From a virus: a stretch of 36,047 nucleotides of DNA. The stretch is from positions 1 to 36,047 of the IMG/VR virus record IMGVR_UViG_3300033233_000101, one strand, 5' to 3'. The position numbers and the translations under genes were made by a program. This document shows positions 1-36,047 of the stretch, one piece after another. The notes beneath the pieces were generated by a model. It was not told the DNA's origin and ran no database searches. It was given only the letters and a program-made list of their open reading frames with translations. Every line of letters begins with the position of its first letter. Position 1 is the stretch's first letter.

Positions 1-64
1 TTGAAAAAGGTAATAACATTTTCCCAGTTAATATTCCGTAAACTATTTCTTGCTTTTTATCCAT
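1..64 (-). CDS. 5' part of a small gene running off the window start
   Basis: A start codon at 62-64 is preceded by a good ribosome site (GGGAG, about 8 bases upstream) and opens a frame beginning MDKKQEIVYGILTGK that leaves the window at position 1. It lies downstream of the zinc-ribbon gene at 217-504 and on the same strand. If the molecule is circular the frame enters position 36047, where it would stop after five more codons. A one-base shift would instead join it to the open frame at 35922-36047 and give a protein of about 62 residues. No family is recognised. The start is well supported; the product is not. Confidence 0.5.
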   Translation of the reverse strand, partial: MDKKQEIVYGILTGKMLLPFS

Positions 65-199
65 TGTTTTCTCCCGCCAAAAATCAAAATAACTAAAAAC
101 TGTACCCGACAAGGATACAATTCTGGGTTATCTGTTTTTGGGCTATTTTAAGTTTATAAATCATTTAATTTATTTTTGCTTGCGGGTAAGTTTCCACCC

Positions 200-212
200 G
201 TTAAACCGACAA
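200..212. repeat. 13-bp repeat, copy 1
   Basis: GTTAAACCGACAA occurs here and again at 35921-35933. Both copies sit just after the end of a small minus-strand gene. A small hairpin (CGGGT at 183-187, ACCCG at 196-200) abuts this copy. It may be a shared 3' processing or intergenic element; its function is unknown. Confidence 0.4.
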
Positions 213-216
213 CTTG

Positions 217-504
217 CTAACTTGTTATAATTTCTTTGGTTTCCCCACATTTAGTACAGTATAGCATACAATAAACAATGTCTTGCTTATAAGTTGGTAA
301 ACCAAGCGTACCAATCTCTCCAGTAGATTTAAAATAGCCATTCCTTGCAATCTGGAAGTTATGTTCGCAAGTTGCTGGTTTAACTTGCGCTTCAAGCTGA
401 TTGCTAAGTTTATTTGCAAGTATTTTAATTTCATTTGTTAGTCTTCCAATATGCACCCAGATACTTTTAATTTCTTCTTGTGCATCAAATTCTTGATATG
501 ACAT
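217..504 (-). CDS. Small zinc-ribbon-like protein
   Basis: This 95-residue protein starts at an ATG with a strong AAGGAG site about 8 bases upstream. The N-terminal 40 residues are acidic and probably helical. The C-terminal half contains a CEH motif at about residues 46-48 and a CTKCGE knuckle near the end, the usual spacing of a small treble-clef or zinc-ribbon fold. Such proteins often bind nucleic acid or act as adaptors, but nothing in the sequence fixes the role. It follows the Gp37/Gp68 gene on the same strand and probably belongs to the transcript leading from terminase to the head genes. The zinc motif is seen directly; DNA binding is inference. Confidence 0.7.
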   Translation of the reverse strand: MSYQEFDAQEEIKSIWVHIGRLTNEIKILANKLSNQLEAQVKPATCEHNFQIARNGYFKSTGEIGTLGLPTYKQDIVYCMLYCTKCGETKEIITS

Positions 505-559
505 TTTATTCTCCTTAATTAAATTATTTTTATTTCCGCAGTAGCTTAACCGCCATCCG

Positions 560-1285
560 TTATAAAGAATTTGGCAAAGGATATTCTCTAATCATTAAAT
601 CCTTTGGTATCTCTTGCACCTTATCAATCTGCTTCATAAAAAATGGAATTTTAAGTTCCTTGCATTGATCCCTTAATTTCCTTGCCCAATCTGGGTTAAA
701 TGGTCTCTTTTTTCTACCTGACTCACCACCAACAACTACCCATTCGATAGTATTTCTGCCTCTAACTATATCAATGAAAACCTGTGCTGTATCTAAAGAT
801 ATTTCCTCTAATAATGGCTCAAAACTAATCCAGTTATTATAAGAATTGCATTGTAGTAAATAAGGCAATCTTGTATCAAACATTTTTTGATTTTCTGCTG
901 ATATTCCAAACCAAACATTATTTAATTTTATTTCACCGCCCCAATTTGCTTTAATATAAGCGAGCATTCTTTCGGGACGCTTTGTCAATATCTGAAATGT
1001 ATGTTGTTTACATCTTTGAGTGATAGATAAAATATCATCTATAAAATAAAACGGAACATCTTCGTGAAATAAATCACTCATCGAATTTACAAATATCATT
1101 TGTGGCTTCCGCCATTTTATTGGTTGCATCAATCTATCTTCGTGGAGTTGTATATCGGTGAATTTTCTATTGCCCCAAAATCTTTTAGCGATTGTTTCCG
1201 CATAACAGTTCTTACATCCAGCACTTATTTTTGTACATCCTGTAATTGGATTCCACGTTTTTTCTGTCCATTCTATTTTACTCAT
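560..1285 (-). CDS. Phage Gp37/Gp68 family protein (DUF5131)
   Basis: The protein of about 242 residues begins MSKIEWTEKTWNPITGC, the typical start of the Gp37/Gp68 (DUF5131) family, and has a cysteine-rich signature GCTKISAGCKNCYAE near residues 16-30. The family is related to radical-SAM-like three-cysteine proteins and is common in phages; its reaction is not established. An earlier in-frame ATG at 1309 overlaps the terminase stop. I prefer 1285 because family members start there and a GGA sits at suitable spacing. The gene follows large terminase directly, so it is probably co-expressed with packaging genes. The usual cassette partner, TcmP, is not seen in this window. Family assignment is confident; function is unknown. 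Confidence 0.85.
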   Translation of the reverse strand: MSKIEWTEKTWNPITGCTKISAGCKNCYAETIAKRFWGNRKFTDIQLHEDRLMQPIKWRKPQMIFVNSMSDLFHEDVPFYFIDDILSITQRCKQHTFQILTKRPERMLAYIKANWGGEIKLNNVWFGISAENQKMFDTRLPYLLQCNSYNNWISFEPLLEEISLDTAQVFIDIVRGRNTIEWVVVGGESGRKKRPFNPDWARKLRDQCKELKIPFFMKQIDKVQEIPKDLMIREYPLPNSL

Positions 1286-1299
1286 AAATATTCCAATAA

Positions 1300-3300
1300 T
1301 TATTTCCATCCATCAATAAAATTTGAGCGCATTGGTTTAAGCCGATTTATAATTTTATTTTGTTTAATTACAACCTGTTCATCCTGAGCGGGTTGATTTT
1401 TTAATGCTTCCTTTATTGCAACAAAATCGGGATCTGCAATTTTAAGAGCCACATAGTTACCGCATTTAGCATCCCAGGGTTCATTACGCATTCTTGGATT
1501 TTTCTTTTTCCAAATTATTGTTTTAACATTTGTTCGTTTATTAACTACCGGGAATGGCGGCTCGCAAAATAAACCTTCAAAATATTTATAATCACAAAAT
1601 GCTTTGGTGTAATGGATTGTCTTTGGTCCACCCGGTTTATATTTTAACCTGTTCCAAATAATTTCTTTAACCGTATCTATTCCCACATTTTGCAAAGGAG
1701 TATTTTTTAATTTACCCACTAATGATTGTGATAATAAAATTGGTAATCCATTACCAGCACGATCCTTAATTGCCATTATGCCGAGATGGAATCTTTGCCG
1801 TGTATATTCATAAACCGATTGAGTATTTTTAAGATAACCACCGGAATCTATATTAATGCAATAATTCCGATGCCCATTCTTGCCAATACCGCCAACATAT
1901 ATTTCAACGCCATCATTACGAATCCATTTCATCTCTAATCTTTTATCAAGCTCATTCCAAACATCAGGATGATCGGGATCGCCCCATATCTGCTCATAAT
2001 GAAGAAGCCAATTTTCTTCACCAATTCCCCATCCATCAAATTCTAGTTCAAGTCTATCCGGGTGAGTATCAACAAAGCCGGTTACAAATAAAACCTCATC
2101 AGGAATAGAAGGATTATTTTCTGTAAGATAATCTTCAGACCAGCTCATTACTGTTGCCTCATCAACATCAGGCGTTTCATCAGATTTATATGGCTTGCCC
2201 TCAACAGTGTTGATAAAAACAGGAATACCTTCGGGATCATCTTTTACTTTTATCCATTCTTCAGCTATTTGCGTCCAGGTAGATAAAGTTGAATACATAC
2301 GTGATAATCCAAGAAAGGATCGAATATTGCTATTAACAGGTGTTGCAGTTGGTGTCCAATAAATCTTAGAGCACATTTTTTTCTTTTGATTTTCATATAT
2401 TTCAGCTTTGCAATCAACATTAGCACAAACATATCTTGCAGTTTCGGGATGATGTTTAATTGTTTTGCCAAAAACATCGGTATCTTTATCCCAGATAAGA
2501 CCACCATAAAAGGTATCAGTTCTTGTATCTTTTTTAGGAAAGAATTCTAAAACTTGCAGGAATCCACACACGGGACATTTAACGAATGGTTTCCTTTGAT
2601 CTCCAAGTAAAACCTTACCATAAATACGGGAATTATTATAATCAGTTGGTGATGAGGTATAAATAATTTTGTAACCATATTTTTTATATGATTCAATTCT
2701 TTGTTCAGCGATTAAGCCGGGATCGCCCTCAACACCAACATTACCAGGCATACGGTCCGGCTCATCAACGTAAAGGATTTTAATTGAAAAGCTCGATAAA
2801 TCAACTGGCGAATTACTACCCGCAAGGATTAAGAAGCCGCCGGGAAATTCCTTAAAGCGCATTGTATTAGTTGATATTCTTGATTTACGCGGTGCTATTT
2901 TATCTTTAATAGTTTCTATTTGATTAAGTACCGGCTCAAGTTTTAGCCGTGAATATTTTTCTGCAAAATCAATTGTTGGTAATAATATCATCATTGGCGA
3001 TGGATCATAATCTATGTAATATGTAATAATAATCATTCCCATTGTAGTCTTTAAGATTTGGGATGATGTCATTATATATATTTCAGATATGTTTGGATCA
3101 ACAATGGAGTTTAAAATTTCACGAGTATATTCAACATCAGAAGTTACCCAGGGACTGCCACCTTTTGCAGATTTATCCGGGATTTTAAAATAGGCGTCAG
3201 CCCAATCAGCCGGTAACATTTGAATGCGGGGCTTTAAAATTGCCCGCACTCTCAAAACAGCATCAAGAATATTATCACTCAAAACTAACTGACTCTGCAT
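1300..3300 (-). CDS. terL: Terminase large subunit, GpA type
   Basis: This 666-residue packaging motor and nuclease matches the lambda gpA-like family. It cuts concatemeric DNA and pumps it into proheads through the portal. Visible features in order: the family entry motif MLPADWADAYFKIP at about 28-41; a Walker A-like stretch TSSQILKTT at about 78-86; Walker B ILYVDEPDR at about 175-183; the SSP coupling motif in YTSSPTD at about 214-220; and a zinc-ribbon insert with CPVC and a later cysteine pair. The C-terminal part has the acidic GFVDTHPD and INIDSGG segments expected of the nuclease domain. Length is normal. It overlaps the small terminase gene by 26 bases, which indicates coupled translation. 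GpA-type enzymes usually go with cohesive-end packaging. Confidence 0.95.
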   Translation of the reverse strand: MQSQLVLSDNILDAVLRVRAILKPRIQMLPADWADAYFKIPDKSAKGGSPWVTSDVEYTREILNSIVDPNISEIYIMTSSQILKTTMGMIIITYYIDYDPSPMMILLPTIDFAEKYSRLKLEPVLNQIETIKDKIAPRKSRISTNTMRFKEFPGGFLILAGSNSPVDLSSFSIKILYVDEPDRMPGNVGVEGDPGLIAEQRIESYKKYGYKIIYTSSPTDYNNSRIYGKVLLGDQRKPFVKCPVCGFLQVLEFFPKKDTRTDTFYGGLIWDKDTDVFGKTIKHHPETARYVCANVDCKAEIYENQKKKMCSKIYWTPTATPVNSNIRSFLGLSRMYSTLSTWTQIAEEWIKVKDDPEGIPVFINTVEGKPYKSDETPDVDEATVMSWSEDYLTENNPSIPDEVLFVTGFVDTHPDRLELEFDGWGIGEENWLLHYEQIWGDPDHPDVWNELDKRLEMKWIRNDGVEIYVGGIGKNGHRNYCINIDSGGYLKNTQSVYEYTRQRFHLGIMAIKDRAGNGLPILLSQSLVGKLKNTPLQNVGIDTVKEIIWNRLKYKPGGPKTIHYTKAFCDYKYFEGLFCEPPFPVVNKRTNVKTIIWKKKNPRMRNEPWDAKCGNYVALKIADPDFVAIKEALKNQPAQDEQVVIKQNKIINRLKPMRSNFIDGWK

Positions 3301-3772
3301 TGATATTTCCGGGAAAGTTTGAAATTTGATTTAATAGTGAATTTATTTTTTCGTTTAATATTTCTGTTTGTTCGGGCGTTAAGTTCAGATCAAATTTTAG
3401 TTGAGATTTAAGAGATTCTAATCCTTTTTTATAAAGAAGAGCTTCATTTTTAAGGACCATCTCAAATTCAAATACTGATCCCAGTTCACCTTTTAACTTA
3501 GCAAGTTCAACTTCTTTATATTCTGCCTGGGCAGCTTCAAGTCGGCTCCGGCTATTTTGCTCACGTAATTTTTTAAGCGCCGCCTGATGAAGAGCGTTAT
3601 TATATTTTTTATCACATTTAATATTTTCAATTAAAGGATATTTGCCGTGTTTTGATCTAATATAACCGTGCTTATTCACCAATTCCGATAGATAATTTGG
3701 ATTAGAAAATCCAAAAATCTCACAAAAATCCGCAGGGGAAACTTCTATTTTTTTTAACTGATTTATATCCAT
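3275..3772 (-). CDS. terS: Terminase small subunit (DNA recognition)
   Basis: This protein of 165 residues lies immediately upstream of and overlaps terL. Its N-terminal 40 residues (VSPADFCEIFGFSNPNYLSE) look like the winged helix-turn-helix of Nu1-type small terminases. They are followed by a long charged helix (about 60-120) rich in Glu, Lys and Ala, and a C-terminal helical segment that would contact the large subunit. Size and order match lambda Nu1-A. It probably binds the packaging site; the repeat array at 3910-4152, directly upstream of its start, is the obvious candidate. Assignment rests on position, size and helix pattern rather than a strong motif. Confidence 0.8.
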   Translation of the reverse strand: MDINQLKKIEVSPADFCEIFGFSNPNYLSELVNKHGYIRSKHGKYPLIENIKCDKKYNNALHQAALKKLREQNSRSRLEAAQAEYKEVELAKLKGELGSVFEFEMVLKNEALLYKKGLESLKSQLKFDLNLTPEQTEILNEKINSLLNQISNFPGNINAESVSFE

Positions 3773-4173
3773 AACTTATTATTACATTTACAGTTACAAC
3801 TTTTCAGGCATATATCTACAGGAATCCTGCGCTCGTTTCGTGTCCGCTTTGGAAAGTGCCAGAAAGAACCTAAAAACAAACATTACTTCGTTTTTTGCTC
3901 GTTTTCTTTTTACTACACCTTCCATACACCTTACTACACTTTCATTTGATTTTAGTTTATAATCTTAATTGTAGTAAGTAGTAACTTGTAGTAAGTATAT
4001 AGACTAACATTTTTATTTATCCTAAAATCTTTTTAGAAAATCTAAATTTATCTCACTACACTTACTACATACCCGCAACTTCTTTTTACAAAAGAACTTA
4101 AATGTAGTAAGGTTTTTACTTTATCATCTTACTACATCTTACTACTTACTACAGTAAAAGGCTTTAATGATTG
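3773..4173. other. 401-bp non-coding region, candidate packaging site or origin
   Basis: No convincing gene lies between the helicase stop and the small terminase start. The part next to terminase (3780-3900) is less AT-rich and contains a perfect 11-bp palindrome CAGGAATCCTG at 3819-3829, which resembles the dyad seen at cohesive-end cut sites. The part next to the helicase holds the TTACTAC array listed separately. In lambda the equivalent position is cos. A replication origin is the main alternative, since the other neighbour is the replication operon. No cut position can be assigned from sequence alone. Confidence 0.55.
3910..4152. repeat. Array of ten TTACTAC/GTAGTAA motifs
   Basis: Six copies of TTACTAC (starting 3910, 3931, 4062, 4129, 4139, 4146) and four of the complement GTAGTAA (starting 3971, 3978, 3988, 4104) fall within 243 bases. 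Several copies are extended to TGTAGTAAG or CTTACTACA. They form clusters: a pair at 3910-3937, a triple at 3971-3994 and a triple at 4129-4152, the last with 10- and 7-base periods. Repeated short sites in both orientations are typical of binding arrays for small terminase (cosB or pac), replication initiators or repressors. Function is inferred from position beside terS. Confidence 0.75.
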
Positions 4174-5616
4174 CTATATAACATTATTATCTTCAATATT
4201 CCCTTTTTCATCAAATAGTTCTATATTACTATTTAAAGCCTCTTTTACACACCAAAGCTGGACTGGCTTGCCATTTCTTCTAACAGCTCTTTTCTTAAAC
4301 CCTAATGCGCTTAGCGCTTTACCAACATTTATAATAACACTGTTGTTATTGTTTACATTGTTATCTTTACTAAACTTTGATGCTATCTCAGTAGCATCCA
4401 GGTATTTTACAAGACTATGCCGCTCACGTATTTCATCTTCTGTAGGAACGGTATAAAGTCTATCAACAATCTCATATTCAAATGTACGCGCCTGAAACTT
4501 TTCATTTACTGCTTCAATCTTTTTAATATCTTCATTATCAAACCAATATTTTAAGCCATCTTTGTAATGTTGTAAACCTTGTGCATACATTTTACTCAAA
4601 TCAAAATTTTCATTAAGCTGAATATTTTCAATTTCAATTACTAACCAACGCCGGGATCCTGTTTCATCCCGCAGAAACGCCTTATTGTTTTGTGTTGCCG
4701 CAAATGATGCCCGCCTTTTTAAGTGCACATCTGCTTTTGCGTAAGGCAATCTTACAATAATCTGATCTCTTGATATAGCACTCTTTAATGATTCAATATC
4801 TGTTTTATTCAGAGCAGCCATTTCATCAAAGTTAATCAGCATCATATATGCTAAAAATTTCTCGTGATCTTTATTATGCACCTGGAAACTGCTGCCATAA
4901 AAATATTTTAATTGCAAATGTTGAGGTATAATACTCTTAAGAAAAGTAGTTTTGTATTTACCTTGCCCACCAACCAACACTAAACACGTTTGATTTATAT
5001 TATACATATTTGGTTCATCTTTAATTAAACCAACTACCATTGCAGTAAACCACTTACGAAAGCCCTCTACAAAATATTCACGGTTGTTTTCTTCATCCAC
5101 TAACTGCACCTGGCTACAAAAATCAAAGATATGGTCTCTTCCGCTTTTCACACCTTTAAACTTTTTATTTCCATCTTTCCCATCATATATAAACTCACTA
5201 TCACATTTACCAGCAGAATTAAAATAATCCATAAAGGGATTGAACTCTTTACTAATTTCCCGGCTAAAAATAATCGTCTTAAAATCCTCATCACTAATTG
5301 GAATATTATTCATTTTTAATTCTAATTTTATATCCCGATAATCACGATCATCAAAATAAGTCCATCTATTACTATCTTTAGGTTTATATTCAGTATCAGT
5401 ATTAATTACATTGTATCTGAAATCATATCGTTCATTGATGAAATTAACAATCTTCTCAATCTTAAATTTGATGTTCTTTGTTGGCTCAACATCAATACCA
5501 TATTCCTGCTTAATAGCTTCAACACCGATAGCAATCTTATCTTTTGTTGATAATTTCTTTTGCTTCTCTTCAGGAATCTTATCCAACATTTCTTTAAGTT
5601 TATTCGATTTTGCCAT
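4174..5616 (-). CDS. VapE/VirE-family P-loop replication helicase
   Basis: The 480-residue protein has the C-terminal P-loop core of the virulence-associated E family, which serves as replicative helicase partner of phage primases. Visible: Walker A-like VGGQGKYKTTF at about 215-225, where the usual second Gly before the Lys is Tyr; Walker B MLINFDEM at about 259-266; a sensor region with SAISRDQIIVRLPYAKAD; and the family arginine segment DETGSRRWLVIE at about 317-328. The N-terminal 190 residues are family-specific. The start codon overlaps the stop of the preceding ATPase gene as TAATG, so translation is coupled. It is the last gene of the early operon before the repeat array. Confidence 0.88.
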   Translation of the reverse strand: MAKSNKLKEMLDKIPEEKQKKLSTKDKIAIGVEAIKQEYGIDVEPTKNIKFKIEKIVNFINERYDFRYNVINTDTEYKPKDSNRWTYFDDRDYRDIKLELKMNNIPISDEDFKTIIFSREISKEFNPFMDYFNSAGKCDSEFIYDGKDGNKKFKGVKSGRDHIFDFCSQVQLVDEENNREYFVEGFRKWFTAMVVGLIKDEPNMYNINQTCLVLVGGQGKYKTTFLKSIIPQHLQLKYFYGSSFQVHNKDHEKFLAYMMLINFDEMAALNKTDIESLKSAISRDQIIVRLPYAKADVHLKRRASFAATQNNKAFLRDETGSRRWLVIEIENIQLNENFDLSKMYAQGLQHYKDGLKYWFDNEDIKKIEAVNEKFQARTFEYEIVDRLYTVPTEDEIRERHSLVKYLDATEIASKFSKDNNVNNNNSVIINVGKALSALGFKKRAVRRNGKPVQLWCVKEALNSNIELFDEKGNIEDNNVI

Positions 5617-5984
5617 TAGAGATTACATTCAATAAAATCAATCATATCCCAATCTTTAAACTTTTTTGCATTTACATTTCGACAGATAATAATCATTTCA
5701 GGAACTTTTATTGTGATACGCTTTATCGAATAGGGTTTTCTTATCTCTATTGAGCTGAGAGAAGCAAAAAACTTTATTAAATCTTCATTATCTTTCTTAG
5801 TATTACAAATAAGCTCATCAATAATTATAACCTCCGTTGTTTCATCAATGTTGTCAAAAAATCTATTAAGTGTATTTTTATTTACATTGTATTTAACAAT
5901 CCATTTTTTACCTAAGGCAAGCCTTCTTGCTAATGTTGATTTACCACTACCTTGCTCACCTGTTATAACTGTAATCTTTGGCAT
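5616..5984 (-). CDS. Small P-loop ATPase
   Basis: This 122-residue protein has a clean Walker A, TGEQGSGKSTL at about 8-18, and Walker B, EVIIIDEL at about 51-58. It is too short for a helicase and resembles a minimal AAA-like or kinase-like NTPase domain. Its place between primase and VapE-type helicase, with coupled translation into the latter, suggests a role in replication, perhaps as a loader or accessory ATPase; that is inference. The start at 5984 has a good AAGGAG site. Confidence 0.75.
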   Translation of the reverse strand: MPKITVITGEQGSGKSTLARRLALGKKWIVKYNVNKNTLNRFFDNIDETTEVIIIDELICNTKKDNEDLIKFFASLSSIEIRKPYSIKRITIKVPEMIIICRNVNAKKFKDWDMIDFIECNL

Positions 5985-6009
5985 TCTATTTTCTCCTTAA
6001 ATTATTTGA

Positions 6010-6240
6010 TTATTCCCACGAACCAAAATCCATTGCTTTAGGATCAGGTTTCATTTTACCATATAATATAATTTCCACCTTTTTGCCATCAATATATTTT
6101 TGAAACTGTTCCCAGCTTTCATAAAAAACTGACTGACAAAAAGCCCGCCTCCTTAACATTTCTTTTTCTTCATCATCTAAGCACGTTAAATCTCTAATAT
6201 AAAATTCAGCTCTAATATTTAATCTATCATTTGAAGTCAT
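6010..6240 (-). CDS. Small protein between primase and P-loop ATPase
   Basis: This 76-residue, mixed-charge protein (MTSNDRLNIRAEFYIRDLTC) has no motif I recognise. Its start overlaps the primase stop by four bases (ATGA), so it is translationally coupled to the primase. The middle is helical and rich in Glu and Arg; the C-terminus is acidic. A replication accessory role is suggested only by the operon. Confidence 0.6.
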   Translation of the reverse strand: MTSNDRLNIRAEFYIRDLTCLDDEEKEMLRRRAFCQSVFYESWEQFQKYIDGKKVEIILYGKMKPDPKAMDFGSWE

Positions 6241-7397
6241 CTTGCTTCATCCACCAATATTTTTTCAGCAAAATCCGTTACATCTTTTGCGGGAAGTTTT
6301 TTTATCAATAATCCCTTGCCCATTTTTTCGAATATCTTTGTCAATTCAGCTTGCAATTTGCTGCCCGCCTCATCATTATCAGGGATAAAAACTACCTCGG
6401 CGTTTTTTAATTTCTCAAACTTTTCAATTTTAGGAATATTACCAACGCCCGGAATCGCAATCGCCTTAAAGCCAGCATCCTCAATTAACATCGCATCAAA
6501 TTCCCCTTCGGTTATATAAATCCGTTCACCTGGCAACAAATCCATTGCATCGCTATTATAAAATCTTTTTGGAGTGTTAACTCCCAGTGCATCATTTTTT
6601 AATCCTAAATATTTGTTTGATGATGTTTCCGTATTGCCATCAGCATCAAAATATCTACCACGTAAATAAACTATTTTTTTGTTATGCAAATAAGGAATTA
6701 TAATCCTATGATTATAAAATATTAAATTGCCGCTGCCATCTTCTTTAAGATTAAATAAACCAGCACGCCTTAAATCATCCACTGCCCAGCGCTTTTTAAG
6801 ATGATTATTAACCTCATAATAATTAAGTATAAAAAACAGTTTAAAGAATATAATGCTTTTAGGACTAAGCATCCGTTTCTTTGTAAGATATTCCCACGCC
6901 TGCCGTGTCCAGCCGCGCTCGGTACAGTATAAATATAAATCATCAAATATTTCTGCATTCCGTTCTATGCGATATTTTTTAACTTCAGATAAAGCCCTGC
7001 TCTCATCAGAGATGCCGGCTCTTTCTTCATAAAGTATGCGCTCATCATTACTCATACAATCAAACACATTTTCCGTATTGGTCCTAATCGTTTTAATAGG
7101 CGCTTCACGTTTAATCTCCGATGTTTGACCGTAAGTTAAACCATATAAATTACCAAGTTCTCGCACGGCAGTATTGTAATCCACATTATAAACGCCCATA
7201 TAAAAATCAATAACGCTGCCGTGCTCACCGGAGGAATAATCATAAAAGCTATTTGTTAATGGATATAATTTTAAACTGGGAGTTTTTTCCTGCTTATAAA
7301 TGCTAAAACAAAATCCATTGCGCTGCATAGGATAGCCCAGCTTATTTGCCAAATCCTCAATCCTTATAACTTCTTTTATTTTATTGGATAAAGTCAT
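6237..7397 (-). CDS. DNA primase with TOPRIM domain and degenerate CHC2 finger
   Basis: This 386-residue protein is laid out as a phage primase. The N-terminal region (about 20-90) aligns by pattern with the CHC2 zinc finger domain (QEKTPSL followed by GEHGSVIDF), but the expected CxxC knuckle is replaced by YSSG and only one nearby Cys is left, so zinc may not be bound. The TOPRIM domain is intact: ITEGEFDAM with the catalytic Glu at about 297, and the metal-binding PDNDEAG at about 339-345. It would make primers for the VapE-type helicase encoded downstream. The linker (about 100-220) is helical. The call is firm from the TOPRIM motifs and context. Confidence 0.9.
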   Translation of the reverse strand: MTLSNKIKEVIRIEDLANKLGYPMQRNGFCFSIYKQEKTPSLKLYPLTNSFYDYSSGEHGSVIDFYMGVYNVDYNTAVRELGNLYGLTYGQTSEIKREAPIKTIRTNTENVFDCMSNDERILYEERAGISDESRALSEVKKYRIERNAEIFDDLYLYCTERGWTRQAWEYLTKKRMLSPKSIIFFKLFFILNYYEVNNHLKKRWAVDDLRRAGLFNLKEDGSGNLIFYNHRIIIPYLHNKKIVYLRGRYFDADGNTETSSNKYLGLKNDALGVNTPKRFYNSDAMDLLPGERIYITEGEFDAMLIEDAGFKAIAIPGVGNIPKIEKFEKLKNAEVVFIPDNDEAGSKLQAELTKIFEKMGKGLLIKKLPAKDVTDFAEKILVDEAR

Positions 7398-7412
7398 TTA
7401 TTTGATCTTTCT

Positions 7413-7640
7413 TCAATATCCAATTTTATATCTTTCAAATTTTGGCATAATAGTTGGCTCCGTTGATATTGTTGTAATGTATGGTAATTCATCAATTACA
7501 ACGCTGCATTTCCTTTGTCTTTCTCTATTCCTGCGCACCGTTTCGGTATTCTGGATTCTAAAACAATCCTGACAAACATTTCTATGCGGCATCGTTTTAG
7601 CTCCGCAAGCGCAGAATTCTTTTTTCTGATAGCGTACCAT
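7413..7640 (-). CDS. Small zinc-ribbon protein
   Basis: The frame is open from 7784, but the real start is probably the internal ATG at 7640, because the upstream part overlaps the exported-protein gene in another frame. That gives 75 residues: MVRYQKKEFCACGAKTMPHR, then CQDC, then an Arg-rich stretch. CAC and CQDC make a four-cysteine zinc ribbon, and the basic segment after it fits nucleic acid binding. The start lies one base after the TGA of the neighbouring gene (TGATATG). The short protein between exported protein and primase probably acts in early regulation or replication; this is not shown. Confidence 0.65.
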   Translation of the reverse strand: MVRYQKKEFCACGAKTMPHRNVCQDCFRIQNTETVRRNRERQRKCSVVIDELPYITTISTEPTIMPKFERYKIGY

Positions 7641-7641
7641 A

Positions 7642-8013
7642 TCATTTAAAATAATATTTAATTGCAACTGAACCATTAAAAATTTCAGGAATAAATGCCT
7701 CTGGATTAGTTGTGCCATAAGGAGGCGTTTCTTTAAATCTCTTAATCGTATTTGCTGTATATGATAGATCAAACAATAAAACAAAATTATTTTTAAGCGG
7801 TAAAGACGACCTTAAGAAAATAGTTGGTATGAATAAACGATCGTTGTAATCTTCTGGATTTGAAATTGGCAAACCTCTAAAAGTAATATGATAATCGTGA
7901 ACATAAGAAGTTGCCTGCAATCCAAAGGTTAAGGATGGATAAGTATCATCCTGAGCATTTAATGTTAATGCAAATAATAATGATAGCAAAAGAGCCATAA
8001 ATAAATTTTTCAT
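7642..8013 (-). CDS. Exported small beta-rich protein with Sec signal peptide
   Basis: The best start is the ATG at 8013, not 8025, because GGAG sits correctly in front of it. The product is about 123 residues. MKNLFMALLLSLLFALTLNA is a textbook Sec signal peptide with cleavage before Gln (ANA-type site, LNA|QDD). The mature part alternates hydrophobic and polar residues with aromatic ends (SYVHDYHITF, SVAIKYYFK) and ends in Lys after Phe, suggesting a small outer-membrane-barrel-like or periplasmic beta protein. It lies in the early operon, far from the tail genes. Possible roles such as surface change or superinfection exclusion are inference. Confidence 0.65.
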   Translation of the reverse strand: MKNLFMALLLSLLFALTLNAQDDTYPSLTFGLQATSYVHDYHITFRGLPISNPEDYNDRLFIPTIFLRSSLPLKNNFVLLFDLSYTANTIKRFKETPPYGTTNPEAFIPEIFNGSVAIKYYFK

Positions 8014-8014
8014 T

Positions 8015-8152
8015 TTATTCTCCATAAAATTGTTTAACTTTTTTTTCTAATTTTATACGATGCTGGAATTCAGTCCAGTAGCCCGCCCAACCGAGCCCAG
8101 CCAAAGCAATTAAGATAACACCCGCTAAACCCTGAAGTAAATCTGTGTGCAT
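8015..8152 (-). CDS. 45-residue single-span membrane protein
   Basis: A strong AAGGAG site precedes the ATG at 8152. The protein MHTDLLQGLAGVILIALAGL and onward has one transmembrane helix (about 8-26) followed by a basic tail (HRIKLEKKVK). Its last codons overlap the ribosome site and false upstream start of the exported-protein gene, so the two are translated in tandem. It resembles small phage membrane proteins of unknown role. Confidence 0.65.
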   Translation of the reverse strand: MHTDLLQGLAGVILIALAGLGWAGYWTEFQHRIKLEKKVKQFYGE

Positions 8153-8165
8153 ATTGTATCTCCTT

Positions 8166-8246
8166 TTAATTTAGAATTAAAATTATTATTGCAATTATCA
8201 GCGATAAGAAATAAATGATTGCAATTACTTTTTTGATTATTCTCAT
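8166..8246 (-). CDS. 26-residue hydrophobic peptide
   Basis: The frame MRIIKKVIAIIYFLSLIIAI and onward begins four bases after the preceding gene and consists of a short basic N-terminus plus one long Ile-rich membrane helix. Its stop (8166-8168) directly precedes the AAGGAG site of the next micro-protein gene. No distinct ribosome site of its own is obvious, so translation may depend on coupling. It may be a genuine micro-membrane protein; moderate confidence. Confidence 0.45.
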   Translation of the reverse strand: MRIIKKVIAIIYFLSLIIAIIILILN

Positions 8247-8247
8247 T

Positions 8248-8535
8248 TTATTTACCCGGCGCTAATTCGGGAAAATTTTTATCGAACTCATTCAAATATT
8301 TCCGCACCATATTTGGATTGATATTAGCATATTCAAGACACCATTTATAACTAAAAATGCAATCCGTTTTTTTCTCAAACCACTCACGCGCTTCACGCCG
8401 TAAATCATCATCAAAAATTCTTGATTTACGCTTTTGATCTTGCTTCTTTGCAAATAAATCCTGAACGGCTTGCTCTAATACAGCACCAGCCAAACGCCTT
8501 ACCTGCCACTCCCATTCAATAAAATTTTCATTCAT
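8248..8535 (-). CDS. Early protein with C-terminal helix-turn-helix-like motif
   Basis: The 95-residue protein starts MNENFIEWEWQVRRLAGAVL. The segment REWFEKKTDCIFSYKWCLEY followed by NPNMVRKYL recalls the widespread phage family in which a sensor-like 'FSFxxxCxxLGLDPxxVRxxL' motif forms a DNA-binding helix pair. A role in transcription control is therefore plausible. The start overlaps the end of the upstream gene by eight bases. Family resemblance is from memory of the motif only. Confidence 0.6.
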   Translation of the reverse strand: MNENFIEWEWQVRRLAGAVLEQAVQDLFAKKQDQKRKSRIFDDDLRREAREWFEKKTDCIFSYKWCLEYANINPNMVRKYLNEFDKNFPELAPGK

Positions 8536-8701
8536 ATCTAACTTTCGATTGAATAATTTTATGATCAGTTATTTTGCATTTACCAAATTTTGAAAGTGCC
8601 TCCATCCTGCAAAGACGTTTAAACTCATCAACATCATAAGCCCATTTATAAACTCTTTCCCCATTAACAACACCGACGTATTTTTTCTTAATACGTTCCA
8701 T
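8528..8701 (-). CDS. 57-residue early protein
   Basis: The frame from ATG at 8701 reads MERIKKKYVGVVNGERVYKW and ends in KVRYE with the stop inside the next gene. It is basic and small, with a beta-like start and helical middle. The tight overlap with its neighbour (eight bases) and the two-base gap to the gene upstream support a real operon member. No family recognised. Confidence 0.6.
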   Translation of the reverse strand: MERIKKKYVGVVNGERVYKWAYDVDEFKRLCRMEALSKFGKCKITDHKIIQSKVRYE

Positions 8702-8703
8702 TG

Positions 8704-9150
8704 TTACTTCAAATTTTTCACCTGATTAATTAATGGATCTGCCTTACTAACTATCCCGGCTTTTATAACCTCACTATCTTCAATCATACTTTTCCCGATA
8801 GTTTTTATTATATCCAATCGCCCCTCATTTTTACCGTTACAAAATGCTTCATTATAAATTTCTTCATTAGCTTTTTTGAGATTATCAAAAGTATTTTCCA
8901 GATTTTTATTTTCCCTTCTCAATTCCATTAACGCTTGTTCATATTCAATCACCTGTTTGGCAAGGTCATACCATTTCTTTTTTGTCTGGATTAATTCTTT
9001 GATTTTTTGGGTGAGAGTTTCGTGCATATCCACAAGATCACGCTGAAGCTTTTCGTAAAGTAATGAATTGATTTTATAACCAACCGTAAAACTTACGGCA
9101 GCAATCGCAAATAGAAATAATGCGATAACCAAGTAATCCAATGCTTCCAT
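8704..9150 (-). CDS. Membrane-anchored coiled-coil protein
   Basis: This 148-residue protein has one N-terminal transmembrane helix (about 5-25, LVIALFLFAIAAVSFTVGY) and then a long coiled coil (about 35-110) with heptad-like Leu, Ile and Lys spacing. The C-terminus is globular and charged. The start overlaps the stop of the preceding gene as TAATG. The shape suits a membrane-tethered scaffold or an exclusion protein; enzyme motifs are absent. Topology is clear; function is not known. Confidence 0.65.
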   Translation of the reverse strand: MEALDYLVIALFLFAIAAVSFTVGYKINSLLYEKLQRDLVDMHETLTQKIKELIQTKKKWYDLAKQVIEYEQALMELRRENKNLENTFDNLKKANEEIYNEAFCNGKNEGRLDIIKTIGKSMIEDSEVIKAGIVSKADPLINQVKNLK

Positions 9151-9290
9151 TATTCTTTCTCCTTCTTTTTATTTTTTAGGAATCTTTTGAAAATTGCATT
9201 GTAAGCATCCTCACTATTGGCGCTTATTCCAGCTATCATATAAATGAATAGCACGATAAAAACTAAAATCGAAACCAGGATGTCAGTCAT
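9150..9290 (-). CDS. 46-residue single-span membrane protein
   Basis: ATG at 9290 opens MTDILVSILVFIVLFIYMIA, one transmembrane helix, followed by a polar stretch and a very basic tail (KNKKKEKE). It overlaps both neighbours (ATGA with the gene upstream, TAATG with the gene downstream), the mark of a coupled operon. Its own tail codons supply AAGGAG for the coiled-coil gene. Function unknown. Confidence 0.65.
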   Translation of the reverse strand: MTDILVSILVFIVLFIYMIAGISANSEDAYNAIFKRFLKNKKKEKE

Positions 9291-9544
9291 AATTGTATTA
9301 CCTCCGCAACGCTTAAAATTTTTATAAACTTGTATTTACAACCGCACCAATAATCCCACAAATCATTAAATTGTTGAGTATCAATTCTCGAATTAAGTCC
9401 GTTTGGTTTTTGATATGAAATGAATAATGCCAGCCGGACTTTCTCATCCAAAGTTTTTTCATTAAATATTTCACTGTTAGCAAAATCCTGTAATATGTCA
9501 TCTTCGTGTTTTTCACAGCTTACATTATTCAGGATTAAATTCAT
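9287..9544 (-). CDS. Small early protein, unknown
   Basis: The 85-residue acidic protein MNLILNNVSCEKHEDDILQD continues with helical segments and a Trp/Cys-rich end (DLWDYWCGCKYKF). I see no known motif. It lies two genes downstream of the AbrB-like protein in the early operon, with an overlap into the next membrane gene. An in-frame competitor at 9322-9516 looks like a shadow frame. Confidence 0.55.
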   Translation of the reverse strand: MNLILNNVSCEKHEDDILQDFANSEIFNEKTLDEKVRLALFISYQKPNGLNSRIDTQQFNDLWDYWCGCKYKFIKILSVAEVIQL

Positions 9545-9548
9545 TTTT

Positions 9549-9797
9549 TTAACCTATTGCTTCTCGTGATGTAAAGTGTTTTAAATTCTGCACATAGCTG
9601 TCTATTTCGCTATGCGGAACCATCTTTTTACCATTATAAATAACGATTTTAATTTTGCCTGTTCGTACAAATAGATTCTCGAATTCGTTTCTACTGCAGT
9701 TCAATCGGAAGGAAGCTTGCGGAATTGTATATAATTCCCGTGGTGCGGATAATCTTAAGAAATGTCTTATTTCTTTTTTTATCTCATTATCGTTCAT
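9549..9797 (-). CDS. Excisionase-like winged helix-turn-helix protein
   Basis: The frame is open from 9860, but I place the start at the ATG at 9797 (MNDNEIKKE), giving 82 residues. LYTIPQASFRLNCSRNEFEN followed by a turn and KKMVPHSEIDSYVQN matches the pattern of MerR-like HTH_17/excisionase proteins: helix-turn-helix, a short wing, then a helix beginning with an acidic 'SEID'. Such proteins bend DNA at attachment sites or act as regulators. It is transcribed from the early promoter away from the repressor, as expected for a phage Xis. Direct evidence of excision function is lacking. Confidence 0.65.
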   Translation of the reverse strand: MNDNEIKKEIRHFLRLSAPRELYTIPQASFRLNCSRNEFENLFVRTGKIKIVIYNGKKMVPHSEIDSYVQNLKHFTSREAIG

Positions 9798-10011
9798 TGC
9801 TTTGCCCGATGATTGGAGGTTGGATTGAAATAGAATCATCAGGCAATTCATTTTTCGCAAAAATCAAAACATCAATACCGTGCTTCTTTTCACGGTAAAC
9901 CTTTACAAAATCTCCGGCATAAATCTTGTTATCAGAGGCAAAAACCTCCGGCAGCGTTGTCATCAATCCCCTGCCATAAGGTTGGATTTTAATTTCTTTT
10001 ATTTTAATCAT
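9787..10011 (-). CDS. AbrB/MazE-like DNA-binding protein
   Basis: The likely start is the ATG at 10011, just downstream of the early promoter, which gives a protein of about 74 residues. The pattern MIKIKEIKIQPYGRGLMTTL, then PEVF, then AGDFVKVYRE follows the swapped-hairpin AbrB/MazE fold (beta, 'P' turn, helix, 'GDxVxV' strand). As the first gene leftward of the control region it may be the Cro-like early regulator. It overlaps the excisionase-like gene. The longer frame from 10068 would start inside the promoter and is unlikely. Confidence 0.65.
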   Translation of the reverse strand: MIKIKEIKIQPYGRGLMTTLPEVFASDNKIYAGDFVKVYREKKHGIDVLIFAKNELPDDSISIQPPIIGQSNER

Positions 10012-10037
10012 TTTTAATAACCTAAAATTATCTATGG

Positions 10038-10068
10038 CAAATATAGTAAAGGAATGTAAAGTTGTCAA
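10038..10068 (-). promoter_or_regulatory. Early leftward promoter
   Basis: On the minus strand TTGACA (10063-10068) is separated by exactly 17 bases from TATATT (10040-10045), a consensus-quality sigma-70 pair. The -10 extends to TATATTTG, which also fits the Bacteroidota TAnnTTTG element. Transcription would start near 10032 and read the AbrB-like gene at 10011 and the whole early operon. Confidence 0.75.
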
Positions 10069-10073
10069 GTATT

Positions 10074-10125
10074 TTGAAAAATATTTTCAAGAAAGATGTA
10101 AAACTATTAAAAATAGAATAGTTTT
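10074..10125. promoter_or_regulatory. Two candidate repressor operators
   Basis: Between the early promoter and the repressor start lie two perfect inverted repeats: TTGAAAA-ATA-TTTTCAA at 10074-10090 and AAAACTATT-8 bases-AATAGTTTT at 10100-10125. The first sits just upstream of the leftward -35. The second overlaps the place where the rightward promoter must lie. They are the natural operators for the repressor and the AbrB-like protein. Confidence 0.6.
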
Positions 10126-10136
10126 ATATTATAATT

Positions 10137-10538
10137 ATGGATGCAACACAATTAAAACTTGATCAGTTAGTCAATTTATTACTAAATAAAACCGGTCTTA
10201 CGATGGGCGAGCTGGCAAATGTTATTGGAGTTTCCCGGCAGACCTTATCAAATTGGCGCAGTGGGAGGATTGATAATTTGGATCCAAGAACTCAAAAGAA
10301 GATTGATAAAGCGTTTGAAAAGAACCAAAATTGGGGAATAAAATTAGGCAGCATATCTCATTCACATATCGAAATTATCAACACATCTGATGAGGCAACC
10401 TCAAATATAAAATCTAAACTTCCTACCGATAAAGAATTGCAAGATGATGTAATTAAATACCAAATAAATTATATCAAAAATCTGGAAAATCAAATCATAT
10501 ATTTGAAAGAACAATTAAATAAATATGGAAAGAAGTAA
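10137..10538 (+). CDS. Phage repressor, Cro/CI-type helix-turn-helix
   Basis: The 133-residue protein has a helix-turn-helix at about 18-60 (TMGELANVIGVSRQTLSNWR), very close to the HTH_3/XRE pattern. The C-terminal third (about 95-133) is a predicted coiled coil (NLENQIIYLKEQLNKYGKK) for oligomerisation. There is no LexA-like peptidase part, so induction would not go through self-cleavage. The start is only 12 bases after the distal operator and has no clear ribosome site; the message may be leaderless. It begins the rightward lysogeny operon with a membrane protein and the integrase. Confidence 0.85.
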   Translation: MDATQLKLDQLVNLLLNKTGLTMGELANVIGVSRQTLSNWRSGRIDNLDPRTQKKIDKAFEKNQNWGIKLGSISHSHIEIINTSDEATSNIKSKLPTDKELQDDVIKYQINYIKNLENQIIYLKEQLNKYGKK

Positions 10539-10543
10539 AATTT

Positions 10544-10723
10544 ATGTCGATAATAACTTTAATCTTATCTATAATATTTTTATTATTGGGTGGATTCATC
10601 CTTTTTCTGTCAATGATATCCAATAATTTTAATGTTTTGCACTCAGTAGGTTTAATATTGATATCATTGGTATTTTCAATTTATACAATAATAATTGATA
10701 CGGAAAAAAAATCCAAAAGTTAG
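10544..10723 (+). CDS. 59-residue two-span membrane protein in lysogeny operon
   Basis: ATG at 10544 opens MSIITLILSIIFLLLGGFIL, a membrane helix, followed by a polar turn (SNNFN), a second helix (VGLILISLVFSIYTIIIID-like) and a basic end. It starts six bases after the repressor and its stop abuts the integrase start codon (TAGATG). Being in the operon active in the lysogen, it is a candidate superinfection-exclusion protein; this is inference. Confidence 0.65.
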   Translation: MSIITLILSIIFLLLGGFILFLSMISNNFNVLHSVGLILISLVFSIYTIIIDTEKKSKS

Positions 10724-11776
10724 ATGAAACTTCTTTCCATTAATGGACATCTTTATTTATCATACTGGAATAAAAGTAAAGGATATACCTGTAAAGAATC
10801 ACTGCACTTAAAAGATACCCAATTAAACCGCCGTATAGCTCAAAAAATTATTGCAGAAAAAAAACTAATCTATGCAGATGGCTATGTAGAAGTATCCGTA
10901 AATTATATTAAACTTTCCAAAGCCCTGCAGGAATTTCTTGAATACAAAAATCCAAAAACAAAAACCGCCATCACCTATAAATTAGCAGTCAATCATTTAA
11001 TCACAGTTGCAGGTGATAAATTTATTCAGGATTACACTCATAAAGATTATGTAATGCTGCTTAAATATTTCCGTACACCAAAAAAAATTATTGTTGATAC
11101 ACGCAGTAAAAAAGATGAAAAGAAAACTATCACAAAAGCACTTTCACAAAATAGTCAGGCAATTTATACGCGTACATTAAAATCATTGTTCAATTATTTT
11201 TTGAAGCATAAATACATTCAGGAAAATATAATTGAAGCAGTGCCAACCGCCGAAGCAAAGCCAACTCCAATTGATGAAGATGATTTGATTAAGATAATGC
11301 AAGTGCTTAAAAAATACCCGCACCAATATGCGCTTACTTATTTTTTAGTTAATACGGGAATAAGAAAATCCACCGCCCTGGATTTACAATGGCAGGATAT
11401 TGATTGGGAAAATAAATTTATAAAATTTCGGAATATAAAAGTTAAAGGTAAGGAATATACATTTCCCTTAATTCCAAGATTGCAGGAAATACTAAAAACA
11501 CTAACGATAAAAAAGACAGGCAAAGTATTTCCATATAAAAATGATTACGGATTAATATTTTTTAAGCGAGCTCAGAAAAATTTAGAATTGAAAAATCATT
11601 ATAGCATACACAAATTAAAGCATACATTTGTAAGTCAGCTTGTTAATGCGGGAATGAGTTTAGAGGATGTATCAGAACTAACCAATACATCATTAAGGAC
11701 CTTAAAAAAGAATTACCTTAAGATGGATAAAAATCGAATTGCAGAAAAATTACAGAGCATAAAAATTACCTCGTAA
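10724..11776 (+). CDS. int: Tyrosine recombinase (integrase) with altered catalytic residues
   Basis: The 350-residue protein has an arm-binding N-terminus, a SAM-like core-binding domain (about 60-165) and a catalytic domain (about 180-340). Catalytic Arg is in TGIRKSTALDL (R214), the beta-hairpin Lys in NIKVKGKEYTF (241-243), the His in SIHKLKHTF (H296) and the nucleophile Tyr in KKNYLKM (Y331). Two usual residues differ: the Arg of HxxR is Lys (K299), and the LGH His/Trp is missing (LTNTS, 319-323). The gene lies next to the attachment site and is followed by arm-type repeats, so it should act there. Whether the changes reduce activity cannot be told. Confidence 0.9.
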   Translation: MKLLSINGHLYLSYWNKSKGYTCKESLHLKDTQLNRRIAQKIIAEKKLIYADGYVEVSVNYIKLSKALQEFLEYKNPKTKTAITYKLAVNHLITVAGDKFIQDYTHKDYVMLLKYFRTPKKIIVDTRSKKDEKKTITKALSQNSQAIYTRTLKSLFNYFLKHKYIQENIIEAVPTAEAKPTPIDEDDLIKIMQVLKKYPHQYALTYFLVNTGIRKSTALDLQWQDIDWENKFIKFRNIKVKGKEYTFPLIPRLQEILKTLTIKKTGKVFPYKNDYGLIFFKRAQKNLELKNHYSIHKLKHTFVSQLVNAGMSLEDVSELTNTSLRTLKKNYLKMDKNRIAEKLQSIKITS

Positions 11777-12010
11777 TTTTACTCGTTTTTGTTGCTGGAT
11801 AGTGCGGTTTAGTGCAGGCAAGTATCAAAAAACGCTTAAAAAATAAAGAATTCGCACTTAAAATCTTACTTACAAGCAGAGGGTCCGGGGTTCGAATCCC
11901 TGAGCGCCCACTTTGTAAATCCTTATAGGTTAATATCTTATAAGGAATTTTTATTTTATCAGATTTTAACTCAATTTTATTTTTACTCGGTTTTTTACTC
12001 GTTTTTGTTG
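11777..12010 (+). other. Phage attachment site attP with arm-type repeats
   Basis: The core is 11867-11910, CTTACAA followed by the 3' half of a tRNA: anticodon loop with UAC, stem GCAGA, variable GGGTC, T arm CGGGG/TTCGAAT/CCCTG, acceptor AGCGCCC and A73. The 5' half of the tRNA is absent, so this is a phage-borne 3' end for recombination into a tRNA-Val(UAC) gene, not a working tRNA. An identical 18-bp sequence (TTTTACTCGTTTTTGTTG) flanks it at 11777-11794 and 11993-12010, with a partial copy at 11981. These look like integrase arm sites on both sides, as expected for attP rather than attL or attR. Confidence 0.85.
11920..11956 (+). terminator. Stem-loop terminator after the tRNA fragment
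   Basis: TCCTTATA (11920-11927) pairs with TATAAGGA (11939-11946) around an 11-base loop, followed on the plus strand by ATTTTTATTTT. It would stop transcription from the integrase operon and, after integration, could end the rebuilt tRNA-Val transcript. Confidence 0.55.
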
Positions 12011-12018
12011 GCGTTTTG

Positions 12019-12279
12019 TTAGTACCACTTCTTTTTTATTATTATAAATGTACCTATTGAGCCGCCGAGTGCGAAAGAGATTATCTCAAATATGTATTCC
12101 GGGGATTGTATTATGTAATAGAAAAGTAAGTAGCTTATCATTGTATTAAGGAATGAAACTATTGAACTTTTTAAAGCCCATCCATTTTGCACAGATTTAA
12201 CATCAATCGTGCCAAGTATATCCAATATGGCTCCAGCGATAAAATAACCTGCCAATTTTATGATTAAGATTAAATCCAT
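12019..12279 (-). CDS. Small multi-span membrane protein
   Basis: The 86-residue protein has three hydrophobic segments: about 5-22 with a GAILDILGT motif, about 38-58 and about 65-80. It is followed by a Lys-rich end. The layout (membrane helix, 'D-LGT', polar loop, two helices) occurs in small phage and bacterial proteins of unknown function. It is the last gene of the late minus-strand run before attP, where lambdoid phages often carry lysogenic-conversion genes. A holin-like role is possible but unproven. Confidence 0.6.
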   Translation of the reverse strand: MDLILIIKLAGYFIAGAILDILGTIDVKSVQNGWALKSSIVSFLNTMISYLLFYYIIQSPEYIFEIISFALGGSIGTFIIIKKKWY

Positions 12280-12301
12280 TCATATACTTTCTTTTCAGAA
12301 G

Positions 12302-13327
12302 TTATACATAATATTTTCTTGCACGGTAATATTGCTTATCAAAAAATCCAAGCCACTCTGTTTTAAATCTGTTTATCGCACCATCTTTACTTTGCTGGAA
12401 TTCAACTATCCAGCCGCCAACGTGTGCCTCGATTCTTTTCTTACGCATAAATCTTGTTTGATCACAGCCGCAGCCGCCCTGCACAGCTCTAACGTTTCGA
12501 TATGATGGCAGCACTTCTGCTTTGTGATAATGCCCGATTAAAAGTATGTGAGGTTTATCTCCACCTTGCAAACTTTCTATTAACTTTTGAGGTTGGTATG
12601 ATAGCGCATAAGCAGTTCCACCGCCGGCGTGCACGACTCTTAATATTGCATTGCCACGCCTTGCCTGCAAAGTAATATCAGCTTCCATATAACCAAGATA
12701 TTTAAGATCATTCCTGCCAGCCGCCTTAGCTTTCATTTCAAGATATTCGCCGATTATAACTCCCTCACGTTGCTGATACCATCCTTCGTGATCATCACCT
12801 GCAATAAAATTTATTGTGATGTTTTTTCTTTGCGGATAATTTTTAATAAAGTAATCAATCTGATTTGTCATACCAAAAGTATGAATATCAAGTTTATTAA
12901 AAGAAGCTTCGCCATCTATCCAGTTGCCGCCGTTATAAACCTGAGTAATGCCTTCCTGTTCATATATATCAAAGATTGCATTTAACACATCCAGCCGCTC
13001 CGCTTTATTGCATAAATGATCATCTGTAATAAATCCAAATTTGTAAGTTTTATTTTCAAACTCTTTCAAATCAATTTTATGAGTTCCGCCTGTTTTAACT
13101 TCCGAGCTAAGATGCGCCTCGCCATCTTTTATATTAACATTAAATTTTTGCGCGGTTAATTCATCCAGGATTGCCTCAATTATTGCAGGCGATCTTTTGT
13201 ATTTATTTGCAAGCGAAATGAGACTAACCGGTTTTTTAATATCCTTTTTTATGGATTCGATAAGCTTAAATCTTTCATTAAGATCCTTATCGGTTTTCCC
13301 ATCAATTTTAAATTCAATTTTGCTCAT
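12302..13327 (-). CDS. Calcineurin-like metallophosphoesterase with N-terminal winged helix
   Basis: The 341-residue protein has two parts. Residues about 15-75 (SLISLANKYKRSPAIIEAIL) look like a winged helix-turn-helix. From about 95 on all metallophosphoesterase motifs follow in order: TDDHL (D-x-H), NGGNWIDG in place of GDxxD, AGDDHEG (GN-H-E type), VVHAGGG, and GHYHKAEV. These residues form a two-metal site that hydrolyses phosphodiester or phosphomonoester bonds; the substrate is not evident. The start overlaps the stop of the upstream gene by four bases (ATGA). A nuclease or nucleotide-processing role late in infection is plausible. Confidence 0.85.
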   Translation of the reverse strand: MSKIEFKIDGKTDKDLNERFKLIESIKKDIKKPVSLISLANKYKRSPAIIEAILDELTAQKFNVNIKDGEAHLSSEVKTGGTHKIDLKEFENKTYKFGFITDDHLCNKAERLDVLNAIFDIYEQEGITQVYNGGNWIDGEASFNKLDIHTFGMTNQIDYFIKNYPQRKNITINFIAGDDHEGWYQQREGVIIGEYLEMKAKAAGRNDLKYLGYMEADITLQARRGNAILRVVHAGGGTAYALSYQPQKLIESLQGGDKPHILLIGHYHKAEVLPSYRNVRAVQGGCGCDQTRFMRKKRIEAHVGGWIVEFQQSKDGAINRFKTEWLGFFDKQYYRARKYYV

Positions 13328-13578
13328 ATCTGTTCCTGGAATGCTTTTATGGTTTTAAGATTTCCAAAATATATTTTATTTTTTAAATCCAAATAATAGC
13401 CCGGCAATTTGGATTTTATAAATGTCCGCATATGCCCTGAAGTTAAATTAAGTTTTTCCGCTAATCCATTGGAGGATAATAATTCACCATCGGGAAGTTT
13501 ATCTAAAAACTTTTTAATTTTTACAACATCATATCCGATGGTTGGTTTTATCTTTTTTCCATCAACTTTAAATTTCAT
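13324..13578 (-). CDS. Small winged-helix-like protein
   Basis: 84 residues. GELLSSNGLAEKLNLTSGHM followed by RTFIKSKLPGYYL resembles a helix-turn-helix with a short wing. The ends are basic and the gene is coupled to the phosphoesterase gene, whose own N-terminus looks similar (see findings). A DNA-binding partner role is likely; target unknown. Confidence 0.6.
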   Translation of the reverse strand: MKFKVDGKKIKPTIGYDVVKIKKFLDKLPDGELLSSNGLAEKLNLTSGHMRTFIKSKLPGYYLDLKNKIYFGNLKTIKAFQEQI

Positions 13579-13586
13579 ATAATTAC

Positions 13587-14120
13587 CTATTTTTGTGTTT
13601 GAAAATATTTTAATAAGTCCTTATCGTAATTGTTTTGAGCAAAGCCCTTGCCGTTATATTGCATTGCTATGGATTGAAAGTTTTGCTTTTGCAGTGCATC
13701 TAAAAATTTACCATCATTATATCTTACACAAAATAAACAGAAATCTCTTATCTGAATTTCTTCACTATCCTGCCAGGCCTCAATCATATCATCTATAATT
13801 TCATAATTAAGTAAAGGATATTGCCAGCCCATTATTTGAGCAATGCCCCAGCTCGTGCTTATCATTACAATTTCATCAACATTATGGACTCTTATCCAGC
13901 TTGCTTTAAGTCCGGGTAATTGCGGATGTCTTTGTTTGATATTTAATAAAACATCTCTAAATCCGGTTAAGATTGATTTTTCTAATCTCTTTTTAAGATT
14001 GCCTTTATCATCATATCCCTGCTGATTAGATTCCTTCATCAAAATAGCAGCAAGAATTCGCCAATCAAGATGATACTGATCCGCAAATTCTTTTAATATT
14101 TCTTTTGATTTTTCTTGCAT
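13587..14120 (-). CDS. Endolysin, N-acetylmuramidase family
   Basis: The 177-residue protein matches the phage N-acetylmuramidase (DUF3380) pattern: LAAILMKESN with the catalytic Glu at about 30, the TSWGIAQIMGW signature at about 89-99 and the terminal YNGKGFAQNNYDKDLLKYF. It cleaves peptidoglycan between MurNAc and GlcNAc. There is no signal peptide, so it needs a holin for access to the wall, and three candidate holin-like proteins lie upstream. No separate cell-wall binding domain is seen. Call is firm. Confidence 0.88.
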   Translation of the reverse strand: MQEKSKEILKEFADQYHLDWRILAAILMKESNQQGYDDKGNLKKRLEKSILTGFRDVLLNIKQRHPQLPGLKASWIRVHNVDEIVMISTSWGIAQIMGWQYPLLNYEIIDDMIEAWQDSEEIQIRDFCLFCVRYNDGKFLDALQKQNFQSIAMQYNGKGFAQNNYDKDLLKYFQTQK

Positions 14121-14147
14121 AATTGTTCCGTAAACATTTATGATTTT

Positions 14148-15095
14148 TTATATTGCTAATTTTAATTGTGTTAATTCTTTTTCAATTCTTTTTTGTGCTA
14201 TCTCGCAGTATTCCTGATTCCCGTCAATTCCTATTCCTTGCCTGCCTAATTGTATTGCTCTAACTAAAGTAGTTCCCGTTCCACAAAATGGATCTAAGAT
14301 AATTCCGCCTTCAGGGCATCCTGCAATTATTGGTTTATCTATTAGCTTAAAATTATAAGTTGCATAATGTTTTTCTGATGATGGCTGTGTTGGAATATCC
14401 CAAAAGTCTGAAACATCACCTGGATTTTTGCCATTAGGATTTGGTGGAATAAATGTATTTGTTTTATTAGTCTCATCTTCTTTACTTGAATTATATACTA
14501 TCCTTTTATCTCGTTTTTCGTTTGTAATGATTTTTTCTCTCACTCCATCCAAATCAAAATAATACTTTTGTTGTTTTACGAAGAAGAAAAAGAACTCGTG
14601 CTTTTTAGAAAATCTATCGGTAACGCTTTCGGGCATTCCGTTTCTTTTAGCCCAAATAATATCATTGCGTAAAATCAAACCAAGTTCATCAATACATCTT
14701 ATTGCAAATCTATGAGGGATGAGCATTAAGGATTTTTGTTGTATTCTGTCATCACTTTTATAAATCATACCTATTTTATCCCTACCAAACCCTTGTCTTC
14801 CAGCCGCAGAATAACTTGAATTATTCATATAACTATCACCAAGATTTATCCACATCGTTCCCGTTGGTTTTAATACTCTTTTAAGTTCACTCATCAAGGC
14901 AATTAACTTGTCAAGAAATTCCTGATAAGTTTTTTCTAATCCCCATTGTCCATCCCAGCCATAATCTCTTAATTGATAGTAAGGCGGTGAAGTAATAACG
15001 CAATCAATACTTTCATCAGGAATATTCTTGATGATCTCAAGACTATCACCGTGCAAAATACAATCTATGTTTTCTGGAATGTTCATATTGTTCAT
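14148..15095 (-). CDS. Orphan DNA methyltransferase (beta-class layout)
   Basis: 315 residues. The catalytic motif TSPPYYQLRDYG lies at about 35-46 and the S-adenosylmethionine motif DPFCGTGTTLVRA at about 268-280, so the order is catalytic-before-SAM (beta class). SPPY is most often found in N4-cytosine enzymes but also in some N6-adenine enzymes, so the base is open. No restriction gene is near. Such solitary phage methylases protect DNA from host restriction or alter gene control. The start is uncertain: ATG at 15095 or 15086, both with weak ribosome sites. Confidence 0.85.
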   Translation of the reverse strand: MNNMNIPENIDCILHGDSLEIIKNIPDESIDCVITSPPYYQLRDYGWDGQWGLEKTYQEFLDKLIALMSELKRVLKPTGTMWINLGDSYMNNSSYSAAGRQGFGRDKIGMIYKSDDRIQQKSLMLIPHRFAIRCIDELGLILRNDIIWAKRNGMPESVTDRFSKKHEFFFFFVKQQKYYFDLDGVREKIITNEKRDKRIVYNSSKEDETNKTNTFIPPNPNGKNPGDVSDFWDIPTQPSSEKHYATYNFKLIDKPIIAGCPEGGIILDPFCGTGTTLVRAIQLGRQGIGIDGNQEYCEIAQKRIEKELTQLKLAI

Positions 15096-15111
15096 TGTTA
15101 ATTTTTAATTG

Positions 15112-15606
15112 TTAATTGATCCTAACTCCTATTCCTAATTGAATGCCTACATCGGCTGTTTTACCGTTATAATTTATTCCAACTCCCAAATAAGGGATGA
15201 ATCTCTTATACCAGAATCCAACCTCTTCTGTCTGGACAATCGTGTTCGTTATTGTCTTTTCCCTTAATCCGAACTTCATATTAAAGTAACTCCGCTTGTC
15301 TAATGGAATCGGACTAACGAATTGCACGTGTGCAGTAAGAGATGAATCCTCATAAGTTGTATCGTGTTCAGCCACATAATTGGTTTCATTATGCACAAAA
15401 ACAGTGTCTCTAAATCTCAAAGTATCTTTTTTAATAATCGTCTTAAACTTTGGAATTATTAAGGTATCGGTTTTATCAATGTAGCGATATTCAATTAAGG
15501 TATTCGGTTTAGTGTCTGGACATTCTTTATCGGGTTTCAAACTCCATCCAATAAATCCGCCAATGATTAAACAGATTCCAAGTGCGATTAAATATGATTT
15601 ACTCAT
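15112..15606 (-). CDS. Spanin-like inner-membrane anchored protein
   Basis: 164 residues. One N-terminal transmembrane helix (about 5-22) is followed by an extended, Thr- and Asp-rich periplasmic part (about 30-110). The C-terminal part has beta-strand-like segments (YLGVGINYNGKTADVGIQLG) ending in Asn. It overlaps the holin-like gene by four bases and lies in the lysis block, so a spanin role between inner and outer membrane is reasonable. Other surface roles are possible; a family was not recognised. Confidence 0.55.
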   Translation of the reverse strand: MSKSYLIALGICLIIGGFIGWSLKPDKECPDTKPNTLIEYRYIDKTDTLIIPKFKTIIKKDTLRFRDTVFVHNETNYVAEHDTTYEDSSLTAHVQFVSPIPLDKRSYFNMKFGLREKTITNTIVQTEEVGFWYKRFIPYLGVGINYNGKTADVGIQLGIGVRIN

Positions 15607-15848
15607 TGCGGTTTGTTCTTATCTACAATGTTAGACCATACGCCTAATCCAATTATTGCGGCAATTGTAAAAGCCCAGTTAATTGGAATATCTTCAACTT
15701 TGTTATTAAATAAAGTCGTCTTTACGTAACTAAAAAGAAAAGCTAAGACAACCAAAAAGCCCATCAATCTTTTTGATGAACCTAATCCATTGTCTTCACT
15801 CAGGAAACTTTTTAGCCACTCGATTTGAGCTGCAACCCATTTAAACAT
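15603..15848 (-). CDS. Holin-like two-span membrane protein
   Basis: 81 residues. The polar start is followed by SSKRLMGFLVVLAFLFSYV, a first membrane helix preceded by the 'SSKR' seen in many phage holins of the two-span type, then a second helix (NWAFTIAAIIGLGVWSN) and a basic tail. The ribosome site AAAGGA lies at the end of the cationic peptide gene upstream. It would form the lesion that releases the muramidase. Predicted by topology and place only. Confidence 0.7.
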   Translation of the reverse strand: MFKWVAAQIEWLKSFLSEDNGLGSSKRLMGFLVVLAFLFSYVKTTLFNNKVEDIPINWAFTIAAIIGLGVWSNIVDKNKPQ

Positions 15849-15850
15849 AA

Positions 15851-15952
15851 CTATCCTTTCTTTAATGCGTTCTTAATTACCTTTATAATTAAACTCTTGG
15901 TTAATTTTAATCCCTGCCAAGCCAAGTTTGAAAGTTTTTTATTTATATCCAT
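15851..15952 (-). CDS. 33-residue cationic amphipathic peptide
   Basis: ATG at 15952 opens MDINKKLSNLAWQGLKLTKS and continues to a TAG at 15851, two bases before the holin-like gene. It has eight Lys and one Asp and alternates Leu/Ile with Lys in helical periodicity (LKLTKSLIIKVIKNALKKG), so it should form an amphipathic helix that binds membranes. Its ribosome site is weak, but its last codons carry the ribosome site of the holin gene, which supports a real translated frame. It may tune or help lysis. Confidence 0.5.
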   Translation of the reverse strand: MDINKKLSNLAWQGLKLTKSLIIKVIKNALKKG

Positions 15953-16223
15953 TTTGTTCTTTAATCTTTTTACTTTAATCTTTAATCTTCAATCGGTGAC
16001 AAATTGTCACCAACTCAACCCGTTCCAGTTGTCCTGAAAAACCGGACAACTCATTTATATCCGTTTTGTGAGTTCTCAGGTCACATTACCGCTATAACAA
16101 AATTTTATGAACAATAACGAAATCTTGGTTTCGTTTTTCTGCCAATTCAAAAGATTGGCAGTAATTTTACCGCTATAACGTTATATAGTTAGCGATAATA
16201 TTAACTTAATATATTTGACGATA
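15953..16223. other. Non-coding region with four stable stem-loops
   Basis: No gene seen. Perfect inverted repeats occur at 15995-16011 (GGTGACA/TGTCACC), 16027-16051 (AGTTGTCC/GGACAACT), 16118-16133 (CGAAA/TTTCG, followed on the plus strand by five T) and 16139-16161 (CTGCCAAT/ATTGGCAG). ACCGCTATAAC occurs twice, at 16088 and 16169, in direct orientation. On the late-transcript (minus) strand none of the hairpins has a following U-run, so they are unlikely to be simple terminators. Structured leader RNA, RNA processing or packaging signals are alternatives. Confidence 0.6.
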
Positions 16224-16562
16224 TTACTTGCTAACTTCTAAACTCTCCCATTTAACACCAGACTTTTCCATCAATCGTTTTAAATTATGAATTAGAACAT
16301 CTGTCTTCTTTGCATTATCTTGACTGACCTTTGTCCCGTTCTCTTCAATACTATTTACTTTTACTTGTAACAATTGCACTTCCTTCGCCTCTGCTTTATT
16401 TTGTATTTTCTCATCCACACTACCCTTCCATATTCCAAATATCATCACTTGTCCAAGTAAGAAGATTAGAACGGTTGCAATAGCACCCCACTGAATAGCT
16501 TTTCTATTCAAAATAACAGCTTCCCCGCTCTCTATGCGGTCTATTGTTTTTTTGTCAGTCAT
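16224..16562 (-). CDS. Membrane protein with coiled coil, XhlA/holin-like
   Basis: About 112 residues from the ATG at 16562 (GGAG at good spacing; an upstream in-frame ATG at 16586 is less likely). A polar N-terminus is followed by one transmembrane helix (about 22-45, WGAIATVLIFLLGQVMIFG), then a coiled coil (about 50-100). This layout recalls haemolysin XhlA or phage accessory holins. The start overlaps the stop of the preceding gene (ATGA). It may work with the three-span protein upstream. Lysis function is inferred. Confidence 0.6.
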   Translation of the reverse strand: MTDKKTIDRIESGEAVILNRKAIQWGAIATVLIFLLGQVMIFGIWKGSVDEKIQNKAEAKEVQLLQVKVNSIEENGTKVSQDNAKKTDVLIHNLKRLMEKSGVKWESLEVSK

Positions 16563-16900
16563 ATTATTCTCCAGACAATTATGCACAAACCAATGATGAA
16601 TAATATCACGGTTTGGTAGAATTTAAGAAAATCGTAATCACCTAAATGAGTTATGGGTAACTTACGATACAGATTTAATCCACTATTAAATAGGAATGGA
16701 AATTGTAATCCCATTCCAGCAATCAAAATCAAATAATTCCAATTCATTGTGTAAATAAATGGCAATAAGTAAACTGCTATTAAAAAAGTTCGTTGAGGTA
16801 TATGCCAATATTGGTCTCTGCCACTTACGTCTCTTATCAGTTTATACGAGTACCAAGTGAATAAGAAAAATGTTAAGTATATGTATGCTACTGTTATCAT
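16559..16900 (-). CDS. Multi-span membrane protein
   Basis: 113 residues with three to four hydrophobic helices (about 3-20, 38-52, 55-70, 93-112) linked by short basic loops. It begins two bases after the tailspike stop and overlaps the coiled-coil membrane gene, so it opens the lysis or accessory part of the late transcript. No family recognised; a holin-like or antiholin role is possible. Confidence 0.6.
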   Translation of the reverse strand: MITVAYIYLTFFLFTWYSYKLIRDVSGRDQYWHIPQRTFLIAVYLLPFIYTMNWNYLILIAGMGLQFPFLFNSGLNLYRKLPITHLGDYDFLKFYQTVILFIIGLCIIVWRII

Positions 16901-16902
16901 CG

Positions 16903-19557
16903 CTATGGTATAACTCCCTTCCCTAAACTATCCATATACCATTCAAATATATTTTTTAATGCTCTTTGTTCTGTCGCTGTAAATGAACCACCACTCCAAG
17001 CAATAGCGACCTGACCATTAAAATTTTGATAAGGATTATAATTTCCTGTATAATTGTTATTGCCGCATAATAAAGTGCGATATTGATTAATTGACAAAAT
17101 AGGGTTCGTAACTGAAGTTGTTTTAACTTTCGTTCCATTTATATAAAATTCTAAATTAGTTGCAGATGTTAAATTTGTAGAGAATAAGCCAACAGTGTCA
17201 GCCCCTGTGGATCTGCTATTAGAAACTCCATTAATGGAATAATAGGTAGTAGCCGTTGCTATTTCTAACCATATATCGGGTTTGCTATCTGTGCTAAGAT
17301 ATTTAGTAATATATATCCCCTGAGAAGCATTATTCCACCTTTGAACCGTAGAATCTACAAAGGGCAGTTCACCATTTCTAATGTAATTATTAGCAGTTCC
17401 CTTAGAATATCCTTCCCATTGTGTCCATAAAGGATAAGAGGTATTATTACCATATGACCAATCCAACAAATCAAACCTATTTTGTGCTAAATTTTTATTC
17501 CCAGCATCGTGTGTTTCATTAGCTATTAAATATAATGTCTTAAATCTTGTGTTAATATTGGTAGTGTGCAAAGAATCGTGTAACATTTGGAATACTGTTT
17601 TTAATCTTGTTCTTTGTGCCTCTGAGATAGGAGTAACTAATCGTCCAAAATATAAAGCAGTATCAGAGTCAAACGAATTAAATGTTGGTGTATAAGATGA
17701 AGGTAACAAATTATCATTAAGAGTTGCCAAATTACCTGCAACCATATTAGCAACAGCTTCTTCATAAGTTGGCTTAGTTGGTAAAGAAGTAGGAGGTGTT
17801 GTCATCCCTGCTCTTAAATCATATATCCTTTTAGCATAATAACTTGTTGGTCTTAATCTTAAATCACCGTGTTTATAATCATAAAAAATTGTGTTCAAGT
17901 CGGATGGTTGATAAATCCTAATAAAAATAGAATTTAAATCTTGCCCAGTACTTATTTGCCATCTTGAAAAATCAATTCTTCCTTCGGTTGGATTATATAT
18001 ATTGAACATAACACCATCCGTGTTAGTTGTAATGCCCTCTACACCTCTAACCCCTATAAATACATTGCTATCTGCAATAACATTTAAACTCGTTGGCGTG
18101 CTAAGTCCTCCTTTATTAGTTGAATAAGCACTCATTCCGAGTCCAGTATTTACAATTAAACAATTTTTAACTGTGGCTAACATATTATCATATGTGGTGG
18201 CATCTACAATAAAATCAAATATTTCAGAATTAGGACTATTCAACTTTTTTATTATCGTTGTATTGTAAACATTCCAATATTTTTGTTTATAATTGGAATA
18301 AAAAGACCCGCCATTATTACTATTGGTAGTGTCTAAACTTAAACAGTTTCTCAGTGTTACTGTTGCTGGAAGCTCAGTAGGACTATTATTATAATATAAG
18401 TATGCCCCATTATAAATTATAGAATTGCTACCACTATAAATTCTTGCATTGCCCCCTAATAATGAAGCACCATTTGCATAAACTTTGTCTGCTATAACTG
18501 AATCTACATCTCCTCCCCAAGACCCAATAGAGCCAAAATGTTGAACGTTATTAACAGTAAGTTTATTATGCCTTTTTGCATAGTCTCCAGAAGTGTGCAT
18601 AATCATTGGTGTAGCATCAAGAAAAATAGAATTTTTTACTAAGGTGTTTAATCCAGTTGCATCCTCTTTATAAAAAGCAAATTGTGATGATGTAGTAGCA
18701 GCTCCCAAAACCAATGATTCTTCTAAAATTCCACTATTAAATACCATACAATGGATTCCACCATTTTGGAATGCTACTCTTTTAACGTGGGTATTTAGAC
18801 CACCGCTTGCCATACCATATCCTGCCCCAGAAGAAAATAAATATAGATTTTCAAATGTAGTATTATAATAGGTAAAGCTTGACCCAGCAGAAGGATTAAT
18901 ACAATTATCTCTTGTGGTAACTTCATAAAAATATTCACCGTGATTGGGTGCTTGGTTATTAGTTGGATGTATATAAACAATCGAAGGGTTAGCAACCGTA
19001 TAAAAATAACTTCCAGCAGTAGCTTCGCAATTATCAACACTTGTTGCGAGTGTCATTGGCTTTTTGCTTGTATATGGTTTTAATGCAGTATCCGCTATTG
19101 TTACTTCTGTAACTAAAATATTATTATAATCTCTATTAACACTTAAAGAAGTTATACTATGGCTAACCGATTTTTCATAAGTATAGGTTTTACCAGAAGT
19201 CAAAGCCCATCCAGTTATAACATCAGTCCCATATATTTTAGCTAAACCATTAACCCCCTTAATCGTAAGATTATTAACAGTAGAAGTTAATTGCTCTCTC
19301 CATTTACCATAAGAAAGCAATCCTAACTTTGCAGAACCTTTTGCCGTTACTATTCCATTAAGCAAACTATTAGCTCCACTTAAAGTAAGTTTTGGTGTAC
19401 GAATTGTAAGTCCATCATAACTATCATTACCTAAGGTAGATGCGTAAACATCAAATTTTTCTGCGTCATCGCCACTCAAAAGCAAAATAAAATTTCTGCT
19501 CTGACCAAAAAGACTGAATGTTAATAATAAACTAATGATAAAATATTTTGATAACAT
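16903..19557 (-). CDS. Large beta-helix tailspike or fibre with Sec signal peptide
   Basis: 884 residues. A signal peptide of 18 residues (MLSKYFIISLLLTFSLFG) precedes Gln. From about 35 to 500 the protein has the repeated short strands and Asn/Gly turns of a right-handed parallel beta-helix (pectate-lyase-like), typical of tailspikes. The last 170 residues have a concanavalin/LamG-like pattern (DIWLEIATATTYYSINGV) that may bind surface glycans. The start has AGGAGAG at good spacing, so the signal peptide is really translated. Expected role is host binding; export is unusual for a virion protein. It is the last of the tail genes and overlaps the BppU-like gene by 23 bases. Confidence 0.75.
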   Translation of the reverse strand: MLSKYFIISLLLTFSLFGQSRNFILLLSGDDAEKFDVYASTLGNDSYDGLTIRTPKLTLSGANSLLNGIVTAKGSAKLGLLSYGKWREQLTSTVNNLTIKGVNGLAKIYGTDVITGWALTSGKTYTYEKSVSHSITSLSVNRDYNNILVTEVTIADTALKPYTSKKPMTLATSVDNCEATAGSYFYTVANPSIVYIHPTNNQAPNHGEYFYEVTTRDNCINPSAGSSFTYYNTTFENLYLFSSGAGYGMASGGLNTHVKRVAFQNGGIHCMVFNSGILEESLVLGAATTSSQFAFYKEDATGLNTLVKNSIFLDATPMIMHTSGDYAKRHNKLTVNNVQHFGSIGSWGGDVDSVIADKVYANGASLLGGNARIYSGSNSIIYNGAYLYYNNSPTELPATVTLRNCLSLDTTNSNNGGSFYSNYKQKYWNVYNTTIIKKLNSPNSEIFDFIVDATTYDNMLATVKNCLIVNTGLGMSAYSTNKGGLSTPTSLNVIADSNVFIGVRGVEGITTNTDGVMFNIYNPTEGRIDFSRWQISTGQDLNSIFIRIYQPSDLNTIFYDYKHGDLRLRPTSYYAKRIYDLRAGMTTPPTSLPTKPTYEEAVANMVAGNLATLNDNLLPSSYTPTFNSFDSDTALYFGRLVTPISEAQRTRLKTVFQMLHDSLHTTNINTRFKTLYLIANETHDAGNKNLAQNRFDLLDWSYGNNTSYPLWTQWEGYSKGTANNYIRNGELPFVDSTVQRWNNASQGIYITKYLSTDSKPDIWLEIATATTYYSINGVSNSRSTGADTVGLFSTNLTSATNLEFYINGTKVKTTSVTNPILSINQYRTLLCGNNNYTGNYNPYQNFNGQVAIAWSGGSFTATEQRALKNIFEWYMDSLGKGVIP

Positions 19558-20407
19558 AATACTCTCCTATAATTCCACTTGGATTGATATATATCCTTAA
19601 ATAATTGTTTTTGGGGATTACACCCCCGCCAATAATACTGTTATAAGAAGGATTGACTGCCGAAACTGTTTGTACGGTTGGATAAATAGCAGTACCTCCT
19701 GAAGCAATATAATTTCCATAAAATAAATTCATAGTAAAAGATGAATCATAAGTTGTCCCTTGTATCGAATCAATGATTATATCTTTGAACAAAAAATCAA
19801 AAGTAATATCTTCTATTTGCTTTGGTCTTACGATACTTAAAACATAAGGAGGATTTTGTGTTCTCAAACTATCCCTTATCATCGCACTAATACTATCCTT
19901 CTGTGCCTGAGGTAAAATACTGCCAGTTGGACTCCATCTGTGATTTATTGCATCCCACGTAACCATTTCATCTTGTTTAGTTCCATTATCTAAGCTAACG
20001 GTTGTAACCCGTGTACCGCCTGAGGGTAAATTTGTGCCATCAAACGCTGTCTGGACAGGTGATAATATATTTAATTTGCCCTGTTTAATTGTTATGGTAT
20101 CAGCGCCATAAGCTACAATATCATAAGGATAGCTTGCATTTGTTGTTAAGTCCTGAGTATCGCTAACATTAAGAGTGCATACCATTGTTGTGTAAGGCGT
20201 TGCATAGCTTTTACTAAGTGTTTTCTGGATTACTCTTTCGTTATTAGAATTTTTAGCCACAAACAAAAGCGTGTAAGATGTATAATTGCCCGGTGCTTTA
20301 AGCTCTAATACCTTTGTTCTTCCCGCAGTTACATAAATATCGTTCTGTGCAAAAGAAATTGCGGCAAATAACAACACAACAGAAATTGATAAAATTAGTT
20401 TTTTCAT
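19532..20407 (-). CDS. BppU-like baseplate or fibre protein with signal peptide
   Basis: About 291 residues. MKKLILSISVVLLFAAISFA is a clear signal peptide, cut before Gln. The mature N-terminus (VTAGRTKVLEL, then LLFVAKNSNNERVIQKTL) follows the pattern of the phage BppU-like N-terminal domain that attaches fibres to the tail. The middle carries a GTKQDEMVTWDAINHRW segment common in phage fibres, then a predicted beta-rich tip. It lies between the Ig-like protein and the tailspike on one transcript. The start at 20407 is preferred over the GTG just before it. Confidence 0.65.
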   Translation of the reverse strand: MKKLILSISVVLLFAAISFAQNDIYVTAGRTKVLELKAPGNYTSYTLLFVAKNSNNERVIQKTLSKSYATPYTTMVCTLNVSDTQDLTTNASYPYDIVAYGADTITIKQGKLNILSPVQTAFDGTNLPSGGTRVTTVSLDNGTKQDEMVTWDAINHRWSPTGSILPQAQKDSISAMIRDSLRTQNPPYVLSIVRPKQIEDITFDFLFKDIIIDSIQGTTYDSSFTMNLFYGNYIASGGTAIYPTVQTVSAVNPSYNSIIGGGVIPKNNYLRIYINPSGIIGEYYVIKIFYH

Positions 20408-20422
20408 CACATATTACCCTAA

Positions 20423-20830
20423 TTATTTTTTCATTTGAACAATCGGAATAGAAATTTTATTTGGAGCAAAACCATTAAAGAAAAACCACGCTGTGTTTTT
20501 TGAGGAAATTTCATTTCCGGCTTTGTCTTTAACTTTAAAAGCCCTCACCATAAAGTTCATTCTATAAGGCAATCTTTTTGTAATCAAAGCAACTTTACTT
20601 GTATCATTTATTAAAACGCCATCAACTGCTTTTACAATTCCAACCTTATAAATAGGATAAGTCTTATTCTGTTCATCAGTTATAGAATAATTTGATGCAG
20701 TTAAAAGTCCTTCGATATTCATTGGCTCACTAAAACTTAAAACGATTGTTGATGTAGTATCCTGCGCAAAAGAAACAAACGCTAAAATGATAATAAACCA
20801 AATGATTAAAATTGCTTCACCAAATTTCAT
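20423..20830 (-). CDS. Exported Ig-like domain protein
   Basis: 135 residues. The hydrophobic N-terminus (about 5-22, ending SFA|QDT) is a signal peptide. The rest (TIVLSFSEPMNIEGLLTASN, NYSITDEQNK) has the pattern of SbsA-type bacterial Ig-like domains that occur on surface layers and phage tips. The ATG overlaps the stop of the upstream gene (TAAATG) and follows AAGGAAAAAG. It probably decorates the tail tip or the cell surface; the choice is unresolved. Confidence 0.6.
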   Translation of the reverse strand: MKFGEAILIIWFIIILAFVSFAQDTTSTIVLSFSEPMNIEGLLTASNYSITDEQNKTYPIYKVGIVKAVDGVLINDTSKVALITKRLPYRMNFMVRAFKVKDKAGNEISSKNTAWFFFNGFAPNKISIPIVQMKK

Positions 20831-21214
20831 TTACTTTTTCCTTAACCCAACTCCACCAGGTGTTGAAGGTATTGTTCCAACATTACCAACTGCGACACCC
20901 ATTCCTGAATAATACCCTACAGAATTTTCTGCTACTATTCCAACAGTATATTCAAAACCGTCATTACTTAAATTGATTGTGAAAACAGGCGTTGTTGCTT
21001 CGCCAACTTTTAATGTTGTAACATCCGGGCTTAAATAATCCATTCCCTGTATAAGCTTATATGCAGAAGCACTTTTCTTTTCCAGAAAGAAATGATATTT
21101 TACAGCACCGGTTACGGGATTAGAATAAATTTCATAATTACTTTTAGGCTGTCCGTTGCATTTTACAACGAACAATAAAAGTATAATTGATACGAGCAAT
21201 AGGATTCTTTTCAT
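20831..21214 (-). CDS. Exported FN3-like protein
   Basis: 127 residues. MKRILLLVSIILLLFVVK and CNG precede a Gln (CNG|QPKS). The Cys is not in a standard lipobox (Lys at -1), so a Sec I site is more likely than a lipoprotein site, but both are possible. The mature part (YEIYSNPVTGAVKYHFFLEK, GFEYTVGIVAENSVGYYSG) looks like one fibronectin type III fold and ends Gly/Pro-rich. It is coupled to both neighbours (TAATG at 21214). Confidence 0.6.
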   Translation of the reverse strand: MKRILLLVSIILLLFVVKCNGQPKSNYEIYSNPVTGAVKYHFFLEKKSASAYKLIQGMDYLSPDVTTLKVGEATTPVFTINLSNDGFEYTVGIVAENSVGYYSGMGVAVGNVGTIPSTPGGVGLRKK

Positions 21215-21516
21215 TATGCGACCTCTTTCATTTTTTTTAATTCTTTTCTTCTTTGTTGGATTTGTTTTTTATGACTTTGATAATATTTTCTATTTCTCTG
21301 TCTGATTTTATCCTGTCTTAATTCCATCTCTATTGTATATTTGCTTTTAGTTATAATATTTGTCTCAGCATTTGATAGCTCATTTAACTTAATACTTTTT
21401 TCGTAAACTGCTTTTGCAATTCCTAAAGCGTGATAAAGAGCTTCATCCAATGGTTTTTCAATAAGATCAGCGTAAACTTTCAATCTAACATTTATATGTT
21501 CAGATAGCTTACTCAT
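21214..21516 (-). CDS. Basic helical protein between exported tail-tip genes
   Basis: 100 residues, strongly helical and Lys/Arg-rich in the second half (RQRNRKYYQSHKKQIQQRRK), with no signal peptide. The basic segment resembles zipper-like or nucleic-acid-binding repeats found in phage HNH-associated proteins, but no catalytic motif is present. It sits in one base-overlap with the next gene. Function not known. Confidence 0.55.
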   Translation of the reverse strand: MSKLSEHINVRLKVYADLIEKPLDEALYHALGIAKAVYEKSIKLNELSNAETNIITKSKYTIEMELRQDKIRQRNRKYYQSHKKQIQQRRKELKKMKEVA

Positions 21517-21517
21517 C

Positions 21518-21934
21518 TTAAAATTTAGTTCTCACAATTGTTAAAGTTCTTTGTGCGGCTTCTGTTCCGTTGCTTATAATTTTTATATATCTTAAAAGCT
21601 GATTAACTTTTGATGGCGGAATACCGCATAGCTTATTTAATGCTACAGTAACGGATAAATCAGATCCATCATATTGCACGACTTTAAAATTTGCAGAAGT
21701 TGTATCTGCACTTGTGGATATTGTTACGCTGGTTCCTGTAAATGCAGATGGAAAAACGATTGCGGCAAGCTTCCAATCTTTTAGATCAATTCGTGCAGAG
21801 GTAGATGATCCGCTTGCAATTGTTATGGTTTGCTGCAAATTAAATTGTGCATTAGCAGTTAATGTAAAGGCAAAAGTAAAAAGGAATAAAAATCCCAATA
21901 CTTTTATCTTTGCACTTTTTTCTTTTATCTTCAT
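21518..21934 (-). CDS. Exported virion-type beta-sandwich protein
   Basis: 138 residues. Positions 8-29 form a signal peptide (GFLFLFTFAFTLTANA|QF). The mature part follows a pattern widespread in phage tail and head decoration proteins: 'I-SG-STSA-IDL', 'LAAIVFPSAFTGTSVTISTS' and a terminal 'YIKIISNGTEAAQRTLTIV'. Those relatives normally have no signal peptide. AAGGAG stands eight bases before the ATG, so this start is correct. It lies immediately after the tail hub gene. Confidence 0.7.
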   Translation of the reverse strand: MKIKEKSAKIKVLGFLFLFTFAFTLTANAQFNLQQTITIASGSSTSARIDLKDWKLAAIVFPSAFTGTSVTISTSADTTSANFKVVQYDGSDLSVTVALNKLCGIPPSKVNQLLRYIKIISNGTEAAQRTLTIVRTKF

Positions 21935-21952
21935 TTCGTACTCCTTTATTTT

Positions 21953-23839
21953 TTAATCATAACTAATTACTTTTTCGGAGGTATATTTTATTTTACCGCC
22001 TTCACTAATTTCTTTTTTAATAACCTGAAATTGCTTTTCAACAAAATTATTACCTGTTATTTCATTAAAATCATCAGTAGTAACTTTATGGAAATCACCG
22101 AGGTTAAGAGCTTCATCTTTAATTTCAAGTTCAAAAGAAAATTTATTTTTTGCATCTTTTAATGAATTGATAAGCTTTGTTGTTAAGCTGGTTATATAGG
22201 TAGAATAACCGGTAATGGTAAAATTAGATGGATAATATTGAGCAAAAGAATTAAAGAAACGGCTGTAAATTGTCTTTATTTCCTGAGTTCCATATTCTAT
22301 AACAGCATCGCTATTTTCAGTAATTGCAAGATTGTTAAAAGAATCCGATTTTTTAATATCCTTTAACGAACTAACATCACCTTGATAAACCGCATCGCCT
22401 GAAGAATGAGCTGCCGCAGTTGATCCACGATTACCGCGTGTGCATCCTGCTAATTGATTAAGAGATGTATTTAGTGAATTATAAAGGATGAATTCAGAGC
22501 CAATTAAAACTTCGCCCTGCGCAGGTAAATCAGCAACGCTTGTAACACCAATTGTAGTAACAGAGCTATCAATATTGGCGCTTAAAGCACGCTTTGCCGT
22601 ATGGATTTTAAGATTATAATAAAAATAAATTGTTGTATATCTGGTAGATTCACCCCAATCAATTGAGGTAGAATTTTTTAAAATATTTTCATTATCATTA
22701 ATAGAAATTTGCGTAGTGATATAAGTTGGTAAAACTGACCAGGTAGAATAAAAAATATTTCTTCTAATATTTACATAACCACTTTCATCCAGCCAAACTT
22801 TACATCCAAGCTGATCCACCAATTCCCAAAATAAATCTGATCTTTTAGTATCAGATAGAATAAGAGCAATACAACCCGGTTCACCGCTATAATAATAATT
22901 ACCTATAATTTCAGCAAACATTGAGTTTATATAAGGAACACCTGCCTCGGTAAGCAATGTTTTCATAATTCCGAATGGATTATCATAATATGCTATTACA
23001 AGACTTAATTGCGCACCCCTTTGGTGTGAAGTTGCCAATGTGCCAAAATAACCGCGTGTAACAGAAACAAGAGTGGTACCGCTTAAACTTCCAAAATGAA
23101 TAATTTCATTATCAATTAAAATATTACCTGAAGAAGGGAAATCGGAAGCTGAAGTAATACTAATGCCTGTTGTTTGTGTGTTGGTAATATCAACAGCTAA
23201 TTGACCTATTAATTTTGTTGATATGTTTGAAGAATCCAAAAACTTAAAATTATCAATACAATCAATTTTAACCACGCCATTACTAAATTGGATATTATCA
23301 ATTTTGCCGGCAAATCTTAAAATAAATTCGCTTTCTAAATTACCTTCAAAACCTTCATAAATCCTTAAAGGACGATATTTAAAATTAGGATTACGTGCAA
23401 ACAATCTTTTGAAATAACTTCCAGGAATTTCAGTCGAAGTATAACCACGCAAGCTCCAATAAGGATCATTATCAATATCGCTTTCTTTATAATCATCATA
23501 AAGTTCAACAGTAATTCTGTTCTTTATCGTGATATTATCTTTAATTTCTTGTGGAAGTAATTGATAAGATTTTAAATAAGGGCGGCATCCATAAAAAGGC
23601 GGAGTTGTGCCTGCGGTTGTGAATTTATAAATTTTGGTAATTTTATCAAAATTTGCTTTTGGTAAAAAAGTCCAGGGATCTTCATCAACACAGGTTCGAT
23701 AAGTATTATAACAGTGATCCGATCCGGCGCTTGGATGACAAGGCGCAATTCCATAAGTATTATTACAATAATCTAATTCGATTTCAATCTTTGTTATCTT
23801 TTTACGATTTATTTTACCCAGCTCGCTTGCGTAACTCAT
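21953..23839 (-). CDS. Tail tip/hub protein with Cys cluster
   Basis: 628 residues. The N-terminal 100 residues are rich in Cys: C25, C34, C43, C50 and C85. The regular C25-C50 spacing recalls the iron-sulphur site of lambda gpL tail-tip proteins. A beta-rich domain follows (FAGKIDNIQFSNGVVKIDC). Two copies of a small domain with 'TRG-GT-A--H--GA-V' lie at about 210-280 and 405-475, and a hub-like C-terminal part contains YINIRRNIF-type strands. It follows the distal tail protein with a four-base overlap. Position and motifs support a hub that starts the tail fibre network. Confidence 0.75.
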   Translation of the reverse strand: MSYASELGKINRKKITKIEIELDYCNNTYGIAPCHPSAGSDHCYNTYRTCVDEDPWTFLPKANFDKITKIYKFTTAGTTPPFYGCRPYLKSYQLLPQEIKDNITIKNRITVELYDDYKESDIDNDPYWSLRGYTSTEIPGSYFKRLFARNPNFKYRPLRIYEGFEGNLESEFILRFAGKIDNIQFSNGVVKIDCIDNFKFLDSSNISTKLIGQLAVDITNTQTTGISITSASDFPSSGNILIDNEIIHFGSLSGTTLVSVTRGYFGTLATSHQRGAQLSLVIAYYDNPFGIMKTLLTEAGVPYINSMFAEIIGNYYYSGEPGCIALILSDTKRSDLFWELVDQLGCKVWLDESGYVNIRRNIFYSTWSVLPTYITTQISINDNENILKNSTSIDWGESTRYTTIYFYYNLKIHTAKRALSANIDSSVTTIGVTSVADLPAQGEVLIGSEFILYNSLNTSLNQLAGCTRGNRGSTAAAHSSGDAVYQGDVSSLKDIKKSDSFNNLAITENSDAVIEYGTQEIKTIYSRFFNSFAQYYPSNFTITGYSTYITSLTTKLINSLKDAKNKFSFELEIKDEALNLGDFHKVTTDDFNEITGNNFVEKQFQVIKKEISEGGKIKYTSEKVISYD

Positions 23840-24612
23840 AATCTTATTCCTTGCAAATCAAACTGAACTGAATCGTAATAGCTTAATAATGATTTGGGTA
23901 ATTGAAATTGATAATTATCAGCGCATTTAACTAAATAAACTTCTTCATCATCATAATCTAAATCGGGTATATAAATAAATGGTTTGCCTGCTCTTCCATA
24001 ATAAGGATACCACCAATTTAATAGCCAGGCATCAACCCAAGTACGACTTAAAAAACTAAACTTTAATGAAAAAGTCGTTTCATAACCACGATTAACAACG
24101 CCGAGTAAATTACCGGTTTTGCTTTCTGCGCTTTCATTAAGTCCCGTTTGTATAAAATCTGTATGAGGTGAATCAGGTGGAAATGGAAATACCGCTGCCT
24201 GACCGAGCAGCATACAGGAAAACTCAGGTATATTGCCCGATGTAGTTACAATTTTAAGTCGCCATTGTTTAGCATTATTAACGGTTGTAAATTTACCTGC
24301 AATAGCACCATCTTTTGTTATTGGAAAAACGTAAACTTCTTCCCAATCATTTACAGGACTAACATATTTTTCTAAAGTAACGGTTGCGTCAACGGAATAA
24401 AAATTATGTCCAAAAATTGCAACTGTATTGGCAATGCTATTTAAGGAACCATAATCAGCGGTTGTAATATATTTTGTGCCATAAGTGTTAGCGCGCCATT
24501 TTGTATAATTCCTGCGATCTAAAATATTATTAACATTATAACCGGTTGCGGTATCGGTAGCCGTTAAAGTTACATTTTCCAGAACATTTTCAAACAAAAA
24601 TCTTGTATCCAT
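23836..24612 (-). CDS. Distal tail protein
   Basis: 258 residues. The N-terminal half resembles a discoidin-like jelly-roll (ILDRRNYTKWRANTYGTKYI). The C-terminal half has a Trp/Tyr-rich section (TWVDAWLLNWWYPYYGRAGK) often seen in tail components that bind the tube end. The start codon overlaps the tape-measure stop and its own stop overlaps the hub start. Lambda gpM or Dit-like function is inferred from order. Confidence 0.7.
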   Translation of the reverse strand: MDTRFLFENVLENVTLTATDTATGYNVNNILDRRNYTKWRANTYGTKYITTADYGSLNSIANTVAIFGHNFYSVDATVTLEKYVSPVNDWEEVYVFPITKDGAIAGKFTTVNNAKQWRLKIVTTSGNIPEFSCMLLGQAAVFPFPPDSPHTDFIQTGLNESAESKTGNLLGVVNRGYETTFSLKFSFLSRTWVDAWLLNWWYPYYGRAGKPFIYIPDLDYDDEEVYLVKCADNYQFQLPKSLLSYYDSVQFDLQGIRL

Positions 24613-26402
24613 TAGCTAACTCCATCCGATACAGCACGATTTATTGCCGGGACTAATTCCCGTGCAAATCTATTCTGATCTACAATATTACCCTGAACTA
24701 TAATTGTGTAGTTTACATTTTGTCCGGGATTATAATTACCTGTAGCATTGCTTAAATTAGAAGGATGGGATAAAGCAGAGCCGCCGGAAGAAACCGACCT
24801 TGCACCGCCTCCGCCGCTTGCATTTGGCTGTTGTGCTGCAATCATAGCAACCTGAGCCAAGCCCGCAGCTATAACAGTAGCCGCCATTGCAATACCGAAA
24901 AAACCACCCTGAGCAAGCGCCTTTGTAGCGCCTTCATAAGTATTCATTACCGCCTGAGCAATGTTAAACCCTTTTTGAATAGCAAACCATTCTTTAGATT
25001 TTTGTCCGCTCATTTGATAAAATGCCGATGCAGCGCTACTCATATTACCAAACATTTCAGAAGTTTGTTGGCGCATTTGTTGAGCACGCTCATCATATAT
25101 ATCAAAAAAATTTATTGCATAATTAGCAAGCGGATCGAATGGATTTTCTTCTACCTTAAGCATATCGAAGCCGGGAGTATAATCCGAAATTTGCGATATT
25201 GTGGCACCCGCCTTAGTTGCAACTGGCTCTGGATTTCCCCTTGCTTTTGTTTGAACTAACTTTGCATATTCATCAACTAATTGCCGTACGGTACTTAATT
25301 GATTTTTTGCTTTCTGATTACTATCATTAAGATAATTATTATAGACGTTCAGCTTTGCATTTATTTGATCAATATCATTTTGCTGTTCAGGATAAGGATT
25401 TTGAGCTTTAATTCCGGCAAGTATTGATTCGGTTTGTCTAACTAAGTTTCGAACATCTTCAAGTCCGAATCCCTTTATTTGATCCATTGCTTTAGTGCGG
25501 GCAATTTCAATTGCTTCCTTAAAAGCTTCTGCTTGTTTTTTAGCAGCATCTTTATTACCGCGTATAACAGCATCGGAATACATAGTAAAATACCAATCTA
25601 ACCAATTAGTACTTTTTTCCGCCGCTTCATTCATTTGATTGAAGCCATCAATAACACCAGTAAAAAAATCTAAAATAGTTGGTAATGATTTATATGCCAG
25701 TCCGTTGATGGATTCTTTTAAAGTTTTTAATGAATCATTAAATTTTTCTGCTGCCTGCGCTGTTTCGGTATCAAGCTTCAATCCAAGTTTTTCCGCTTCA
25801 TCAGTAAGATTTTGTAAACCGACCTTACCCTGATTAAGGAAAGGAATTAACTCCATACCTGATCTGCCAAATAATTTAACAGCAAGTGCAGTTTTTTCAG
25901 TTCCATCAGTCATTGCCGAAAATTTATCCGCAACCTGTAATAATACCTCTTCAGTTGCTCTTAATTTACCATTCGAATCAGTTGCAGAAATACCAAGCTC
26001 ACTAAAAGCGATAGCGACATCTTTCCCTTGTCCGTGGGCAACATCAAATAAATTTTGTGATAATTTTTTTAGGGTAGTTCCGAATGTTTCCATTGAGAGA
26101 TCGGAAATTTCCGCAGCATATCTTAACGTAGAGAGAGATTCGACTGAAACGCCAACCTTTTGAGACATTTTAGAAATTTGATCTGCAGTATCTATGGCTT
26201 GCTTAGTAAAATTTGCAAGAACACCAATACCAGTACCAATAGCAGCAAAACTCATAAAACCGGTAAGCGATTTCATTGCGGTTGCGAATGGTCCGCCGAT
26301 AGTATTACCAAGTCCCGTTAATTCCTGCTTAACACCATTAATGGCAACTATTGCGCCGGTATTTTTGCCATCTATTTCTATTTCGGTTTTATTGGATGCC
26401 AT
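24612..26402 (-). CDS. Tail tape measure protein
   Basis: 596 residues. Long helices carry the known family motif MSQKVGVSVESLSTLRYAAE near residue 80, then FGTTLKKLSQNL and FGRSGMELIPFLNQG. Two hydrophobic stretches lie at about 45-70 and 490-525 (FFGIAMAATVIAAGLAQVAM). It sets tail length and guides DNA ejection. At about 0.15 nm per residue the length predicts a tail of roughly 90 nm (inference). It directly follows the frameshifted chaperone pair, as in lambda G/T-H. Confidence 0.93.
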   Translation of the reverse strand: MASNKTEIEIDGKNTGAIVAINGVKQELTGLGNTIGGPFATAMKSLTGFMSFAAIGTGIGVLANFTKQAIDTADQISKMSQKVGVSVESLSTLRYAAEISDLSMETFGTTLKKLSQNLFDVAHGQGKDVAIAFSELGISATDSNGKLRATEEVLLQVADKFSAMTDGTEKTALAVKLFGRSGMELIPFLNQGKVGLQNLTDEAEKLGLKLDTETAQAAEKFNDSLKTLKESINGLAYKSLPTILDFFTGVIDGFNQMNEAAEKSTNWLDWYFTMYSDAVIRGNKDAAKKQAEAFKEAIEIARTKAMDQIKGFGLEDVRNLVRQTESILAGIKAQNPYPEQQNDIDQINAKLNVYNNYLNDSNQKAKNQLSTVRQLVDEYAKLVQTKARGNPEPVATKAGATISQISDYTPGFDMLKVEENPFDPLANYAINFFDIYDERAQQMRQQTSEMFGNMSSAASAFYQMSGQKSKEWFAIQKGFNIAQAVMNTYEGATKALAQGGFFGIAMAATVIAAGLAQVAMIAAQQPNASGGGGARSVSSGGSALSHPSNLSNATGNYNPGQNVNYTIIVQGNIVDQNRFARELVPAINRAVSDGVS

Positions 26403-26695
26403 TATTTTTTCAAATCTTTTAATTGTTCCTGATCAATTGCAATTTTTAATTCACCGAGGTAATTCCATTCTTCTAAAGTTAAATCGTCAAGTGTAAAATG
26501 CACACCTGATTTTTCGAGACCTAAAAGAAATAATGCGTGAGTAAAGCGGGCATCCGGTATATAATTTTGGTTAAACTCTGCCTTTACAAGATTAACGGCA
26601 TCTTTATTACCACCGAATCTCTGCAAATATTTTTGTTCTTTATCTTCAGTCCACGCATTATTATAATCATTTAATTCACTAATGAATGAGAATTT
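26402..26695 (-). CDS. Tail chaperone, T-part reached by -1 frameshift
   Basis: This frame has no convincing start of its own; only a TTG at 26626 is available. It is open without a stop upstream as far as the nine-A run at 26693-26701. Read after a -1 slip it adds about 97 residues (FSFISELNDYNNAWTEDKEQ and onward) to the 131-residue chaperone, giving a fusion of about 221 residues analogous to lambda gpGT. The tape-measure gene starts at its stop. Frames were checked by position. Confidence 0.85.
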   Translation of the reverse strand, partial: KFSFISELNDYNNAWTEDKEQKYLQRFGGNKDAVNLVKAEFNQNYIPDARFTHALFLLGLEKSGVHFTLDDLTLEEWNYLGELKIAIDQEQLKDLKK

Positions 26696-27066
26696 TTTTT
26701 TATATGATAATTCGGTTGCCCGAATAGAACTGCGGCGACTGTAAATAAAAGATCGCTTGCATTTTCTTTAAGATAAATTTTCCAATCAGCAAAGTAATTT
26801 TCACTTGATTCACTGCTGCTAATAATTTTATCATCAACAGAAAAAGCGCCATCTTCAAATCCGGTTAAATAATCCAGGACAAAATCCAATTGTTTTTCCT
26901 GAGCATTTTTTACATCGCCGCCATCGGTTAATGCTTTTATCATTTCACTATTATATTTTAAACGATCAGTTGTTTTAATCGTTTTATAATAAAAGGTAAT
27001 CTTAGTGTTGCTAAGATTATCCTGAATTACAATTTCATTTTTATTTGATGCTGATAATTCTCTCAT
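26671..27066 (-). CDS. Tail assembly chaperone, G-type
   Basis: 131 residues, soluble and mainly helical, with MRELSASNKNEIVIQDNLSN at the start. It sits between tail tube and tape measure, the usual place for the lambda G-type chaperone that holds the tape. Its last residues (KKNSHSLVN) are read after the slippery run when no slip occurs. The start has TAGGATAATATG spacing. Family motif is weak; assignment rests on position and the frameshift. Confidence 0.75.
   Translation of the reverse strand: MRELSASNKNEIVIQDNLSNTKITFYYKTIKTTDRLKYNSEMIKALTDGGDVKNAQEKQLDFVLDYLTGFEDGAFSVDDKIISSSESSENYFADWKIYLKENASDLLFTVAAVLFGQPNYHIKKNSHSLVN
26693..26701 (-). promoter_or_regulatory. Programmed -1 frameshift site (nine A)
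   Basis: On the coding strand the zero frame reads ATA AAA AAA AAT, a heptamer-type A-AAA-AAA slip site, 27 bases before the zero-frame stop. The -1 frame then stays open into the T-part to 26402. This is the classic place for tail-chaperone frameshifting in siphophages. Confidence 0.85.
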
Positions 27067-27075
27067 ATTATCCTA

Positions 27076-28020
27076 TTATGTAAAAGTTAAAACGATTTCA
27101 TTATTGCCGGCACTTAATGTTGGATTTATGCTGTAAGCTAAATCATACATCTGTACATTTTCTTTATCCGAATATTTAGGTGGTTCCACAATAGCACCGG
27201 TAATGGCTAATGAACAAATATTACCGGCAACACCGCTTGCTGCCGCACTAATATTAAATTGTGTTGAATTGCTAAATAAAGTATAAGGATTGATTGTGGC
27301 TAAAGTTTCAGCTTCAAAAAGTACAGATCCTTTACTCTCTCTTTGCGAAACAAAATATCTTGAAACTCCCGTTGCTGCATTAGCATTTAATCTTTTTGCA
27401 ACATTATTACCAAGATCCAAAGACATTTCCTGGACATATAAATTTGCAACTGAGTTAAGGGTAAAGCTGGCTCCTTTCCAGATTATAGGAGCAATTGTTT
27501 CGTGAGTTGCTGTTGGAAAAGTAACTGTACTTGGATGTGCGCTTGAATAAAGTCCTGTAAAAGTCCAATCAATAGTAACAATATCCTCAGATACAAGCTT
27601 AATTTGAAAACTACCAACGCAACCAAGTAATTTATGAAGCGTTCCATCGGTGTGGAAGTAAAGAGTAACAGATTCGCCTTCAAAAGTTGAATTTGGTGTA
27701 TATGTTACACTAACGCCGGATGAAACTGATTCTGTCATATTACAAGCCCGGAATAATGGACTATATCGCGAGCTGCTTCCAGGTGTACCTGATCCTTTAA
27801 GCTCTGTTGTAAAAGAAAGTTTTAGAGCATCACCCTGATTAACAGGGGCTAATTTGCCAAAATAACCCAATGGAACATCTCTTGTTTTAGCATTATTAAC
27901 CACTTCAAAAGTAGGATTACCTTTTGTGATGATTGCATTTGTAGCAGCGGCTGGTGTGGAATCGGTTCCATAAACAGTTTCTATTTTAGCAAGGATTAAA
28001 TTTTTGTCATTTCTATACAT
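27076..28020 (-). CDS. Major tail tube protein
   Basis: 314 residues, beta-rich with Thr/Ser/Gly runs: MYRNDKNLILAKIETVYGTD at the start, then a typical tail tube pattern with 'GDALKLSFTTELKGSG' near 75-90 and a late NNEIVLTFT. It lies between the tail-completion proteins and the chaperone pair, and no sheath gene follows, so the tail is non-contractile. The ATG has TAGGAG at correct spacing. The fold is inferred from pattern and order. Confidence 0.8.
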   Translation of the reverse strand: MYRNDKNLILAKIETVYGTDSTPAAATNAIITKGNPTFEVVNNAKTRDVPLGYFGKLAPVNQGDALKLSFTTELKGSGTPGSSSRYSPLFRACNMTESVSSGVSVTYTPNSTFEGESVTLYFHTDGTLHKLLGCVGSFQIKLVSEDIVTIDWTFTGLYSSAHPSTVTFPTATHETIAPIIWKGASFTLNSVANLYVQEMSLDLGNNVAKRLNANAATGVSRYFVSQRESKGSVLFEAETLATINPYTLFSNSTQFNISAAASGVAGNICSLAITGAIVEPPKYSDKENVQMYDLAYSINPTLSAGNNEIVLTFT

Positions 28021-28048
28021 TTTATACTCCTAAATTTTAATTTCAGTT

Positions 28049-28255
28049 TTAACTTTCCGGCTTATCGGATTCAGGATTATCAGATGATTTTACTTCATCA
28101 GAATTGATATCCTTTTTATCTTTTAATTCCTGTCTTTTTTTCATTGCTTCATCATCAAGATTTGGCAATAACACACCATCTCTAACAATAAAAGAACCCG
28201 GCATAGGATCAGAAAAGGTTATATTTAATTCCGGTTTTTCCGATAATTGTTTCAT
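28049..28255 (-). CDS. Small acidic tail-module protein
   Basis: 68 residues with a conserved-looking N-terminus (SDPMPGSFIVRDGVLLPN) and a highly charged Asp/Ser/Lys-rich tail that looks disordered. It overlaps the stop of the tail-completion gene and precedes the tube gene. Small proteins of this type often sit here in GpA-type siphophages, but the role is unknown. Confidence 0.6.
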   Translation of the reverse strand: MKQLSEKPELNITFSDPMPGSFIVRDGVLLPNLDDEAMKKRQELKDKKDINSDEVKSSDNPESDKPES

Positions 28256-28716
28256 TACAAACTCCAGCTATTTTTTCTATAAATTATATCAATGGTTATG
28301 GTCCAATCAGAAATAACATTATCAAAAGCATCACGTCCATTGCGGCTTGCATTAACAAATTCAGTATGGAATGCGAGACCGCCCCAGGTTAAATCCTGCC
28401 CGATACTTTTGAGAATATCAGATTTCATTTTCCTAACTTCAGCGGCGGAATAACCACGTGCAATTAAATCAATAAGAACAGTTAGGCGGATATCGTGTAT
28501 AGTATCATTAGCTTTTTCACGTGTGCCATCAAGTGATTCATAATTTACACGAATGTTAATTACTTTTGTTTTGCTTTCCTCAATGGCAGCAACACCGGGA
28601 AAATCATCATAAACTTTATCATAAGTATAATTATAATCACTACCAGCGGTAATTGATTCGAGGCGGGTTTTAATCGCCTGAATTATCTGACCATCTATAT
28701 TATTTGGTAGTGCCAT
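28255..28716 (-). CDS. Tail completion/terminator-like protein
   Basis: 153 residues with alternating strands and helices (IIQAIKTRLESITAG, KVINIRVNYESLDG, DIRLTVLIDLIARGYSAAEV). This fits the gpU-like tail terminator pattern in phages. It stands between the joining protein and the tube gene, and its start is two bases from the joining gene stop. Assigned mainly by order and fold-like pattern. Confidence 0.65.
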   Translation of the reverse strand: MALPNNIDGQIIQAIKTRLESITAGSDYNYTYDKVYDDFPGVAAIEESKTKVINIRVNYESLDGTREKANDTIHDIRLTVLIDLIARGYSAAEVRKMKSDILKSIGQDLTWGGLAFHTEFVNASRNGRDAFDNVISDWTITIDIIYRKNSWSL

Positions 28717-28718
28717 AA

Positions 28719-29039
28719 TTATAATATTGGTTGTTTACTTAAATAAAGAACTGTCTCACCGTTATCATCGGGATCAATTTTAACTACATAATAAGTAACG
28801 CCGTTTCTTATTATTTGAGAAGAATAGCTAACGCCAACAATATCGGCGGTATTACAATAAGCAACGGGATCTTTTTTAGTAACAGAAACTTCGCCTAATG
28901 AATTTTCACTTGCTTCAAGAAAAAAATTAACATAAATATTTGAGCCGGTAGAACCGGAGGTTAATTTAAACGTAACAGCTTCAGCTAAAGGGCTGGAGCT
29001 GTTACGAAAAACAATATTCATATCATCAAATACAGACAT
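28719..29039 (-). CDS. Head-tail joining protein, gpFII-like
   Basis: 106 residues, mostly beta. MSVFDDMNIVFRNSSSPLAE, 'VTFKLTSGS', 'ADIVGVSYSSQIIRNGVTYY' and 'VVKIDPDDNGETVLYLSK' follow the head-tail joining pattern in lambda-like phages, where the last sentence-like motif (conversion of 'D.G.t.l.L.') recurs. It overlaps the coiled-coil gene by one base. Confidence 0.65.
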   Translation of the reverse strand: MSVFDDMNIVFRNSSSPLAEAVTFKLTSGSTGSNIYVNFFLEASENSLGEVSVTKKDPVAYCNTADIVGVSYSSQIIRNGVTYYVVKIDPDDNGETVLYLSKQPIL

Positions 29040-29392
29040 TATTTTTTAGATATTTTTTCTGCGATTAGTTCCATTGTTTTACTGAGCTGAGCAAGCGTAT
29101 TAACGATTGCCTCATTTTGCTCGGTAATTATTTGATGCAAAGATTTTAATTGCGCCTGCTTTTGCGCTTGTTCAACTGTACGTTTATTGCTATCCGGCAC
29201 CTTTGCGTTTAAATCCCTTGTAGCCAGCCCATATGCAACCGCTTCAACTTTTTCTAAACCGGACTGAGAATAAACTTCGCCGGGTTTAATTCTTCTTACA
29301 ACAAGTTCACCAGCGGGTTTTGCATTATGTGGTTTAAGCGCTAAAAGTTTTTCTACTTTAGCGGCTTCTTTGGGATCGATTCTTTCAACCAT
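29039..29392 (-). CDS. Coiled-coil protein between capsid and joining genes
   Basis: 117 residues. The first half is mixed; the second (QAQKQAQLKSLHQIITEQNE) is a coiled coil ending in Lys. It might be a head-completion or DNA-packaging accessory protein like lambda gpFI, which is also small and coil-rich and sits at this place. This is inferred from order only. Confidence 0.5.
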   Translation of the reverse strand: MVERIDPKEAAKVEKLLALKPHNAKPAGELVVRRIKPGEVYSQSGLEKVEAVAYGLATRDLNAKVPDSNKRTVEQAQKQAQLKSLHQIITEQNEAIVNTLAQLSKTMELIAEKISKK

Positions 29393-29453
29393 TTCGGTAT
29401 TCCTTCTATTATTTTAAGAAAGTTGTTAATTAAAAAATTTTATTTATATAATC

Positions 29454-29579
29454 GGCTGTCTCATAAGTCAAAAATACTGATTTGTCATTCCCACGAAAGT
29501 GGGAATCCATTCTGTTTTATAGATTTTGGATTCCCGTTTTCACGGGAATGACACATAAACAATAGCTTCTGAGACAGCC
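29454..29579. mobile_element. 126-bp MITE-like palindromic element
   Basis: The ends GGCTGTCTCA (29454-29463) and TGAGACAGCC (29570-29579) are perfect inverted repeats, extended by AAG/CTT at slightly relaxed match. Inside lie two perfect stems, ATTCCCAC-GAAA-GTGGGAAT at 29487-29506 and ATTCCCGT-TTTC-ACGGGAAT at 29530-29549, so the whole sequence folds on itself. There is no coding capacity. The TCATTCCC...GGGAATCCA stems resemble short dispersed repeats known in bacterial genomes. No clear target duplication is visible. It lies between the capsid fusion and the coiled-coil gene. Confidence 0.7.
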
Positions 29580-29607
29580 TCACCAATTAAATAAGAACGA
29601 GAGAAAA

Positions 29608-31626
29608 TTAGCTTACATCATTAGCACGTGTTAATGCAGCAGGCAGTGCAACCTGAACATCGGCATAAACGAAAATAACGATTGTAATATTACCTGTATT
29701 ATCCTTGTAAGGATTGACAAGAATATCATACATTGACCAATCGAGCATCCAAACTTTTGAAAAGTCTCCAAATATCATTGTGCTTGCAGGAACCTGATTA
29801 GAGATTACTACAGGATAACCGTTTACTTCATTACCTTCCATCAAATAGCCGGGAACACTGGCTGATTTTAATCTGCTCTTCATAATTGCACGAATGGATG
29901 GATTAGTAGCGAATTTTAATGCAGCGTTATCAAGATTTGCAATAGCAATATCAGATTCAAATTCAAGAATAGCACTCCAATCCAAATTAGCACCAACTAC
30001 AGAGCCAAGATTTGATGTATTCAAAATTCCGGTTGGTGCATTTCCACCAGCTCCATTTATAACAGCATAATCATAAGCAAGCTTTGCAACCGCATTAAGA
30101 TCATCAACCACAATTGATTCGATGTTTGGCTCTGACTGCAAGAAAAGTTTTCTTCCATAGGTCATTGATGCCTTACCTTCTTTAGGCGAGGCAGTTACCT
30201 GACCAAGAGTTAAATCAGAATCAACGCTATTAAAGTTTTCAGAACCCCAGGCAAACGAACCAGCAGTTAATTGTATTGGAACATCAAGGTTACCTTTTAA
30301 TCCAGACATTAATCTGCATCCCAATTGACCCGCAACAAGAGTATTGCGCGGTAAGCCAATAAATTCACCAGCCAAATGATCTGTACCAACCAAATATCCA
30401 CCAGCAGAAGGTGTACCAACAGCAAGAGTTCTTTTATTTAATTCCTTCATTCTCATTTTATTAACTATTTCAGCAGGAAGCATTAAACCCTTTGCGGTTA
30501 TGCCTGTTTCATTGTGTGCCTTTGCAATAACAGCATCAACAATTTCTTTTTCCTTGCCAGCTTTGAATTCATCATAAGCACGAACTTTGCCTTGTTTAAA
30601 TGCAGCTTCTGCTTTAAGCAATCTGGCAAGACTGAAGTTTTCGATTTCGTTTTTAGATAAACCCAATTCGGTAGATGGTTTTTCAACTGGTTTATCTTCG
30701 TCATAATTATCGAAAACAAGAGCGCGGAACTGATCAACGGAAGTATTAGAACTAATTGCTTTTTTTAATTCAGCATCAAGGGCTTCTTTGCCACCCTTGT
30801 AGGCGTTTGAAAATCGAGATGCAATTGCTTCAAGACCGGCAATTCTATCTCTTTCGGATTTCCTGATTTCATCAGGAGAAGGAACAATAGGTTCACTCAT
30901 TGTATTACCTCTTTCATTTAGTTTAATGTTTAAATCTTGATTTAAGTCTTTAACTGATTTAATTTCATTTTGTAATTCATCTAATTTTTTTTGCAATTCG
31001 GGATCTTCAGAAATTATTTTGCCGTTATTCTGAAGTTCAGCGCGGAATTTAGCGGCTGCATCTGCACCAATTGGCACGAGTGATAATTCTTTTATCTTCC
31101 ACCAGGTGCGCACAAGTAATGGATAATCATCTTTGAATTGATTTTTATATTCAACGCCGTCTATTGATATAGTAGCATTTTTAGGAACTTCAACTGTTTG
31201 CTGTTTATCGGTTAAATAACCGATAGAAACAGAATCAACGTGTCCCTCTTTAATCTTTTGTCTTATTTCCGGCTCCGCTTCACTTACAAGAATTTTTGCA
31301 AGCAAGTAAGTGTTTTCAGTTTTCCAATCGAAAGCAGAACCTACAACATCCTCAATATCGGAGCGGTTGTGTGCATTAAGCAATGGCGCTTTATTGTTAT
31401 CCGGTAATACGGCATATTTCATTGGTAAGATTTCTCTAACAATGCGCCAGTTTTCCCAATCCATAATTAAAGCTGGATCTTCAGTTGTGGCGATAGTTTC
31501 TATTCCACTGTTAATCTGTTCATCAGTTTTAGCACGATCCAAAACAGCAGATTGGCGTGAACACATACCGCCAAAATGATTAGGATTTAATTCTTTGCCT
31601 TCGAGACCTTTAATTTCTATATTCAT
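29608..31626 (-). CDS. Prohead protease-major capsid protein fusion
   Basis: 672 residues in two parts. The first (about 1-200) is an HK97/herpesvirus-type maturation protease: His in LLNAHNRS (about 86), Ser in VDSVSIGYL (about 134), and KELSLVPIGAD after it. The middle (about 215-240) is a coiled-coil scaffold-like segment. From about 243 on is the HK97-fold capsid protein (AGGYLVGTDHLAGEFI, FLQSEPNIESIVVDDL, INGAGGNAPTGIL). An internal start at 30900 with a strong ribosome site may make the capsid part alone. The portal gene overlaps the start (ATGA). Confidence 0.93.
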   Translation of the reverse strand: MNIEIKGLEGKELNPNHFGGMCSRQSAVLDRAKTDEQINSGIETIATTEDPALIMDWENWRIVREILPMKYAVLPDNNKAPLLNAHNRSDIEDVVGSAFDWKTENTYLLAKILVSEAEPEIRQKIKEGHVDSVSIGYLTDKQQTVEVPKNATISIDGVEYKNQFKDDYPLLVRTWWKIKELSLVPIGADAAAKFRAELQNNGKIISEDPELQKKLDELQNEIKSVKDLNQDLNIKLNERGNTMSEPIVPSPDEIRKSERDRIAGLEAIASRFSNAYKGGKEALDAELKKAISSNTSVDQFRALVFDNYDEDKPVEKPSTELGLSKNEIENFSLARLLKAEAAFKQGKVRAYDEFKAGKEKEIVDAVIAKAHNETGITAKGLMLPAEIVNKMRMKELNKRTLAVGTPSAGGYLVGTDHLAGEFIGLPRNTLVAGQLGCRLMSGLKGNLDVPIQLTAGSFAWGSENFNSVDSDLTLGQVTASPKEGKASMTYGRKLFLQSEPNIESIVVDDLNAVAKLAYDYAVINGAGGNAPTGILNTSNLGSVVGANLDWSAILEFESDIAIANLDNAALKFATNPSIRAIMKSRLKSASVPGYLMEGNEVNGYPVVISNQVPASTMIFGDFSKVWMLDWSMYDILVNPYKDNTGNITIVIFVYADVQVALPAALTRANDVS
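30898..30911 (-). promoter_or_regulatory. Internal ribosome site and start in the capsid fusion
   Basis: On the coding strand AAAGAGGT is followed, eight bases on, by ATG (codon 243 of the long frame: MSEPIVPSPDE). The sequence is as good as the best true starts in the window. Translation from here would give a 430-residue capsid protein without protease. Compare lambda C/Nu3, where an internal start makes the scaffold. Confidence 0.65.
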
Positions 31627-33224
31627 TTGAACTCCGTTAATAATTTTGCTTTTCCATTGCCATTGCCGGATGCTGATGTTTGTTCTTTTACAGGTTGCGA
31701 TGGCGCAACATTGTATTTAGTCATCAGCATATTGTATAAATCAGTTAAACCTTTTTTCTCGAATAAAGTTTTTTCAGAAACTATTTGATCCAATTGTTCT
31801 TCCAAATCAATTCCCTGATCAGCGAGAACCTGCTCAAAAGTTTTCTGGAATGATTGAAGTCCGAGTATATTGGATTCCATTTCATCTTTAGGATTAGCAT
31901 ACTGCCAGCGTCTTCCGAACCAATAAGGGCGATTAAATTTATCAAACTTTGCAATAGGCAGATTTAATTGACCGGAAAGGATTGCCATTTCGAGCAAAGA
32001 AACAAAAATTTCATTTACACATTGTTCAGCAAACCAACTTTGGTTATCTTTATGTTCATCACGTTCAGATTGCAATGCAGCACGTGAGACAGAATAATTA
32101 TAGCCCATCCAATCGCCGGTAACAGAAGCATATCCCTGACCAACTCCGGAAGAAATTCCGTGCAGGTTTTTATCAATAAACGGCTCATAAGTAGTTCCTG
32201 GAAAATCAGCTTCCATTGATTTAACCTGATAACCTTTAGGCGCCTGAAAAGTTTGTCCTTCTTCAAGTTCAATTAGCTGATTACCGGAAGTATCTTTACT
32301 TTGACCAACGCCAGCAAGTGTACCGCCATTAAGTACATTTGGTATTTCTTCAAACACCCAGGGAATATTAGCAACCGAACGAACACGAGTAAGTGCGGCT
32401 TCCTCAATTCCATATAACATTTTTAATCTTATTCCAACAGGAGCGAATTGAGTAATGCCGCGTAATTGATGAGCAGTTTCTTTTTTGTAAAGATGAATTA
32501 TATTTTCAGCAGAAATTCTTTCATAATCACCAGACCAATTAACAGTATTTTCAATATCGGATTTTGGATTATTCTTTTTAAACCAGTAAGCAATTTTTTT
32601 CCAGTTTTTGTTTACCTCGATTCCCATTATAATCATATTGCCATTTGGCAAATCTTTTTTAAGACGGAAATCAACCTGATCTGATGTAATTAACTGAGTG
32701 GTAAATCCATATTTATTGTATCCTTTGCCTTTAAGCTTAACAATAAAAACTTCGCCATCGGTAAAAACAGTGTTTAATATAGTTCCGAAATATGATCTTG
32801 TAGTTTCATCACCTTCGATGCTAATACATTTTTCAACACCATAGCGATACCACATTTCATTTATCATACTATTTGCAACGGGATCGAGAACGAATTTCCA
32901 TTCATTACCAAACTGCTGCCATTCGCCTGCTTTATTGCGCAGGGTAAAACCATTTTCGCCAAGGATGCCATTGCGGAAATTGCGCACAATATTTTTTGCA
33001 TAAGGATCATTTTGGAAAAGTTCACGCCCGCGAGCTATCATTGCGGGACCGCCAACAGAGATATCATAATTAAAAGATTTGGCAAAAGAAATCCAGTCAG
33101 CTTTAAGCCGATCAACTTTTGCCATATTATATCCGCGCTGATTAATTGAATTAATAACAGATTGCAGATTGCTTAATTTTTCTTCAAGATTTGCAACGCG
33201 TATTTTATCTTTTCCAAAAATCAT
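31623..33224 (-). CDS. Portal protein, lambda family
   Basis: 533 residues. The N-terminus and the 'RAR-L-RNDPYA-N-VRN' type motif (ARGRELFQNDPYAKNIVRNF) at about 65-85, plus TDGEVFIVKLKGKG, AENIIHLYKKE and the late MGYNYSVSRAALQSERDE, define the lambda gpB-like portal family. It makes the dodecameric ring through which DNA enters. The stop overlaps the start of the protease fusion (ATGA). A weakly acidic, disordered C-terminus (ASGNGNGKAKLLTEFK) ends it. Firm call. Confidence 0.92.
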   Translation of the reverse strand: MIFGKDKIRVANLEEKLSNLQSVINSINQRGYNMAKVDRLKADWISFAKSFNYDISVGGPAMIARGRELFQNDPYAKNIVRNFRNGILGENGFTLRNKAGEWQQFGNEWKFVLDPVANSMINEMWYRYGVEKCISIEGDETTRSYFGTILNTVFTDGEVFIVKLKGKGYNKYGFTTQLITSDQVDFRLKKDLPNGNMIIMGIEVNKNWKKIAYWFKKNNPKSDIENTVNWSGDYERISAENIIHLYKKETAHQLRGITQFAPVGIRLKMLYGIEEAALTRVRSVANIPWVFEEIPNVLNGGTLAGVGQSKDTSGNQLIELEEGQTFQAPKGYQVKSMEADFPGTTYEPFIDKNLHGISSGVGQGYASVTGDWMGYNYSVSRAALQSERDEHKDNQSWFAEQCVNEIFVSLLEMAILSGQLNLPIAKFDKFNRPYWFGRRWQYANPKDEMESNILGLQSFQKTFEQVLADQGIDLEEQLDQIVSEKTLFEKKGLTDLYNMLMTKYNVAPSQPVKEQTSASGNGNGKAKLLTEFK

Positions 33225-33239
33225 TTTAACAAACCGTTT

Positions 33240-33680
33240 TTATTGTCTGAATACACCAAAACTGAGTACGTTAGACCATTTTGTATTGGCAGCTTTTAAT
33301 TTATAAAATGGAGCTTTATGAGTTTTTATGCTAATACTAACAGCGGTTGCAGTTGCAGAAGTTATAGTTGCAAATGTGCCTACGCTTATCCAGTTAACAT
33401 TATCAAAGCTTTTATATAAAGTAACTGTGGTGGCATATCCTTTACCGCCGGTAAGTGTATTTAATTTATAAGCGCCATATAATGCAGTATCTGTACCTGC
33501 AATAGAAAAAGATGGTGAGTATTCTGTTTCCAGTGAATCAACTGATGGATTCCAATAAAAATATTGGCTTGTTGGGTTATAAGTGCTTTTTGAAAATGGG
33601 GTTGTTGTTGTTTGTGCAAAGCTGGTTAAGCTAAAAATTGCAACTAAAAACATTATTGCAAAAAAAGATGAAAGTTTCAT
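33240..33680 (-). CDS. Exported beta-sandwich protein in the head operon
   Basis: 146 residues. MKLSSFFAIMFLVAIFSLTS and FA precede Gln: a clear signal peptide. The mature part ('SPSFSIAGTDTALYGAYKLN', 'VTLYKSFDNVNWISVGTFAT') resembles discoidin-like decoration domains ('S-DG--W'). AAGGAG stands eight bases before the start. It sits between the connector and the portal, where in other phages a decoration or connector protein without a signal is found. Role unresolved. Confidence 0.65.
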   Translation of the reverse strand: MKLSSFFAIMFLVAIFSLTSFAQTTTTPFSKSTYNPTSQYFYWNPSVDSLETEYSPSFSIAGTDTALYGAYKLNTLTGGKGYATTVTLYKSFDNVNWISVGTFATITSATATAVSISIKTHKAPFYKLKAANTKWSNVLSFGVFRQ

Positions 33681-33701
33681 AGCGTACTCCTTTATAAATA
33701 A

Positions 33702-34259
33702 TTATTTAAATGAAATTAAAATTTTATTGCCGGGATCAAGTCCGGCTTCTATTTTTTCCTGAGCTAATTCAGAATCAACTAAACTTTTATAGAAAGCACG
33801 TGCTTCAATCATTTCTTTTAACGTTAAATATTGCAATGCTTTTGAAGAGCCGCCGCGTGTTGTAATTGATAATGATAAAACTTCCTGCGAGGCACGTCCT
33901 TCAATAGCGGATTCAATTGCTTCGAGAGTTTTTTGAGCGTGAGTTCTAAAATCGTAAGTAGTTGCGGTAATTAAATTTTGTTTAACTGTTACTGTAAATC
34001 TATCAATAACTTCTATTGTGCCATCAGTATGCTCAACATAAGACTGTAATATATAAGAGCCTGGAAGCCAATTAGCGGTATTTGCAGATGTTAAAGTAAT
34101 TTTGAAATCATTGCCGGAGGGTATTGCGGAAAAAGTTTCGCGTGCAGCAGAATTAATAAGAACATATTTAAGAGTCCATCCATCACCGGGAAGAAAAGAA
34201 GACAGACTTTCAGTCCACTCTACTTTATCGCCTGCATAAAAAGTTGTTGGTTCGTTCAT
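33702..34259 (-). CDS. Head-tail connector-like protein (gpW type tail)
   Basis: 185 residues. An N-terminal Ig-like part (TFYAGDKVEWTESLSSFLPG; residues about 5-90) is followed by a helical part (about 95-170) with AQKTLEAIESAIEGRASQEV and ALQYLTLKEMIEARAFYKSL, a pattern common in gpW-like connectors that lie next to GpA-type terminases and lambda portals. It probably attaches to the portal. The starting ATG has no strong ribosome site. Two-domain layout is seen; the function is inferred from pattern and place. Confidence 0.65.
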   Translation of the reverse strand: MNEPTTFYAGDKVEWTESLSSFLPGDGWTLKYVLINSAARETFSAIPSGNDFKITLTSANTANWLPGSYILQSYVEHTDGTIEVIDRFTVTVKQNLITATTYDFRTHAQKTLEAIESAIEGRASQEVLSLSITTRGGSSKALQYLTLKEMIEARAFYKSLVDSELAQEKIEAGLDPGNKILISFK

Positions 34260-34356
34260 AAATATGCAATGATAGATTAAAAAAGATGTTAAATTCTATC
34301 TGCATTATAATATATGAGGTAAGCTTTAAAAAGGATTTTTAAGAAAAGTGTAAACT

Positions 34357-34962
34357 TTATTTAATCTTTAAGAAAAATTTAATTTCGTGATCCATAATTG
34401 ATTTAAATTTTAAGTTGATGAAAGCAATAGTTTTTTTCATCACTTCGGGCTGTCTTAACATTGTGGCGGCTCCCGGTCCAAATTTTCTATTTATTGCGCG
34501 TTCAGGATCTTTGGAAGAAGGATTATATTCTCTTATCCAAATGTTTTTAAGCAATCCAGGATTAGTTGCCTTAACAAGATTTTTAATTAAAAAAGTATGC
34601 TTATAAATCTTCGGTTTACCCTTTATTACTTCGACTTCCACTCCCTGATTTTTCTGTTTATGTTTGAACTTAAATAAAGACAACCAAGATTCATTGCCAA
34701 ATATCTCAGCACTTATTTTTATACTATCTAAAGTCTGTCCAATGTGTGCTTCTTTATATCCAGTTATTTGTTCATTCTTGGAATTTTTGCTGGTTAAATA
34801 TTGAAGTTGAATATTATATCTATTTCGTATTTCTTTACGCGCTTGTGTTAAACCCTGTGCAGCCATTTTATTTGTAGCTGAGATTTGAGCTTTGCGTAAG
34901 TTTTTATCAATTGTGCCGAGATAATTGATTGTATTTTTAGTATTCCATTTTACGCTAAACAT
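34357..34962 (-). CDS. Minor tail protein Z-like
   Basis: 201 residues. The first 60 residues (ISATNKMAAQGLTQARKEIR) plus 'ISAEIFGNESWLSLFKFKHK' and the late IREYNPSSKDPERAINRKFG follow the prophage minor tail protein Z pattern. Lambda gpZ helps seat DNA end in the tail; in lambda the gene is downstream of the capsid genes, here it lies before the portal. Overlaps the small HTH gene by eight bases. Confidence 0.65.
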   Translation of the reverse strand: MFSVKWNTKNTINYLGTIDKNLRKAQISATNKMAAQGLTQARKEIRNRYNIQLQYLTSKNSKNEQITGYKEAHIGQTLDSIKISAEIFGNESWLSLFKFKHKQKNQGVEVEVIKGKPKIYKHTFLIKNLVKATNPGLLKNIWIREYNPSSKDPERAINRKFGPGAATMLRQPEVMKKTIAFINLKFKSIMDHEIKFFLKIK

Positions 34963-35170
34963 TTTTACCTCTTGGAAACCAATTTAGGATTTTATCATTA
35001 AAATAAAATCTAAGACTTTTAATATTTTCAATTCTATCAAACCGATGTAAATTTTTATAAACAGTTACACGACTTACTTTTTTAATAATACAAATTTCCC
35101 GGATGCCAACACCGGGTTTAAATTTACGATAATTATTCCTGTAATAATTCTTATAATAATCTTTATCCAT
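34955..35170 (-). CDS. Small helix-turn-helix protein
   Basis: 71 residues, very basic and Tyr/Asn-rich at the start. GVGIREICIIKKVSRVTVYK contains a helix-turn-helix pattern ('SRVTVYKNLHRF' as the recognition helix). Its length suits a regulator of the late genes or a homing-type DNA binder. It overlaps the gpZ-like gene. No family recognised. Confidence 0.6.
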   Translation of the reverse strand: MDKDYYKNYYRNNYRKFKPGVGIREICIIKKVSRVTVYKNLHRFDRIENIKSLRFYFNDKILNWFPRGKNV

Positions 35171-35187
35171 AACAGATACAAGACAGT

Positions 35188-35421
35188 TTAAAATTTTTGT
35201 GAAGATCGCTTAATAAAATCTTCAACATCTTCAATTTGTTCTTTTGTTTGTTCAGATAAAACCTGATCAGGTAAATAATTTATATTATCGCGTTCAAACT
35301 TTTCCTCAACTGCTTTAATAATAAACTCAGTACGATCCCGGCAGGCATCTGAGAGATTATCATAAATCAATTCGCTATAAAGCACAGGAAAGTTTAACAA
35401 TATTTTTTCTTTAATTATCAT
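35188..35421 (-). CDS. Small acidic helical protein
   Basis: 77 residues (MIIKEKILLNFPVLYSELIY, ending FIKRSSQKF). It is acidic and predicted all-helical. ATATATGATAATT precedes the frame without a strong ribosome site. It may be a head or regulatory accessory. Function unknown. Confidence 0.55.
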   Translation of the reverse strand: MIIKEKILLNFPVLYSELIYDNLSDACRDRTEFIIKAVEEKFERDNINYLPDQVLSEQTKEQIEDVEDFIKRSSQKF

Positions 35422-35469
35422 ATATATGATGCATATATATTTGATTCTATCAAATCGAGATTATTTAAT

Positions 35470-35501
35470 AAAATAAAAACATTCTAACCCTTGCGGGTTA
35501 G
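35470..35501 (-). terminator. Stem-loop terminator after the 35509 gene
   Basis: Eight bases after the stop of the 35509-35862 gene, on its coding strand, CTAACCC and GGGTTAG pair around a GCAA tetraloop (35484-35501), followed by AATGTTTTTATTTT. This is a standard Rho-independent terminator layout and would separate the terminase-side genes from the head genes. Confidence 0.7.
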
Positions 35502-35508
35502 TTGGGAG

Positions 35509-35862
35509 TTATACGGACAAAACAACTCGCTTATATTCATCACAATAAACTGTGTTTGGTAAAAATCCTGCTTCAATATCTTTTGTCGCTATTATTATTT
35601 CTATTTGGTCAAACTTTTTAGTTTTAGTATCATATCTCACCATATCTATAACTCCATCAATCGCTATCGGGAATACTACATATCTACTTTGTATATCCTT
35701 CAATTCTTTTACTCTCTTATTTAATAATGGTTTTACTTTTCTAAACTCTTTTTTAATGTGTCTCTCTAATCCAATAGATATTTCTCTCTGCCCGTTGTTT
35801 TGCCGTATAACTCCGGCTTCAAACTGACCGCTACTATCGGTTTGTTGTTTTTCGTTGTTCAT
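35509..35862 (-). CDS. Small protein upstream of the late terminator
   Basis: About 117 residues from the ATG at 35862, which has GGAAAAG upstream; an earlier in-frame ATG at 35883 is also possible (124 residues). The middle is basic and helical (LERHIKKEFRKVKPLLNKRV); the end is beta-like (YDTKTKKFDQIEIIIATKDI). No motif recognised. It lies between the gene at the window end and the terminator. Confidence 0.6.
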   Translation of the reverse strand: MNNEKQQTDSSGQFEAGVIRQNNGQREISIGLERHIKKEFRKVKPLLNKRVKELKDIQSRYVVFPIAIDGVIDMVRYDTKTKKFDQIEIIIATKDIEAGFLPNTVYCDEYKRVVLSV

Positions 35863-35920
35863 TATTTCTTTTCCGTTATTCATAGTTCTAAATTCTTGGC
35901 GGCAGTTTAAGCCGATAACT

Positions 35921-35933
35921 GTTAAACCGACAA
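35921..35933. repeat. 13-bp repeat, copy 2
   Basis: GTTAAACCGACAA, identical to 200-212. This copy contains the stop codon (35922-35924) of the partial frame at the window end. Next to it TTTAACAG/CTTAAACTG form a weak hairpin. Confidence 0.4.
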
Positions 35934-36047
35934 ACGGCTTAGTAAATCAATTTTTAATTGTCTTGTGATTAAGGCGGCAAAGTGTATGTTGTTCTTGAAT
36001 TTTAAGCTATCCACGTAAAAACATTTATCTTTATCTAAAAAGTAGTT
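35922..36047 (-). CDS. 3' part of a small gene entering from the window end
   Basis: On the minus strand a frame open from 36047 reads NYFLDKDKCFYVDSLKFKNN and onward to a stop at 35922 (about 41 codons). Its composition is protein-like. In a circular molecule the start would lie at position 64, but the frame is one base off across the exact join. It may be the other part of the gene beginning at 64, with a lost or extra base at the ends. Confidence 0.4.
   Translation of the reverse strand, partial: NYFLDKDKCFYVDSLKFKNNIHFAALITRQLKIDLLSRLSV

What the first reader, a model, noticed from the sequence alone, without database searches (positions are those of the whole stretch)
16903..21934. Virion-type tail proteins carry Sec signal peptides, all cut before Gln
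Tailspike, BppU-like, Ig-like, FN3-like and beta-sandwich proteins in this run have signal peptides (LFG|Q, SFA|Q, SFA|Q, CNG|Q, ANA|Q). Two more are at 7642 (LNA|Q) and 33240 (SFA|Q): seven of seven follow the Bacteroidetes Q-rule (pyroglutamate after signal peptidase I). Good ribosome sites stand before most of these starts. Tail proteins should stay in the cytoplasm for assembly, so this suggests post-export assembly, release as free surface binders, or display on the lysogen surface. I know of no described system of this kind.
Basis: partly seen in the sequence, partly recalled or inferred. Interest (0 to 1): 0.82.

Follow-up and report, generated by a model that had tools for sequence, protein, structure and literature searches.

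The report
Phage tail fibres with export signals
The tail-tip proteins of this Bacteroidota-type phage carry genuine export signals, and the same kind of tagged protein is listed among the mass-spectrometry-detected virion proteins of cultured Cellulophaga phages, so some tailed phages probably send their receptor-binding proteins out of the cytoplasm before these join the particle.

Summary
Seven window genes start with Sec signal peptides (SPs), each with Gln after a usable signal-peptidase-I site; two SPs are weaker (20423, 20831). Six are virion-type; 7642 looks like a small outer-membrane barrel. SPs fill five of six genes between the tail hub and the lysis genes, against 2 of 44 elsewhere (p=6e-5). 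Five distant IMG/VR relatives repeat this: 19 of 19 genes in that slot start with an SP, 17 followed by Gln. Relatives with other hosts have ordinary fibres there.

The strongest new evidence comes from GenBank records of cultured Cellulophaga phages. In phi10:1, phi19:1, phi18:3, phi39:1 and phiSM, 14 tail proteins labelled as detected by virion MS/MS start with SPs, 13 followed by Gln. Their capsid, portal and tape-measure proteins do not. Mature regions of SP proteins also deviate for the Bacteroidetes periplasmic O-glycosylation sequon: enriched about threefold in the window's clade, avoided about threefold in Cellulophaga phages, replicated there; non-SP virion proteins are neutral.

Most likely the fibres are exported, trimmed to N-terminal (pyro)Gln, and join virions from the periplasmic side, probably at lysis. 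Export and cleavage during infection are inferred, not shown. The literature I could search does not describe this.

The parts
16903..19557 (-). 884-aa putative tailspike: SP MLSKYFIISLLLTFSLFG|QSR, then an N-terminal anchor-like segment and a large C-terminal region; last gene before the lysis/membrane genes
   Evidence: SP; SP plus first mature segment resembles L109 16048 (40% over 45 aa, E=0.006) while the rest differs; no Pfam/PHROG domain
19532..20410 (-). 292-aa upper-baseplate-like fibre protein, SP MKKLILSISVVLLFAAISFA|QND (from the ATG after the GTG)
   Evidence: 41% over 130 aa to SP-bearing L109 13760 (E=3e-20) and 26% over 119 aa to SP-less L106 14153 (E=1.5e-5), whose domain starts where the mature window protein starts
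20423..20830 (-). 135-aa Ig-like (Big_5-like) protein, SP with weak n-region, SFA|QDT
   Evidence: (Big_5 E=2e-4, just under the cut-off)
20831..21214 (-). 127-aa beta-rich protein, SP with weaker site CNG|QPK
   Evidence: no family hit
21214..21516 (-). 100-aa charged protein in the same run WITHOUT signal peptide
21518..21934 (-). 138-aa small beta protein, SP ANA|QFN
   Evidence: mature part 36% identical to SP-bearing L026 2581 (E=1e-8), which lies elsewhere in the tail operon
21953..23839 (-). tail hub / 'tail fiber adhesion' protein, no SP; anchor gene used to find relatives
   Evidence: phrog_11439 E=3e-48
33240..33680 (-). 146-aa small beta protein, SP SFA|QTT, directly upstream of the portal gene
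   Evidence: homologue with SP in L106 (28%, E=9e-6); SP genes at the same place in G002 and G003; Ala-Gln invariant in alignment
7642..8025 (-). 127-aa SP protein in the early region, LNA|QDD; C-terminus resembles small outer-membrane barrels; probably not a tail part
   Evidence: no family hit; barrel reading by eye
15112..16900 (-). membrane/lysis-type genes directly downstream of the SP run (N-terminally anchored and small TM proteins)
   Evidence: no confident family hit for the three tested; holin/spanin reading is inference from position

Best explanation
These are tail-tip fibres, spikes and accessory proteins made as precursors and exported by the host Sec pathway. Signal peptidase I removes the SP and exposes an N-terminal Gln, which the host would cyclise to pyroglutamate. 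The mature proteins wait in the periplasm, exposed to the host O-glycosylation system, and join the tail from that side, most likely when the holin opens the inner membrane and cytoplasmic particles meet the fibres. Shown here: the SPs, the Gln rule, conservation of both in relatives, database-annotated MS/MS detection of SP-bearing tail proteins in virions of other Bacteroidota phages, and a sequon signature of periplasmic exposure. Inferred: that export and cleavage happen during infection, the timing of joining, and that the window's own proteins behave like the Cellulophaga ones.
For: (1) SPs and Gln confirmed and non-random. (2) Five distant IMG/VR relatives (L026, L031, L034, L043, L109): 19 of 19 slot genes start with an SP, 17 followed by Gln. 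(3) Fourteen SP-bearing tail fibres/pectate lyases of Cellulophaga phages phi19:1, phi10:1, phi18:3, phi39:1 and phiSM are labelled 'experimental MS/MS proteomics analysis'; 13 have Gln at +1; capsid, portal and tape-measure proteins of the same phages have no SP. (4) SP-bearing proteins carry virion modules: BppL_N above its cut-off in L031 12209; the L034 spike shares 278 aa with an SP-less fibre of L106. (5) SP codons of the pectate-lyase cassette show 0 amino-acid changes and up to 6 silent ones between phages; SP plus anchor is exchanged between Assiduviridae, Pachyviridae and Duneviridae. (6) Sequon D[ST][AILVMT]: 100 against 35 expected in the clade's SP proteins, 37 against 38.5 in the same phages' non-SP virion proteins; 12 against 37 in Cellulophaga SP proteins, replicated in 14 further ones (15 against 45); control motifs flat.
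Against: No export, cleavage or pyroglutamate was measured. The MS/MS label is a GenBank note; the source study is not in the library, and secreted proteins could co-purify with virions. No window protein has direct virion evidence. Many Bacteroidota phages (11b, B124-14, RAP44, phi14:2, phi18:1, phiST) manage without SPs on their fibres, so export is not required for such proteins. Sequon enrichment and avoidance point in opposite directions in the two groups and need different explanations; related proteins are not independent observations. Structure predictions were too poor to help.
Confidence: 0.6

Rival explanations
1. The SP proteins are exported but are not virion parts: they are free periplasmic or released binders and depolymerases that clear capsule or debris around lysis, or block re-adsorption. 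Their MS detection in Cellulophaga virions would be co-purification.
For: Export signals are real; several carry lectin, beta-helix or carbohydrate-binding domains; P. gingivalis authors read their Q-rule phage genes as surface modifiers (PMC10367356).
Against: In the Cellulophaga phages the SP proteins occupy the fibre/spike slot and nearly all are listed as virion-detected; if they were excluded, phi10:1 and phi18:3 would have no recognised fibre. BppL_N and BppU-like modules are virion attachment parts. No outer-membrane secretion domain was found.
Confidence: 0.2
2. The signals are seldom used: fibres fold and assemble in the cytoplasm late in infection when Sec is saturated, or the N-terminal helix has a structural or membrane-contact role at the tail tip.
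For: phiST carries a depolymerase domain 66% identical to that of phi39:1, in a protein without SP, so export is not needed to make a working virion part.
Against: Gln at +1 in nearly every case, purifying selection on SP codons and the sequon deviation in mature parts make sense only if signal peptidase and the periplasm are met.
Confidence: 0.12
3. Lysogenic conversion: the proteins decorate the surface of lysogens.
For: The window has an integrase-like gene and a repressor-like gene on the plus strand (10137-11776).
Against: Genes lie in the late minus-strand operon beside lysis genes; no lipobox, T9SS domain or second anchor found; several Cellulophaga phages with the trait were isolated as plaque-forming phages (general knowledge of that collection).
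Confidence: 0.05
4. Artefact: chance N-termini, wrong starts, or host DNA assembled into the record.
For: No SignalP run was possible; one start is GTG, one SP has no net positive charge.
Against: Repeated in independent assemblies and cultured isolates with p=6e-5 and 2e-6 in the window itself.
Confidence: 0.02

Closest known systems
Cellulophaga phage tail modules (Assiduviridae phi10:1, phi19:1, Nekkels; Pachyviridae phi18:3, phi46:3, phi13:2; Duneviridae Ingeline; phi39:1; phiSM)
   Same: consecutive fibre, spike and pectate-lyase genes, each with a Sec SP and (nearly always) Gln at +1, placed before lysis genes; several annotated as MS/MS virion proteins
   Different: no detectable sequence similarity to the window's SP proteins; sequons avoided rather than enriched; their depositors do not mention signal peptides in the records I read
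Q-rule signal-peptide genes of P. gingivalis prophages (proposed Nixviridae; PMC10367356)
   Same: phage genes with SignalP-predicted SPs followed by Gln
   Different: reported as unknown function and read as outer-membrane modifiers; not linked to virion tail proteins; position in their genomes not checked here
Marinomonas phage P12026, Idiomarinaceae phage 1N2-2 and Oceanospirillum phage GJ44 tail modules
   Same: related tail hub and gene order TMP - Dit-like - hub - fibre - lysis
   Different: fibres and spikes in the slot have ordinary cytoplasmic N-termini
Filamentous phage coat proteins (from general knowledge)
   Same: virion proteins exported by Sec with a cleaved signal peptide
   Different: filamentous virions are extruded through the membrane without lysis; here a tailed, lysis-type phage exports only the outermost tail parts
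Bacteroidetes Q-rule substrates (PMC5837995, PMC10653852)
   Same: signal peptidase I site followed by Gln; the host would make pyroglutamate
   Different: those are host proteins; the rule was described for bacterial secretomes

Membership tests
Bacteroidetes Q-rule signal peptidase I substrate | Sec-type signal peptide with a signal peptidase I site | tested here: met
   Rule-based calls: five strong, two weaker; not run through SignalP
Bacteroidetes Q-rule signal peptidase I substrate | Gln at +1 | tested here: met
   7 of 7 in the window; 17 of 19 slot genes in relatives; 13 of 14 MS-labelled Cellulophaga proteins
Bacteroidetes Q-rule signal peptidase I substrate | N-terminal pyroglutamate on the mature protein | not testable with these tools
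   needs mass spectrometry
Bacteroidetes Q-rule signal peptidase I substrate | host with a high Q-value (Bacteroidota or Ignavibacteria) | tested here: inconclusive
   no host could be assigned to the record; published Q-values average 71% in Bacteroidetes and reach 77% in Ignavibacterium album
Tailed-phage tail fibre / receptor-binding protein | gene position between tail hub and lysis genes, where relatives encode fibres | tested here: met
Tailed-phage tail fibre / receptor-binding protein | recognised fibre or baseplate domain | tested here: inconclusive
   BppL_N in relative L031 12209 and homology of 19532 to a large LamG-bearing fibre of L106; no Pfam hit in the window proteins themselves
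Tailed-phage tail fibre / receptor-binding protein | presence in purified virions | tested here: inconclusive
   annotated MS/MS evidence exists for SP-bearing Cellulophaga tail proteins, none for the window
T9SS-secreted or lipoprotein surface display | T9SS C-terminal domain, or lipobox Cys at +1 | tested here: not met
   no T9SS domain hit in Pfam/NCBIfam; +1 residue is Gln, not Cys

The most novel reading that the evidence does not exclude
A class of tailed phages of Bacteroidota-type hosts builds its virion in two compartments: head and tail in the cytoplasm, outermost fibres and spikes exported by Sec, trimmed to pyroglutamate, exposed to periplasmic O-glycosylation, and added from the periplasmic side at lysis. 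In some lineages the fibres may therefore be glycoproteins; in others they have evolved to avoid it.
Probability: 0.55. Interest if true: 0.92.

Novelty: new variant of a known kind. Interest (0 to 1): 0.82.

Why it matters
Textbook assembly of tailed phages is cytoplasmic until lysis. If the receptor-binding parts of some Bacteroidota phages pass through the periplasm, then assembly order, fibre stability, post-translational modification and host range of these phages must be rethought. For heterologous work it would mean that fibres made in E. coli cytoplasm lack the natural N-terminus and possibly natural glycans. Existing virion MS data could test it at once.

Tried and rejected
Close-relative searches with single window proteins (hub, terminase, tape measure) in IMG/VR found nothing; only profile queries worked. 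tblastn of the tailspike, 19532 and 33240 against 50,697 phage records found nothing. The genome-collection scan returned only Proteobacteria-type genomes, so no host was assigned. AlphaFold models of the 19532 and 33240 families from 3-4 sequences had mean pLDDT 48 and 33; Foldseek matches had TM-scores below 0.3 by query length and were not used. PDB sequence searches gave nothing. A third hub-profile scan gave essentially no new members of the SP clade, so the sequon enrichment prediction written beforehand could not be replicated in that clade; only the avoidance in Cellulophaga was replicated. Disulphide formation as the reason for export was rejected: cysteine content is 0.42 against 0.43 per 100 residues in SP and non-SP virion proteins. 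A need for the periplasm to fold was rejected as a general reason: phiST carries a homologous depolymerase domain without SP.
Full report
What the window is. The 36 kb record is an IMG/VR virus record with no close relative in the collections searched. It has a lambda-type terminase and portal, a fused protease-capsid gene, tail genes, an integrase-like gene and a lysis-type region. The late genes run on the minus strand.

The observation. All seven ORFs carry an N-terminal signal peptide with Gln after a usable signal peptidase I site. Five are strong; 20423 (no net charge before the core) and 20831 (site CNG|Q with Lys at -4) are weaker. A generous null, taking every N-terminally hydrophobic protein in control phage loci and any allowed site, gives 15% Gln, so 7 of 7 has p about 2e-6. 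SP genes make up 5 of 6 genes between tail hub and lysis region and 2 of 44 elsewhere (p=6e-5). The gene at 7642 is in the early region, and its C-terminus looks like a small outer-membrane barrel; I set it apart. So the finding concerns six virion-type proteins: five at the tail tip and one directly upstream of the portal.

Relatives in the window's clade. Profiles of the tail hub (21953-23839) found distant relatives. In L026/G002, L031/G003, L034, L043 and L109 every gene of the slot starts with an SP: 5, 2, 2, 2 and 8 genes, 17 of 19 followed by Gln (one of these, L026 10224, with Pro at -1, an unlikely signal-peptidase site); the two exceptions are in L109. Over all loci, Gln-SP genes are 15 of 52 downstream genes in this clade against 13 of 904 in the others (p=3e-13); the clade was recognised by its SPs, so that test describes the contrast rather than discovering it. 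A small SP gene directly upstream of the portal recurs in G002 and G003. Proteobacterial relatives with the same gene order have fibres without SP in the slot.

A natural comparison. Window 19532 is homologous to SP-bearing L109 13760 and to L106 14153. L106 lacks exactly the SP: its first residues align with the start of the mature window protein. Another SP protein, L034 11471, shares 278 residues with the same L106 fibre. L031 12209 (SP, TFA|Q) contains a BppL_N element above Pfam's cut-off. These link the SP proteins to virion attachment modules.

Virion evidence from cultured phages. The GenBank records of Cellulophaga baltica phages mark proteins found by virion MS/MS. In phi19:1, gp101-104; in phi10:1, gp91-94; in phi18:3, gp85-87; in phi39:1, gp25-26; and in phiSM, gp08 are so marked and start with an SP: 14 proteins, 13 with Gln at +1 (gp104 of phi19:1 has Lys). 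The head and tail-tube proteins marked in the same way have none. Other phages of the same host species (phi38:1, phi14:2, phi18:1, phiST) and other Bacteroidota phages (11b, 6H, RAP44, B124-14, P12024L, FCL-2, Hankyphage) have no SP on recognised fibres. The trait therefore follows phage lineage, not host.

The signal is a maintained, transferable part. SP and the first mature residues form a cassette shared by phages of three families. In the pectate-lyase cassette the 20 SP codons differ by up to 6 silent and no amino-acid changes between phages.

Sign of the periplasm in the mature sequence. Bacteroidetes glycosylate exported proteins in the periplasm at D[ST][AILVMT] (PMC8729774). That study also reports that most periplasm-facing proteins carry glycans whereas abundant surface proteins avoid the sites. 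In the SP proteins of the window's relatives the sequon is enriched, 100 against 35 expected (z=11.9; 57 expected under a dipeptide-preserving null, z=7.4); all 100 contexts are distinct. In the window it is 15 against 6 (z=4.0; z=2.1 under the stricter null). Non-SP virion proteins of the same phages are neutral (37 against 38.5). In Cellulophaga SP proteins it is avoided, 12 against 37, and in 14 further SP proteins fetched afterwards 15 against 45, with 13 of 14 below expectation. Some of those 14 share sequence with the first set, and Ingeline's four are nearly unrelated to it. Reversed and substituted motifs were flat in the three SP sets; D[GNQ]x was mildly high in two control sets. This is exploratory and related proteins are not independent, but both directions are what exposure to a periplasmic glycosylation system could produce, and cytoplasmic assembly predicts neither. 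Why one group gains and the other loses sites is unexplained.

How it most likely works. Precursor fibres are exported by Sec, cut before Gln, capped as pyroglutamate and held in the periplasm. No T9SS domain, lipobox or second anchor was found that would take them further. When the holin opens the inner membrane, tails meet the mature fibres, whose conserved N-terminal segment is the likely anchor. The export and cleavage steps, the timing and the anchor role are inference.

Novelty. A full-text search of open-access papers found one precedent, Q-rule SPs on P. gingivalis prophage genes of unknown function, and none for virion tail proteins. Subscription journals were not searched. The proteins are of known kinds; the route is the new part.

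Noticed in passing
window 7642-8025: Early-region SP protein (LNA|Q) whose C-terminus (...SVAIKYYFK) resembles a small outer-membrane barrel; a candidate superinfection-exclusion or surface protein.
   Followed up: no
L106 4318-4803 and 12583-16666: Phage with an SP head-region protein (TTG start, LVA|Q) but large tail fibres without SP: a mixed case within the clade.
   Followed up: partly
L006 6194-6637, L037 1328-1765; similar upstream calls in L033 and L039: Rhizobiales-type relatives have a single ~145-aa protein with an N-terminal SP (AFA|Q, ANA|Q in L006/L037) between major tail protein and tail chaperone, the place of L026 2581; SP virion-region genes may not be confined to Bacteroidota phages.
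   Followed up: no
L169 3314-4654 (phi19:1 gp104): MS/MS-marked virion protein with SP but Lys at +1 (SFG|KDY) and 11 cysteines, unlike all other SP fibres.
   Followed up: no
window upstream of 33240-33680 and 21518-21934; L026 15645; L160 SP gene upstream of portal: Near-identical leader AAGGAGTAC(G) before several SP-gene starts in different phages; may be just a strong ribosome site or a mobile start cassette.
   Followed up: no
L254 3522-7268 (phiST gp30), L253 4155-7439 (phiSM gp09): Depolymerase domain shared with phi39:1 gp26 (66-87% identical), fused to an SP-less fibre N-terminus in phiST and to an SP N-terminus in phiSM, both recorded from host C. baltica MM#3.
   Followed up: partly
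L178 8153-8707 (Flavobacterium phage 6H gp05): DUF4468 protein with SP (MFS|QES) near the tape measure gene in a phage without SP fibres.
   Followed up: no
window 21214-21516: 100-aa charged protein without SP inside the run of SP genes; role unknown.
   Followed up: no

Follow-up and report, generated by a model that had tools for sequence, protein, structure and literature searches.

The closest described precedent for a nested start in a head-assembly gene comes from phage lambda. Lambda gene C, which according to its annotation begins before the portal gene has ended, contains an in-frame inner start behind the protease, and this start yields a protease-free scaffold product, Nu3, with the same C-terminus. 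Nu3 is reportedly shorter than annotated, and its size is close to that of the 131-residue product that begins at M309. In a scan of gene C for Shine-Dalgarno (SD) motifs, which served as a positive control (L211; NC_001416, positions 4300-7500), the strongest SD before an in-frame ATG was that of M309 (-9.7), the start of this C-terminal product, while the nu3 annotation within C (NC_001416), which shares the stop codon of C, starts at M239, with a weaker SD (-6.4). As a side observation, the nu3 coordinates in NC_001416 look too long.

The tripartite capsid gene of the Salmonella phage Gifsy-2 is a second precedent, as protease, scaffold and capsid are reportedly made from a single gene in this phage. 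Its protease is of the ClpP type (NF045540) and belongs to a fold family unrelated to that of the protease described below. Two profile collections also contain fusions of the kind treated here, namely NF045541 (scaf_prot_MCP2) and the families phrog_617 and phrog_4523, which share domain order and full-length similarity with our locus; they name one fusion product, and their names and descriptions are without an internal start. In HK97, the major capsid protein gp5 has an N-terminal scaffold (delta) domain followed by the HK97-fold capsid domain (described in passages of PMC10275583), and the protease, gp4, is encoded by a separate gene.

The locus that we have analyzed lies on a 36,047-base virus record of IMG/VR, which is called the window throughout. 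It encodes a large terminase subunit of the lambda type, a portal protein of the lambda family and an integrase, and it therefore looks like a temperate tailed phage. Downstream of the portal gene, one long open frame encodes prohead protease, scaffold and major capsid protein, and its ATG overlaps the last 4 bases of the portal gene; an overlap with the portal gene is also annotated for lambda C. A preliminary description had located this frame and its codon 243 correctly and had left out the strand, which is the minus strand. The features are as follows:

31623..33224, minus strand: portal gene of the lambda family (PF05136, E 2e-63), the upstream neighbor of the fused gene
29608..31626, minus strand: fused prohead protease / scaffold / major capsid gene, an open frame of 672 aa (73.6 kDa)
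31060..31626, minus strand: protease domain, aa 1-189 (phrog_3244, 'head maturation protease', E 7e-9)
30901..31059, minus strand: aa 190-242, a linker of hypervariable sequence in which a helix is predicted at aa 209-238 (AlphaFold2 model)
30907..30914, minus strand: internal SD AAAGAGGT, read from the sequence, with a 6-base spacer, AATACA, to the ATG
30898..30900, minus strand: internal start codon ATG, codon 243, read from the sequence
30403..30900, minus strand: delta / scaffold-like helical region, aa 243-408 (helices 251-393 in the AlphaFold2 model)
29611..30402, minus strand: HK97-fold major capsid protein in its predicted mature form, aa 409-672, 28.0 kDa (PF05065 over 409-666)

The fused protein is matched end to end by phrog_617 (aa 24-671, E 4e-79), and full-length matches to PHROG 617 / 4523, spanning protease and capsid, were also found for 60 of the 60 members of set A2. 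The NF045541 profile, 'prohead protease/major capsid protein fusion protein', matches the window with an E value of 3e-28 and 98.8 bits, below its curated cut-off of 525 bits, and this cut-off was also missed by all five fused phages searched, VP882 and R4C among them; the window protein is thus a relative of NF045541 and not a formal member. The capsid assignment is firm: the C-terminal part is an HK97-fold major capsid protein, with matches to PF05065 (E 1e-26) and to TIGR01554 (E 5e-27, above cut-off), and an alignment of aa 409-661 with 8gta_A, a PDB chain from phage R4C, which is also the best Foldseek match of the predicted model (E 7e-20).

At the other end of the protein, the protease part matches phrog_3244 and phrog_80 and has no TIGR01543 match at 0.01; TIGR01543 was matched by five of the six relatives scanned, with every score under its 59-bit cut-off. 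The NF045540 profile for Gifsy-2-like, ClpP-type fusions gave no match to the window at E 0.01, and the window's protease type also differs from that of lambda, which is annotated as S49 (ClpP-like). Across 95 aligned fused open reading frames, H86 and E180 are conserved in 95 and S134 in 94. These three residues are likely to be catalytic and would fit a serine protease triad; we take them to correspond to the catalytic residues of the HK97-type (S78/U9-like) proteases.

The AlphaFold2 model of the whole fused protein (mean pLDDT 79.7, pTM 0.54) has a beta-rich domain to about residue 185, a long helix at 209-238, disorder at 239-245 (pLDDT below 50), helices at 251-393, disorder at 395-425 and then the capsid fold. 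M243 is thus placed in a disordered gap between the protease and coil on one side and the delta helices on the other. The order of protease, coil and capsid given in the preliminary description is retained, but it was incomplete, because the coil (helix 209-238) precedes M243 and an additional set of delta or scaffold helices lies between M243 and the capsid. A scaffold role for aa 243-408 would agree with the position of this region and with the analogy to HK97.

The reported combination of a strong SD and an in-frame ATG at codon 243 is present in the window, with AAAGAGGT at 30914-30907 and the ATG at 30900-30898. As in lambda C/Nu3, an in-frame start with an SD follows the protease domain and shares the stop codon with the complete gene. 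The calculated pairing with the end of the 16S rRNA is -7.2 kcal/mol at codon 243 compared to -6.1 at the gene's own start. When it is placed among the 37 listed gene starts of the window, the SD of codon 243 ranks 8th of 38 and is stronger than 30 of the 37; within the fused gene, 14 ATGs were counted in frame, and codon 243 has the strongest SD of these as well. Furthermore, the 13 bases AAATGAAAGAGGT are identical to the sequence before another start of the same phage, the ATG at 21214. It should be noted that the 37 window genes contain 142 internal ATGs in frame, of which 3 (2.1%) have an SD that is at least as strong, and that a gene with 14 ATGs is therefore expected to show one about a quarter of the time. 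In addition, a null model with synonymous codons was not significant for the window (p = 0.30). Taken from the window alone, the site at codon 243 is not beyond chance and is only suggestive, and it is its conservation across relatives that raises it above chance.

Scans with the single window protein against viral contigs and genome contigs found no relatives, and profile scans were therefore used. Relatives were taken from phage and plasmid records, from IMG/VR contigs (best 80 of 417) and from species genomes (best 80 of 163), giving 177 loci including the window itself (L001). Protease and capsid are in one frame in 174 of the 177; the exceptions are the locus of Cellulophaga phage phi39:1 (L012), in which they are split, and two loci that gave the capsid part only (L016, L126). 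The set of fused genes thus comprises 174 genes, the window and 173 further loci (without L001), of which 169 have both alignment anchors. The nearest relative of the window among those collected has 32% identity, so that the evidence from conservation comes from distant relatives, and the typical identity between two members of the fused family is about 41%. The stretch that separates D189, the last of the conserved protease residues, from R261, the first such residue of the scaffold, cannot be aligned and is of variable length.

In spite of this variability, an in-frame start codon is present in the linker between protease and scaffold in all 174 fused genes examined, as an ATG in 171 and as a GTG in three. 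Among the 169 anchored genes, 166 have the linker ATG, and it is also found in the five fused genes without both anchors, each time with an SD of -6.0 or stronger. The three genes with GTG at the equivalent place have SD motifs of -8.0 (L029), -8.2 (L143) and -9.3 (L170); the first two are 67% identical and the third is separate, so that GTG is found in at least two lineages. Because GTG would be read internally as valine and the start signal is nevertheless kept, it appears to be the start codon that is conserved and not the methionine. To limit the effect of relatedness, 47 representatives with identities below 50% were selected, and 46 of them have the linker ATG, compared to a mean of 36.2 and a maximum of 43 in 2,000 random placements of the same ATGs. 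The linkers span about 55 residues, and at this length a methionine is weak evidence when taken alone (36 of 47 expected at random), and the case rests jointly on the excess, the SD motifs, the GTG exchanges and the openness of the mRNA.

The SD motifs at these starts are stronger than elsewhere in the same genes. In the 47 representatives, the mean SD energy was -5.17 for linker ATGs. It was -2.71 for the ATGs in frame elsewhere in the genes (p 1.5e-9) and -2.72 for the remaining codons of the linkers (p 4.5e-10). The strongest SD-ATG combination of the gene falls into the linker in 25 of the 47, with 5.1 expected. An SD of -5 or stronger is present in 36 of the 47, while in 500 trials, in which the best out of the same number of randomly drawn linker codons was taken, this value was reached in a mean of 13.8 and a maximum of 23. 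The maximum of the SD signal lies 9-10 bases ahead of the start codon, with -4.1 versus -1.2 in controls, which have no such peak (28 representatives, 398 control ATGs). The genome contigs were analyzed after the rule had been formed on the first, discovery set, and thus represent a replication, in which the SD excess was again found (p 5e-18, n=74) and the strongest SD-ATG was in the linker in 28 of 74 genes, with 6.9 expected. The same was true for the 15 replication representatives with less than 50% identity to every discovery gene (p 1e-4; 7 versus 1.6 expected). The folding of the mRNA around the linker start was also weaker, -4.2 compared to -10.2 kcal/mol at other ATGs and compared to -10.6 elsewhere within these linkers (p 2e-9).

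A synonymous-codon null for each gene gave no signal (mean z -0.43, with p <= 0.05 in 8 of the 95 genes); the residues before the start themselves spell the SD, and selection on codons is therefore inseparable from selection on residues. Little or no SD (above -3) was found in 33 of 169 genes, including the gene of Synechococcus phage S-LBS1 and many marine contigs, and initiation with little use of SD motifs in the respective hosts could explain these cases. The internal methionine is kept without an SD in L004, L021, L024, L025, L027, L028, L042, L052 and similar contigs, many of which have the motif PxMENTPDLEVIR or a similar one; perhaps their hosts rely little on SD motifs. For 14 annotated fused genes, the internal SD could be compared with that of the annotated first start, and it was stronger in ten, equal in one and weaker in three.

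The internal start had been proposed as a source of extra capsid, and the comparative evidence strongly supports internal initiation itself; the predicted product, however, is not bare capsid but scaffold (delta) plus capsid. We regard it as highly probable, on the comparative analysis of these genes, that two starts are used, such that little full-length protein and more scaffold-capsid protein from M243 are made and both are trimmed to about 28 kDa. Initiation at the first ATG, at the overlap with the portal gene, would produce the complete protease-scaffold-capsid protein of 73.6 kDa, and initiation at codon 243 would produce, in the same frame, a scaffold-capsid protein of 430 aa and 46.2 kDa without the protease. 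The two forms would co-assemble via their common scaffold and capsid parts, and the full-length form would thereby supply the prohead with proteases in limited number, which would then cut away themselves and the scaffold and leave the 28-kDa capsid protein. The ratio of the products is the simplest reason for an internal start, and the capsid-containing short form would be expected in excess over the full-length form.

Cleavage is predicted before G409 of the window protein. The deposited capsid chain of R4C comprises residues 362-629 of a 629-aa precursor, and its Gly-Gly start aligns with G409, so that either start would be expected to give the same mature capsid N-terminus. It follows that cleavage would erase the difference between the products, and that N-termini of virion proteins would be uninformative with respect to the internal start. 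R4C heads hold 415 capsid copies, and the passages of the structure paper covered here mention neither a protease nor a cleavage (PMC10276861).

An alternative would be that the internal start is a relic, that is, that protease and capsid were once separate genes, that M243 and its SD are left over from that time, and that all capsid protein is derived from cleavage of the full-length form. The split order of protease and then capsid in phi39:1 would fit to this idea, as its capsid protein has 439 aa, compared to 430 aa from M243, and the deposited R4C structure shows the capsid protein in its cleaved form only. In pairwise comparisons with phi39:1, only the mature capsid part could be aligned, and the delta region remained unaligned, so that the start of the split capsid gene could not be placed relative to M243, and the phi39:1 protease gave no significant match to the window. 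A relic would have decayed, yet the start codon is kept in 174 of 174 genes in spite of the low identity and the unalignable linkers, with GTG exchanges that keep the SD and with an open mRNA; a relic is thus very unlikely.

The methionine or the motif around it might also be kept for a reason that lies in the protein, for example for cleavage, as a hinge or for binding. M243 is indeed located in the flexible stretch that connects protease and scaffold, where self-cleavage would be plausible, and the linker methionine is frequently followed by S, E, D, T or P. However, the residues flanking the linker start cannot be aligned between lineages, valine replaces methionine in three genes with retention of the SD, and an SD peak at -9/-10 together with weak folding of the mRNA are features of the nucleic acid, which makes a protein-level reason very unlikely. 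A chance occurrence of an in-frame SD and ATG in an AT-rich gene would be compatible with the counts from the window (3 of 142 and p = 0.30), but codon 243 is exactly where all 173 fused relatives examined have a start codon, it is the strongest of 14, and its SD string is common to another start of the same phage, so that chance is an extremely unlikely explanation.

A comparable layout was found in fusions with a different protease. NF045540, the NCBIfam model of ClpP-like protease/capsid fusions, was used with 295 genomes of one order and yielded 24 loci (L182-L205) in 22 genomes. An ATG is present right behind the ClpP domain in 21 of the 24 loci and is missing in three, and an SD of -5 or stronger precedes it by about 12-13 bases in 19 of the 24, while two have the ATG and no SD. 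These ClpP-type relatives thus carry an analogous internal start. A further 200 genomes of another order gave a single match (L206), which on inspection belongs to the same type as the window, and the internal site is present there too. As judged from the sequences of these loci, the order of protease, internal start and scaffold-capsid is common to two fusion families with unrelated proteases. Dual initiation is probably a general, unannotated rule of the protease-scaffold-capsid fusions of tailed phages, in which the main product would be the protease-free scaffold-capsid protein and the ratio of the SD strengths would set the number of proteases per prohead.

The fusion itself is already known (PHROG 617/4523, NF045541, NF045540), as is the principle of a nested start (lambda C/Nu3). 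A nested start in the family of protease-capsid fusions, with an inner product that includes the capsid, provisionally appears to be new. In lambda, the capsid protein E has a gene of its own and the inner product is scaffold only, whereas the inner product proposed for the window would include the capsid protein and would resemble HK97 gp5, and in contrast to HK97 the window has protease and capsid in one frame. The annotation of PPpW-3, 'putative major capsid protein and peptidase U35', is an example of how such genes are recorded, and an internal start is marked in none of the 14 annotated fused records (the plasmid tables being incomplete). The open literature covered does not describe an internal start for such fusions; the paper on the tripartite Gifsy-2 gene lies outside this coverage, and the novelty is provisional in this respect.

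If dual initiation is correct, the annotated capsid protein of a large group of phages would be the wrong product in most copies, and it would be explained how protease and capsid can be fused without every capsid subunit bringing a protease into the head. The stoichiometry of head assembly would become a question that is simple to test, and gene callers as well as work on capsid engineering would have to take the inner start into account.

Several other features of the window were observed. A gene for a DUF5131 (PF07505) protein of unknown function (560-1309, minus strand) adjoins the terminase gene, and genes with a VapE-like helicase domain and a CHC2/Toprim primase are present at 4174-5616 and 6237-7397 (minus strand), a replication module that is found in many temperate elements. 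Directly behind the capsid gene there is a palindromic element of 126 bases (29454-29579), in which inverted repeats (GGCTGTCTCATAAG/CTTCTGAGACAGCC) enclose a hairpin and which resembles a miniature insertion element or a terminator brought by one. Its first 17 bases have exact matches in four IMG/VR stretches.
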